A stretch of 64,000 bases of DNA from Fragilariopsis cylindrus CCMP1102 (lineage: Eukaryota; Bacillariophyta; Bacillariophyceae; Bacillariales; Bacillariaceae). Location of the stretch: NCBI GenBank assembly GCA_900095095.1, contig FMBT01000309.1:310001-374000 (forward strand), in the 5' to 3' direction. This document shows positions 1-64,000 of the stretch, piece after piece (within the stretch, counting starts at the first letter, position 1; every line of letters begins with the position of its first letter). Position numbers and translations under genes: made by a program. Under the pieces are notes generated by a model, which had not been told where the DNA came from, ran no database searches, and saw only the letters and a program-made list of their open reading frames with translations.

Positions 1-1975
1 TACACCAACAAGCACCGCCGCCGCAACAACTACACCCGCAACAGCAACAGCAGCACCAACTGCTACAACCACAACGGCAACGGCAACCAGAACCGTTAGA
101 ACAATCACGTCATTTACTTCAAAGCAATTCACGTGAATGGCAGCAAAATGAACCGGAATTGGCCTATTCAGTAAAGGAATTTGTTCCTGGTCATGGATGG
201 ACTACTCAACAAGGGCCTTCTTCTGTTGGGGCTGGGTTGATTGGAAATAGTGGGAGTCAAGGTAAGAAAAAGTTGAATTCTTACTGTAAATAGTACTGAT
301 TATAAGCATGACATTAAAACACCGAAGTATGAATACTCACTCTCTCGCTCTCCTTCACTCGCCATATCACATGTCATGTCATGTCATGTCATGTCATGTC
401 ATATCAATATAAATAAATAAAATAAAATCTTTCATAGCCAAAAGTAACAATCCTTCGTACACGGATATATTCGGGTCTAACCCGACTCAGCAAAAACCTC
501 TTGACGATCCTGGAATGCAACGGATCCTTTCGGAAACGTCAACCGTCCCTTCTGGACCGACACCACCTCCATTTCGTAGCTTACACTCGTTGGGTTTATC
601 AGACGATAATTGGAGATACTATCGCGATCTTAAAATAGAGGAAAGCCGACAAATGGATCCATCCGATCCACGGCACAAGGCAATTCCATTGCCATACTGC
701 AACGCTTTTTGTTTGGATCCACCCAACCCTCAAAATTCACGTTCATCATTTGGGTACCCTGCTGCTACCTTCCAGGTTGTCAACAGGGATGACGGACACT
801 TGTATTGCCTTAGACGATTCGACAATATCAAGTCGGTGAACCCAAAAATTGCTTCTACTGTATTGGAACAATGGGCTAGCATTGAACACCCAGGAATTGC
901 TACTCTCCATCAATGTTTTGTTTCACAACGTGCAGTATTTTTTGTACATCAGTATATTCCCGGCACGCGAAGTTTCCTTCAAGTTGCAAATCCTCCAACC
1001 TTGAGTGAACCCGTCATTTGGAGTGCCATTTGTCAAATGGTGACTGTCATTAGACGAGTCCATGGTGCCAGATTGGCTCTGCGCACATTGGACTTGCGTC
1101 ATACCTTGATACAAATGGACGCATTGCGTTTGAGAATATTCGTCAATTGCTTGGGTATTGTTGATGCCCTGGAATATGAATCACGTAAATCATTGCAAGA
1201 ATTGCAAGCCGAGGACATGCGGAATTTTGGACGATGGATTTTAAGTATCGTTACCGGTACAAACATTACAATTTCAACCGATCCGCAAACCTTGCAGAAT
1301 TGTGAACGTTACTGCATGCAAAATTATTCACGAGAATTACGACATTTCATCTTGACCTTAAGTCGGAGTCAAAATCCTCCGTCGATTTTAGATGTCAGTA
1401 GAGCCCTGTCGGGTCGTTTAATGGATGAATTAGATTCGACTCAACTTTCCCTAATGCGTACAGAAAAAGCTTTATCAGGCGAGTACGAATCAGGCCGAGC
1501 ATTGCGTCTTTTACTTAAACTTGGATTCGTCAACGAAAGGCCCGAAAATGGAGCTAACCGTAGATGGTCGCAATCGGGAGACTGTTATGTTTTGACATTA
1601 TTTCGTGATTATGGTAAGGATTTTTTTTCTATCTTTTGATGTTTGTACTGACTGCCTTCTGGTGGGTAACGTTACTAACTCTCCTATCGGAAATTATTGT
1701 TGTTTTGTTCTGCAATATTGTCATCAGTCTTTCATCAAGCCGACGGTGCAGGTAATCCAGTCATGGATCTGGGTCATGTCGTGACAGCTCTGAACAAATT
1801 GGACGCGGCTGATGAAGAGAAAATAGTTTTGAGCTCTCGTGATGGAAAATCATTGATGGTCGTGAGCTATGCAGATGTGGCTCGATGCTTGGACTCGACC
1901 TACCACGAATTATGCTCTGGATCCACACCACCACAAGCCCTTCAGCGAAGACAGCAGCAGGGTCAACCCTATTAA
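1..1975 (+). CDS. PAN3: PAN3, pseudokinase subunit of the PAN2-PAN3 poly(A) deadenylase (5' end outside window)
   Basis: PAN3 bridges poly(A)-binding protein and the PAN2 nuclease in cytoplasmic mRNA deadenylation. Exons read as <1-261, 438-1613 and 1728-1975; both junctions join in frame (phase 1) and give 560 visible residues. The first exon encodes a Gln/Pro-rich stretch followed at nt 162-200 by a PAM2-like motif (KEFVPG core), the known PABP-binding element of PAN3. Exon 2 encodes the degenerate kinase fold (for example FGYPAATFQVVN and LYCLRRFDN). The end of exon 2 and exon 3 encode the conserved C-terminal knob: GRALRLLLKLGFVNERPE, then LFRDYVFHQ across the intron, then LNKLDAADEEKIVLSSRD and VVSYADV. 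The start codon and any N-terminal zinc finger lie upstream of the window. Family identity is clear from the knob and the PAM2 motif. Confidence 0.93.
371..402. repeat. ATGTC microsatellite inside a PAN3 intron
   Basis: Six perfect ATGTC units followed by AT. It lies wholly inside the 176-bp intron 262-437 and does not touch the splice sites. Confidence 0.9.
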
Positions 1976-2076
1976 AGGGGAAAAAATATGAACACAAAAA
2001 GAATTAATCGAAAAATTATTATTAGCTAGGCAATTCTGGGTTTGCTTATTATATCGATCCTTAATATTGGATACTA

Positions 2077-2240
2077 AGGAAGAAGAAAAGAAAAAAATAG
2101 TACACGAAAATCACACTGTCATTGAATGATTGTGTGGAATTTATTATTTAAGGAAGGAGAAAAAGAAGAAGAAGAAAAGAAAAAAACAGTATACGAAAAT
2201 CACACTGTCATTTATAATGGTTGTGTGGAATTTATTATTT
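2077..2240. repeat. Two-copy direct repeat of about 89 bp downstream of PAN3
   Basis: A purine tract followed by ACGAAAATCACACTGTCATT and then TGTGTGGAATTTATTATTT occurs twice (anchors at 2104 and 2193, period 89). The copies differ by a few substitutions and a longer purine tract in the second. The rest of the 1976-2580 interval is AT-rich and shows no gene. The repeat may lie in or near the PAN3 3' untranslated region. Confidence 0.85.
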
Positions 2241-2580
2241 GTTTTAAACACTATAAAAATTCATTAATACGAAAGACTACATATTATATATACATATATG
2301 TACTCAATTATTTCTAAACTTATTTTAAAACATAGTTTAAGAAAAAATGTAACAATGCACCACACTTTCCTGATATTCCTTAATTTGACGACACGTCATT
2401 AAAAAAATCCATTCGACGGTCCGTGCTCCGTACGGCGCTTCACTCGTTGTAAATCTGAAAAATCTGAATTCAGAGAAAAAAAAAGAAATATTTTTAAATT
2501 TACATTTTCACAATTAATATTAATTACCTACCTCTGTAGCCATACGACGACGACGAGAATAGTCTACGGTATCAAACGAA

Positions 2581-3972
2581 ATGTCTTCAGGAGGAATGAA
2601 ATCCGCGATGAATTTTCGATTGATGTCAAAGGTGCGAAAAGGTTCATATATTATCAATGCTGGCAGTAGTGGAAAAGTTTTGACGGCGGCAAGCGCTAAC
2701 GTTTTCAGCAACAATACAAACATCAATGAATCGTTCCATTCCGATTCGAGACGATGTATTCACATACTATCGAATTCATTACTGAACAACTACAAAAATA
2801 AGAACATACACGCATCGTCTAAGGAAACATTGATTTTGAATAACTATCGTAACTCGACCAAAGAAACTATTCGCTCCTTTTCTTCTGACTCAAAACGAGA
2901 TTTATACGAGGTACTAGGCGTGCCGCGTTCTTCCGACAAGGGAGAAGTAAAAAAGGCTTACTTCAAGCTTGCCAAGAAATTTCATCCGGATACTAACAAG
3001 GATGACGAAAAAGCTGCCGATAAATTTAAAGAGGCAACAGCAGCATATGAAACTTTAAGTGACGACAAACAACGAAAACTTTACGATCAATTTGGTCATG
3101 CAGCTACAGATCCAAACTTCCAACAACAGCAACAACAAGGTGGAGGAAATCCATTCGGTGGTGCAGGTGGAGGGTTCAACTTTCAGGATGGAAGCTTTCA
3201 CTTTGGTGGTCAGGGTGGTGCTGGTGGAGAAATTGATCCGGATGAATTGTTTGAAGCCTTTTTTGGTGGCGGGTCGCGTCGACGACGAGGTCCCCAAAGA
3301 GGTTCCGACCTACAAATGCATGTTCGGTTGTCTTTCCAGGAAGCAGTCAAAGGTGCATCTAAAGATTTGCATTTGCGATACCAAGTTATGAATAGAGAAA
3401 ATGGACAAGTCGAAATAAAGGAGAGAGATGTGAAAGTAGATACACCTCCTGGTATCGACAACGGTATGAATTTGCGTGTGAGTGGAGAGGGTGCTGAGGG
3501 TGACGCAGGTGCTCCTCGTGGAAACTTGTTGGTACAAGTTCTAGTTGACGAAGACGATTATTTTGTTCGAGATGGAGCCAATGTTCATACGGAAGCTCCC
3601 ATCTCAATCACTCAAGCTATTCTTGGAGGCACGGTCGACGTCAAAACATTGAATGGTGAAGTCGAAGTTAAAGTTCCACAAGGTTGTCAGCCGGATATGC
3701 AACTAATGTTACGTGGAAAGGGAATACAAAAGTTACATGGAGCATCTAAAGGTAATCATGTCGTACATTTAAAGATCGAGATCCCAAAAAAGTTTACAAA
3801 ACGCCAAGAAGAGCTTCTACGCGAATTCGACGAGGAAGCAAAATCAAGTGGAGTCGGTATCTCTGGTCGAATTGCCAAAGCAGCAGAGTCCTTTTGTGAA
3901 ACTATATTTGGTGGGAAAAAAGATGGAAAAAATGATGAAGAAAGTAAAAAAAAAGAAAAAGCAGCGTCGTAG
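2581..3972 (+). CDS. Organelle-targeted DnaJ/Hsp40 co-chaperone lacking the zinc finger
   Basis: This J-protein is expected to stimulate an organellar Hsp70 ATPase. It has 463 codons and no intron. Residues 1 to about 105 are a basic, Ser/Asn-rich, non-conserved presequence with no obvious signal peptide, so mitochondrial matrix is the most likely site. The J domain spans about 107-172 with HPD at 135-137, followed by a Gln tract and a Gly/Phe-rich linker. The two C-terminal substrate-binding beta domains follow ([54 protein letters not shown]). Between SFQEAVKG and the second beta segment, where class A DnaJ carries four CxxCxGxG repeats, there is only a short stretch ([20 protein letters not shown]) without cysteines. 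The body otherwise resembles bacterial/mitochondrial DnaJ, so the zinc finger appears to have been lost. Confidence 0.92.
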
Positions 3973-5010
3973 CGAAGAATAATTAATTACCAAATTTTTT
4001 TCATGTGATTTAGATCTTAAAAGGAACCATAAAACACATAACTTTATTGTAGTGCAATTTTTCGTATTCAATCCTTCTCTGATCCCGCCGATGTGATTTC
4101 TGTCTGTCTTTTGTCTATCCATATCTTCGTTGTCCTCTAGTTCTTATAAGATTCATTTTATTCATTGGCTGATATGATATCCCCACATACAACCTAATAT
4201 TTTCAACATAATTTACCGGCACTCATGCCTCTATTCTCAATACAATTATTATTGCACTCATTCATATATGGAAACTCATGTAGAGCATTTTTGTGGCTAA
4301 CCCACACCTCAAATTCAACATCTGGTGATGAAAAAAGTAAACTACTGTACATAATATAGTCATAATGGTACAAATGTGTGATTTGAATTATATCTGAGCA
4401 ATTTTTCCATTCATTCTACTATTTTAGGAAGATTGCATCCTTCATCATAGCCATTATTACCAAGTATTATCATCAGCAGCTAGGCAGCGCCCAAATTTTT
4501 TACTATTATACCATCAATATATTACAGTATGTCTTGTATTTGACTTTTTCAAATGTTCATAGATTTAGGGAGACTACAGTAGTAGTACTTGTATAGCTCT
4601 GTTTGAATGCTTTGGTAGTCATAACAGCAGAAGCTCTTCAACTCAAAATATAGTTTATCTCATGTCATAATTTATAGTCATTATACCGCTTCATTGTCCT
4701 AATTATAAGAACTATAGTGCAATTGTTTGTACAGCACATGACATGCTTAGTGTAAATTTATAGCAGAAGAAAAGAATAGAAAAATGTTGAAATCTTTTAC
4801 ATTATTACTAACACGCGTAGCACCACCACGTAAAGAATGATGATTCATTCGTTCATTTATATTTATTCGCGTTTTGTAAAATGCGAATTCTCGTTTCACT
4901 TTACTAGGAGTTGATCATCGCGTTCGGCTTCTTCACATAATTAAGTAGATTGAGAAGATACAGTCATATCAAGTAGCTACCGTACGACAACAAAAAGTGC
5001 TCCTATTAAA
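3973..5010. other. Intergenic, no gene seen
   Basis: About 1 kb of AT-rich DNA between two genes on the same strand. No ORF with recognisable content, no tRNA-like B box and no clear terminal inverted repeats were seen. The segment just before 5011 presumably holds the promoter of the next gene. Confidence 0.6.
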
Positions 5011-5466
5011 ATGAACGGAATGATCTCTATCCTATTTTACGCTTCTTTAGCGTGCCTAATTTTCTCTGCATACTCTGCCGAAGCTTTCATTTCCTCAGCT
5101 CTCAACTGCAAAAGCAATATCCGTTTGTATAATGACTATTCGGGTAACTCATGGGAATCGGCAGCATCGGGGCAATCTGGTGGGCAACAAAAAGCTCAAT
5201 CTGGTAGATTAGAACAAGTTACATTCAAAATTTTCCCTGGTGGACGTGTTGAAGAAAAAGTTGTTGGTGTGAAAGGACAACAATGTCTTGAAGTTACAAG
5301 AGAACTGAATCAAAAGTTAGGGAATGTAATTTCAACACAACCAACAGAAGAAATGTATGAAGAAGAAATTCAAATTGAAGAAACAGTAACATTAACAGAA
5401 AATGAGGAAAGCGGAAGCGGTGGAGGTGATGGTTCTACCTCGTGGGAAGGTTCATCTTCGTGGTAG
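5011..5466 (+). CDS. Plastid-targeted DUF2997 protein
   Basis: A 151-residue protein. Residues 1-25 form a signal peptide ending SAEA, followed by F26, an ASAFAP-type site that in diatoms directs proteins through the ER into the plastid. Residues about 70-123 match the small cyanobacterial domain DUF2997 (core FKIFPGGRVEEKVVGVKG, then CLEVTRELNQKLGNVIS). The tail is Glu-rich and then Gly/Ser-rich. The biochemical role of DUF2997 is not known to me; its cyanobacterial distribution fits a plastid function. The ATG at 5011 is chosen because it directly precedes the signal peptide. It converges with the cox1-c gene on the other strand. Confidence 0.85.
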   Translation: MNGMISILFYASLACLIFSAYSAEAFISSALNCKSNIRLYNDYSGNSWESAASGQSGGQQKAQSGRLEQVTFKIFPGGRVEEKVVGVKGQQCLEVTRELNQKLGNVISTQPTEEMYEEEIQIEETVTLTENEESGSGGGDGSTSWEGSSSW

Positions 5467-5795
5467 GTAACAAGGGTGAAAAAAAAGACCACACACACAC
5501 CGCATTTTGAACAGTATTTTCATTCTTTCAAATCTTTATGTTAGTATATTCGAACATAGTAATGAGTTACACAAAATATGTATTGGGTTGTTGATCATAG
5601 AAGGGAAGACTGAATTTTGAATATTCTATAGTTCTTTGTTCCATTATAACAAATAAATAAACACACACATAATATATACAATGTACTATATTGAAATTGA
5701 AATTAAAATTGCTATTCAATGCTTACGGAATAAGTAGGCTGTCTATTCAAGACTTCTTTTGCACAACTCATACACTCTAATAGTAGATTTAGTTC

Positions 5796-5845
5796 GTACA
5801 TCTTCGTCTACGACGTCGTACGATAACATTACTACGAAGATGTAC
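5796..5845. repeat. Perfect 12-bp inverted repeat between convergent genes
   Basis: GTACATCTTCGT at 5796-5807 is the exact reverse complement of 5834-5845, with a 26-nt loop. It lies in the 638-bp spacer 5467-6104 between the 3' ends of the DUF2997 gene and cox1-c. It could be a transcript hairpin or a relic of a mobile element. The rest of the spacer shows no gene. Confidence 0.7.
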
Positions 5846-6104
5846 TTTCCACTACCTGTACGTATTTTGATTCATTCATTCCACAGTTATCATTCATAAA
5901 TCAATACAGTATATTAATAATTATATTCTAGTCAGGGTATTTCAGTTTTAATAGTACGACAAATAAACAAATATTGTTGTTGCCAATCGTAATCATGATC
6001 ATGATCGTCGTCGTATCGAAAAGTATATATTATATTGTATGTCGTGTCGTGTTGTGTTGTGTAAACGGTCAAACGATCTTTCTCATCTTCTTATATTTCT
6101 TCTT

Positions 6105-6813
6105 TTATACCGGTTTATCAACCTTAACACCATACTCATCTAGGTATACCCATTCACCAGTTTTTTCATCAACAAATTCCGTCCAGTCTTCATTTTGTGG
6201 AATTAGACCTTCATAATTTGCAGGATCATTTAATACCCATTTTTCTTTCCCAACAATATCTGTTACCTCATGACCTTGCTTTAATAATAATTCTTCAACT
6301 TCCATACCAGGATTAATATCTAAATGATCAGTTTCAACAACCAATGGTGGTTCAGTAAATTGATGCAATGGTGGTGGGGATGATAATGCCCATTCTAATG
6401 AATTTGCAATTAATGGCACAACAACATTCTCTCCACTAGATAAAGAATCCGTAGAAAATGCTACACGTACAGCTAATACATCAGTAATTTAAGAATATTA
6501 TTTGAAGAAATTTTTCATAATTCACAGAGAGAGAGGGAGAAAAAAAAGGAGAAGGTCAGAAAGGATCTAGCTGTTCTATTGTATTGACGAGACAGGAGAC
6601 GATGCGAGTGGATTTGAAATACTGTAGCTAAGCATTCCGAGGATAGATGGAGGAGGAGGATCGTCCGTCGTCCGTTTGATAAGTAAATGTTGCCAAGTAT
6701 CACCATCGTAGTTCTTGTAACATCAATCCTATTCGTACCAGTAGTGGTATAATCTACTCACCAAATCTCGCTGCAGCAGGCGTTGCTACTTTTCGTACAA
6801 CTCTCGACAACAT
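6105..6813 (-). CDS. cox1-c: Nuclear-encoded C-terminal fragment of cytochrome c oxidase subunit 1 (Cox1-c)
   Basis: Exon 1 is 6813-6762 and exon 2 is 6472-6105, separated by a 289-nt GTGAGT...TTAG intron; the join is in frame and gives 139 residues. The N-terminus (MLSRVVRKVATPAAARF) is a typical mitochondrial presequence. The body contains NSLEWALSSPPPLHQF followed by EPPLVVE, matching the conserved extreme C-terminus of COX1 (LEW..SPP..H.F) and nothing else of that protein. A separate nuclear Cox1-c, with the matching part missing from mitochondrial cox1, has been described in several eukaryote groups. The product should act in trans in complex IV of the inner mitochondrial membrane. The C-terminal half (WVLNDPANYEGL, WTEFVDEKTGEWVYLD) is additional. 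Assignment rests on the LEW/SPP block; an unrelated small mitochondrial protein is the alternative. Confidence 0.75.
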
Positions 6814-7230
6814 GATTTTTCAGAAGCGTAATTTGTTGTTGTTTGTTGTTGTTAATATTACCTGTCGTCAAAAGGAAGACATAAAAAATTGCGACGCACT
6901 CATTTTCCACTATCCTTCCTCGAGCGTTGTTGCTGATTTTCGTGCGTTTTACTACTACAGTACTAAGTTAGTAGTAGTATGGATGTTGGAAGATTCGCGT
7001 TTTTAGTCAAAGTAGTCGATTTCTATTGTGCCAAAAATAATTTCAAACTCACACAACCACAATAACAACATCACCATAACACCAACACAAAACGAATATC
7101 CATTGAACACAACATTTAAACATCAAAATAATCCTATCCTATTACTCCGAAAGAAGTATATCTAGCTTAGTAACAGCCTACACTATCAATTTATTACGAC
7201 GGTAGGACGAGATACGGTACAAGCATAAGC
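6814..7230. promoter_or_regulatory. Divergent promoter region between cox1-c and a hypothetical gene
   Basis: A 417-bp spacer between two genes transcribed outward. It is AT-rich with a CA-rich tract close to the right-hand start. No specific factor site can be named. Confidence 0.5.
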
Positions 7231-8064
7231 ATGGCATCGACAGGGAAAAGCAGTGATATTATTCATAAATTAAAACTTTTATCAAAGACACATTGTTCTA
7301 ATAGCAACAAACGACGAAAGTTATTAAAACGTGTTGTTATTTCATCATCTGCCTCTGCCTTGGGGGAGGCGGATAATAGTACCGGTAATGATGTTGCTCT
7401 AAATAGGTATCTGGAATTAATTCCTACAACAACTCAAAGAAAGATATTACCAATCGAAAATTCTACTACTGCTTCTTGTTCTACTACCAAGGACGAAGAC
7501 GAGGGAAAAGATGCTGGATCATTACCATCATCATCACCAGTAGCAGGACCAGAATTAGAGATCAAATTAGTATCCTCCAAATCAACAGCAACAGTAGCAA
7601 CAAGCGAGATTGATAAGATAAAACAGATTAACAACAACGACAATAAAGGCGAGACTACTGTTCCTATTACTTCTACTAACGATGATTGTGTTATTGGTGC
7701 GGTGGCGGCTGTAACAGAAACGACGATTCAGAAACAATTATCTGACAGTAATGGACCGATAGAAAAAGAAAAGAAAGAAAGTGATGCTGATAATGATAAT
7801 GATAATTCTACAAAAACAACAACAAAAATATGTTTAATAAATCAAGAAGATATAAAACGGTACGAAGAAATGGAAGATGAACAGATTAATGCTATACAAA
7901 AAATTGACGAGGCACGAAACGAATTTTATAAGGATCAAGTACAAAAAGTATGGGGTGTATATACGTATGGATTAAACCATGTTCTTGGCTTGAATGATTT
8001 ATCAGATGCACCCGATGCAATATTACCTGGTAATTTTTTATCACCACCCAAGGAAGTAAAATAA
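7231..8064 (+). CDS. Hypothetical low-complexity protein, 277 residues
   Basis: I do not recognise this protein. The N-terminal 40 residues are basic (SNKRRKLLKRVV), the middle is Ser/Thr/Asp/Asn-rich and disordered-looking, and the last 80 residues are more ordered: a charged helix (QEDIKRYEEMEDEQINAIQ, then KIDEARNEFYKDQVQKVWG) followed by VYTYGLNHVLGLNDLSDAPD. The ordered tail suggests a real gene. The ATG at 7231 is the first in frame. No intron, signal peptide or membrane segment is visible. Confidence 0.6.
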   Translation: MASTGKSSDIIHKLKLLSKTHCSNSNKRRKLLKRVVISSSASALGEADNSTGNDVALNRYLELIPTTTQRKILPIENSTTASCSTTKDEDEGKDAGSLPSSSPVAGPELEIKLVSSKSTATVATSEIDKIKQINNNDNKGETTVPITSTNDDCVIGAVAAVTETTIQKQLSDSNGPIEKEKKESDADNDNDNSTKTTTKICLINQEDIKRYEEMEDEQINAIQKIDEARNEFYKDQVQKVWGVYTYGLNHVLGLNDLSDAPDAILPGNFLSPPKEVK

Positions 8065-8373
8065 TCGAATCAATGAATTGATATTTAAATAAACAAACAA
8101 ACAAACAGTAATAGTAATGATACAATGCAATGCATTGTACAATTAATAGTCATGGTACAAAGTGATAATATACGTACTACTACTACTATTCATACTACTA
8201 ATACTAAAAGTGAATTAATGGTAGTCGTTTCTGTGTAATAGTGTATTGTTTGAAAAAACTAGAAATAGTGACAGGAAGAAAAAGAATATAACTATCATTA
8301 TCAAAATTTATTCCTTTGTTGCATCTCGACATCATGCAATTCTCCTGTACGTATGTACGTATGTACATATGTA
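8065..8373. other. Convergent 3' spacer, no gene
   Basis: 309 bp between two converging genes. It contains a TACT-rich tract and a degenerate GTAC/GTAT repeat near 8347-8375. No gene was seen. Confidence 0.55.
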
Positions 8374-9965
8374 CTACTCGTACTTAAAATGGTTCCTTCC
8401 AGTAATTTCTTTCTGAAATTGAATTTCCTTGATAGGCCTATCATTATTATCAGTAGTAGCTGCGAGAGTACCGAATGTTGGCATTGTCAACAACGAATGA
8501 ACATGTACTTGATCGTCGTGGTAGTAATCACCATCTGGAGGGGCAAGCTCTTGTCCATTTATAAGAGTACTGGGATCAAGAAAGACATGTGATTCTTCAG
8601 TTTTTGTCTCGGTGTATTTCCTCGTAAACGTACCATTATTATTTTGTGGTGACTGGATTGACTCGTACTTGTTGTTTATATTTTCATTCCCATTCTCCTT
8701 GCCGTCGTCGTCAAATATGTTGTTCGATCCAACAGAAGGGATACGGATAACATTCCCTTGTTCCTCTTCCCCCGTGTGGTGTGTATTTTTTGTGATTGTT
8801 CCTATTTCGGTCGATGCATATTTCTTGGCTCGTGTCTTCCTCCTCGAAGGCGACCGCTCCCGACCACGAAGGCGACTCATTAATGATATCAGTTTATGCT
8901 GACTACGACCTTTCGATCTATTACCACTTAGAAAAGCAGTTCGAAATGATCGTCCCGATACTTCATTTTCCTCTACCTTCTTCTTCTTAGTAGGTTCATC
9001 CTCTTGTTGGTCAAAGATAACTGATTCGTGATAATGACCGGAATAATTATTTTCATCGGTAATAATATTTAGATCAAGATTGGATGTTCGATGCGAACGA
9101 GTCGGTTGATCAAAAATAGCTGATCGAATTGTAGGACCAGAATTATCAGTATCTTTAGTTGACTCGTTATTTGTATAAAGAAATTTTGGTCGAAAAGTTC
9201 GACCAGAATGAACGTATTCATTTAGGGCGATATTACGTTGATCAACAACATACGCGGGATCTTGCTTATCGTGATGGGAAAATAAGTCGGGACGCTCGGC
9301 ACTTTCGCCCTTCGCTGGTCGTATGTACTTTGATAGACTTCGTTTGAAATAACGGATACTATTCCCGGATGGTCTACTTTTCTCTGGGTGCCGACGATTT
9401 GTATTGAGAGACTGGACGATCTTTGTTTTCATTTTTTTTGGAGACTGCGGGGTCTTTTTTGAGCCTGTTGCCAATTGTGAATCTCTATATGCTAAGGCTG
9501 CAAGTAAATTTCGAGTATCCTGTTTTTGAGCCTGTTGTATGTCAAGCTGAATCTTCTCTTCAATTCTTGGCTTCTGGGATGATACTACCGGTACGTATAT
9601 CGTTTCATCTTTATATTTGCTTTTATCTTTGTGCTGTGAGTTCAAGTAATCGTCTTTACTACATCTATTAATCTTGACCACGGAAGATAATTTGTTCTCG
9701 GGTCTGGTGAAGAATATTTGGTTTCGTTTCTACTACTATGATCATTTGAATAGTTCGTATAATCTGATAGCGTTACTTCAGTAGCATCAAGACTATTTGT
9801 GAATGATAATTTATCGAAGCCGTCATATACGTCGTGTTCTTTACACTCCATTCTCTCGCAGCTTATATATATCATGTCGTTTAGGGCCACGGCTGCCTTT
9901 AGTAAAGTCGTCGGGATCATATGATCGATTAACGGTCGATCCTCCTCCAAATCTTCTTGAGTCAT
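8374..9965 (-). CDS. Hypothetical basic/Ser-rich protein with degenerate internal repeats; one frame break
   Basis: Two overlapping reading frames (9965-9642 and about 9720-8374) form one gene if a single base is missing near 9690, most simply in an AAA run; the span plus one base gives 531 codons. I recognise no domain. The middle carries four spaced copies of a motif of form SG-x(2-4)-R/E-x-(3)-F: SGRTFRPKFL, SGPTIRSAIFDQ, SGHYHESVIFDQ and SGRSFRTAFLSG. The region around SPKKMKTKIVQ and SPSRRKTRAKK is basic and could be a nuclear localisation signal. A very short intron across the frame change cannot be excluded, but no standard donor and acceptor give a usual intron length. Confidence 0.55.
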
Positions 9966-12381
9966 CTTGAGTTTCTATGCTCAAAGGTATTATTATATTT
10001 AGTAGTAAAAGAAGAAAAAGTAATGTATGCTACTAGTAATGGCTTTTTGCGCATGTACAAGTGTAATTGTACACTGGATGTAGTATGTCAGAGTAAGAAT
10101 ATGAGACGCAACTAGCATTCCGCACAAGTTGTATCACCGTACAGTATGTATTTGTGGGTTACATTAAGAGGATTATTGATATTCGTTTTTTTTTGTATCA
10201 ATTTAAGTTTTGTTTAGCGATTTGAGCGATTTTAGTATGTTTATGTTTTTATGCTCTTTGATACAAACTAGTGTGCTAACGGCTAAATTAGTCTTTACTA
10301 GCTCGTAATTTTCAATCGTAGGAAAAAAATCATAATTTTTTTAGTCGCGCAGCCGTTGCTTTCTTGAAAAAATGAGGGGGGCTATGGTAAAACAAAGAGA
10401 AGTTATTGTTTTGGTCGCGAAGCATAATTAGTAATTTATGCGAAGGCTTAATTTACTAATTTTTCTAGTAATTAGTATCAGTAGATTAGTTAGATAGTAG
10501 ATTACTAATTTTTCTAGTAATTATTAGTAATAGTAGATTAGTTAGTTGAATGACTAATTAAGCTACTATCTAGTAATGTAAGTTACAAATTTGAATGACA
10601 TACTTTTAACAAGACAAGAGCCCATTAAATAATACAAAATTTCTTTCTCCCCTTCTTTTTCTTGGATTTATTTTGTCACACTTTACTTTTAATTGTTGTT
10701 GTCATCATCCCCAATCAGTAGTAGTTGTTGAGATACTACAATGGTTGATCCTGTTTATAACATGGCCATGTCAATGGAGATAATTTTTCCTTGTAAAATG
10801 TACAACTGCAAGTACAGCAAGCAAGTACAAGTTAATTTTATGTGCTGTATCGGGCCATCAAATATACAATAAGACAAGAAGTATTACTTGCAGGCATTCT
10901 ATGCTACACATACTTCACATGGTGGGATCCATCATTGTCTTTATATTTTAGTAGTTTCACGTACTGTCACCACAACAGTGTACCTTGAGTTCATACCTAT
11001 GGAAGGTATACCCTCCCTTCCCCTTTATTGGATATCATTTACCTTCCTACTGCACCCAATCTATGCGCAGCAAGTACTTTTATAACACATCTATTTCATG
11101 ATCCTTTTATATTAAATATAAGATCTTCCTCTCGCACCTTCTAAGAATAAATAAAAACTACCATCTACCTTTTATCCGTCCAGCCTTTTGTTCTGTTGCA
11201 TCATTTGACAGGGTCCTGTTCTTTGACCATCAGCCATCAGGACCGGCATGCAGCTTGATTCCTGGAGAATTTTTTTGACATTGACTTCTATCTGCTTTTT
11301 TGTTTTAATTCCCCAGTATACTGATTGGAGAGCAGTCCCTTCTATCTTTTCATTTCTTTTATACAGCTGCTAAATCCTGTCCTCTGAGCCAATTTGATTT
11401 CCAATCCTTTTGGTCCCAATATCTCCTCAATTTGATTCCTTCATGTTGATTGCATCACGTCAAGTCAACAAATTCCATAACTTCGCATCTCTTCATCTCT
11501 TTTTCTAGTAGTAGTATTTATGTGCTGTGCTCTACTCTGGTGCAACAACAATAAGCAACCAATTGATCCATGCACAAGCAGAACAAAAAATGATAAAAAT
11601 GGATCAATTATATATGGTAGACATGTACACTAGTTGAAGCCCTAACATGTACACATAATTTAATTTAACTCATTGATTTACTATGTGATATATATATATA
11701 TATAAATATGTATATTTTATTAATCTAACAAAAAAAAACAAAAGTAGATAGATATAGCAGACTATTACGTCTTTAAACTCGCCTCCGATAAGTGAAGAAT
11801 AATACAACTTCGGTAGAACGACAGAACTTGCCACTAGTTGCTTAATAAGCAACAAGGCAATAATTACTGTATATTGTATTTGAATGAGAATACATGTTGA
11901 TGAATATCCAAATCCTCACAAGATTTGAATGTCACCTGGAAATCAATCCGTAAGATAGAATGAGATTAGACCACAAAGTGGAATGGACGAATCATCATTA
12001 CACCAACCAATAGTAACAAATTATTGGTAAGTGTTAGACGAATCAGTAGTATCCAATTACTGAATCATCATAACTCACTAATCAGTAGTAACCAATTACT
12101 GATAAGTGGACGTTACGCATCTGGATATCAGACCATGTTGAGCATCATACATGTAAATTTAAAAGCTCTTTCAAAGCAATAGACAATAATTATACAAATG
12201 TATAAACACAAAGCGATACCATAGATTATTCATTCCATTGTGAGCGTTGATGGAGTACTCAAGGCGGATGAACAGGGTCTTGGTGATCATCTTGGTGTTC
12301 CAGAACAGGTAGTAGTAGAACTCGGCAGTATATGTAAACAAAGAGATACTCTACGGGTATCTTTGTATACAAAAGGCTGGC
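9966..12381. other. 2.4-kb gene-free region with repeats
   Basis: No credible gene on either strand. At 10320-10435 there is a segment flanked by GTCGCG motifs (AGTCGCGC and GGTCGCGAAG) with a G-run between, resembling the arms of the fold-back element at 39.95-40.49 kb. At 10448-10495 and 10500-10548 a roughly 50-bp unit (TTTTTCTAGTAATTA core, then AGATTAGTTAG) is duplicated. At 12007-12107 three related short units (CAGTAGTA-CCAATTACTG) are partly self-complementary. The segment 11160-11500 is less AT-rich and may be eroded transposon DNA, but I could not identify it. Confidence 0.5.
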
Positions 12382-13617
12382 TTAGTATACATTTCGAAAC
12401 GCCCACATATCCCAAGCAACAAGAGTAAGCTTTAGAACAAGAGAGGTCGTCATTCTCTCCGTGTTGTAAGCCTGTTTGAAGTGCTGATGCTGCTGTTCAA
12501 GGTGGAATTGATATCGTTGTTTACCATGATAATGTTGTTGTTCTTTTTCTTTTGCTGTTTTGAATTCCTTGGGTGAAGATGACGAATCGAACCATTCTAT
12601 TGTCTTGTCCTTACGGTGGATGCTGTGTGCAATGATGTTTGCTTTGTTGTTATCGTCGTAGGTACTTGTACTGTAGTTAATGAATGATGTGTCAAATTCG
12701 GTGCTGTTATTACTACTATTATTATTATTATCATTGTTATCATTGGATGCCAGTTTGTACATACGACGGTTGTTATTCAAAGCTTTTTCTTTGTCATTCT
12801 TGTCGTATATGCTTGTATTGTAGTCAATGGTAGTAGTAGTAGTGGTAGTAGTAGTAGTTGAGGTTGCGCCGTTGTTATTATTATTAGTAGTAGTAATTTT
12901 GTTGTTGTTGTTGTTGTTGAGTAACAAATCAAACCATTCTACTGTTTTGTCCGTACGATGGATGCTGTGCTGCGCAGTGTTTGCGTCGTTGTCGTTGTCG
13001 TCGTAGGTTCTTGTATTGTAGTTAATGGTTGGGGTAGTAGTAGCAGTAGCAGTGGTTGAGGTATCAGCAGTAGATGATGCGTCAAATTCGTTCCTCTTAT
13101 TGCTATTGCTATTATTATTATTGTTATCATTGGCTGCAAAATATAGAGAGGAAGGATGGAAGGTCTCGTCGTTGACATCAGCATCGGTATCGGCATCAGA
13201 GTCGTCTTCGAATAGAAAGGGGAGGTGGAAGGTCTTGTCGTTGGTAGACGATGTAACGGTTGAAGCGTAATCGATGCTGTTTCTGTTGCTATTATTATTA
13301 TCGTTGGCTGCCAATGTGATTGGTAATAATTTGTCCATACGACGGTTGTTATTCAAAGCGATTTCTTCGTCATCCTTGTCGTTGGTGCTTGTATTGTAGT
13401 CAATGGTAGTAGTAGTAGTAGTAGTAGTAGTAGCATTGATTTCACCATCGTTGTAACAAATAACGTTATTCTTGTTATTATTAGCAAATTCGGTGAAAAA
13501 GATATCAAAAGGAGTGAATGGAAAATCAAAAATATTGCTAGAATTTTTTGAGGAGTGACGTAAGTGGAATTCACCAGGTGGCCTACCGGTTGAACCATAG
13601 TTAGTGGAATTGGGCAT
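12382..13617 (-). CDS. Asn/Thr-rich repetitive protein with duplicated module
   Basis: I do not recognise a function. The 411-codon frame is dominated by poly-Asn and poly-Thr, but it also holds a repeated non-random core. Block A (TTT-IDYNTS...ALNNNRRM.KL) occurs at about residues 64-100 and 255-290. Block B (YNT/STYDDN..., then SIHR.DKT.EWFD) occurs at about 190-230 and 315-350. Conserved residues survive outside the homopolymers, which suggests selection at protein level. An upstream frame (to about 13796) containing a hydrophobic stretch (SLLLLLTFIIV) joins this one if one T is missing in a T run near 13626, so the true start may lie further upstream and the product may be secreted or membrane-bound. 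Expression is unproven. Confidence 0.5.
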   Translation of the reverse strand: MPNSTNYGSTGRPPGEFHLRHSSKNSSNIFDFPFTPFDIFFTEFANNNKNNVICYNDGEINATTTTTTTTTIDYNTSTNDKDDEEIALNNNRRMDKLLPITLAANDNNNSNRNSIDYASTVTSSTNDKTFHLPFLFEDDSDADTDADVNDETFHPSSLYFAANDNNNNNSNSNKRNEFDASSTADTSTTATATTTPTINYNTRTYDDNDNDANTAQHSIHRTDKTVEWFDLLLNNNNNNKITTTNNNNNGATSTTTTTTTTTTIDYNTSIYDKNDKEKALNNNRRMYKLASNDNNDNNNNSSNNSTEFDTSFINYSTSTYDDNNKANIIAHSIHRKDKTIEWFDSSSSPKEFKTAKEKEQQHYHGKQRYQFHLEQQHQHFKQAYNTERMTTSLVLKLTLVAWDMWAFRNVY

Positions 13618-14209
13618 ATCAAAAACTTGTTCTTTGGTGTCAGAATGTGAGAAGTGCGATCTTTCAAAAATCGAGTGAGATAATTAATTTCTGGGAGCAC
13701 CCTATTTTCGTTCGAAGCAATCAAAAAAAAGGGTCTTTGTCGTAAATTTGGAGGTGTTGGTTTGACAATGATAAAAGTCAATAACAGCAATAACAATGAT
13801 AGAATTAGAGAGATCGTAGTTATATTAGTCTGTATGGGTTGTATTAGGCATTGGAATGAAGGTTAATAGGGTGAAAATATTGGGTAAAGTTGAAAATTTG
13901 GTGTGTAGGATTCTACGTGTCTTGAGTACTAGGATTTATTTAGGTTTGACGTCCACGAAAAACGTGGGAAGTAACATGTACACATACTGTAGCAACAAAT
14001 TCCTTTCCATCTAAATTGCTCATACTGTACTCTTATTTCTTAATAATTTATGCATTATTCTTTTTAAGCAGATTCTGAAGATGCGTTCTAAGCGAGTTCC
14101 GTTGAATGACTATCTGAATCAGCACGTGCATAACATATCCACACATAATAATAATAATATATTATCTGTCAATAAAATCTAATATATGTAGCTAGAAGTA
14201 CGTTTTTAA

Positions 14210-14248
14210 GCGTTACGACGCGACTAACCCGACGACGACTCGTAACGC
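14210..14248. repeat. Perfect 9-bp inverted repeat upstream of the ice-binding gene
   Basis: GCGTTACGA (14210-14218) and TCGTAACGC (14240-14248) are exact reverse complements around a 21-nt GC-rich loop. This is a local GC-rich island in AT-rich DNA, about 600 bp before the ice-binding protein start. The rest of 13618-14301 shows no gene. Confidence 0.75.
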
Positions 14249-14301
14249 CGTACGAGAGTTTTTGCGCCGCGGAAAACCGTTGGTTTTTGAGCGATATTTT
14301 T

Positions 14302-14655
14302 GTGACTCAGAAATGTGTCATGTACTTAAAACCGCTCAGATAATTGCACCGTCTTTAACTTCATCGTCCTGAGCTATTGTTTAAGTAACTTAATACTACT
14401 CAAGCTGAATATCGTTTTCCACTTCATCGCCCGAGCTGTTTTTGAAGTACTCAATACTACTCAAGCCATCTTTCGTTCGTGACTCAGAAATGTGTCATGT
14501 ACTTAATACTACTCAGATAATTACACGTTTTCCACTCTATTGCCCGAGCTGTTTTTGAAGTAACTTAATACTACTCAAGCTGATTATATCGTTTTCCACT
14601 TTATCGCCCGAGCTGTTTTTGAAGTACTTGATACTACTCAAGCTATCTTTCGTTC
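14302..14655 (+). promoter_or_regulatory. Tandem 177-bp repeat block immediately upstream of the ice-binding protein gene
   Basis: Two head-to-tail copies (14302-14478 and 14479-14655, both 177 bp) begin GTGACTCAGAAATGTGTCAT and end TCTTTCGTTC. Each copy is itself built of three shorter units of roughly 60 bp. Each short unit carries a CTTAATACTACTCA-type box, and between boxes sits a TTTTCCACT..AT..CCCGAGCTGTT segment. The result is six ordered boxes within about 350 bp, ending 182 bp before the ATG at 14838. The position fits an amplified promoter or enhancer, but no factor can be named from sequence. Confidence 0.8.
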
Positions 14656-14837
14656 ATATTACCTAGCGATTGTTGGAAAAGTAATTTCTACTACCACTTA
14701 ACTACTGCATTGTCAACGCTCTAACGCAACGATGAACTTTTTTTTCTAAACTACGCACATTGAATACATATCCTCACAAAAATACAAACCTGACAAAGAA
14801 AACACACAAGAACCAATTCCATCAATCCAAATCTAAA

Positions 14838-15605
14838 ATGATGAACCTTAATCTATTTATGCTCTCTGCGGCCGCAATGGTCAATGCTGCCAGTGGCGAA
14901 AACACTCTCTTTGTCGATCTTGGAACTGCAAGTGATTTTGCCATCCTCGCAAAGACTGGTATCTCCACTGTGCCCGCCTCGAAAGTTACCGGTGACATCG
15001 CCGTCTCGCCCATCGCTTCGGCTGCCATTACTGGCTTTAACTTGGCCATGGACAGTTCGGGCGAGTATTCGACTGACAGTGGAAGTGCAGGAAGCCAGTT
15101 CACTGGACACGCCAAAGCGCCGAACTATGGCCATACCACTGCAACTGAATTGACCACCGCGGTCCTTGACATGGAGACCGCGTACACCGACGCCGCCGGA
15201 CGTGACACCACTGCCACCAATGGCATAGCCAACCTAAATCTTGGAGGAGGCGACTTAGGTGGCAAAACGTTGACATCTGGTGTTTACACTTTCGATATTG
15301 ATGTTATCATCTCCACTGGTAATACGCTTACCTTCCATGGCGATTCAGATGCCGTATTCATCATTCAGACATCGAAGAGCGTTAAGCAAGCCATTGACAC
15401 CAATGTAGCTCTCACTGGTGATGCGAAGGCAGAAAACATCTTCTGGGTAGTTGCTCAAGAGGTTGTTGTTCAGGCAGGTTCGCATTTGGAGGGTGTCCTC
15501 TTGGTCAAGACGGGTGTTACCTTCATTACTGGTTCCAGTTTGAATGGCCGTGTCTTAGCACAAACAGCGGTCACCCTCCAGAGCGCGACCATCGATGCTG
15601 CATGA
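14838..15605 (+). CDS. Secreted DUF3494 ice-binding (antifreeze) protein
   Basis: An intron-free 255-residue protein. Residues 1-17 form a signal peptide (cleavage likely after VNA), so it is secreted or extracellular. The rest is one DUF3494 domain, the beta-solenoid ice-binding fold of sea-ice diatoms, snow moulds and bacteria: DLGTASDFAILAKTGIST, VTGDIAVSP at the start; LNLGGGDLGGKTLTSGVY mid-protein; NIFWVVAQEVVVQAGSHLEG and SSLNGRVLAQTAVTLQSATI at the end. It adsorbs to ice crystals and inhibits recrystallisation. The ATG at 14838 is preferred over upstream non-ATG codons because it starts the signal peptide; 14841 is an equivalent alternative. Codons are visibly GC-richer (many GCC, GGC, ACC) than the neighbours. 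That fits the bacterial transfer proposed for this family. The repeated block at 14302-14655 directly precedes it. Confidence 0.95.
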   Translation: MMNLNLFMLSAAAMVNAASGENTLFVDLGTASDFAILAKTGISTVPASKVTGDIAVSPIASAAITGFNLAMDSSGEYSTDSGSAGSQFTGHAKAPNYGHTTATELTTAVLDMETAYTDAAGRDTTATNGIANLNLGGGDLGGKTLTSGVYTFDIDVIISTGNTLTFHGDSDAVFIIQTSKSVKQAIDTNVALTGDAKAENIFWVVAQEVVVQAGSHLEGVLLVKTGVTFITGSSLNGRVLAQTAVTLQSATIDAA

Positions 15606-16486
15606 TAATCCGATTGACCGCGTAACACCACAGTAAACTACTTCTAGCCTAAGATCGTAATGGAAGTCAATACATACTAAGTAAACTACTACTTTTAAAA
15701 AGAAAAAACACACATCTTATACCGTTGATTCATATATTTTAAAATTATGCTTTACTGTCTCGTTGAGAGGTTACGCAAATGATTAGCTTTTAGCTTTTAT
15801 TCATTTTATAGCTATTTTCACATAGCGTATTTATAGAATTCGGAATTTGATGAAATTCAAATTTTTCTTCGGCGAAGATGACACAGGAGACGCATCGATC
15901 ATCATAGACGAAGATCTTCAATAATAATGTAGAAAGATAGATGGGATCATCGTTCTTATCTATGGAGACTTCTGCAAGTCTTTGAAGGTTTCTTTTCGAC
16001 AGACGCGATTAAAGCTGTTGTCTCCAACAAGCTGGAATGTGTCTCCTAACTCCGAGGATGATTCCACGGAGAGTGCTGGCGACTTCAAGCCCAAAAATGA
16101 TTTAGCTGTTTACGTCGGATCGCTTGTTGAAGAAGTACTCACAGGCTTTACCCTCCGATTCCTTGTCCCGATGAACCGAATCTTTTTTTGTTTGTTTGTC
16201 GGAAATGTGAAACCCTATTATCGTTTTGATCGGGTTGCCGTCCGTATGGATAGTTGCTATCCACAACTTGGAAACGGCGCTTGAATGGTGGATTCCAATT
16301 GTTGCAATCCGGAACGGAAATTTGACTAGGAAGAAGATTTCATCGTATACGATCAAGATTACCTTTTTTGCGATCTTAAATTGGTGTATGTAATAAAGAA
16401 TATATTTAAATTAGTAATCTCTATCTCGAATGTGGTGTGGGAATGAATCAATTCTCAAATCATTCATTGTTCGATTTCCATGATAC
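15606..16486. other. Intergenic, one unsupported ORF
   Basis: 880 bp downstream of the ice-binding gene. An open stretch at 15982-16284 has no ATG start and no family resemblance. It might be a gene fragment, but I would not annotate it as a gene. Confidence 0.45.
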
Positions 16487-16683
16487 CTTCCTCCAGCGAG
16501 CGCTAACTGCGCATGAGACTATAGTGTAGATTTATCGGCCTCGAACTCCTAGAAAGCTTCGTTTTTCTTTTCTTTTTTCGTATATTTCGCGTTTTGTGAG
16601 TAGATTTTAATGGTTCGACGCGCTTTTATGTGTGATAATTCCAAGCAATATCCCTATGGGCAGTTAGCGCTCGCTGGAGGAAG
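16487..16683. mobile_element. 197-bp MITE-like element with 24-bp perfect terminal inverted repeats
   Basis: CTTCCTCCAGCGAGCGCTAA plus CTGC at 16487-16510 is the exact reverse complement of 16660-16683. The 149-bp interior is non-coding. Length and perfect termini fit a miniature inverted-repeat transposable element. No clear target-site duplication is seen directly outside the repeats, so the superfamily cannot be set. It sits just upstream of the HMG-box gene. Confidence 0.7.
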
Positions 16684-16875
16684 TAGTAGGATTATGTCGT
16701 CATTCACAGCTACTAGTGACTCGACTCCTTTCCACAAACGAAAAAAAAAGTAATACACTTATTCAACAGCATTTGATATATTATAAAACGACGACAACAT
16801 GATGAACGATGAATGGTGACTAGCGTGGAGACAAGTCAAAAGAAGAAAAGTATTACCCTCCGAAAGTAATTTGCC

Positions 16876-18101
16876 ATGTCTTCTCCAGCAGCAGATGATA
16901 CGGCGCTAGAAGCGGCGAAAGATAGAGCTATAGCCATTTTGATTGATAGTGATGTAGCCCTACAGGAAAGCTTGACTGAATTGCAAAGAGCTAGGGAACT
17001 AGCTGGAAGAGCGGGACTTTCGATAGAGTCGCACATTGTGAAACCGATAGAAACGATAACGACCGATAGTGCTGGTGGTAGCAGTAATAATAGTAATAGT
17101 AATAATTCGGCAATTTATATCGGCAATACTACTACTACTACTACTACTACCGGTAATGCGGCGAATTGTATCCTCCAACCGATTCAAATAATACAACAGG
17201 TGGGCACAGTAACACGGACCACGTCGTTGCGAGTACTGGAGACGATCGCTTAGATCTTATTGCTGAACTCAAACGCAACCTATTAAGACGGCACCGTGCC
17301 ATGCAACCAGAACAACGTGGGGAGGACCGATGGGACAAACCAAGAGCTCTCGGAGAACGACGACGACGAATCAATCGCGAACAGGATATCAATGAAAGCT
17401 ATCCAAATGAGCCCCCCTTTACCGGTTGGATGGTTTTGTAGGCCAAATGACAACAAAGATTCGTCATGATCGACCAGATGAACGCCACGATCAATCCAAA
17501 GGTGAGTAACGAGGATGACTGACTAACTGTAACTGTTTATCACGCAATGAAAAAGAAGAAATCCTGCGATACAAATAACTTGAAAAAGAAACGGTATATT
17601 CCATGCAAAGTTCTCAATTTTTTTTTGGTTTGTTACCATCATATAATAGTCCTACAGGAAATTGGCAAAATATGGCGAGTGGGGATGTCTGCTGAAGATC
17701 GCGAATATTATGCAAGATTTGCGAAGGACGCAAGGAAGGAATTTAATCTTCAAGTTATTGAATTTCGTTCCACGGGTGCTTGTCAACCGAGCAAGCACTT
17801 TGCACCACTTGATAATTCTAACATATGGATTAGGAAAGACTGTCCTAATCCTCTTGAAAATGAAATTCTTTCCTATGAAACAATTCGCTTTCCCAAACGA
17901 CCGCCGGAATTCGAGGAGGCGTACGAAGAACGGGAGGTGCGAAGTATACTCAAACGAAAGCTGAAAGAAAAAGGTCTTATGGAAGAAGACGGAAAGACTT
18001 GGAAAAAAAGCGTAGACTTTGAAGCGCTGGTAGAAAGAGAAAAGATAAAACGGCTCAAAACTGCAAGCCCTAATATATCACTAGGACCTACTGAGTGCTA
18101 A
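16876..18101 (+). CDS. HMG-box protein, two probable single-base gaps in the assembly
   Basis: A probable chromatin or transcription protein. The HMG box lies around nt 17415-17770: PPFTGWMVF, VGQMTTKIRHDRPDERHDQS, then across an intron LQEIGKIWRVGMSAEDREYY and ARFAKDARKEF. A conserved-looking tail (SKHFAPLDNSNIWIRK, ETIRFPKRPPEFEEAYEER) and a basic end follow. The N-terminal part is a coiled segment (QESLTELQRARELAGRAG) plus an Asn/Thr linker. Exons are 16876-17501 and 17650-18101. The frame shifts by one base between 17157 and 17250 (an AAA run or a possible 47-nt intron) and again at 17434-17437, where TTTT should be TTTTT to keep the HMG box. With two bases added the coding length is exactly 360 codons. 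Confidence 0.8.
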
Positions 18102-18575
18102 TGAAGTTATTCTTAATAATCGCTTCGGTGATTTTAGATTGATTCAATTTACTCATGATAGAAGACACGCGAATACTCAACATTGACACAAAGCTTCATA
18201 CACACTTTCGATATCGTACATCGTATATCATTGAATAAAATAGAATTGAATCCATACTACATTACATTACATTATATTACGCCCCATATTTTCTAGTAAG
18301 TCAACGAGCCGAAATGGATGTGCTATCATACATTTCCTCGTCTAACTAAATAGAACAGCGAACCTGTCATCGTATCTATACTAGTATGCATTCTGATAAA
18401 GTCTTGTTCGTTATTCTCAAGAATATTGCTTGTCGGGATCGTTATTTTCTGCGACAAATTTCTGGATTTGTTACTCGTATACTACTACTACTACTACTAC
18501 TACCGCAATTTGCAAGTAGCACTGTATGAATCTACGTGTACCGCTAGATTCTCTTTGTCCGTAAGTCAAGTTTGC
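18102..18575. other. Convergent spacer, no gene
   Basis: About 470 bp between converging genes, AT-rich, with a (TAC)n microsatellite near 18480-18502. Nothing else was recognised. Confidence 0.5.
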
Positions 18576-19935
18576 TTAGTTGCCAACCATAGGGCCAGCA
18601 AGAGGAACAGAAGCTTCCTTCGTGACAACCTCATCATTCTCCATCATCACATGATCGTCTACGACGCCAGCCTCATTAACATTACTGCTAATAATACCAT
18701 CATTAGCAGCATTGCTAATACTTGCAAGATGATCCTCGCGATCAATGTCCATCAATTCAACCGGGATAGTCGTCCCGTCGTTTGCAATACTCTGCTGTTG
18801 TTGCAATAGCTGTGGCTTGTTGTTGATCATAGGATTTGCATGCATAGTCGAATCCTTTCCGACGATTCCTCTGGGATATTCATTATCCATCGCAACAAGG
18901 ATAGCTTCCAATCGATTGACTTCGATCTTGATAGCTTCAGCTTCCATATCTAATACCTTAGCCTTCTGTTCGATCATCTGAGGATACATAGCATAATCGA
19001 CATTGGATGTGAATTCTCTACTCAGAGCTTCTTCTTGCTTCTTTTCCAAATTTTCTCGACGGTTTACAAAATCATCGACCCCTAGATTCTTCGTGACGAC
19101 ATCGTTGTATAGTAGTGCGTTCACATCATCGTTGGATGTTATATTTCCCTTCCTCCCCGCTAACAGAAATGCCGCGAGCAAGTCCGCTGTCTTTTTCTCT
19201 TCCGATCGTTCTAGATCCTTCGTTTTGATTCGTTCCTGATCAAGAAGTTGATGAGCTTCGCGAGTGGCCTTTTCACGCTGTAGGGTGGTGACCTCTGCGA
19301 TGTTCTTCTGCTGATTAATCTTCTCACGCTTACGGATCAAATCCTCATGTTGGAACTCGTACTATATTCCGAGAGGTTGGGGGGGATTGTAAATAATGTA
19401 TTACACACAAGAAAGAAGAAAATGATTAAGCAAAAAGCAAGAAGAAGGAAATACGCGGTACTAGTTGTATCTGTGCTACTAGTATCGTTCATACTTCTAA
19501 TTTCCTTATGTACTAATAAATTCTCACCTTTTGCTGTAATTCTTGCATGGATTTCTCTATGTTAAGAATTTCGTTTTGAGTATTTTCCGATTCGTTTTGT
19601 GTCGTAACATATTTATCCTTGTCGGCCTGAAGGATTGCCTTATCCTGATGAAATGCCTCCTTGGTAGAACGCAATTTTTCCATTGCGATGTCGCGATTGC
19701 GATGTTCGCGATTACGGTCACCACGAATCGCAGCAATTACACCCTGTAATTTCTGAACGATGCCCTCATTTCCACCGCTAAGAGTCCCGTTACTCCCACT
19801 AGCAGTATTGTGTTGGCGCTGCTGCTGCTGATGCTGTTGCTGCTGCTGCTGTTGCTGGTGTCGCATTGTAGCTGCGTTCGATCCGCCTCGAGAAGCAGCA
19901 GCATGAGGACGACGGTTATGCATTGGAAGGGCCAT
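18576..19935 (-). CDS. Coiled-coil protein of unknown function, 397 residues
   Basis: Exon 1 is 19935-19528 and exon 2 is 19361-18576, with a 166-nt GT-AG intron in phase 0. The ATG at 19935 is used because the longer frame starts only at a TTG. Residues about 30-45 are a Gln/His tract. Residues about 65-290 are strongly charged and heptad-like (EKLRSTKEAFHQDKAILQA, KATREAHQLLDQERIKTKD, LEKKQEEALSREF), predicting a long coiled coil interrupted near LLAAFLLAGRKGN. The tail is acidic and polar. No catalytic motif, signal peptide or membrane segment is visible. A structural or scaffold role is only inference. Confidence 0.75.
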
Positions 19936-21521
19936 GGTGATCAATGATGCTGATGATAATGATGATGATGACTATGATTATGATTATATTGATGAGGAAT
20001 ACGTTACGATACGATACGATACGATGCTATTGATTTTCTTTCCAGATCAATCATCAATTGAGAAGTGCGAGAGAAAAAAGTTTGCGAAGAGCGAAGAAGC
20101 GATTTCGTTCGAATGAATTGAAAAACTTGATAAATGATTTGACGAATAAGGAGAAATTAAAAAATCAATCAATCGTGGCTACTGGAAATGGGCTCGCGCT
20201 CGTATTTTCCGATTCACCAACCGGAAATAGTCTCGCGATAGCATAGCGATGTTTTTTTTTCGTTTGGTCGCTCTCGCGAGAGCAATTCCGTCCCATAACC
20301 ATTGAAACAACAATAATATATGTATTATGCATTACAGTATATACTTACCTACAGTACAGACAATGCAGCGTCATCATGATCTTATTTAGGACCCCCCAAT
20401 AATTTTGCTGACAATCATTCATGGTACACAGTAAATTATTGCATGAATAAGGATCATTTTTTAAATATGTCCATTCTATGCAAACGAACAATAATAGCTC
20501 TACTGAGTGGTCACACAGTCACCAAAAGTCTGAATTAGATAAAAAAGTGGGGGAGAAACCTATATACGCTTTAGGAAGACCTAGATGTAGATAGATTCTC
20601 AATCATAACACGTGTTACAGATTTAATATATGACGCACAAGACTATGTAAGTTAAGATATTATGCTACCATGATGTTTAGATATGTGAAATATTACTACT
20701 ATTATTACCTTCTTACTAATTATATATCTCTGCACATTATGCGGTGTCATCTCAATCTTGGTCTGATGTCTTCTGTCTTCTACTATATGGTTCTCAAGAT
20801 CTCTCCCAAATTTAAATGCATTTTTTAATTGGCAGTAAATTAAGATAATAAATATTGGTTTTTATTATTATTTATTACTAATACTACATAGTTAATGCAG
20901 TACAGTACAGTACCGTACAGTACAGTACAGGGTTGACCATGGATGACCAAAACAAGTTAGTGCAACAAAATTGTAACAAAGAGACATACACATGTTTCTC
21001 CATTCGAATGTTTCCCTACTTTGTAGGTCAATTCGTTTTTAAATACGCATTGTTAATGCGTCTAGCTACCTAAGGCTCACTAGGCTGAAGACTTCCTAAC
21101 TATGTATGTATGTATGTATGTAAATAGTGTTTATTAGAAGTGTGAGCTTAGTTGCTCATGATGCTGTCCACAAGTCTACTCATACTAGGCGTTCATTCAC
21201 TTGTGACTTGTGTCTTACTCCCACACGCATGATGTAATAGAGATAGGTTTATCTTTAACTGGATAGAACTAACCGATGACTTACACAATTTAAATTTATA
21301 AAAAAAGGAAGACAAAATAATAGTTTCTGCAAATAATCTTTAAAATAACAACAAAATTATAATACAGTGGATGGATATATTTTTTAATTTGCCAGTGTCT
21401 ATAATTTACCCAGTCCGACCCTGATTGAAACCAAGGTACGAGATTTATAGAGCAATTTCGAAAAAAACTGTTTATACGAGCTTTGCGCTAACCCTTTGTA
21501 TCGAGTAAACGACCTACGACC
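19936..21521. other. 1.6-kb gene-free region with microsatellites
   Basis: AT-rich. It contains a TACGA-type run near 20004-20025, a CAGTA run at 20898-20931 and a TATG run at about 21101-21121. A 62-codon ORF at 20058-20246 has no support. No tRNA or other RNA gene was recognised. Confidence 0.5.
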
Positions 21522-24500
21522 TTAGGCTAGTTTTATGCTCACGAGCGCGACATTCTTGACCGCTTTTGAGCATAGCGGGTGTAATGTCCTCGTGGTCACC
21601 CTAAACGCACCAGCTTGTGGATTTGCTTCTACACGAACGAGACACCCGACATTGATATTATTGCCATTGTCATCCTTGGATCCAGTTCGAAAAGTTGCTG
21701 CTCCAGAAACTGTCCAAGGTGTTGGATCACAACCTGCACACCGTCCAAATTTAAGACCGTCAGTTATTATATGCGCGATTCGTTTCATGTATTCCTCATC
21801 TATGGAATCTGCACCAGCAGGTGTTTTCACGACCTCCTGGCATTCTCGATCTTGCCCCTCAAGACTTCTCCATCTCTGCATGAAGGCACCAGGTTCTAAC
21901 GTCACTGGTTCCATAAAGCAGGTTGCGACAATTGGTAGACGTAAAGGGTATTCATGAAGTTCACCATCTTCTGTTTCAAACATTACACGCATTGCAGGAG
22001 CATCGTCAAATGGCGCAGTGACCTCCACTAGAAGAAGAAGTTTCGCTTGAGTTCTTACTTCAACAGAGCAACCCCCGTCATCACCATCGTCTAGTAGACC
22101 TGTAGTTCCTTGCTTTTGAATCCTCAAATGATCTGATTCATCAACAATGGCACGGAAATGAAGCAATGGAGTCTTACTAAGGTTTCCAAAGAATACTGAG
22201 ATACGCCCTTGAGCGCCCACGTATTCATGCTTCACACCAACCTGCAAAAGTGAATTCTCGAATAAGACACCAGACGGTGAAGTGCAAAGATTGGAAAATG
22301 CCTTCCGCATAGCTGGAATGACATCCTTTGGAATACCAACAGTCGATCGGTCTAAAGGTCCTGCACCTGGACTGCCATCTGTATATTACAAACAAACAAA
22401 AAGAATACATAAAGCGTTAGGATAATATATAATCGTTAGGATAATATATAATCGCATACATGGTTAGTTATTCAATGCATGCAATACGATTGTATTCATT
22501 TTAAGAAAATAAACTAACTTACCACTGATGGGACTAATTGGATCATTTATGGCATTCTGTTCTGCTGCTTGTTGGGCTGCAACTTCTTCCGCTGCTCTGG
22601 CTGCTGCTTGGCTTTGAGCTTGACGTTGTCGTTGGGCAGCACTTGGACGAGTAGCCTTTGCAACTGCAGCACTATCTTCTCCTTCCTTCTCACATAGCCG
22701 TTGCTCAAGAGCGCTCTGCTTTTTGTCTTCGAATGGGGGCATTTCACGGAGCAAATCTTCCACAGCTTCTGGACTAAACGCTTCTCTCATGGCTGCGTAT
22801 TCAGCTGAACGTTGTTGGATTTCAACATCGACAGAATTCTTACAACGGGCAAATACAGGTGCTACTAGTGGTCGACATTCCTCGTAAAGATTAGCTAACT
22901 TGGCATAGGTACTAGTTAGGATGGCACGAGTTTTCGCATCTGATGTAGCCCAATGTTGGTGTAAAATTCTAAATTGTTCTTCGCCACTCATACCAGGACG
23001 TTCGGCAACCAAAAATCCAAATTCACCAAGTACATATGCAGCCACGCGAACTGTTGTTTCGTGGCATCGACGTGGACTTGCCCCTACCAACAGCGTAGCT
23101 GCCGTGTATGCTTGCAAATCTCCTTGAGGGTGGTTGGTAACAATTTGGACCACACGATGCCAGATCGCATCACTAACGTGATCACCACTAATGGAGATAA
23201 GTTTTAAGATAGTGTCTACGTACCATCTTAGATCGGTAGCATACTTTTCCGCCAGGATAGCTATTTTAAGTACCATCTCTTCCCGAATGGCGGCATCTGC
23301 CAATGCCAAGTGAGCAACCAATTCATCTACGATACGTTCTGCGTTATCCGTATCGCACATGACGAACAATAGACCTAAAGCACGACGACGGACACTAATA
23401 TCAGCATCCTTGAGTGACACTAAAACTGTCGATTGGTGTTTCTTGATCGATTCAGCCGTTCCTTCCAATTGTGCAAGTTTTGCCATTGTCAACAAACCAA
23501 GGTAACGAATATTTGGTTCACGAACTGAGATAAACTTTCCAAGTAATTTCATAGCCCCCTCTCGTAGTTGTGATGGCCCAGAGGATCCCCAAGTAACTAT
23601 TAAATTTACAGCTTCAAACAAAATCGCATGGTCTGCGTTTGATTTATTGATCGAATCTGATACATCGGTTTCCGTCAAGATTTTAGAAACAACACTAATA
23701 AGTTGGACGATGTGTTGTTCTTGTCCATTATCATTTTCGTTTTGACCAGAAGACAATGCTTGAGGATAGAGTTGTAGGAATTTCAGCAATTTAATTTGTA
23801 ACCACGGACTGGGCGTCCTGTAATAGAGATATTCACGTGCACATGCCTTCTTCAAAACGAGCATACCTAAAATATGAACCGCGTAGGGGATTAGCGTCTG
23901 ATAGTCCTGTGGATTTTGAGATGCAAGACCGTACAATAGACTCGTACTGCTTGTTAAGACTCCCAAATGCTTATCCTGCAAGAGCTGTGCCATATGTGGC
24001 GCGAATTCTCGACCTGTGACGAGTTTTGGACTAGTACGAACTAAACGCAACAGACATAGAGCTGCCTTCTTTTTAACACACGGTGTTGACGATTTTGCTG
24101 TCAAAGTGTGTTGTACTTCAGAATGGAGTGTCTGAATCAATTCAAGACCGGAAATATTGGCAATCGAACAAAGTGCCAAAGCTTGAGCTGTATCGGTTGT
24201 GGGTACATTATTTTTAGCAGATGTTGGTCCGGGATTTGTCATGTCTTTGCGTATGGTATTGAGAATAGAATTCATCATAGGATCGTCACCTCGAAGCAAT
24301 AAACTTAGCGCTGTATATCCCACATGCTTTTCCGAATACTTCGTAGATCGAACCAACGCTAATACTTCCGCATGACCAAAATCAACATCGTAACCCAACA
24401 CATGGATGTAAACTAATTTCCACACATACTTCTTCCTCGAATATGAGTTAAGAGCGTTGTTACTACCGTCTTCTCCAAGATTCTTACCTGTAGCGGTAAA

Positions 24501-24928
24501 TTTTTTACGAATGTTCGCTAATTCTTTATCGACACGTTTTTGTTCTTCCTCCTAAAACATGTCATGAGTATTTTGATTTTTGATTTTGTTATTATTATCA
24601 TTAATCATGGTATCACAAAATTGATGATAACGATACGATGACGATGGTGATGACGATAACGTGTGTGACAAATTCAATGGTAAGTTTTTTTGAGTGGAAG
24701 AGGAAAATGGCAGAGGGGGGATTTGTAATTTTGAATTATACATAGCGACGAGTTCAAAAAGTCTCGAAGAATACGAATAAATTCGTAACATTTTCCCTCC
24801 CACCGATAACGACAAAACGCCACCGACAACAGCATCGACGCAAAAAATAAAATAAATAAGCTTACCTTGGACTTGGCGTTCCGCAAGTCTGAGATGAAAT
24901 TTTGTAGTCCTCTTGCCTGTGTTGACAT
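21522..24928 (-). CDS. AP-2 clathrin adaptor complex, alpha subunit (alpha-adaptin)
   Basis: The large subunit of the AP-2 adaptor that links clathrin to plasma-membrane cargo in endocytosis. Exons are 24928-24866, 24551-22523 and 22378-21522; all junctions keep frame and total 982 residues, close to the family size. The start MSTQARGLQNFISDLRNAKS and the trunk block KYVWKLVYIHVLGYDVDFGH are diagnostic of alpha-adaptin. The middle is alpha-solenoid trunk, followed by an Ala/Gln-rich hinge (SQAAARAAEEVAAQQAAEQN). Exon 3 encodes the appendage: beta-sandwich (VGVKHEYVGAQGRISVFFGN) and platform (LEPGAFMQRWRSLEG). No anomaly was seen. Confidence 0.95.
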
Positions 24929-25677
24929 CGTCGACTATTACTTGATGTGTGTTTGCCAAAACAAATGAATGATTCAATACAATTGGATTTACCACAGAAC
25001 CTTATGCACTAGATTATTAAGAGATTGATGATACAACGAATACGGAATCTTTTATTGTAACGTACGGTAAATAGGTCTTATAGTACTGTAAGTCATAGCT
25101 GTTGATGCAGCAAGTACAGTAAGTATGGACCGGCATTGGGTTCACACTCCTTGCGTGCGCAGGCTAATCGAAAATATCAAAATACGAGCGGGAGACGTAA
25201 TTTGTTTAGTCGTTGAAGCAAAACGTGCTTACTCCGACGTAAAAAATAAAGGGGGATCACTGATCGATATGATGTGTACGTACTACAATTTCACAAAAGA
25301 GGGGGCCCCTTTTCATTAACATGATAGTACTGTAAAAAGCATTGAAATAAAGTAAAAAGTAAGAGACATTTATTCTCAGATTACAGGAAACTTCAGCTAT
25401 ATCATATATACATACGAGAAGAAGAAATTTACATGTGACGATATACTGACAAGCAACAGCAGACCATTACAAGATAATAGTGCACACGAGATCCCAATTT
25501 ATTATAATGTGCTTGAATGGATCCGCTGCGGAAAACCAGCTCTGATGTTGATGCAGCTGATGAGTCCAATGGTTGATGACCAGCTTCCGATGAAGAAATG
25601 ACAATCACATGAGGATAGAGCCAAAGATATTGAATCTATTCTTGAATAAACGCGGAAACTTGAAAAAGGGTTGTCCT
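24929..25677. other. Intergenic, no gene seen
   Basis: Upstream region of AP-2 alpha. Small ORFs here have no resemblance to known families. No clear promoter element can be named. Confidence 0.5.
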
Positions 25678-26045
25678 TGTTGGATTTTAGCACGTGCTTT
25701 TACAGGTAATTTCTACCAACGAGTAAAGTATGCGTCGGTGTTTTACACGTCTTCTTGCTCTCTATGATCGGCTATATCTACTCGTGTGGTCTGTGTGTGG
25801 TCTGTCCTTAGATGGTCATTCCACTCATATGGTCTGTCCTAGTCTATCATTCCTAGTGACACGTTGCACACGTGCCCTAAGCCTACACTTCCCACACTTA
25901 CATAATCTAGACCATTTAAACTGTGTTTTGATGTACACTGTAATAGTGAGATCAGTGGGTTAGATCTATAAGTGGAGCAGACACATAGTTTATTATGTGG
26001 CTTTGTCATTGAATGATCAATATAGCCGGTTTGCGCCTTCCAACA
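25678..26045. mobile_element. Solo LTR-like fossil, Copia-type termini
   Basis: A 368-bp segment begins TGTTGGA and ends TTCCAACA, the terminal inverted repeat typical of Copia-superfamily LTRs. It is less AT-rich than its surroundings and has internal TGGTCTGTCC repeats. No matching second LTR and no recognisable internal coding region were found in the window, and flanking target duplications are not evident, so it is an old, isolated remnant. Confidence 0.45.
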
Positions 26046-26051
26046 AGTATA

Positions 26052-26240
26052 TATGTTATTTACTTACGGTGATCCATGTAGATCGGATCGAGTTCTAACT
26101 ATTTACTTACTGTACTATAATGTTCTATGTTATTTTGCCTACGGTAATCTATGCAGGATTGAGTTATAAATATTTACTTACCATACTACTATAATGTTCT
26201 ATGTTATTTTTACTTATGGTGATCTATGTTGTAGGTTAGA
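26052..26240. repeat. Tandem repeat, 74-bp unit, about 2.5 copies
   Basis: TATGTTATTT starts units at 26052, 26126 and 26200. Each unit continues with an AC/TGGTRATCYATG block and, in the first two, ATTTACTTAC...CTATAATGTTC. It directly abuts the LTR-like segment. Confidence 0.8.
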
Positions 26241-26722
26241 AGTAATGATATATGATTTTGATGGATTTATTTATTCATTCACCAAACTTCAACTTAGTCG
26301 CACCACCCTAACAATTTTAATCCAAGAACAAAACTCAGCTAAACATACTTTTTTGATGAACTAGATTGAATAAATTACCAGATGTTGGACTGAGCAACCA
26401 CAAGGAGAAGGCAGAGGAGGATTTGGTTGTGGCAATGGCTGTGGCAATGGTTGTGGACGTAAGAGGAGGATGCGGTCAGGACGTGGATGAGGTGGAGGTC
26501 GTGGAGGTGATGGAAATGTTTGAGTTCCATAGTTCCTGTTACCAAACTTGGTCGTCTTGTCAAGGAAGGAAAGATCAACTCCATTGAAGAATGCTTCCTT
26601 TTTCCATCCCTTCATATCGAGAAGTGTATTGATTTTGATCATGCAGAAACTGAAGACAATATCCATTTATTCATGTATGTTGAAATTTGATTTTGATTAT
26701 GACAAATGACCTTTGATCGATC

Positions 26723-26856
26723 CAGGAATTGGGATGGCTATTTTTGCTCAAGGATCTTTTTGATTATCTGGCTTCTTGAATAAAATGTAAGGAATTCTGA
26801 TGACTTATTCTTGTTTAAGGATCTTTTTGATTATTTGGCTTTGTGAATAAAATCAT
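26723..26856. repeat. Tandem duplication, 67-bp unit
   Basis: AAGGATCTTTTTGATTAT followed by TGGCTT and TGAATAAAAT occurs at 26750 and 26817, with related sequence before each anchor. The copies differ at several positions, so the duplication is not recent. Confidence 0.75.
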
Positions 26857-28871
26857 TATTTTCACGTTTATACTCTGATAGTTGACACATATTTTCACTC
26901 CATAACATATGATTCTTTTTACATCCTAATTTATTATTCTTTTTTGTAAGTAGTAGACTACTACTTGAGTAGTAATCTTCCTCCTCCTTGTCATCATCCT
27001 CATCATTGGAAGTATAACCACAATTTTTCTTCTCCAAGGAACCTGATCTCCTAAGACATTGAGTATATTGCCATATAGTATGCACACTATGATTCTATTC
27101 TAACACGGCTCCTATGTGATATCTTCTAGTTATTCTTTGTACCTCAAAATAATGGTCATTTTTGCTGCTAGTTAGTATTGCCTAAACCCACACTCAGTAA
27201 ACTACTGTATTAGTTTTCCCACATCTGTATGGTTAGTATCACCCACCATTAGCAATTGATTCAAAAGTATAATAAAAGGAATATGTACCAGCTTTGGCAA
27301 ACATTTGTAGCCATTTATATGTTGCTGTCATTGTTGATAGCTTGGACCAAATGCGTTGAAACAACACACCATACCAACAAACATAGTAAACAATATACTA
27401 CTTACTACAATATGAAGTTTAAATTAATCGTGGATTGATTGTCAAATCGATGACAGTTTAGTTTAGTTTGGAGAATGAATTTTGAACCACCCAAATTAAA
27501 TATCCTCCTCCTCAAAATGGAGCAGTGATTATCATTACATAGTAGAAAATTCCTTGTTGTTGCAATAGCATGGCAGAAATATTGCCATAAATTTGAATGT
27601 GAAGTCAGTAATCAGGCAACTGCCGGGACATTTTTGATGAGTGACCAACTAAACTGGAAGGCAATTTACTTGTAACATATTGTGATCAATCTACATTCTC
27701 ATCCAAATTGTGAATACCAATAATGAATAAGTGAGAGGCATTCTGGGTGTGAGGTTCTAATCAAGGAGCTAAAATTTGGATCACATCAAACTATTCATTG
27801 AAAATCAAACAGCAGGTACAAGGTAGTAAAACCCATACCTGTATACTTATGCACCCTCTCTCAAAAATGATCAACCAACCTTGTACTTATCTTATTATAG
27901 ATCACTAAGTAAGGTCAAAATAATGCAAGAGGGATGATAATGGAGATGATAGCCCACCCAGCAGCATGTATGATGTATGGGAGTTAATACTTTGGTGGGA
28001 TTCAATTCTACTCCCACAAAGAAGGCAAGGCACCGCACACCATACATACGAATTGAATTATTGGTTGGAACAAACTACTCACAACCTATGATCTCATCAG
28101 TATAGTATAAATCTAAGGTGGATGATTAGATTGCTATGTCACATCATTCATTCTATCAATCCCTTTACAGTGGTATGGATGAGTGTTGGAGTTGATGCTT
28201 TGTTGATGGTCAAATTATCATTATTTGGTTTGATATACGGTAGCGAGACACGAAGAAGTCATTGAACTTTACTAATATCAATTCCCATCGCGCTACAAGA
28301 GTAAATCACGTAAAATACCATGCGGAAGGCGAAATTCATTCGTGGGTCTTCATGTAGGAAAAATAATAATAGATATGCCCCCCGCCCGTCAATTTGAGTT
28401 CTACTCATTGTACGATTAATTATTACCGGTGTACTGTACATTCAGTAGTAGTAGTAGTAGTAGTTAAACCGTGCCGATATATACAGTAAGAGTGCGGTAA
28501 AACCTCGTTTGTTGATAAAAGTCAAAAGTCGAGAAAAGGCGATGTCGTGTAATAATACAGTCTATTATTATTGCTTGATTTTTTTCATTTTGTCAGATCC
28601 AATCTCAGGCAAATATGCCTACAACTTCGTACCTTCTTGTGGCTTTTCTTCTTGATATCATAATATATATATTATATACTTTCTATCCTCATTCATTTTA
28701 CATTCTCATAAAAATGCAAAAGCAAACACTGCAATCATAAATTACGATAACCTTTATACAACGCAACGCCAGCGACCGACAAGAACATCAACGCACAACA
28801 ACGCACAACGTACCATCATCATCATCATCAATCATCATCATCATCGTTATCAACAACGCACAACAATAAGG
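26857..28871. other. Gene-poor 2-kb stretch
   Basis: No convincing gene. The composition between about 27450 and 28250 differs somewhat from simple AT-rich spacer and could be eroded transposon sequence, but no protein motif or terminal repeat is recognisable. The last 100 bp before 28872 hold an ATC/ATCATC repeat and the presumed 5' untranslated region of the EGF gene. Confidence 0.4.
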
Positions 28872-31800
28872 ATGTTACTTTCGAATGCTTGTTTCACCAC
28901 CTTCCTTTTCCTCACCCTTGTCGTCGTTCCTTCGGCCGTAGCAATAAACTCAAGTGGCGTCGCCGTCCTAGCACAACTCAAGCAACAGAGCAAATCTACA
29001 ACTTGTGATTTAGATTGTCCTTCATTTGCACCATGTGTTTTTGGTTATGCTGATTTTTCAGAACGTAAAGTTGATGTGGTGGCGACACAACAACAATTGG
29101 GTGGACGTGGAGGAGGAACACATCAATCTGGTATGCATTGTGATTGTCCAATTGGTTGGACAGGATTATTTTGTGATATTAAATATGATTCCTGTACATC
29201 TAATAATCAAGCACATCATGAATGTTACAATGGTGCAGAATGTATGATTGGATTATTAGAAGACCAATACGGCAATGAGCAACTATTTTGTGACTGCAAC
29301 AGTATTAATGGCTACGTTGGTAAATATTGTGAAACACCAATTCGTGATGATGATCCGTTCAATCCTATAGTTCAAGACGACGATGACAATGATCCATTCA
29401 TTTTTCTCAACAGAATGATGACAATGATCCGTTCATTCCTAAAGATGAAAACGACGACGATGACAGTGATCCGTTCATTCCTAAAGGTCAAGACGACGAT
29501 GACAATGATCCATTCAAACAAGACTCCTCCTCCAAAACAACAACAATCCCATGTGGTGATGGACATTGTCTTAATGGTGGTAGTTGTTTAATTGTACAAA
29601 AGATTTCGAAAGATGGAACGTATAAAATGAATGAAAGTTGTAATTGTGATGGTGCGTACGATGTTACATCAAATTCAGTTTTTCGTGGACCATATTGTCA
29701 ATATAAATCAACAAGTTTGTGTTTTTCTTCAAGTTCAAGTAGTAATAATGGAGAAGAATCATCTTTGTTTGGTAATGAAGATTATTGTTTACATCATGGT
29801 ATATGTAAAGCAAAAGGTGACAAATTACAACAAGGGTGTGACTGTAATAGTGGATGGACTGGAAGAAATTGTCAATTGAAAATATTAGAACTAATTGATG
29901 GTATTGACGATGACGATATCGATGTCGATGGCGATGGTGATGATAATGATCCGATTGATAACTGGATCGCTGCCTCAGATGATGATAATGATCCGATTGA
30001 TAACTGGATCGCTGCCTCAGATGATGATAATGATCCGATTGATAACTGGATCGCTGCCTCAGATGATGATAATGATCCGATTGATAACTGGATCGCCTCC
30101 TCGTCTTCAGATGTATGTGGTGATACACACTGCTACAACAATGGATCATGTGTACAAACTCAAAAATTAGATTCAGATGGCATACCTTCTCTTAGCTTTT
30201 CTGTGATTGTAGTACAGCTTACGACGAAAAGTATCTATATGCTGGTACTAGTTGTGAATTCCCATCGACAGATCTTTGTCTTGAAGGAGGAGATGGATCT
30301 AATTTCTGTGTCAATCATGGATCATGTGGAGACGATGTTCTATTGGGTTGTAATTGTCCTCCTGGGTTTGTAAGTTAGTTCCTTTGAACTTGAATTTGAA
30401 TTTTGTTACTGTTATTCCTTGACGTGTGTATCCATGTTTGTGTATGTGTATAAGTGTCTCGACATTGAAGTTCTTTTCTAACGATGATACTTTTATTCCC
30501 ATTACTATCTTTGTTCTTAGCACGGATTCAAATGTGAGTTTGAGGAGAAGCATGGCAATTTTGATAAAGATGACAATGACAATGACGGCCACGACGACGC
30601 ATTTGATAAGGATGGGTACCCTGCGGGGACGACAGATGCCACAACCTCGGCAAGTGTATCACAACCGTCGTTTACAACGAGGACATTGATAGTACGGAAA
30701 CAACCTCCACATGTGACTGTACAGGTACAGATTATTTCGGTCTACAATGTCAATATTCAGCAACAAACTTTGAATACGATAATAATAAAGAAGGAGACGA
30801 AGATAATAATGGAGAAGAACGGGAGGCATGCGGGGATGATCTAGTCTGTAACAACTTCGGCAATTGTATCACAAGCATAAAAATTAACAAGAAACAGATA
30901 CCACCGAAGCAAGCTTTCGATGCGACTGTGTTAAGACAGGTTTTATGGGACCACAATGTCAATACCCAACAAGTACAAGTAACATCAACGATGAAATAAC
31001 AATGAAGATCCACCTACAAGCAACGATGGTAGTGAGTTTTTTGATTGTCGCTTGAATTGTTTAAATGTAAGTTCAAAGTTTAGTAATATTACGCGATCGA
31101 GTTGGATCTTCCAGAAGAAGAAAAAGAGAGAGAGAGAGAGAGGTAGCACGAGAGAAATTGTATACTACTGACCATTCGCCATTTTTTTTTTTTGCTTGAC
31201 TATATCCAGGGGGGGAAATGCACTCAAGGCGAGGAAGACTCGGGATTTCTGCGTGATGTTCTCGGAGACGACAAGACGCACGCCGGAGACCACTTGGCTT
31301 ATTGTGAATGTAAAGAAGGATGGATCGGTCTGTAAGTTTAGCCTAGTTTTGCATGTGGTTGTTGACGTGGTTGTTGTTGGCGTGCATGTTCAATGGGACC
31401 TTCTCTCTTACCTACCTTCTTTTCTACTTCCTTCTTCTTTCTCAGCACTTGTGAATATCGTGTTGAGATTTGTGAAGACAAACACGTTTGTCTTCACGGA
31501 TCAAAGTGCGTTGGTAATTTCATCGACGGGTATTCATGCGCCTGTGACGAAGCCGATTGGAAGAATGACAAAGCGTCTGCTTTCGCGGGAGACTCTTGCC
31601 AGTACACTGCCACCGGCACTGATATTTGCACTATTGGAGAGGAATATCCGGGAAAGCCGCTCTACTTTGCGTGAATTCAGGAATCTGCCATGCTTTTGTT
31701 TCAGGCGATCAGCCCAATCCAGGCTGTGTCTGTCCAGAAGGCTGGATGGGCATTCATTGTGAGATCCGTACCGATAGATTGGAAACTATTGGTGATAAGG

Positions 31801-32168
31801 ATTCTGTCCCTGTCGGTTCAATCATCGGAATTTCATCGGCATTGATTGTATTCTTAGTTTTGGTATTGGTTGGTATTCGTCTTTGGATCACCAAAAAGGA
31901 AAAACCGGAACCTACTGCTGTCGGTAAAGATATTTCAAGCAAGGTGAATCCCTTTAGACGCCGCCGCCGCCGTAGAGGAACCAATCTTGTTCCTAATCAA
32001 CGCAAAAGAAGCGGTTCACCAATTGCAAATATGTCTGGTAACGATGGTATCATGAATCATCACCATGATCTTGAGCAGGAAGGAAAACCAGAATTCGATG
32101 AATTAGATGATTTCATTGATAATCCTTGTGACAATAAGAGTCAGATTCAGAGTGAGGAATTAGTGTAG
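28872..32168 (+). CDS. Type I membrane protein with eleven EGF-like modules and Asp-rich linkers; six probable single-base gaps
   Basis: A putative cell-surface or vesicular adhesion/receptor protein. A signal peptide (LLSNACFTTFLFLTLVVVPS) is followed by eleven EGF-like modules. Examples are CDCPIGWTGLFC, CDCNSGWTGRNC, CNCPPGFHGFKC, CECKEGWIGLTC and CVCPEGWMGIHC. Modules are separated by Asp-rich linkers (DDDDNDPF and DNDPIDNWIAAS repeats). One transmembrane helix (IIGISSALIVFLVLVLVGIR) and a basic Arg-rich cytoplasmic tail end the protein. Exons read as 28872-30369, 30521-31066, 31210-31331 and 31446-32168. The frame drops by one base at six mononucleotide runs, near 29401, 30198, 30615, 30892, 30995 and 31668. 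Adding six bases gives exactly 965 codons and restores every Cys pattern. Error in the assembly is likelier than decay. Ligand and function are unknown. Confidence 0.85.
29939..30106 (+). repeat. In-frame 42-bp tandem repeat, four copies
   Basis: CCGATTGATAACTGGATCGC starts at 29951, 29993, 30035 and 30077, with period 42. The copies are essentially identical and encode a 14-residue DDDNDPIDNWIAAS unit between EGF modules 4 and 5. Near-identity implies recent expansion and possible length polymorphism. Confidence 0.95.
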
Positions 32169-33181
32169 AGGCAATCGTAAGAAAAGGTTGAAGGGAAATA
32201 TTGAAAGAAGTTAAAATGCTTACATTAGGAATAAGGAGATAGGATACATACATACTATGAATAATAGATAACAATAATGATAATCAATGTGATTTTTCTT
32301 GTGAATCATTTATTGGTAGACTATCAATGATCTTGTAGGTGTAACAGGACTAAGACTTATCTAAGCTATATGGCTGAAATCAGACCACGTAATAGGAGCA
32401 TAGAAGAGGCATTATTTCAATCACAACTGGTATACTTTTTTTTGTCATCATCATTCCACATAAATAACTTAGTTTATAGTAGTCTATCAATATTGAGATA
32501 CACAATTTTCCACAGCTAAGTCAGTATATGTTCCTTTCAAATTTCTCACACCATATATATTAATTTTTCGTCCATCAGACCTTTCAAGGCACAACTTTGT
32601 TGCATGTTCTTTGGGAATATGAATAACATGTTCTCTTCTTAGTATTTAAAATTTGAGCACGTAGAACCTTAAATACTTAGCTTCTACCTGGTGTACCTGG
32701 TGCACGTTGGATGGCCTTGAATAGAGATATCTCATATGGACCTATTAATATATTCTACTTCTTATCCTCCACTTTGGTGGTAGTAACACGTAGCAGACAT
32801 GTTCCAGCAATATATACAATGACAACAATATTCATCATAATATAATATATGCATGTGGTTACATTGTATTAGGTCAGGGGTATATCTCACCACCACATAG
32901 ATAGGTGCAACCAAAATATTCTCTCCTACGCTTAGCTTGGTTGGTGACTATTGAATAGAGAAGAAAAATTATATCTATTTTTACCTACAGATAAAAGCTA
33001 CAGTAATAATACAAGCAATAATCATATACATCTAGTCCGTGATCAAATCCAGTCCCGTAATGAAAACGCTTACAACACAATAAAAATTTAATGAACAACA
33101 TCATCATCTTTCATCTTCATTATCTTATCGCAGATAACTTCAAACTTCATCCAAGTATTGTAGATAGAAACAAGATTTACA
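32169..33181. other. Intergenic, no gene seen
   Basis: 1.0 kb of AT-rich DNA between two genes on the same strand. Nothing recognised except the presumed RPB11 promoter at the right end. Confidence 0.5.
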
Positions 33182-33673
33182 ATGAACGCCCCAGAAAGAA
33201 CAGCATCGTTTCTCCTAGACGAAGATAGTGGAGAAGTCAAGATAGTGTACTCAGATGATACGAAGGCAAGTACTTGAACTAGCAGCATTTTTTAAAGTCG
33301 ACGATACGTATTTCATTGAAAAGACTACTTACTAAACTAATACGTTCATTATTTTTTCCAATTCCTTTCCAAATAATAGGTAACAAATGCTGGTACCTTT
33401 CGTTTTAACAAGGAGGATCATACTATTGGAAATCTTTTTAGGATGCAATTATTGAGAGATCCTTCAGTACGATTTGCGGGATACTTACATCCTCATCCGC
33501 TCGTATATTATATCAATCTTAAAATTCAAACGAATAATTCAACAGTCGCACCAGTCGAAGTTCTATCATCAGCAATTGAAGATTTAGCGAATGAGACTGA
33601 TCATTTAATCACACAATTTCAAGAGGCCACAGACAATTGGAAGCGGGAAAACGATACAGAAGGGCAATTTTAG
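33182..33673 (+). CDS. RPB11: RNA polymerase II subunit RPB11, with a GC-AG intron
   Basis: A small alpha-like subunit that pairs with RPB3 in RNA polymerase II assembly in the nucleus. Exon 1 is 33182-33265 (28 codons) and exon 2 is 33380-33673, giving 125 residues, the usual RPB11 size. Diagnostic block: NAGTFRFNKEDHTIGNLFRM then QLLRDPSVRFAGYLHPHPL. The join gives DDTK/VTNAGTF only if the intron starts at GC (AAG|GCAAGT) and ends ATAG, a non-canonical but known GC-AG intron with a perfect donor context. No GT donor gives a sensible protein. Confidence 0.93.
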
Positions 33674-34052
33674 AAACTTAAAAAGAAAAAAGAATTTGTT
33701 TTGATAAATAATGTTTTTTTATGCGAGTCGATTTGTATTGAATAGTGGATTGTGTTTTTTAAATGGTCCTGAGCTAAATTTGAAGATATGAGAGATGTAG
33801 AGACTATGAAGAAGGTATATCATATGTAATCAAACCTCCGAAGTATTATGATGTCATTTTTAATTCCTTGGTGGAATGAAAATAATATTTTACGACAGAA
33901 AATAGGTACGCTAGCTAGTCAATTTTCGGGAGGACACAGGGACGAAAATTCCTGATATGATTGACTTGCTACTACCGAATTAAACGAAAATTCGGATTAT
34001 GTTATATAGATGCATGCAAATGTTATACTAGATAGTGTAGTTTATCTTTACA
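33674..34052. other. Convergent spacer, no gene
   Basis: About 380 bp between RPB11 and RadA 3' ends. No gene or strong structure seen. Confidence 0.5.
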
Positions 34053-36293
34053 TTAGTCATATTCCCCGTCATATTCATCGTCGTCATCATCCAAAATCGG
34101 CTCTTCTTCGAGGTTTAACTCATTAAGTGATCCAGGTGATGCTATCCGTTTTGAGCTTCTGGTCTTCCCACGAGTTGGTCTTGGTCGACGTAACGGAATG
34201 GGATTCACGAGTGCTAGATTCAAAGCTTGCTTGAGCGTTGAACATTCGAAGATATCCAAGTCGAATTTTCTTGTATGTCTCCCATGTTCTTGTTCATCAA
34301 CAGATTCCGACGTACTTCCTCCTGTTTGAGACTTCGTTTTTCTTTTGAATTTTTTATTGGACGAGGAACTCTTGGTCGCTGCTACTATTACACGAGAAAA
34401 TCCCGCACGTTGAGCTTGAAGCAATCTTGATTCCAGAGATGAAAGGGGACGCAACTCGCCTAATAATCCAACCTGTGCCAAGAATGCTGTATCGCCTCTG
34501 GCGGATATTCTTAAATAACTACTGGTCAGCGCTACCGTTACAGCTAAGTCTAATGCCATTGTGGCTAACGCCTGTTGGCTCTTGCTGACGGCTCCCTCGC
34601 ATCCAACCACATTGACATAGACATCGCGACCTACTCTTCCCCCACCTGCTATCGGTAGTTGACAATGTTTTTGTAAGATCCCCAGTAAAAGGTTCAATCG
34701 AGCGTTTGAAAGTCCTCCCTCGACCGTTTTTTTCCCAAACGAGCCAGAAGGTAAAGCTACCAAAGCTTGAACTTCCACAGTCATGGCTCTGTGTGGCCCT
34801 TCCACACAGATACCCATAGCACAACCTTCTAGATCTTCCGAGGGGGGCACCAAGGCAGATTCCGTACCCTCGGGAAGCGGTTTTAAAATTCCCTCTTTAA
34901 ATGTGTACAGGCCTACAGTTTGACAGGAACCAAATCGATTCTTTTGTGCACGAAGCCATCGGAAATTACCATCACTTTGCAACGACGCTGATGATTGAGA
35001 GTGTTCCAAATAAAGAACAGCATCGACCATGTGTTCAACCATTCTCGGTCCTGCGACATCTCCTGATTTTGTTACATGTCCAATCGCTAAGATTGGAATC
35101 TGCGTCGTTTTGGCCAATCTCAGAAGAAGAGCCATAGATTCACGAACCTGTGAAATTCCACCTGCACTAGTAGACCCACCTGCCTCACATACCATAGTTT
35201 GAATGGAATCAATAACTATGAGACTCGGTGGTAATACTGTCAAGGAAGAGCCATTTGATCTTCCCTCGTCATCGTCATATATAGAAGGATTATTTTGCCC
35301 AGCGATCCAGGCCTGGACTACTTCGTCAGCCAAGATATTAAGATTAGTTTCCGTGTACAGAAAAAGTTGTTTGGGTATAGAAGTCAGTTTCGTTGAATCG
35401 TTCTTATCGTTGTCAGCGACCAGTAATCTTTGCGCCCTTGAAGCGATTTGTTCCAAGGTTTCCTCTCCCGATACATACCAAACAGGTCCCACCGCCGCTT
35501 CTAACGACGTCACAGGAGAAGGTCCCATACCAATCCCCGTAGGAGCGACCGAAAGATGACTAGCAACTTGAGCTGCCATCTGTAGGGCCAGCGTTGACTT
35601 TCCAACACCTGGGTCACCTCCCAACAAAATTAAGGATCCTTTCATGAGACCACCTCCTAAAACTTGATTCATCTCATCGTCGTTTGGGATCTTCATTCGA
35701 GCAGATCCTGGAGCTTGGAGATCAATGTCAGATATAGAAACGAGACGATTGCTATTATTCATGTTATTGTTGTCATGTGTACTATACTCAGTATTTGAAA
35801 TTCCATCTAACCAAGATTGTCCTTTAAAAGATTCACCGTCATTGTTACTATTGTCATATTGTTTCTTGCTCGTCGGTTGTCGTCGTTGTTGTCCTATTCT
35901 TTGTTCTCTCCCTACTCGTCCCAAAAGATCTTGCGCAATTCCTCCAATGGGCAGTGAACTTGAACTACTACTACTATCACGTTGTACGGTAACTTCTTGA
36001 AAGCTATTCCATTCCTTACAAGTTGGACACCGACCTCGCCATTGGACAGATTCACCACCACAATTGCTACACACGAATACTGTGGTACTCGTCTTTGAAG
36101 ATGTTCCCATTGCCTTGCGTTGGGAGGGACTAGATCGTCCTCGTCCAAGTCCAAACGTCGCACCACCACTGTTGCTATTTTTAGTATTTGTATCACTAGA
36201 TGGGTAACGAAAATTTCGAATGTCAACGTCAGGTGGTTCATCATCGTCTTCGTCATCATCATCATCATCATCATCGTTACCGTCAATATTCAT
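34053..36293 (-). CDS. radA: RadA/Sms-type DNA repair ATPase
   Basis: A bacterial-type branch-migration and recombination helicase. In eukaryotes it is found in algae and plants and is presumably organellar. In the 746 residues: an N-terminal Asp tract; a C4 zinc finger (C75-x2-C78, C89-x2-C92, WRGRCPTCKEWN); a RecA-like core with Walker A GGDPGVGKST at 225-234, Walker B LIVIDSIQT at about 358-366, and the RadA-specific KNRFG at 451-455; then a Lon-like C-terminal domain (VDEQEHGRHTRKFD after it is an insertion). The annotated start MNIDGNDDD lacks any targeting peptide. An upstream frame (from an ATG near 36382) is contiguous if one A is missing in an AAA run, so the true N-terminus may be further upstream. 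Core identity is certain; organelle is inference. Confidence 0.92.
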   Translation of the reverse strand: MNIDGNDDDDDDDDEDDDEPPDVDIRNFRYPSSDTNTKNSNSGGATFGLGRGRSSPSQRKAMGTSSKTSTTVFVCSNCGGESVQWRGRCPTCKEWNSFQEVTVQRDSSSSSSSLPIGGIAQDLLGRVGREQRIGQQRRQPTSKKQYDNSNNDGESFKGQSWLDGISNTEYSTHDNNNMNNSNRLVSISDIDLQAPGSARMKIPNDDEMNQVLGGGLMKGSLILLGGDPGVGKSTLALQMAAQVASHLSVAPTGIGMGPSPVTSLEAAVGPVWYVSGEETLEQIASRAQRLLVADNDKNDSTKLTSIPKQLFLYTETNLNILADEVVQAWIAGQNNPSIYDDDEGRSNGSSLTVLPPSLIVIDSIQTMVCEAGGSTSAGGISQVRESMALLLRLAKTTQIPILAIGHVTKSGDVAGPRMVEHMVDAVLYLEHSQSSASLQSDGNFRWLRAQKNRFGSCQTVGLYTFKEGILKPLPEGTESALVPPSEDLEGCAMGICVEGPHRAMTVEVQALVALPSGSFGKKTVEGGLSNARLNLLLGILQKHCQLPIAGGGRVGRDVYVNVVGCEGAVSKSQQALATMALDLAVTVALTSSYLRISARGDTAFLAQVGLLGELRPLSSLESRLLQAQRAGFSRVIVAATKSSSSNKKFKRKTKSQTGGSTSESVDEQEHGRHTRKFDLDIFECSTLKQALNLALVNPIPLRRPRPTRGKTRSSKRIASPGSLNELNLEEEPILDDDDDEYDGEYD

Positions 36294-36935
36294 ATTCAGC
36301 TCTAATATTGTTCTGATTCTGTTGTGATGCCTTGTTTGAATGATATCATTTCGTTACCATAATTCGAAGATAAGAGCGCCATTTTTGAAGGCGTTGTCTT
36401 TGTTGTATACCGATAGTCGACCAACAAGATGATGATGGGATCCAAAATAATTCCCAACATACAATTATAAAAGAAATAGGTACCGACCAAGTCCTCATAG
36501 TTAGTAATAACTACTATTATTTATCTGCTTTCTTCCTCACGACGATTGTAAATTGCGGCTAGTAGTGTATGATACCAGGGGCTGTATCAGTCAGTTAATA
36601 CCTCTCTTTCTTTCTTCACACATATACCACACTTGTCGTCGAACTTGTTGTCAACAATGATGATCAGAAAGGGTGATGTGAAAAAGAAAATCATATCCAC
36701 GAATGAAAAGTTTTAAAATTCGGATGTAGAACAGACGCCACAATTTTGTGACCGCAAGATGGAAATGAAAAACAAGTACTACGCCACGAAAAGTTCGTGA
36801 AACAGATTATGCCCATGGACAGTGAACAACAGAACAGTAGCGTATATACCAACTTCTTATCAATTAGTGTTGTTGTTGTTATCCTAGCTCTGTATTAGCA
36901 AGTAGATATAATATTATAATACCACATATTCCATC
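36294..36935. promoter_or_regulatory. Divergent promoter region, RadA / eIF3l
   Basis: A 640-bp spacer between outward-facing genes. Part of it (36300-36490) may encode the real N-terminus of RadA. No specific regulatory site can be named. Confidence 0.4.
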
Positions 36936-38721
36936 ATGGCGACCGACGCAGACATAGTCCCCCAAGCATTGACTGATTTCGTTTTCGATCTTTACGATTC
37001 CGTTTCACTCTCTCAGTTGACCGAGGAACAAGGTCGACTATACAACAACGTCTTTCGGGATTTAAGTCAGAAGGTATGTATGCATCACCAACATCATCAT
37101 CATCATCATCATGATAATCATGATTTCTTTGGTTGGGTTGACTAATTCTTATCGGATTTTAAATCTCACTGCTATCATTCTATTTTTTCTTTGTCTCTAC
37201 TTCTTTTCTTTTAATTTACTTAACATGCAGTACTTTGCTTCCACTCCATGGCCATCTCCAACCGCTATTGCCGCCGAGTGTAATGGTGATCCTCTCTTTC
37301 TTGCTTTTTATCGTGAATTGACGCACCGTCACTGGCATGCTGTTAGCCGTCCTTCCCTTCGTGAACGTATGGAGGGATGGGATGTTTACAGAGAACTATT
37401 CGACGAATTACTCGAGGGAGCTGAGGAGAATTCTACCTCGTCCACATCGAAACTTTTCATTTTGCCCGGATGGGCTTTTGAAATTTTACACGAATTCGTA
37501 TATCAGTTTCAAGGATTTTGTCAGTTCCGTACTACTTTAAATGCATCTGCCAACAAGCACAAGCTATTAGAGACTCCTTCTGTTGAGGGGAGCGACGATG
37601 CAGCGCCCGAAGGTGAAGCAGGCAGCACTCCTGCCGCAAACAAAAGAGGACCTCCCCATCACGTTGTCGAAAACCTGGCACTAATGCGCGAGGAAGGCTC
37701 CCAGGATGTTTGGAGTGTCGATACTGTCATGTTCTACCTGAACCGTTTGGTAGAAATTGGAACCAACCCAAAATGTATCGTCCCCGCCTACCAGTACTTT
37801 GGAATCTTTGCTAGTGTAGCTTTGAGCCGATTGGAATGTCTTTTGTGTGATTACCCGGCATCACTTTCTGCACTAGTCCCTGTGTTGGAAAATACCACAA
37901 GCAAGGTCGTCAAGCATGATCAAGAGACGAAAACCTTTAAGCAAGTTGTCGATAGTGTTTTCCCGGCTCGATTGAGTTTAACCTACCATGCCGGAATTTC
38001 CTTTTTAATGTTACGAAGGTACAAAGATGCCACCACAACGGTAGGAGAATTGTGCACGTATATGCATCGTGGATTCAAAACGGGTCAACTCCGTCAAATG
38101 CCAAATGCAGATCAACTTTTCAAGAATTACGACAGAATGATCGCATTACTTGCAATTAGCACGCATATTTGTCCCCAATCGAATTTAGTTGACGAGTCTA
38201 TTTCGAAAACTATTCGTGAGAAGCATGGCGCACAAATGTCAAAGGAGGCATACACTGAACTCTTCGTTTTCTGTGCCCCGAAGTTTGTTTCACCGGCCAT
38301 CCCAGACTTTATCAATAGTGGATTCGTCGATAATGCATACAAACAACAGATTTATCTATTGGAACAAGAATTGAAAGATCAATCTAACTTTAGAGCGTTA
38401 AGATCCTATTTGAAACTTTACACGTCGATTCCTACCTCCAAACTGACCAACTTTGGCAATAAGGAAAGTACGCTACCTAGTTTGAAGCTAAAGATGCGTC
38501 AATTGGAGAGCACAAACCCTGATATTCCATCCTTGAAGGAAGCTAGTAGCAAGTCAGGCCTTGACATCCACTTCTACGCCGAAAAGGTAGATGGAAATGC
38601 GGATGAGATTGTTCATGTAGACGAAGCGAAAAGCAACGTCGATTCGAAATTACTTTTTTGGACAATCACACAGTCTTACGATATTCGAAAAACCTCAAAT
38701 AATATCAACACAACTGTGTAG
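36936..38721 (+). CDS. Translation initiation factor eIF3 subunit L
   Basis: A PCI-domain subunit of the eIF3 complex acting on the 40S ribosome. Exon 1 is 36936-37073 and exon 2 is 37231-38721; the intron (GTATGT...GCAG) is phase 0, giving 542 residues, as usual for eIF3l. Conserved blocks: YFASTPWPSPTAIAAECNGD at the exon 2 start, FLAFYRELTHRHWHA, LPGWAFEILHEFVYQFQGFC, and a C-terminal PCI region (KLYTSIPTSKLTNF, SLKLKMRQLE, IHFYAEKVDGNADEI). No anomalies. Confidence 0.95.
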
Positions 38722-39100
38722 GTATTGGATATTGAATGAAGAATGATGCCTTGTTTGTGATATACACGCATACGACAAAAAAAAGAACCGAAAAAGATAA
38801 AAAATGACAATACTAATGAGTACTTAAGAAATCTGTGACAAGTTACACTATTGAATACTATGTGTCGAATATTATCAATTTTATTGAACTTTTTAGATTC
38901 ATTATTTCTATCAGTGCCGCTGCGCAACTTTTTCTAATATACACCGGGAACGTCGTGTCACCACGGCCGCCACTTGGCAGCAGGACTTTTTTCTTTTAAG
39001 AAATTTATTCTTGTGTCTACATATTTTTATGATTCTTATAATGTATGTATACATGTTTTTATTATTGTAGGAGTTCTAACTGAAATTTCCGGTTTTTTTT

Positions 39101-39342
39101 CGCCGTTGCGTTGATGGTTGACACGTCAAACACTCAATAAGAATATCACGTGAACTGGAGATTCAATCTCAAGTAGTCCTGTTCGACTAATTCATCTTCA
39201 TATATTTGCTGCATCTCGGTGCGAAACGTATACTACACAGTACAATGTGTCTAGCCTTTTTCTTCGTCGTACCGCCGTTGATCCTTGACACATCAAACAC
39301 TCAACAAGTAATCACCTGAACTGGAGATTGCTCCAATCTCAA
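39101..39342. repeat. Diverged direct duplication, period about 165 bp
   Basis: A segment with CGTTGAT..TTGACAC.TCAAACACTCAA.AAG, then GAACTGGAGATT and CAATCTCAAG occurs at about 39101-39173 and 39271-39342. Several substitutions separate the copies. The surrounding interval 38722-39947 shows no gene. Confidence 0.75.
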
Positions 39343-39952
39343 GTTCGGCCTTGAAGGCTTCGAATTACGGAAACATGTCATGAGAACAGGGCATTTACTA
39401 TCCTGGTTGCCTAAAACTTGATATATGCCAAAATTGCCGCCACAGTTGTGCCTGCACTCATATATACACAGGCAACCCATTGCAACTGAAATTCTTTGCA
39501 TTTTAACTTACGATTGCACCACTGATTTGGTAACTATCCACCTATGAGCAGGTTGGAACACGCACGAGACTTTGCCACTTCGCTGCCGAAACCTTTGAAG
39601 TCATTTGTATTTTCTTTTTTCCAGATATTGCGTAGGAATTCCTGCAGAGATCAAAAGGAGGGAAGCAAAAAGATAGAATGTTGATAGGTTGGTATAATAG
39701 AGATGGTTAACACTATGCCAATGCAAGCGAACATGATTAAATTAGGACCCTATATGAACATATCTGAATACATCGACAACATCTCTACAATTTCGCAATA
39801 ATGGGAACTTTTTCTGCTTTTGTAGCATTCACTTACTACATACAGCCATGTCGTGCAACTCCTCTTCGTTTGTTTTCGCCATCTTGTCTTGCTTTGTCGT
39901 CGTTCTATTTGAGAGAGAGATAAATTTGAGGTTTGTGTTATGGTTTTTTCCT

Positions 39953-40486
39953 GAGGTCCGCGAGCGATTCTGGCGGATTAAAATTAATCTTGGAGGTGGA
40001 GGAATGGGAAATTTTCAATGCGACCAACTAAACATTTATGATAATAAAATTAAGTTTTGGGGGTAATTATTTTTAGGGCAGTAATATTAGACTAATATAT
40101 ATATTAGTCCGGCTAATAAATATATTAATTAGACTAATATATATATTAGTCCGGCTAATATATGTTTTAATAAGCATAACCAAAATCGAGCTCGCACAAA
40201 CTATAATAACAAATTTATTCGCTATTAAACTACGAGCTCGAATTATCCTCAATAAACTCACTAATATATATATTAGTCCGGCTAATATATATATTAATTA
40301 GACTAATATAAATATTATTCTCACTAATATATGTTACTTAATATTTCGCGACCAAATATAGTCCCCCAAAACATATCAAGTATGCCCCCAATTAAAATTT
40401 GGTCGCGAAAAAAAATTTCCCCTTGGCCCTCCACGCGCGTTTATAAATTTTTAATCCCGCTTGTATATCGTGAATCGCGGACGCTC
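39953..40486. mobile_element. Fold-back (long imperfect inverted repeat) element of about 530 bp
   Basis: Left arm 39953-40063 and right arm 40363-40486 align in reverse complement over a chain of matched blocks. These are TCCGCGA near both ends; GCGGATTAAAATT against AATTTTTAATCCCGC; GTGGAGG/CCTCCAC; GGGAAATTTT/AAAATTTCCC; GCGACCAA/TTGGTCGC; and GTTTTGGGGG/CCCCCAAAAC. The central part holds three copies of the perfect 18-bp palindrome ACTAATATATATATTAGT (40091, 40133, 40260), each followed by CCGGCTAATA. Two GAGCTCG palindromes lie between. No coding capacity. It is best read as a non-autonomous fold-back or MITE-like element. Confidence 0.75.
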
Positions 40487-40856
40487 CTGTACAGTACCGC
40501 GTTTTTGAAAAATAATGTAATGTTTATCCCGCGGGAATGAAAGTTCTTAGGAACGACCGCGACCACCTTCTTTTATAAAACCCGGATATGACATATTCGT
40601 TTCCGTGCTATTTTGCCGTTCTTCTTGAAGAGCCTTTGACACGTTCAGATTGCTAAGATACCTTTTAGAATTCACGAAAATTTTCTATTAGATTTAGAAA
40701 CATCATCATACTACTGCGTAGTACTGGTTCGTCAAAGAAGACTTCTTAAAAGCACTGTGACTAGAGTATTGTGCATTCATTGTGTTCATAATATTTTATA
40801 TAATTTAATTCCTTCTCCCTTTTCATTTCTAAAAATAAACCCTTGAATTCCTCACG

Positions 40857-41682
40857 ATGATGAAAGTTTTCGCAACTCTTCTTGCTTTCTTGGCCGTCGC
40901 CAATGCCTTCGCTCCTATGCCTGCTGGCAGAGCAAACACTCAACTTGCAGAAAGTCTTTTCGATAAAGTGAGTACAAAAGTTGCGAGGAAAATGCGATGA
41001 TTCTGATCCATTCGATTCGCAAAATCATGTATTAAACTACCTAACGAACCAACGAAACTAACTCATACACTTTTCCCTTCTATGTATCTACCCTTATGAC
41101 TTAACTTATTATTCCTCCTGTTGCTCATTAGATATTCGGAATGGATCTTTACGCGCCTGTCAAAGACAACAACCAGTATGGTACATACAAGAAAAAGGGT
41201 GTAAGTGATACTAATAGCATGTGATGCACGATCTCGTCCTTTGTTTGCCTTCAGTTTGTTATCGTCGAGCGTTTTGACAAATAATAGTGATTATTCGGAA
41301 AAACATATTTGATTGCTTTTGTTCTGATCTCATTCGTGACAATTGTCCTTTTTCATTATTTCTAAAATAAACAATCCAATCCATAATGTTACAGCTCAAG
41401 GCCGGAAAGCTATCAGGTAACTCGTATGTACCTGAAGGCCTAACCAAAGCTCAATACGCCAAGCTCCGTGCTACCGAAGTAAAGAAGAAGGAAGCCAACT
41501 ACCAAAAAAACGCCAAGAAGGCCGGAATTTTTGAGGACTATACTTTGTTCTACACCAAACGTGGAACCGACACTAATGCAGCCTGGAAAAAGTCTCCCAC
41601 TTTGGGACATAGAATGGCAAAAACCAAGTATGATTTCGATACCGATAAGTTTGGAAAGGTATACGATGGTAACACTAAATAA
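40857..41682 (+). CDS. Small plastid-targeted AFAP protein, possibly photosystem-associated
   Basis: Exons are 40857-40967, 41132-41200 and 41395-41682, all phase 0, for 155 residues. The N-terminus (MMKVFATLLAFLAVANAFAP) is a signal peptide ending in a textbook diatom AFAP cleavage motif, so import into the complex plastid is well supported. The mature part is Lys-rich, with FGMDLYAPVKDNNQYGTYK, YVPEGLTKAQYAKLRA, FEDYTLFYTKRGTDTNAAWK and a YDFD.DKFGKVYDG end, and no clear membrane span. I cannot name it with certainty. Size and style fit small diatom subunits bound to the photosystem I-FCPI complex, but this is inference. The second ATG at 40860 is an equivalent start. Confidence 0.8.
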
Positions 41683-43116
41683 ACTTCGTTCGTACATGAT
41701 AAATGTTTGACTCAGGATAAGTCGACCCAAACGCATTGACACTAGATGGTCCTACACAATAGTTGCAGCAAGAATGATAGAACTTCTATATAATATACAT
41801 ATATAAGCATTTTTTTTCTAAAAACTCGTTCTTACTACTTGAGACAACCCACCCCATACGAATACAGTTGAATTAACTCTTAAATACGTAGCTTTTCATT
41901 TATTAGAAAGACCAAGCATAGACTATGACGTGACAATGCGAAAATACACGAATGAATCTAATAGTATACTACAGCACTACTACTACCAGCTACAACTGTA
42001 CCGTAGCTCTAGTCTCTGATCATAAGTTTTATATATACCAATCGTACCATGGTTCTTTTTAGAATCCTCGATGTAAATTTAGTCTCAATCACCACTCTAC
42101 TAGTACATCAAATAGTATCAAATACACATCATGTAGCAACCAAATCAACCCATACTTCAATCATAATTGGTTAGCAACCTACCCCATCTTATTGCCTTAC
42201 ATAACTACTAGCTAGAGACCCATAGCTAGTTCTGTAAACTCAACTTGGAAGTAATTATCAGAAGTATATTATACATAATTGTATTCTGTGTCAATATGGT
42301 AGAGGTGGTTGGAATTACTAGATATCATTAACAAGGTACTAGAGACAAAATAGAGCCTATCCTTTGCCTTATTTTCATTTAATGCAGATGCAGTCCATTA
42401 TATCACAAGAAATAACCATCATTGACACAATTTTAGGAGAGATAAGATATCTCCTTCCCGGTAATATAATGAAATGTTTTAGTGTTTCATACAACACTAG
42501 ATCAACCAATACATTATTAACAGAACACCAACAAACTGAGCACCAAAAAATATCTATCAACTCATCCAGGAACATTTTGGCAATGTAGATATGCACTAGA
42601 AGTAGTATGCTAGACAAGTCATAGCAAATGCTGGAGAGGTTGGGAAGGTTGTTGTGATATATGTTGAATGTGATTGAGATGAAGATACTGTTACACTGTT
42701 CATTAGCCAATCACCAGAAACCTACACAGGTCAGGAATCAGGGGAATGTCCAATTGATGAATGAGTGCTGTTTTAAACTCGAGTGGTTGCAGTATTGTCA
42801 CCTGAATTTGGGACACATCTAACAATATATATATATATATATGTATATAGTAGTAGCTGCCTTTATTGCTCCCCACTATCTTGAAAAGGATAGCAAATCA
42901 GCAGTCCACCAACCAAAAAAATATATGGATGCATATTTAAATATAATACCTCTGTGTATATATAATTTTCAGATATTATATTGGAAAGATATGGTAAACT
43001 ATATTGATTGGAGGCATTAGCACCTAGATCACTCAATACGAAGAAGTTAATGAGATAATTAGTAGATCATTATAATCATGTGTCTAGACTTAAAACATAA
43101 AACAAGTTAAATTCTT
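41683..43116. other. 1.4-kb convergent spacer, no gene
   Basis: AT-rich, with a (TA)n tract near 42825-42850. A 74-codon ORF at 42364-42588 has no family resemblance. No RNA gene was recognised. Confidence 0.5.
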
Positions 43117-44725
43117 TTAAATGAAGTATTCACCCTCAATATTCTTCGCATATCCTGTTCCAGCTTTACCGTAGATGATTCGCGTACTAATTACTCCCTC
43201 AACCATCGTAATCTTCTCTTGGACGTTCTTGAATTCTACAACTCCATCGTGTTTAGTTGTATCGATATCACAAACATTGTACGCAATGTCTCCTCGAGAA
43301 TGATTGATTTGTTGCACAATATTGAGTCCTTCTGAAGAAATCGCATCTGTGATGGCCGCCAATGCTCCTGGAACGTTCTTGTTGACCACAGTGAAACGAA
43401 CAGTTTCTTTTGGTCGATCTTCTAAGTTAGTATCAGGGAAATTCACACTGTTTTTGATTGTACCATTCTCTAAGTAATTTCGAATGGTATCAGCAGCCAT
43501 CGATGCGGCGGCATCTTCAGCTTCTTCAGTCGAGGCACCTAAATGCGGCAAAATGATAGTATTCTTGTGATCCCAGAGTAAATCTTCAGGGAAGTCCGAG
43601 ATATATTTCCCATCACCACTGTCTAAAAATTCTTTCATAGCATCCGAATCCACCAACTCACCACGAGCAAAATTCATAAGAACGGCATTGGGACTGAAAT
43701 GTGAAACGACATCCTTTCCAATAATTCCATGTGTTCCTCCTTCTCCCTTGACGTATGGGATGTTGATGGAAATATAATCCGCACCTGACACAGCTGTTGT
43801 AATAGAGTCGACTAATTGCATATCACGGGGTAATTTCATGGCTGACTGAACACTAAGACCAGGATCATAACCCTTAACATTCATTCCTAAACCTTCAGCA
43901 TCTCGTGCAGTCATGGCTCCAATATGACCAAGTCCAATAACTGCTAAAGTTTTTCCCTTAATTTCTTGTCCACCAAACATGGCTTTATCTTTTTCTACAC
44001 GTTCTCTTGCTAATCCCTGTGATCCAAGATCTTTCATATGATTAATTCCATCAACAATCTTTCTTGATCCCAACAACATAGCACAAAGGACTAATTCCTT
44101 AACAGCATTTGCATTAGCACCAGGCGTGTTAAATACAGGAATACCCAATTCTGTCATACGAGGAACAGGAATATTATTGGTACCAGCACCACATCTGCGT
44201 TTGGATAATTTGTATATATGTTTTTGAAGTAGTTAGACAAAAAATGACGAACGGTGGTCGTGAGAATTATTTTATTGGCGGAATAGAAGTCCAGACAAAA
44301 TCATCAAATACACACTTCACACAACACATCATTAAAAAAAGGCTACCAATGGAATACTATTATTATTTTTCAATTTTTTGCTCGTACCTTGCAATTGCTC
44401 GAACTGTATTTGGTACATCATCTTCTTGAAGTTTGTGCGAACGCAGTAGAATTGCATGTGCGTTAGCAGCTTCATCTTCACCCGTTCGGACATCATATTG
44501 ATCAGCATGGAAACGTGCTAAACCAACCGGTGAGACCTTGTTAAAAGTTTTGATCTGATACTTTCCCTGTTGATAATTGGATAAGTCACCATATGTTTGC
44601 CAATCTCCACGACCGTGTTCAACTTCGACACCGGTAGACATGCGAGCAGCATGAATTGGATTGGCAGCAACAGTACGACTGCTGCTGCGAATAACCTTCT
44701 GTAGGGCAGCACGGGAGGCGATCAT
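43117..44725 (-). CDS. D-3-phosphoglycerate dehydrogenase, paralogue 1 (mitochondrial-type presequence)
   Basis: Catalyses the first step of the phosphorylated serine pathway, 3-phosphoglycerate to 3-phosphohydroxypyruvate with NAD. Exon 1 is 44725-44388 and exon 2 is 44194-43117 (phase 2 junction), giving 471 residues. A basic Ser/Arg-rich N-terminus (MIASRAALQKVIRSSSRTVA) suggests mitochondrial targeting. Catalytic core: CGAGTNNIPVPRMTELGIPV, NAD-binding AVIGLGHIG, NFARGELVDS with the substrate Arg, and ILPHLGAST with the catalytic His. A C-terminal ACT domain (FTVVNKNVPGALAAITDAIS) implies allosteric control. It lies head-to-head with paralogue 2, 480 bp away. Confidence 0.93.
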
Positions 44726-45205
44726 GATGATTTCTGATTTTCGTTTTTTGTTTGGTATATACAATTCTGTAATATGTATTTATGCTAATGACTACAGTTG
44801 TATTCTCGTTTTGTCCTTTTTTATCAAGTTTGTGTGATGGGAATGTGTGATTAGGAATCTTTTTTTTGCATATGTCTGTGACAGCACTCTTTTCACGCGT
44901 CCAGCAGATTTGGGAACAGAAATGAGTGGCTCTGAAATTATTGAGTGAGTCATGACGCGTCGCGCCATCATAGAAAGCTATTTATTTTCTCATGTACGAC
45001 CTCGTGTAGTAGCTACAGCTACCGGAACTTTTTCAATAAAACTAACAGCATGAATAAAATCTGGATCCAACGAAAAACATCATCGACGAAATAAATTTTA
45101 TTCTTCCGAAAGAATACATAGTTGAAGTATTGTAGTTTGTATTACTGTACAGTAGATTCGAATCAATCAATTCATACACCTAATCTGCCTTTGCTATAAC
45201 CAAAC
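44726..45205. promoter_or_regulatory. Shared divergent promoter of the two PGDH paralogues
   Basis: A 480-bp spacer between the starts of two related genes transcribed outward. AT-rich with ACGCGT motifs at 44897 and 44954 and a CTACAGCTAC-type element near 45013. No factor site can be assigned with confidence. Confidence 0.5.
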
Positions 45206-47491
45206 ATGTCTCTTTTGGCGCTTGCTACTCGGGCATACACCCGTCGTGCTACTACTAGTATTGCAACATCATCGTCGTCGTCGATTTTTCTTGCTCGTTC
45301 CCATTCTGTTAAAGCAGTTCATGTGGAAGTTGATCATCTTGTTTCGGGTTGGAATAAGGATGAAGTAGAAAAATACAAAAACGAGACTGACAAATTTTGT
45401 GTCGTATATTTTAATAAAATTTCATCTGTGGTAAGTTAGTTATAATAGTTTAGGTTTGAGCGGAATTTTTGATTTTGTGATTTACCACTTTTTCAATAAT
45501 ATATTATGTACTGTATCGATGATATCACTGTAACTGACTTTTGTTTCATTATTGTTTCACTACTACGGCTACGTCTAGGGTCTATCCGAATTCCCAAAAG
45601 AGTTGTACGATGTTCTTCCGACTGACGAAGCTGATACACGCCCGGCACATGCCCTAATGCTGCGATCGCATAAACTGAAGGAGGATGAAGTCCTTCCTTC
45701 TGTGAGAGCAATTGCTAGGTGAGTATGGAATATAATAATTATGATGGTGATGACGACGTGATGATGACGACGATGACGGCGACGATGTAAATGATGTATA
45801 TACGACAAGTACAGTAATAAAAAATGTCATGCGATCGTCATTATTCTAATGATGCATTTCTTTTTTCTCGTTCTTATCTTACGAATGGATTTGTGTTCCT
45901 TCCTATATATAAATAAATATATACATATTTATATATATATACACATATACACATATATATATCTTAATAACGCTGACGTGAACAATATAAAATTGAATCG
46001 AAATAGATGTGGTGCTGGTACCAACAACATTCCCGTTCCTCGTATGACAGAATTAGGTATCCCTGTTTTCAACACACCTGGTGCTAATGCAAATGCTGTC
46101 AAGGAATTGGTCCTGTGTGGTCTTATGTTAGGGTCTCGAAGAATTATTGATGGAATTAATCATATGAAAGATCTTGGAAAGCAGGGAGTAGCTAGAGAAC
46201 GTGTTGAAAAAGATAAAGCCATGTTTGGAGGACGGGAAATCAAAGGCAAGACATTAGCTGTCATTGGTTTGGGACACATTGGAGCATCCACAGCACGTGA
46301 TGCTCGTACACTAGGAATGTAAGTCCGATTTTGTTGTGTGCGTGAAGCTGCAATTGACTGCATTATTTATATATATAAAATTATGCTCACCCGCCGGTAT
46401 TCATATTATACACACTTCAAACTCCAATTCTTTTTACCCTTTTTTCAGGAAATTAGTTGGATACGACCCTGGATTATCGGTCCAGTCAGCGACGAAATTA
46501 CCAAGAGATATGGAATTAGCAGATAGTATCTTGTCAGCAGTCGCTAACGCCGACTACATTAGGTGAGTAATAAATCATAGACAATGCGGCTATCACATAT
46601 ACGGCAGACGAAAAATCGAAATTATTAGTAACATTTCACCAATGTTAATTTTTCAATTTCTTTTTGTCTCTCTTTTTTCAGTTTGAATATTCCATACATT
46701 AAAACCTCACCAGAGGAAGGTGGTACGCACGGAATCATTGGACATACCATAATACGCCATTGCAAACCAGATGCTGTCATCCTCAACTTTGCACGTGGTG
46801 AATTGGTAGATTCAATGGCTATGAAAGAGTTCCTTGATAAATCTGGTGAAGCAAGGTACATTTCTGACTTTCCCGACGATGAATTGTGGAACCACCCGAA
46901 CACAATTATTGTACCTCATTTGGGTGCATCAACTGGAGAAGCCGAAGACTCAGCAGCCGTAAGTGATCTTTTCGTCTTCTTCTCTTTGTTTCTATCGTCG
47001 TTGCTGCTGTTGTTCGTATTTGTAGTATTCTTTGATGTTGTTGTTGTTTATGACTTATCATCATTCTCTCTATCTCTCCCTCCCTGAATTATTTATTCAT
47101 ACTATCGTCAGTCTATGGCGGCCGAAACTCTTCGACTGTACCTTGAAGATGGAACCGTTCGTCATTCTGTTAATTTTCCCAATGCATCCCTCCCGGCAAT
47201 AAGTCCCAATAATATCAGGGTTACAGTCGTTAACAAAAACAAACCAGGTGTTTGAAATTGATCATAGAGGTTTTTGCCAAACACAGCCTTAATATCGTTC
47301 AACAGATTAATCATTCACAAGGTGAAATTGCCTATAACGTCCTTGACATAGACCCTGACGGCACTGATTTAGATTTCAAGGAATTACAAAAAGAATTGAC
47401 TATGAATGAAGGGGTTCTTAGTAGCCGTATTCTGTTTGGATTGCCCGGAACAGGTTATTCGAGGAATATCGATGGACAATACCATGTATAA
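45206..47491 (+). CDS. D-3-phosphoglycerate dehydrogenase, paralogue 2, five introns, one probable missing base
   Basis: Same enzyme family as its divergent neighbour: CGAGTNNIPVPRMTELGIPV, AVIGLGHIGAST, NFARGELVDSMAM, VPHLGASTGEAEDSAA, and an ACT domain (VTVVNKNKPGVL, LNIVQQINHSQGEIAYNV). Exons: 45206-45430, 45579-45718, 46007-46318, 46449-46562, 46682-46958 and 47112-47491. The junction AIAR|CGAG is at the same position and phase as the only intron of paralogue 1; the other four are unique. Near 47250 GTTTGA should read GTTTTGA to continue the ACT domain; with that base the total is exactly 483 codons. The N-terminus is Ser/Thr/Arg-rich and probably mitochondrial. The stop at 47253 is thus likely an assembly error. 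Confidence 0.9.
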
Positions 47492-47558
47492 GACTGTATT
47501 ATAATTATTAGATGGTCTACTCATTCATTAAAATAGATAGTAAATATGATTGTTACCC

Positions 47559-49975
47559 TTATTTGTTAGGGTTGTAAGGTTTTTTAAAGCCAAGATCTTT
47601 TACACCTCTGCGACTTCGTTTTGAGTCTGCCGCATCGTCTTTGGTTTGTGTATTTTTCTTCTTTTTTGAGTCCTTCGGAATATATGTGAGTTCTTTGGAT
47701 CCACCCTTGTTCTTAATTTTAACGACAGGGTCTTCCTCTTCTTCTATTTGAACTCGTTTCTCCAATGGAATATTCATCCGACGAACCTTTTCTTTCATCT
47801 TCTTCATAGCGCTATTTTCTGCCAAACCAGCATGAAGAGCTACATTGCCTGCATCTCCGAGATCGTTTGCCTCATGCATAACAGTCTTATTTGATTTCTT
47901 TTTACGGTTAGACGACGTTGATTTTGCACTCCTGACCTTCGTTTCTTTGAGATTATCATAATTTTCTCCCCGTACCTTTCCTCCTCGGAAACCATCGTCG
48001 TCACTATCACCATCACTATCGTAATCACCATCGCCGTCGAACCCTTCATCGTCGTTTTCCTCGTTATCCATATCATCTTCAACTTCGCTTATATTATCAT
48101 TTTCGTCAGTATTATTATCGTTATCGTCTTCGTCGTCACTATCCATGTCATCCTTTCGTTTCCGTTTGATAGCAGCAGCAGCTACCCCACTTGGATTTCG
48201 CATCTTGAAGTTTTCATCTTCTTCATCGATTTCGTAGTCTTGATTTGCAAACAGACCCCCGAACCGATCGTCAGAAAGAATGGCCTTGGCAGCTTTCCAG
48301 ACTTGGTTCCAGATTCTGCTTTACCTTGAAGACGCCCTGCAAGTTCTGGATTGACAGAACCGAGTTGCTTTTTGTTGGATAATGCCTTCGGAGCGATTCT
48401 ACTTCCCCGCTTGGCCTCCATACGTTCCTTGATCTTTTTCTTTCTGTACTCTTCGTATTCAAATGGATTAGCTACCGCCCGAACCTTGTTATATAAATTA
48501 TTATCCATGAAGAATCCATGCATATAGGCCTTCAACATCGGTGTACCAATCAAGTCAGAAACTCCCAATTTTTCTAAATCTTCATGACTTACAAATTTGT
48601 AATTTTCAAATACAGTTTCTTGACCATCTCGCACCAACATATCACCAGTTCCTCCTGTACCCGTACCCGTATCTCTGTTCAAGTCTCGTTCTTCTAGCTC
48701 TTCGGTTACATTTTCCAAGAAGGAACACCAGGATGGTGCTAGACCAACCTTTGGAATGTAGTATGATTCTAATTTGGGTTGGTCGGTAGTACATAATAAG
48801 AGGCCACTTCTATTCCCAGTCGGGTCCTTTTCGTCCCCACCCATGATAAAGTTGGAAAATTTACCACTACTCTCAACATTAGCAACAACTGCTCCCAAGG
48901 CCTTATCATTACTGGAGAATTTATCTGAAGCATATGAAGTATTATTGTTGCTAGGAATAGTATCATCGACGATATGATCATTCACTAGATCTCCCGTACT
49001 TTTGTACTTCCAGACCTTAATGAGCTTTTCATCCGAACTGAGGATACACCCACTACCAGGATGGAATTTGAGTGTGTGAATGGGCAGGCCGTGTTTGTGC
49101 TCCTTGACGTGGAGTGGCCTACTCGATCGAACGTCATATAATGCTATTAATCCACCGGCTGTGCCCGCAGCCATGTACAAACCAGACGTGTCGTGAGCAA
49201 CAGAAGTAATTCCGTATGGATTTCGATAGGACGTTGCTTTATTGTCATCACTGTCAAAAAAACCCAACCCCTTTGTACCTTCTTTGACGTCAAGTTTCAG
49301 AAATGACTTTAGGAGGGAGTCGGGGGAACGATTATCAAAGAATCGAACTACACCGTCATCACATCCTACGGAGGCCAGAGGTTGTGATTGAGAAACAGAG
49401 ATACACGAGCACGCGGCATTATTGCTATTTGATTTGGATTTTGAGTCTTCGATCGACCAAGGTTCGCTGAAACGTCCCTCTTCTAAATTGAGTCGATAAA
49501 CGTTCAAGTTACTCCCTGCAATCAGCAATTCGCAGGTTGTGGATTCGTACGCCATGGCTCTACCAAACTTAGGAATTCGTATCGATTCGTGTTTACCGTA
49601 ATGAGCATGAAAGGAAATAGTACGATCGTCTTGCAAAATTGCGATCTTTCCGTAATCTTCTCCTAGCATTACTAAATCAACGACGTGTGAATCACAGTAT
49701 CGTTCAAACTTTAGCGTTAGGTCATGGATATCGTAGCACCGAATTCGTGGTGGGTATGTACCTGCGACAACAATATAGCGAGCATCACCATGGGACTGAA
49801 CAATCTTAGATGAACTCGATGGCATCTGAAAATCTTGAATTAATTCAATTCTGCGTCTAATTTGTTCATCTCGTTTTGAAAGATTTCGTCGCGCTCTATC
49901 ACCTAGCCATTCTGGAAGCATCGGTCCTGAGGATAGATTGTATATCGTTACATCGTTGCGTTTTTGAACATTCAT
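47559..49975 (-). CDS. NOL10: NOL10/Enp2 nucleolar WD-repeat protein, one probable missing base
   Basis: A component of the small-subunit ribosome biogenesis machinery in the nucleolus. The N-terminus is typical (MNVQKRNDVTIYNLSSGP, LPEWLGDRARRNLSKRDEQI), followed by a beta-propeller (TYPPRIRCYDIHDLTLKFER, HTLKFHPGSGCILSSDEKLI) and APSWCSFLENVTEELEER. The NUC153-type segment (AKAILSDDRFGGLFANQDYE) lies in another frame. It joins if GGAAAGC near 48303 is GGAAAAGC. Total with the base is 806 codons. The C-terminal third is an acidic/basic low-complexity tail ending in GVKDLGFKKPYNPNK. It converges with PGDH paralogue 2 across only 67 bp. Confidence 0.93.
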
Positions 49976-50744
49976 CTTATTTATTTATTCTCCTATCCAG
50001 CCTTTGCTAAGGGGAATATTTTATGTATATGTAATAAATGTTTATCGTTTTGTTTGATGCCAATTCTATTCTTTCTTGACTACTTTAAGAATGACGACAT
50101 GTACAAGAACAACAATAATTTCCAAGGAAAATACGAAAAATACAAAAAATACAAAAAGTTGGTTTTTCAGAAAAAAAAATTAAATGAAGCTCGTCGACAT
50201 CGAAATCAAAAATCAAAGCTAGGGCGATCGAATGACTGGCTCAGAAGCTCAATCGTGACTTAAAAATCGAGTCGTGCAAAATTACTGTTAATACTGTCTA
50301 TCTGTATGAATAGTACTACACAAGTATCATACAGGTCCTACTGTTGTATCTTAGAAATGCTATGAACATCTGTTTAGCAGTTAGTGCTTGGAGTGTATTG
50401 GTAATTATTATTAACTAATGACAATCCTTTACTATCAGCATATGGTGCGGTAAATTGTAATTCTAGACTGACTAACATAAACTATGTTAAATAATGTAGA
50501 ACATAATACAAAGATAAGAGAGTGAAGCATATATATGTGTGTATGTTTTTCCAGGAATAAATACCAAAAATTATTTTATTTGTTGTACTCTACCGGTAAA
50601 AGTTTTGTCATCCGAAAGATGATCGATCATATCTATTATTAAAACAGGAAAGCTGAAGTAGCTACCTACCGCAATAATAATGGTGTCGTTATTGCCACTG
50701 CCATTGTACTTACAAGGGAATGTAAATTCAGTTCAGTAGTTGCA
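49976..50744. other. Intergenic, no gene seen
   Basis: NOL10 upstream region and Lhc downstream region. A small Lys-rich ORF (49964-50263) looks spurious. No structure noted. Confidence 0.5.
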
Positions 50745-51356
50745 TTACATAGCACCAACAACTGGGAGAGTTCCACCAAGTTGTTCGTGGACCATAAGTC
50801 CAAGGATACCCATCATAGCAGCACGACCGTTGTTTAATTCGATGGCACGCTTGGAAAGTTTGGTTTCCTCGTCGAAGTTGTCCCAACCGAAATCAAGTGA
50901 ACCGTTACGGAAATCACCGACGAATTCATTTCCAGTTCCTTCAACGGACTTCATAACACCAAGTTCTAATGCAGCGACGAATGCAACGATTTGAAACAAA
51001 CCTTCTTGAGGGATAGCATCAGGACCAGAGATGGCAGCCCATCCATTTGGGAATGAATCAAATTGATCACCAGCGTTATCGATTGGTCCACTTAAGTGGA
51101 TACCGTTACGGGTGATCATTTGTCCAAGGAATGCCAACATACAAATACGTCCGTGCTTGATTTCGACGTATCGAAGACGGTCGAATTGTTCTTGATCACC
51201 ACTATCAACTAATCCCAAAGGATCGAAGAAACCAAGTGGATTTTGGGCACCAAGTTCATCTTCAAATGCAGCCAGTGACGTAGAGGTGACAGCTTGCTTG
51301 GCAGGAGCAAAAGCAGCGGCGGAGGCGATAAGAGAGGCAAAAATAACAGACTTCAT
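50745..51356 (-). CDS. Fucoxanthin-chlorophyll a/c light-harvesting protein (Lhc family)
   Basis: A 203-residue thylakoid antenna protein binding fucoxanthin and chlorophylls a/c. The N-terminus MKSVIFASLIASAAAFAPAK is a signal peptide plus AFAP plastid motif. Three transmembrane helices: helix 1 with YVEIKHGRICMLAFLGQMI, helix 2 with LFQIVAFVAALELGVMKS, helix 3 with AIELNNGRAAMMGILGLMV; helices 1 and 3 hold the Glu/Arg chlorophyll-binding pairs. Length and the short VGAM end suggest the Lhcf group, but subgroup is not certain. No introns. Confidence 0.95.
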   Translation of the reverse strand: MKSVIFASLIASAAAFAPAKQAVTSTSLAAFEDELGAQNPLGFFDPLGLVDSGDQEQFDRLRYVEIKHGRICMLAFLGQMITRNGIHLSGPIDNAGDQFDSFPNGWAAISGPDAIPQEGLFQIVAFVAALELGVMKSVEGTGNEFVGDFRNGSLDFGWDNFDEETKLSKRAIELNNGRAAMMGILGLMVHEQLGGTLPVVGAM

Positions 51357-51363
51357 TTTGATA

Positions 51364-51404
<41 letters not shown>

Positions 51405-51898
51405 GAAATATTTTATTTTATGAGTTCACATGCGTTGAGCATACGGTATGTTGCAACGATATTTGATGTTTGGAAGAGAAGCAAGTTGAAATCCTCTTCA
51501 AAAAGATCGCGAGAAGGCCAGATTATTGATGGCAAATGCTATGAAGGCAAATGCGCTGGCCGTAGCCAATCAATTTGCACAAGATATGAGGCCGCCCCCT
51601 AATAATGTTTTCTAAGTTCGAAAGGGGGTATTCAGTATCCTCTATCCTCCCCTTTCAAGAAATGATTTTTTATTCCGCGGGATTTGATTTGATGACATGA
51701 AACATCAATAGATTTGAAATAGATCCACATCCAACATTTATTGATCATTATCAAATCAAACATTAATAGAGATCGAAAGTACACCTTTCAAAGTAACAAC
51801 ACAAACATAGCAAACAAACAAACAAACAAGCATTTCGTGAACATTGCAATATTTTCTAGTGAATGAAATTCTAACGCGGGATATATGGTATCATACAT
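51357..51898. promoter_or_regulatory. Divergent promoter region, Lhc / patatin phospholipase, with TTG microsatellite
   Basis: A (TTG)n run at 51365-51401 lies directly in the presumed Lhc 5' untranslated region (CAA repeats in the transcript). An AAAC tetranucleotide run occurs near 51812-51830. No named light-response element is recognised. Confidence 0.55.
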
Positions 51899-54800
51899 AT
51901 GGCTTTCATATCAAAACTAGTCCAATGGCGACAAAATTTTCTATTGGCGGAAGTAAATCATTCGGACGACATAGATTCCACAGTCGGCTGGTGTGGGAAA
52001 GTGTGTTCAAATCTTCATAGAGCGGCATCTGCTTGGCTCAACACTTTTGTCATCAGCATCTCACCAAATAATGGAGAATGGCATTTCCGAACATTGTTTG
52101 TAGCTGAAATTACAATTCTTCCTGTCGTGCTTTCGTTTTTATTCGTTTTCTGGTGGGTACTTAACAGAAACACCAGAATGCGCAAGACCAGGGGCTCTTC
52201 CATTCCCCATAAAGAAGACGATAGTGATTATGACGATGATGACGACGACTACGACGACGAAATTGACGACGGTGCAACCATCAAATCGCAAACAAAAATT
52301 CGCAAAAGAAAGGCTTTAGAACGCCAAAAGTTACAGGCTTTGCGGAAGGCTTACGATGTCGAAATTGAGCACGACGACGACGACGACGACAACGACAACG
52401 ACGACAACGACGGTGATGATGACGAAACGATTTTATCTGCTGACTCTTCTTTGGAAGATTCGGACTACGACGAAGATAATCTACCATACTCTCAGTCAAG
52501 CAGCAGTACTATCAACACCGATACCGATAAGACTGCGTCGCAAATGTTTTTGTCGGAAGAAAAAGCGGGTCTGTTGAAGGTTGTTAGGGAAATTCCTATC
52601 CTATCTTTCTTCAACGAAGAAGCTATGGCAATGTGTATGAATGACATCGAGTATATAAACCTGGATAAAACCAATGACCTTCTATGGGATGAAGGGAAAT
52701 TTGATGGAAGCTTATACTATATTGTAGAAGGAAAGATTCGTGTCAACTTTCTTGACTTCGAGGCACCACCCGCCGACCAACGCGACCACAGAAAGAGGGA
52801 AGTAGCAAGTGTAATACACGAGGAAGAAACAGTTGTTACATCTCTCTTAGCATTGATGGAGGGAATGGTACAATCTCATTTAAGCGAGAAAGGTTCGTTA
52901 GATCGCTTTGTGGGTCTTCCTGTGAAAAGAACAACCGCACAGGCAATGGAAGACTGCACTCGTTTGTTACGCATTCCTCCATCGTGTTTCTCTAGAATCC
53001 TCGATCGTTTTCCTGAGACTATATTAAGAATTGTTCAAACAACTCTGAACCGAACCCAGAGGGTGACAGTTCAGACTCTGGTACAATGCTGTGGTCTTCG
53101 GCAAGAACTCTTAGTACCAACAAATAAAGAGTTGAAAAAAAGCATGCTAGCAGTCAGATCTAGTCACTGGAATCCACTGCAGATTGCTTTAGCAAAAGTG
53201 AACAAGAATTCCGATGTAGACTTAGAAAATATCTCTGATAACGACAACAAGTCTTTGATGAAGAATGCCTGCGCTGCTTTTGCTAGTGTGTTAGGTATTG
53301 AAGAGTCGGCAACTATCGAAGTGCTAGAGGAAAAATGTTCGCTGATTACATTGGATACTCAAGGTGATGAAAGCAGCAGAATACTCCTTGAAGCTGGATC
53401 CAACCACGGCTCGTGTTATCTACTCCTACAGGGAGCCATGGAAATAGGACTACATCTTCCACTAGGTGGATTTTCATCAAAGCAGTTGCAAAACGACGCA
53501 AATGCCTGGGACTTTCAACGTATAGAAATCATTTCTCCCGGATCGATTTTAGGGGAAAGTGCTCTGTTTACTACTGATATTAACCTATTTGAAATTAGAG
53601 CATGTGTTCCTGCATCGGAATGTTGTAATAAGCCTGCCATTCTTCTCCGAATCCCCAAAGATGTCTATGCACATCTTGTCGTGAAACATCCACAGGCAAT
53701 GGCAATCTCGTTGGTTCCTGTACTTAGCGTTCTAAGCCCAGTAGTTCATTTGTTAACTTGGACGACAGAGTGGATGCACGTGGAAGCGGCTAGAGAAATT
53801 GTACACAAAGGATCTCCCTGCAACTCTTTATACATTGTGCTTAATGGTCGACTACGAGCTACCAATCGATCGAGAGCTCGTAATAGAGTCTTAGGGGGGG
53901 CTACTTCGAACGTTGTACCACCAGAGGAATATGGACGAGGCAAAATCTTTGGTCAGGTAGGATCATTAGCGAATGTCGATTGGCCATTCGACGTCTTCGC
54001 TATTCGTCAATCTGAGCTTGCTAAAGTTCCAATCAAGACGCTGGAAATAGTTGTGCAAAATTTTCCTCACGCTGGTTTGTTCTTAGCTCGAGTGGTAGCA
54101 TCTCACGTTGAGTCACTATATTTTTCAAAACGTAAACAAACCGCTCCGACTAGTAGTTTTGCTGAAAATAGACCAGTGCGGCGTGTTTCAACCAACGAAA
54201 CCGACAGCCAACGGTCCCGCATTCCAAAACCACTTCCGTATAACCTCCCAAGCTATGGTTTGAATCTAGCAACAATCGCAGTTGTTCCTCTATCGTACAA
54301 CATTGACCTGAAACGTTTTTGTAACACTTTTTCCAAAGCCATGCAAACAATCGCACCTTGTAAACTCTTAACCAAATCATTTGTGAAGCAAGAGCTGGGA
54401 GAGAAAGTTTACAACAATCGAAATGCTTTACATGATTTAAAAATGACAAGATTACTTGCTGATGTGGAGGAGAACAATCGTGTTGTGATCTATCAAGCAG
54501 ATCAAAAATTCACGTTCTGGACTCGACTCAGCATCCTCCAAGCTGATTGTATCTTGTTAGTCGTAGATTCCCAACATGCTCCCGAGACGTCAAGGGTGGA
54601 ACAGACACTCGCATGGGCTTACGAAGCTATGGACGTTCGTATTGAACTTGTGGTAGTAGGAAAAGAAGAAACCAAGCTCGACAAAGATGATGAGACAGAT
54701 ATCGATGAAGATGAAGATGATAAGGTAAGTGTGAGTGATCAGCTCAACAATTGGAGCGAGTCGAGGAAATGGATTGCTGGGCACCACCTTGTGCGAGCCC

Positions 54801-55927
54801 CATTTGGACGTTATCGTATAGACTTCCGACGTATGTGCCGAAGAATCACCGGAAGATCCGTTGGGCTTGTTCTTGGCGCTGGGGGAGCACGTGGTATTGC
54901 ACATTTAGGTAAGTCCATCGAGTTTTTCCTTCCTTTATTTATTGAACCTATTCTATTATGTTAAGTTATATATCCGCTCAATTTTTTCGTTAATCAGGTG
55001 TTATTCGTGCATTGACAGAGGCCGGGATAACAGTGGACATGGTTGGTGGAACATCTCAAGGAGCTTTTGCTGGTGCCCTATTTGCTAAAAATCCTGACGA
55101 CTACAATGAAGTTCTGGAAGGTTTTAGAATAATGGCTGCAGACGCAAGTAGTATGAAAGAAAAACTTTTGGACTTGACTTTACCGATGGCAAGCATGTTC
55201 GCTGGTCGAAGATTCAACAAAGGTATTAGAAAATTGCTGGGTAATATGAGAATTCAGGATTTGGTTCTAAATTTTTTCTGTGTTTCTGTAGATTTGCAAA
55301 ACCAGAATACTATTGTTCACACAAAAGGTCTTCTATGGAAATATGTAAGAGCTAGTATGGGTTTAACTGGATATTTACCTCCGATTTCGGAGGATAAAAA
55401 ATTGCTCGTGGATGGTGCGTATTTAAATAGTCTCCCAGCCGATGTGATGAGATATAAAATGGGAGCCCGCACAGTGATCACAGTCGATGTATCAACGGAA
55501 AGCAAGAGAGAATATTATGAGTATGGTACACATTTAAGTGGATGGTGGGTACTCTACAATAGTTGGAATCCTTTTGTAAAGACAGTGAAAGTGCCATCTA
55601 TGGGTGACATTTCAGATATGTTAATTTGGGTCTCGTCAGAGCAACATAGAAAATCAGTCAAAGTTGCGAGCGATCTTTATTTGACCCCACCAATTCAAGA
55701 CATTGGTAAGTAAAAAAGTGAGATGAATTAATGAAAAACGTAGTTTCAACCAACTTTTCCCTAATCGTTTTCTTCTTCCTTTTTTGGGACTTATCATGAC
55801 AGGAACTCTTGAATACGACAAATTTGATGAAATAGTCGATACAAGTTACCTGTACGCAAAGCCTATCGTGGATGAATGGGTTCGCAAAAACCCATGGCTA
55901 GTTTCACAAATAAAAGATCTTGAATAA
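51899..55927 (+). CDS. Neuropathy target esterase-type patatin phospholipase with cyclic-nucleotide-binding domains
   Basis: A predicted lysophospholipase of the NTE/PNPLA6 family, anchored in an ER-type membrane. Exons are 51899-54908, 54998-55705 and 55803-55927, in frame, for 1280 residues. One N-terminal membrane helix lies at about 66-90 (ITILPVVLSFLFVFWWVL), followed by an Asp-rich region. Three cNMP-binding-like folds sit at about 215-400 (LYYIVEGKIRVNF), 480-600 (CYLLLQGAMEIGL) and 620-745 (LYIVLNGRLRATN). The patatin domain from about 984 has the oxyanion loop LGAGGARGIAHLG, catalytic Ser in GGTSQGAFAG (GxSxG) and catalytic Asp in VDGAYLNSLP. Domain order and length match NTE. It converges with IspG across 142 bp. 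Confidence 0.94.
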
Positions 55928-56069
55928 GCTCAGAATAAATGGATTTTTAATAGATTATATAATTATCAGATATATGAGATAATGATATCATTATATAGTT
56001 ACACGAGTTTAGAGAGAACCTTTTAATTCGGATTCTTATTTAATTTTTGTATTTATTCGATAGGAAAGT

Positions 56070-58525
56070 TTATGCTGCGATAACTTCTTCTTCTTTTTCT
56101 TCCTCTACCTCCTTTTCTACCCACAAGTCGTATTCCTTGATCAATTCCACAAGCGAATCTACAGCTTCTTCATTGGGGATGCTCTTGCGAACCACTTCTT
56201 TTCCGTAATACAGATCGACTTTTCCTGGAAGGGTACCTACGTATCCAAAGTCAGCATCTGCCATCTCACCAGGTCCATTGACAATGCACCCCATAACTGC
56301 AATAGTTACTCCAGGTAAATGACCCGTTGCATCCGTGATGCTAGCAGTTGTTTCTTGGAGATCAAAGAGTGTTCTTCCACACGATGGACAAGATACAAAT
56401 TCAGTTTTTGTATTTCTCAAGCGTGATCCTTGCAAAAGAGAGAAGGATGTTCTGCGAACAAAATCGACCGGAAAGTGTTCCTTATCTCCGACTTGTTCAA
56501 CCATGATGCCATCTCCGTTTCCATCAGTTAGCAGCGAACCAATTTGCGTTCCGATCTGTAGAGCTAGAATGTTCGAGTCATCTGTGTCAGATGTAAAGTG
56601 ATGAATTACCGATGTTTCTATGTCGTTCGCGTTGAAAATCTCAAAAATGCGGCGGGCTGAATGCAAGTGGCTGATTCCTTCCTTCGGTTTCAATAGGCAT
56701 ACAATGGGGTTCAATTCTTTCAGTTTTAGTATAGCATCTTCATCTTCGTCTCCATTGAGAGAAATAGCTAAACGTATGGCACCCTCAGGAAGCTCTCCGT
56801 TCTTGGAAATGGCTTCTTCCAGACTGAACAGTGCGACAGCATTTGGAAGGGGGTCCTTTTCTAATTCTGCTGCAGGGACAATGACTCCAATGCTAACCTC
56901 GATAAGACGGCGAAGGGCCGTTCTAGCTTCCGTATCGCTAGACGGAGGAATGGTTGACATGAAGATAGAATCGGCGGTGGCAATATCCTTAAATGGCATA
57001 CCCACTGCCGTCTTGCAGCCTAGCTCCTGATAGAGGTATTGAACATTTTCTTTTGAGAGCATTTTAGGTGAAACAGTCAAAAATACGGACCCATCTCGAT
57101 GCAAGAATCCACGCACATCCGCTACATCGCCTTCATTTTGTTCTGGAAGTGCTCCTGAGCGTCTGGAGTAGCTTGTAACATCTCGGGTGTCGTCGTAGGA
57201 TTTCACAGCGTTCTGCCGTACCTTCGCTTCTGGATTAATAGCCAATCGCGACTCTGCCATTTCAGCTAAAGTATTGCAAGGATCATATTCAAATTCTGGG
57301 TCTTCCGTCAATGACACTCGAATGGTGTCACCTAAACCATCCGCTAGGAGAGTCCCGATACCAATAGCAGATTTCATGCGACCATCTTCACCTTCTCCAG
57401 CCTCGGTGACTCCAAGATGAAGAGGATAATCCCATCCCATTCGGTACTGTTCTGCAGCCAATAAACGGTAAGATTGGACCATGACTAACGGATTACTAGC
57501 CTTCATCGAAAAGACGAAATTGTGATAGTCTTGACTTCTACAAATATCTGCAAATTCCAAAGCCGATTCGACCATACCACGAGGGGTATCTCCATAAAAG
57601 GAAAGCACTCGTGACGATAAGGATCCATGGTTCGTTCCGACTCTCATACAACGATTTAAATCTCTGCAACGTTCAACTAACGGGTACATAGCATCTAACA
57701 AATACTGTCGTTCCGAAACATAATCCTCTTCGGTCTCATAAATTTTTTCTTCGAAATCTTTTCGTCCATCGGCAAAGTTTCCAGGATTGATACGAATCTT
57801 TTCTAAGCAATCAGCAACCATCAAAGCTACTTTTGGCTGAAAATGCATATCGGCACAAAGAGGAATATCATAACCCTTTTTGAACAAACCCTCGCGAATT
57901 CTGGCAGCTGCATCTGCCTCTCGTCGACCTTGGACAGTAATACGTACCAAATCAAAACCCTCATCAGCACATCTCATAACTTGCTCGATAGTTGCGTCAA
58001 CATCAGCGGTATTTGTAGTGGCCATTGTTTGTCGGACAATAGGATGATCCGATCCAAAGTTGATGGGTCCACAGTTGACTGTCCGGGTTTTACGTCGTGT
58101 AACCTCATGCAAATCTTCGCAATATTTTCCAATAGGTCCAAATAATTCGTCTCGTTCACCAGACTTCCAAGATGGTGTCCATAAAACATCAGAGGAAGGG
58201 GGAGCTGATGATCCCTCTTTGGATGCCGTGCTTGCCTGATAATATCAATCGTGATGGGAACGAAAAATAAATTAATTAGTGATAAAATAATAAGAAGCCG
58301 AACCCTTCCTTTTTTCTCCCGTCGTAATAGAGGTTAAAAAACGATAATACAAATGGAAATATATATTATGGAAAATCGGAACCATAGAAACATACGTACC
58401 ATCGACAAAGATGCAGCATGTTGTCGAGAATAGAAATTAGATGGCCTTAAGCCGCTGACACCTTGCGGTTCGGAGACTGCGACTAAAAGAAGCGCTGAGA
58501 GAGCTCCTGAGGTAAACATAACCAT
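56070..58525 (-). CDS. ispG: Plastid 4-hydroxy-3-methylbut-2-enyl diphosphate synthase (IspG/GcpE)
   Basis: An iron-sulfur enzyme of the MEP isoprenoid pathway, converting MEcPP to HMBPP in the plastid. Exon 1 is 58525-58400 and exon 2 is 58235-56070 (phase 0), giving 763 residues. Exon 1 encodes a signal peptide and transit start (FTSGALSALLLVAVSEPQG, then SGLRPS). The catalytic barrel begins at VNCGPINFGSDHPIVRQTM and holds LCADMHFQPKVALMVA, KIRINPGNF and LGVTEAGEGEDGRMKSAIG. The length and the central extra domain are those of the plant/plastid form rather than the short bacterial one. Cluster ligands: CPSCGRTLFDLQ and MGCIVNGPGE. A Glu-rich tail ends the protein. Confidence 0.96.
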
Positions 58526-59067
58526 GATGATTTCAAGTCTATTTTTTTTCTTTCTGTCAACGTATATCTCGACTGATGGGGTACTAGTAGTTCAAATGTA
58601 GCTACGGTACAAGAACGTAAACAACAAGAATGAATAGAACAGTTAGATTTGATGGATTGATTCTTTTTCGCGGGGGTTGTCAGTCGTCGAGTTGTGATAC
58701 AAAAGTTTTTTTCTTGGTTGAAGTTTTGAGGTCCACGTGGAAAAAGTGCGTGGGTTTTTGAAATACCGTACAGGGTTAGGGTTAAAAAATGCGCGTAAAA
58801 ATTGCATTTATGCTATTAATTTGACTTTTTTTTACAATAAAATTGTATTTGATTATTATGTACAATGTATATTTGTTATTATTAAGATTGTATAATAATG
58901 AATGTAATAACCAACATTTTCTCAATCTTTAACTGCCAATTACAACTGTAAAAGCTAAACACGGAATATAATAATTCTAGAGTAGATATAGAAAGTTGGT
59001 CAATTTATAATATTAGCTATGGCTTGATATTTATATCAGAGGTGAGTTGATGTTGATCATGATCAGT
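58526..59067. other. Intergenic, with a short telomere-like motif
   Basis: About 540 bp with no gene. GGGTTAGGGTTA at about 58774-58785 resembles two TTAGGG telomere units but is far too short to be more than chance or a relic. Confidence 0.5.
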
Positions 59068-61425
59068 TCAGTTATTTGATGATTCAACTGACGGAAAGTA
59101 CAGAATCACAAACAGTTGAACAGAAATCTTCCGGCGCGTTATGCACTCAAAATGAATACCTTCATCTTTCTCAGTCAGTGCATTCAACAAATTTTGGACT
59201 ATAAAATTGATAGGCAATCTTAAACCAACAACACAGGGTGAATTGTGGCAAGCAATTAAAGCTAGGACATCCTCCAATGGTGCGTCGCCTAATTTTAAGA
59301 CAGGACCTCCTTCCTTTTGTGCACGACGAACCTGTTGTTTGTAGTTATAACCACCCCAAGGAGGATCGATGACGATACAAACTCGTCGTGGAAGGAAAGG
59401 GATTTGCTGTACCGAATCTTCGTTTCGGATTTCGACGATACTGTGACCAACACCATTATCTTTGTTGTTGTAGAAACCATGTCGTTTCATATTATCTTTA
59501 CATAATGCTGCTCGTCCCTTATCAATTTCAAAAGCCAATACACGATCAAAAGAGTTCGTTCTCGCCAATTCTAATGTCATCCCACCAACCGATGCGGTCA
59601 AATCAATTACCATTCGTGTATGCCGCAATGATTGACCACTAGATGATGACGATGATGCACTTTTTCTCTCACGCTCTTCGTCTTCGTCTTCTCCTTCTTC
59701 TTCTTCTTCTTCTTCTTCTTCTTCTAATGGTAGCGAGTTCGTCAAATGATTGAGGGACTTGTCACTATTATTAGAGGAAGTCGCTCTATCCTCAAATAGA
59801 TTCGTCTTTTGACAAGCCTGAATCATAAGATTTGATATAGCTCTCCCCCACTTCGTGCTGGTCACAGAATATAACCCAACCTCGTCTACTTTCATCCTCC
59901 TTTCCTCGTGGTTATCTTTGTTACGATCGTCATCAATATCAACATCATCGTCACCATCGTAATCAGAAACTATGATATTACGATTAGTTTTCTGTAGCTT
60001 GGTTCGTAAGATAAGGTTCGGTCCAACATGGAAAATTATTATGGCTTCGAAGAAAGTCCTATTACTGTCGTTATGATTATGATTATTATTATTGTTATTG
60101 TCGCTGTTATTATCGTGATGATAAAGTGGAATAGTTGAATATTTCTGGTACAATTTCCATAAATCTCGTCCACCTAATATTTCCTTGACGTATGGGTAAC
60201 GATGTAAGAGCAATTGGAGACTTATTTGATGTCCACCATCCTTCTCACAAATGATATCAGTCAAGGTCTTGTCAATTTGACGCATTAGACTTAGGTTGGC
60301 AGCGCTAACCTCGTAGTTATTATTATCATTATCGTAATGATTCTTATTCTGGTCGTCTTTTATATCGTCAACAACATCATTTACATTCTTATTGTTGTTA
60401 CCTTCTTCTAGTAGTTGATTTGAATAATAATTTTTATTATCGTCTGAACGTTGTTGTTGCTTCAAGTATGCCCTGCCATCTTGTACGTGAATTTGATTTA
60501 CAATTGTATTTGTATATGTTGGAGAATTTTTGTCCTCATCATTGTTATTATTTGGGCATAATAATATCTGTTCAAAAGTTTCGAGTGTAATATCTTCCCA
60601 TTCTCGACTACCAACTTGTTTTACATCATTAGGTGTGTCATATCCTGATAGAATCGGATTTATGTAAAAGTTAGATGTTCGAAGATAATAGTGAAAATTC
60701 CAACAACATTGATTTAATAGCCAATGTGTATTGACAGAATTATTGTTCTCTGTATCATAACCGTTATCATCATCATCACAAGCAGCAGCAGGATTATAAT
60801 TACCATTCTTGTCTATAGATTTTTGGGTACGTCGATCAATTTTTGCTTGTCGTTTACGCAACACGTATAACGCTTTCTGATAGACTCGTACTCGTATTTC
60901 ATGCTCATCCTCATCCTCACCATCTTTATCTTCATCTTTATCTACGTCTTGCTTCTTATGTTGTACTTGTTCTTGTACAACCAATTTCACCCAATGTGGT
61001 ATTACTGTTCGATCAACGTTGAATATATCCGGATGACTTTCTAAGAATGCTAATAATCTTGGCTTACCAATATTAGATCCGATAAGTAATGAATTCAAAA
61101 TTTGAGATTTATTTCTCTTAGTATTCTTCTTACATTTTGACGACGACTGTATCGACGACGACGACGATAATAACGATAGTTTGCTGTGTCCGGCGACGAT
61201 ATAATCCTTGAGACTCGTTACCAAGCATGCTCCACCATCACGTGAAATTTCATCAATTAAAATTCTTAACAAGAGAGGTGTCGTCGAAGCTATTTTTATC
61301 GTCGCTGTTGTGGGTGTTGTTGCCATTCTTGGCGTTGGGTTTTCTATCATCTTCGTTGTTTGCTGTTTTGCTGTTTTGTGATGATGGCTGACTGAGGATG
61401 ATTTCCTAAAATTCAGAAATATCAT
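59068..61425 (-). CDS. TGS1-type RNA cap/trimethylguanosine synthase-like methyltransferase
   Basis: A predicted S-adenosylmethionine-dependent methyltransferase. The recognisable domain is the C-terminal third: SAM-binding MVIDLTASVGGMTLELA, then VLAFEIDKGRAALCKDNMKR, the motif IV VIDPPWGGYNY typical of trimethylguanosine synthases, and VGLRLPINF. The N-terminal two thirds (ordered islands such as DEISRDGGACLVTSLKDYI and SNIGKPRLLAFLESHPDIF, separated by Asn/Asp-rich stretches and a poly-Glu run) are lineage-specific. The GxGG signature is altered to SVGG. The true start may be an internal Met, because the first codons overlap a possible acceptor (TTTTAG). Substrate (snRNA, snoRNA or other) is inferred from family only. 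Confidence 0.8.
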   Translation of the reverse strand: MIFLNFRKSSSVSHHHKTAKQQTTKMIENPTPRMATTPTTATIKIASTTPLLLRILIDEISRDGGACLVTSLKDYIVAGHSKLSLLSSSSSIQSSSKCKKNTKRNKSQILNSLLIGSNIGKPRLLAFLESHPDIFNVDRTVIPHWVKLVVQEQVQHKKQDVDKDEDKDGEDEDEHEIRVRVYQKALYVLRKRQAKIDRRTQKSIDKNGNYNPAAACDDDDNGYDTENNNSVNTHWLLNQCCWNFHYYLRTSNFYINPILSGYDTPNDVKQVGSREWEDITLETFEQILLCPNNNNDEDKNSPTYTNTIVNQIHVQDGRAYLKQQQRSDDNKNYYSNQLLEEGNNNKNVNDVVDDIKDDQNKNHYDNDNNNYEVSAANLSLMRQIDKTLTDIICEKDGGHQISLQLLLHRYPYVKEILGGRDLWKLYQKYSTIPLYHHDNNSDNNNNNNHNHNDSNRTFFEAIIIFHVGPNLILRTKLQKTNRNIIVSDYDGDDDVDIDDDRNKDNHEERRMKVDEVGLYSVTSTKWGRAISNLMIQACQKTNLFEDRATSSNNSDKSLNHLTNSLPLEEEEEEEEEEGEDEDEERERKSASSSSSSGQSLRHTRMVIDLTASVGGMTLELARTNSFDRVLAFEIDKGRAALCKDNMKRHGFYNNKDNGVGHSIVEIRNEDSVQQIPFLPRRVCIVIDPPWGGYNYKQQVRRAQKEGGPVLKLGDAPLEDVLALIACHNSPCVVGLRLPINFIVQNLLNALTEKDEGIHFECITRRKISVQLFVILYFPSVESSNN

Positions 61426-61736
61426 TTATGAGAACAAATATCGACTCTTTTCGACATGATTGCATGGTTCCCTAATCCCCCTAATCCTTACGATCATAAA
61501 TGCCCAATTCCCTCCCCCAAATACCGCTGTACTATATTTTTCTTCACAAAAAATCCAATCCCCTAAAATTAATCATGAAGCGAACTTTAAAACTTTAAAA
61601 CTCGATAAAAGGTAGTAAAACACCCACCCGACAACAAACAAAATCAACAACAAACACCATTGACAACAGCAGCAACCTTTTACTTACTTGTTTCTTTCTT
61701 TATTTAATACATCCAGAGTGAAGAAGGTAATTAATC
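61426..61736. promoter_or_regulatory. Divergent promoter region, methyltransferase / TBC protein
   Basis: A 311-bp spacer between outward-facing genes, AT-rich, with a C-rich strip near 61470-61520. An upstream methyltransferase exon may also lie here. Confidence 0.4.
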
Positions 61737-63847
61737 ATGTCGTGTGGTACGCGTGGACTTCCTGGATTCTTACGCCGATCTCGAATAAGAGATGACTTTG
61801 AGGATACTGACACTGGTACGGATGATGGTGGTGGTGACGATGATGACGATGACTATGATGGTGAAAATAATATCGATAGGAGTAGTGATGGGAGTAGTAC
61901 AAGTAGTGATGGGAGTAGCGTTGACGACGATGTAGAAACAAATGATAATCGTGATGGATCATCATCGTCGTCATCACCGAAATCATCATCATCATCATCT
62001 CAGAATAATAACAACAACAATTCCGTATTGGATCCATCTGCTCCTCTGGCAGAAACATCCTCGGCCGAAGAAGATTACAATATAAATGCGGGATTAGAAA
62101 ACGAAAATGGAAATGACGAATACCGAAACAACAGCTATAATAGCAATAATAATAATAATAATAACAACAACAGCAATGATGATAATGATGATGATGATCA
62201 CAATTCTTCCGTGAGTACTCTAGGAGAATCTGAATCTCATAGCATCTCACGCAACTCTAGTAATAATAATGGTGGTGGTGGTGGAAGTGAACTCAACAAT
62301 AACAATAGTAACAATCGTAGTAGACGTTCGTCTACAGCCACAACGACAACTACAACTAAAACGTATCGAGAAATTCAATTTGAAAAGATATTATGTATAA
62401 ACAACAGTAACAGTAACAGTAATAATGTTGTTAAGATGACCGAATTGAGAAAAATTGGATGGAACGGTATTCCGGTAAGTAATATTATTAACAAGTTATA
62501 CTGTATTTTGTGTGTGTGAATACTGTACAGCATACATATAAAACAAAGAATATATATATATAATGAAGATGTGAACAACTGAACTCAGTTAACTAACTTT
62601 TATTATCATTGGTAACATCCGATATCTATATATATATATATATGTATATATGGCACGGCTCTTGGCTACCTGTAATACAATACAATGCAACATATCTATA
62701 AAATAATAAACAAAAAAATAAAATATACACAAAAGCCACAATACAGAGGTATGAGTTGGAAGATCCTTCTTGGTTATCTCCCCACTAATGCAATGCGACG
62801 ACAACAAACTTTGGACCGGAAAACGAGCTGAATACAAAGAGGCATACAGCAACATTATTACATCGATGATAATTCACGAACGGTACAGGAACAGGAAACA
62901 TTACGACAGGTATTAGTTGATGTACCTCGAACAGCACCAGAAATACAACTATTTCGAAATGAAAAAATTAAACGTGCATTGTCACGATTGTTATATATTT
63001 GGGCTATGCGACATCCAGCTAGTTCGTATGTACAGGGTATAAATGACCTAGCAACACCTTTATTTGCTGTATTTTTAGCTGATGATTATGAAGGTGAAGA
63101 CGTCCTTGATGGGAGTGTTATGGTTGTCTTAGAGGAAGAACGATTAGACGAGGTACGTTACTGTTTGGTGGTGTTAAAGAGATACATATAAAATTTATCT
63201 ATATATCGCTTTCATATTCTTTTGTTTGTTTGCGTTACAATTATTCTAACATTCAATTCATGGTCAAAACGATTCATGGATTATATTTCCATTTGAATAT
63301 CATGTACTTTTATCTGTATCTGTATTAATAGGTCGAAGCTGATGTTTATTGGTGCTTGACCAATATCTTAGCAGGGATTCAAGATCATTACACCGCCGAT
63401 CAACCTGGAATCCAACGAATGGTTATGCGACTACAGGAACTCGTCAATCGTATCGATGCAGACCTATATAATCACATTCAGTCCGTTGGGGTCCAATTCA
63501 TGCAATTTGCGTTCAAATGGATGAATTGTTTACTACTACGAGAATTTAATTTGAAATGTGTTATCCGATTATGGGACACGTATATAAGTGAGGATGGATT
63601 AAAAGGATTTGAAGATTTTCATGTCTATGTATGTGCTGCATTTATGTCTCAATTTAGTAGTCAACTTCAAACAATGGATTTTGATGAATTGTTTCAATTT
63701 ATGCAACAGGTCCCAACAGAAGACTGGGGTGAAACAGAAATTGAAATGCTATTAAGTCATGCGTATGTGTTAAGTACATTATTTGGAGGGAGTGATGCAC
63801 ATTTGACAAGCGCAAGTAATGGTCCAGTAACATCAATTAGCATGTAA
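61737..63847 (+). CDS. TBC-domain Rab GTPase-activating protein, TBC1D22/Gyp1 type
   Basis: A GAP for Rab GTPases in Golgi/endosomal traffic. Exons are 61737-62474, 62736-63152 and 63332-63847, total 557 codons. The first 220 residues are Ser/Asn/Asp low complexity. The TBC domain follows: WNGIP then PQYRGMSWKILLGYLP after the intron, the Arg finger in LVDVPRTAP, the Gln finger in YVQGINDLATP, and IRLWDTY then FHVYVCAAF. In exon 2 the frame moves +1 at an AAAA run (62820) and back by -1 before 62930; both ends of the domain are otherwise intact. The stop at 63845 may be bypassed: splicing from GTAATT (63844) to the TTTTCAG at 63924-63930 opens a further frame running out of the window. Confidence 0.88.
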
Positions 63848-64000
63848 TTGTAGTAAGTTATTATCATGAGACCAATTGAGATAAGAGATCATAAAATCAC
63901 TAATAATATAAACACAAATTTTCAGGAAGAAACGATCTGAAAACAGTATGAATAGTCTGTACAATTGTAGCAGTATTATCAACCACAGAGCAGATGTACA

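What the first reader, a model, noticed from the sequence alone, without database searches (positions are those of the whole stretch)
14302..14655. Amplified 177-bp upstream repeats in front of an ice-binding protein gene
Two exact-length 177-bp tandem copies, each made of three related shorter units, place six ordered CTTAATACTACTCA-type boxes in a 350-bp block ending 182 bp from the start codon. Copy-number growth of a putative control module next to a freeze-tolerance gene is a plausible route to stronger or graded cold/salt induction. The repeats are seen directly; the regulatory role is inference.
Basis: partly seen in the sequence, partly recalled or inferred. Interest (0 to 1): 0.8.

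Follow-up and report, generated by a model that had tools for sequence, protein, structure and literature searches.

The report
Repeated promoter block before ice-binding gene
A block of DNA just ahead of an alga's ice-binding protein gene arose by duplication and carries the same short box six times, which looks like a cluster of landing sites for a switch protein but has not been shown to respond to cold or salt.

Summary
Two 177-bp head-to-tail copies (14302-14478, 14479-14655) agree in 157 of 179 aligned columns, score far above shuffled DNA and end 182 bp before the ATG of an intact DUF3494 ice-binding protein gene (14838-15605). Six boxes lie in one orientation, five strong and one decayed. 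Corrections: only two of three units per copy are related along their length; the first shares just the 16-bp box. The box resembles a doubled TACTYAA, 10 bp apart, exact in one copy. Box spacings fall near whole helical turns (post hoc). No other copy lies in the window.

Most likely it is a homotypic cis-regulatory cluster, as shown for the PWL2 promoter repeats of Magnaporthe. Cold or salt response is untested. Against function: between the copies, boxes are not better conserved than the rest (5 of 48 versus 17 of 131 columns). A neutral old duplication is a serious rival. No genome of the source was searchable, so the deciding comparison could not be made.

The parts
14302..14478 (+). copy 1 of the 177-bp repeat (units 1-3)
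   Evidence: TRF and pairwise alignment, 157 of 179 columns identical to copy 2
14479..14655 (+). copy 2 of the 177-bp repeat (units 4-6)
   Evidence: as above
14302..14322 (+). A-type spacer of unit 1, GTGACTCAGAAATGTGTCATG, with a TGACTCA (bZIP-type) site at 14303-14309
   Evidence: sequence; identical to unit 4 spacer, no similarity to B-type spacers; TGACTCA positions
14479..14499 (+). A-type spacer of unit 4, identical to that of unit 1, TGACTCA at 14480-14486
14323..14338 (+). box 1, decayed (3 mismatches)
14387..14402 (+). box 2
14448..14463 (+). box 3; with the following base a perfect doubled heptamer TACTCAA-TAC-TACTCAA (14448-14464)
14500..14515 (+). box 4 (consensus TACTTAATACTACTCA)
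14562..14577 (+). box 5
14625..14640 (+). box 6, 197 bp before the ATG
14656..14837 (+). 182 bp between block and ATG; presumed core promoter and A/C-rich 5' leader (TSS not mapped)
   Evidence: sequence read; inference
14838..15605 (+). apparently intronless 255-aa DUF3494 ice-binding protein gene with signal-peptide-like N terminus (by eye)
   Evidence: PF11999 E 2.9e-52, residues 36-252; best solved relative 6a8k, E 1.8e-73; open frame

Best explanation
The block is a cluster of like transcription-factor sites (a homotypic cis-regulatory cluster) in the promoter of the ice-binding protein gene. It was probably built in two steps: an older duplication of a ~62-bp unit (units 2/3), then one duplication of a three-box, 177-bp segment. 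The working element is most likely the 16-17-bp box, a doubled TACTYAA motif with 10-bp period that a dimer or two side-by-side proteins would read from one face of the helix. The boxes recur about every 5 or 6 helical turns, so the bound proteins would face the same way towards the core promoter. The TGACTCA site beside boxes 1 and 4 is a possible bZIP input. Shown: sequence, order, spacing, position, uniqueness in the window. Inferred: duplication order, protein binding, activation, and any response to freezing or salt.
For: Position and intact target gene. Non-coding block: 4 to 6 stops in the two best-scoring frames of each of the two 303-bp segments at 14200 and 14500, and no stop-free stretch over 58 aa. 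Six same-strand boxes and none elsewhere in the window at <=3 mismatches. ACTCA cores on the + strand: 8 within 350 bp against at most 3 elsewhere. The box is shared by two unit types whose spacers show no similarity, p 0.96-1.0 in 8 comparisons (the two A-type spacers are identical, so in effect 4), which singles it out. Doubled heptamer: consensus p 0.017 over all offsets, unit 3 p 0.0004. Helical phasing p 0.005 (three spacings) or 0.016 (two), post hoc. Precedents: 48-bp tandem repeats with a 12-bp motif drive PWL2, and inducibility varies with copy number (PMC8035637, passages). A stramenopile (Phytophthora) bZIP binds TGACTCA (PMC11267843, passage). Several F. cylindrus IBP isoforms are reported induced by freezing and salinity (PMC8991070, passage).
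Against: Between the two 177-bp copies boxes changed about as often as other columns (5 of 48 vs 17 of 131), and box 1 has decayed. Clustering of the unchanged runs is not significant (p 0.05-0.07; longest run p 0.38). Five of the six single boxes show the doubled heptamer only imperfectly (3 to 5 of 7) and none of those five is significant over all offsets. Unit 5 resembles units 3 and 6 (87%, 90%) more than its counterpart unit 2 (82%), so the simple two-step history is not clean. Other tandem duplications lie outside the listed ORFs in the window (10455-10559, 26724-26853). Phasing and doubled-heptamer tests were chosen after seeing the sequence, and the spacings are not independent. No relative of the block from another species, allele or IBP gene was available.
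Confidence: 0.5

Rival explanations
1. Neutral tandem duplication: an old replication or recombination accident in intergenic DNA, with no effect on the neighbouring gene.
For: Boxes and linkers diverged alike between copies (5 of 48 vs 17 of 131); box 1 decayed; other two-copy duplications of 49 and 67 bp outside the listed ORFs.
Against: The box also occurs in units whose other sequence is unrelated, which simple duplication does not give, although a short recombination tract could; ordered same-strand spacing; highest TRF score of the window, 550 against 188 for the next array outside the listed ORFs, its own inner 64-bp row (227) set aside.
Confidence: 0.33
2. The block mainly serves the divergent asparagine/threonine-rich reading frame at 12382-13617 (-), or both genes as a shared bidirectional promoter.
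For: The block lies in the 1,220-bp gap between the two starts; the frame is open for 411 codons with positive codon score 0.161 bits/codon.
Against: 684 bp from that start against 182 bp from the IBP start; that frame has no Pfam family and is low-complexity, so it may not be a gene.
Confidence: 0.06
3. Remnant of a mobile element, or seed of a satellite array with nucleosome-sized (177-bp) period.
For: Period in the usual range of satellite monomers (recalled).
Against: The one inverted pair of 12 bp or more found in 13800-15200 (13919-13930 with 14446-14457, 92%) has an arm inside the block, not at its ends. No other copy in 64 kb, only a 13-nt exact match at 44219-44231. Only two copies. 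No exact match of one degenerate box pattern in the viral or prokaryote collections (these are not eukaryote collections, so weak).
Confidence: 0.08
4. Transcribed structured RNA or small coding repeat.
For: 177 is divisible by three.
Against: Folding z-scores +0.86 and -0.98 for the two strands; the longest stop-free stretch touching 14250-14700 is 58 aa and none spans the block; no Rfam match at gathering threshold.
Confidence: 0.03

Closest known systems
Tandem repeats of the Magnaporthe oryzae PWL2 promoter (PMC8035637; passages read)
   Same: Imperfect tandem repeats upstream of one condition-induced secreted-protein gene; a short motif inside each repeat; repeats needed for expression, and inducibility varies with copy number.
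   Different: 48-bp repeats, three copies (two to three among strains), 12-bp motif TTATGCAAGCTT; functionally proven, and the motif is found upstream of other effector genes. Here a 177-bp two-level repeat, a different motif, and no functional test.
Promoter of the Antarctic diatom Chaetoceros neogracile Cn-isoAFP (PMC5666426; 12 of 13 passages found)
   Same: Upstream region of a diatom antifreeze protein gene, stress-induced, with predicted stress elements.
   Different: Elements there are promoter-database predictions; the passages read mention no tandem-repeat block. Sequence not compared, as the figure is not held.
Fragilariopsis cylindrus ice-binding protein family (6a8k, called 'Ice binding protein 1'; organism recalled)
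   Same: Closest solved relative of the encoded protein (residues 26-254 matched, E 1.8e-73).
   Different: Diverged paralogue or species; no upstream sequence of that family was available.

Membership tests
DUF3494 (PF11999) ice-binding proteins | Full-length Ice_binding domain match | tested here: met
   PF11999, 177.8 bits against cut-off 28.7, residues 36-252 to profile 1-207 of 208
Homotypic cis-regulatory cluster / tandem-repeat promoter | Several copies of one short motif close upstream of a gene, beyond chance | tested here: met
   6 boxes in 318 bp, none elsewhere at <=3 mismatches, expected 1.38 in the window, 0 of 100 shuffles reach 6
Homotypic cis-regulatory cluster / tandem-repeat promoter | Motif conserved more than its surroundings | tested here: inconclusive
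   Across unit types yes; between the two 177-bp copies no (5 of 48 vs 17 of 131)
Homotypic cis-regulatory cluster / tandem-repeat promoter | Motif bound by a factor and needed for expression | not testable with these tools
   Needs DAP-seq, ATAC-seq or reporter assay
Homotypic cis-regulatory cluster / tandem-repeat promoter | Motif shared with co-regulated genes of the genome | not testable with these tools
   Own genome not held
bZIP (AP-1/GCN4-type) site | TGACTCA core | tested here: met
   14303 and 14480; but 7 such heptamers in the 64-kb window over both strands, these two included, so weak on its own
Satellite / mobile element | Further copies elsewhere or terminal inverted repeats | tested here: not met
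   Window only: no other copy; the single inverted pair found does not lie at the block ends

The most novel reading that the evidence does not exclude
A gene of bacterial origin was given a eukaryotic, graded freeze/salt-responsive promoter by stepwise duplication of a native regulatory unit. The result is a helically phased array of six doubled-heptamer boxes plus two bZIP sites, read by a stramenopile factor whose site is not yet described. Box number and decay would tune induction between alleles and strains.
Probability: 0.15. Interest if true: 0.65.

Novelty: new member of a known kind. Interest (0 to 1): 0.35.

Why it matters
Algal ice-binding genes are thought to come from bacteria (PMC4009763, passage), so each must have acquired a eukaryotic promoter. 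A compact, internally repeated block next to such a gene is a concrete candidate for how that happened, and it can be tested by deletion and by comparing alleles. As an example of repeated promoter elements it is not a new kind of system.

Tried and rejected
RNA structure on either strand and Rfam at gathering threshold: no signal. Coding repeat: no stop-free stretch over 58 aa against 118 codons of block. Hairpin at the boxes (six pieces of 39-42 nt, shuffle control on the + strand only): energies within about 1.2 standard deviations of shuffles. Mobile element or satellite: no support in the window. Box conservation between copies as proof of function: tested and not found. Standard stress or promoter motifs (strings recalled) in 14000-14838: one CCGAC (14229), one CACGTG (14123) and one CCAAT (14813), all outside the block, and no TATAAA; CCGAC, CACGTG and CCAAT occur 55, 13 sites and 175 times in the window, so uninformative. 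Relatives of the block in viral and prokaryote collections by one degenerate exact pattern: 0 and 0. The IBP protein search kept 80 of 124 relatives, bacterial or archaeal by record title (best segment 52% identity), and found no relative in viral contigs. Those loci were not used further because prokaryote upstream DNA does not bear on a eukaryote promoter. Species: a sea-ice Nitzschia draft genome has 46.8% GC (PMC13149256, passage), above every 2-kb step of this window, so it fits less well than the F. cylindrus guess; neither is proved. Passages of PMC9133084 were read and not used.

Literature: ten searches (listings capped at 20 of 101, 12 of 263 and 10 of 27). No listed title or abstract start announces tandem repeats upstream of a diatom ice-binding gene; I read passages only of the papers named here.

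Full report
What is there. The window is eukaryotic nuclear DNA: Pfam finds PAN3 pseudokinase, DnaJ, alpha-adaptin, PAF67 (eIF3L, name recalled), NOL10 and GcpE/IspG domains, with no tRNA or Rfam match. G+C per 2 kb is 33-45%. The gene at 14838-15605 encodes a 255-aa DUF3494 ice-binding protein (PF11999, E 2.9e-52), closest among solved structures to 6a8k (E 1.8e-73; next 4nu3, 1.6e-45). I recall 6a8k as a Fragilariopsis cylindrus protein, so a polar diatom is likely, but the species is not established. No genome is held for this window.

The repeat. TRF gives 14302-14655, period 177, 2.0 copies, score 550; the highest top score in 20 dinucleotide shuffles of the window was 59. The copies agree in 157 of 179 columns: 18 substitutions, 14 of them transitions, and 4 gap columns. 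The gaps cancel, which is why both copies are exactly 177 nt. At about 0.1 substitutions per site this looks like an old duplication rather than recent amplification (inference).

Units. Cut at the boxes, units 2, 3, 5 and 6 form one family (pairwise 77-95% identity). Units 1 and 4 form another (90% to each other as cut there). Unit 5 is closer to units 3 and 6 (87%, 90%) than to its counterpart unit 2 (82%), so either unit 2 drifted faster or there was some homogenisation. Compared whole, box included, unit 4 scores above every shuffle against each of units 2, 3, 5 and 6, and unit 1 does not. Without the box, the A-type spacer shows no similarity to any B-type spacer: 8 comparisons, all below the shuffle mean, p 0.96-1.0. 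The spacers of units 1 and 4 are identical, so these are in effect 4 comparisons, and the linkers in front of the spacers were left out. The box of unit 4 differs from those of units 2, 3, 5 and 6 by 1 base each, that of unit 1 by 4. This is the best internal evidence that the box is the functional part, although a short recombination tract could also spread it.

The box. At up to 3 mismatches TACTYAATACTACTCA has 6 matches in the window, all in the block; 1.38 expected, 0 of 100 shuffles reach 6. With one more base the consensus reads as two heptamers TACTYAA / TACTCAA 10 bp apart: 6 of 7 positions match (p 0.0038 at that offset, 0.017 over all offsets), and unit 3 has 7 of 7 (p 0.0004 over all offsets). 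The other five boxes have 3 to 5 of 7; four of them are below 0.05 at that one offset, none over all offsets. TACTCAA occurs exactly five times on one strand of the block and at most twice in 1067 overlapping 354-bp windows elsewhere; at up to one mismatch the figures are 8 and at most 6.

Spacing. Box starts are 64, 61, 52, 62 and 63 bp apart, that is 6.1, 5.8, 5.0, 5.9 and 6.0 turns at 10.5 bp per turn. Counting the independent spacings as three or two gives p 0.005 or 0.016. This was tested after seeing the data and the spacings share ancestry, so it is suggestive only.

Function. The block is non-coding, shows no RNA-fold signal, and lies 182 bp before the ATG in a 1,220-bp gap between divergent reading frames. 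TGACTCA, present once per 177-bp copy, is a target of a bZIP of a stramenopile, Phytophthora infestans (PMC11267843, passage). Seven such heptamers occur in the window over both strands, so its presence is weak evidence. The nearest functional precedent is the PWL2 promoter of Magnaporthe oryzae, whose 48-bp tandem repeats carry a required 12-bp motif and whose inducibility varies with repeat number (PMC8035637, passages). Several F. cylindrus IBP isoforms are reported induced by freezing and salinity (PMC8991070, passage). A diatom antifreeze gene is induced by freezing, heat and high light, but its promoter elements are database predictions (PMC5666426, passages).

Against function. Between the 177-bp copies the boxes changed in 5 of 48 columns and the rest in 17 of 131, so there is no sign of extra constraint since the last duplication. 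Unchanged runs are not significantly clustered (p 0.05-0.07). Tandem duplications of 49 and 67 bp occur elsewhere in the window outside the listed ORFs. The deciding comparison, the same promoter in other strains or the other IBP promoters of the genome, was not possible. One degenerate pattern scanned through the viral and prokaryote collections found nothing, which says little for a eukaryote.

Verdict. The regulatory reading is the most likely single explanation (0.5) but not shown; the cold/salt part is inference. The kind of system, repeated promoter elements, is known.

Noticed in passing
26724-26853: A second tandem duplication outside the listed ORFs (67 bp, two copies, TRF 84% matches), followed at 26965-26974 (-) by an exact TACTACTCAA half-box, the only exact one outside the ice-binding promoter block. 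No gene could be assigned nearby.
   Followed up: partly
13919-13930: A single TTGAGTAC-containing stretch, inverted relative to the boxes and paired with 14446-14457 at 92% over 12 nt, about 370 bp upstream of the block.
   Followed up: no
14210-14248: A 9-bp perfect inverted repeat (GCGTTACGA ... TCGTAACGC, read by eye) just upstream of the repeat block.
   Followed up: no
40084-40332: Two arrays of a 21-bp, ATATATATTAG-rich unit outside the listed ORFs.
   Followed up: no
29938-30096: A 42-bp tandem repeat (3.8 copies, 100% matches) inside a reading frame with a weak EGF-like Pfam match below its cut-off.
   Followed up: no
12382-13617 (-): A 411-codon Asn/Thr-rich low-complexity frame with internal repeats, divergent from the ice-binding gene; no Pfam family.
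   Followed up: partly
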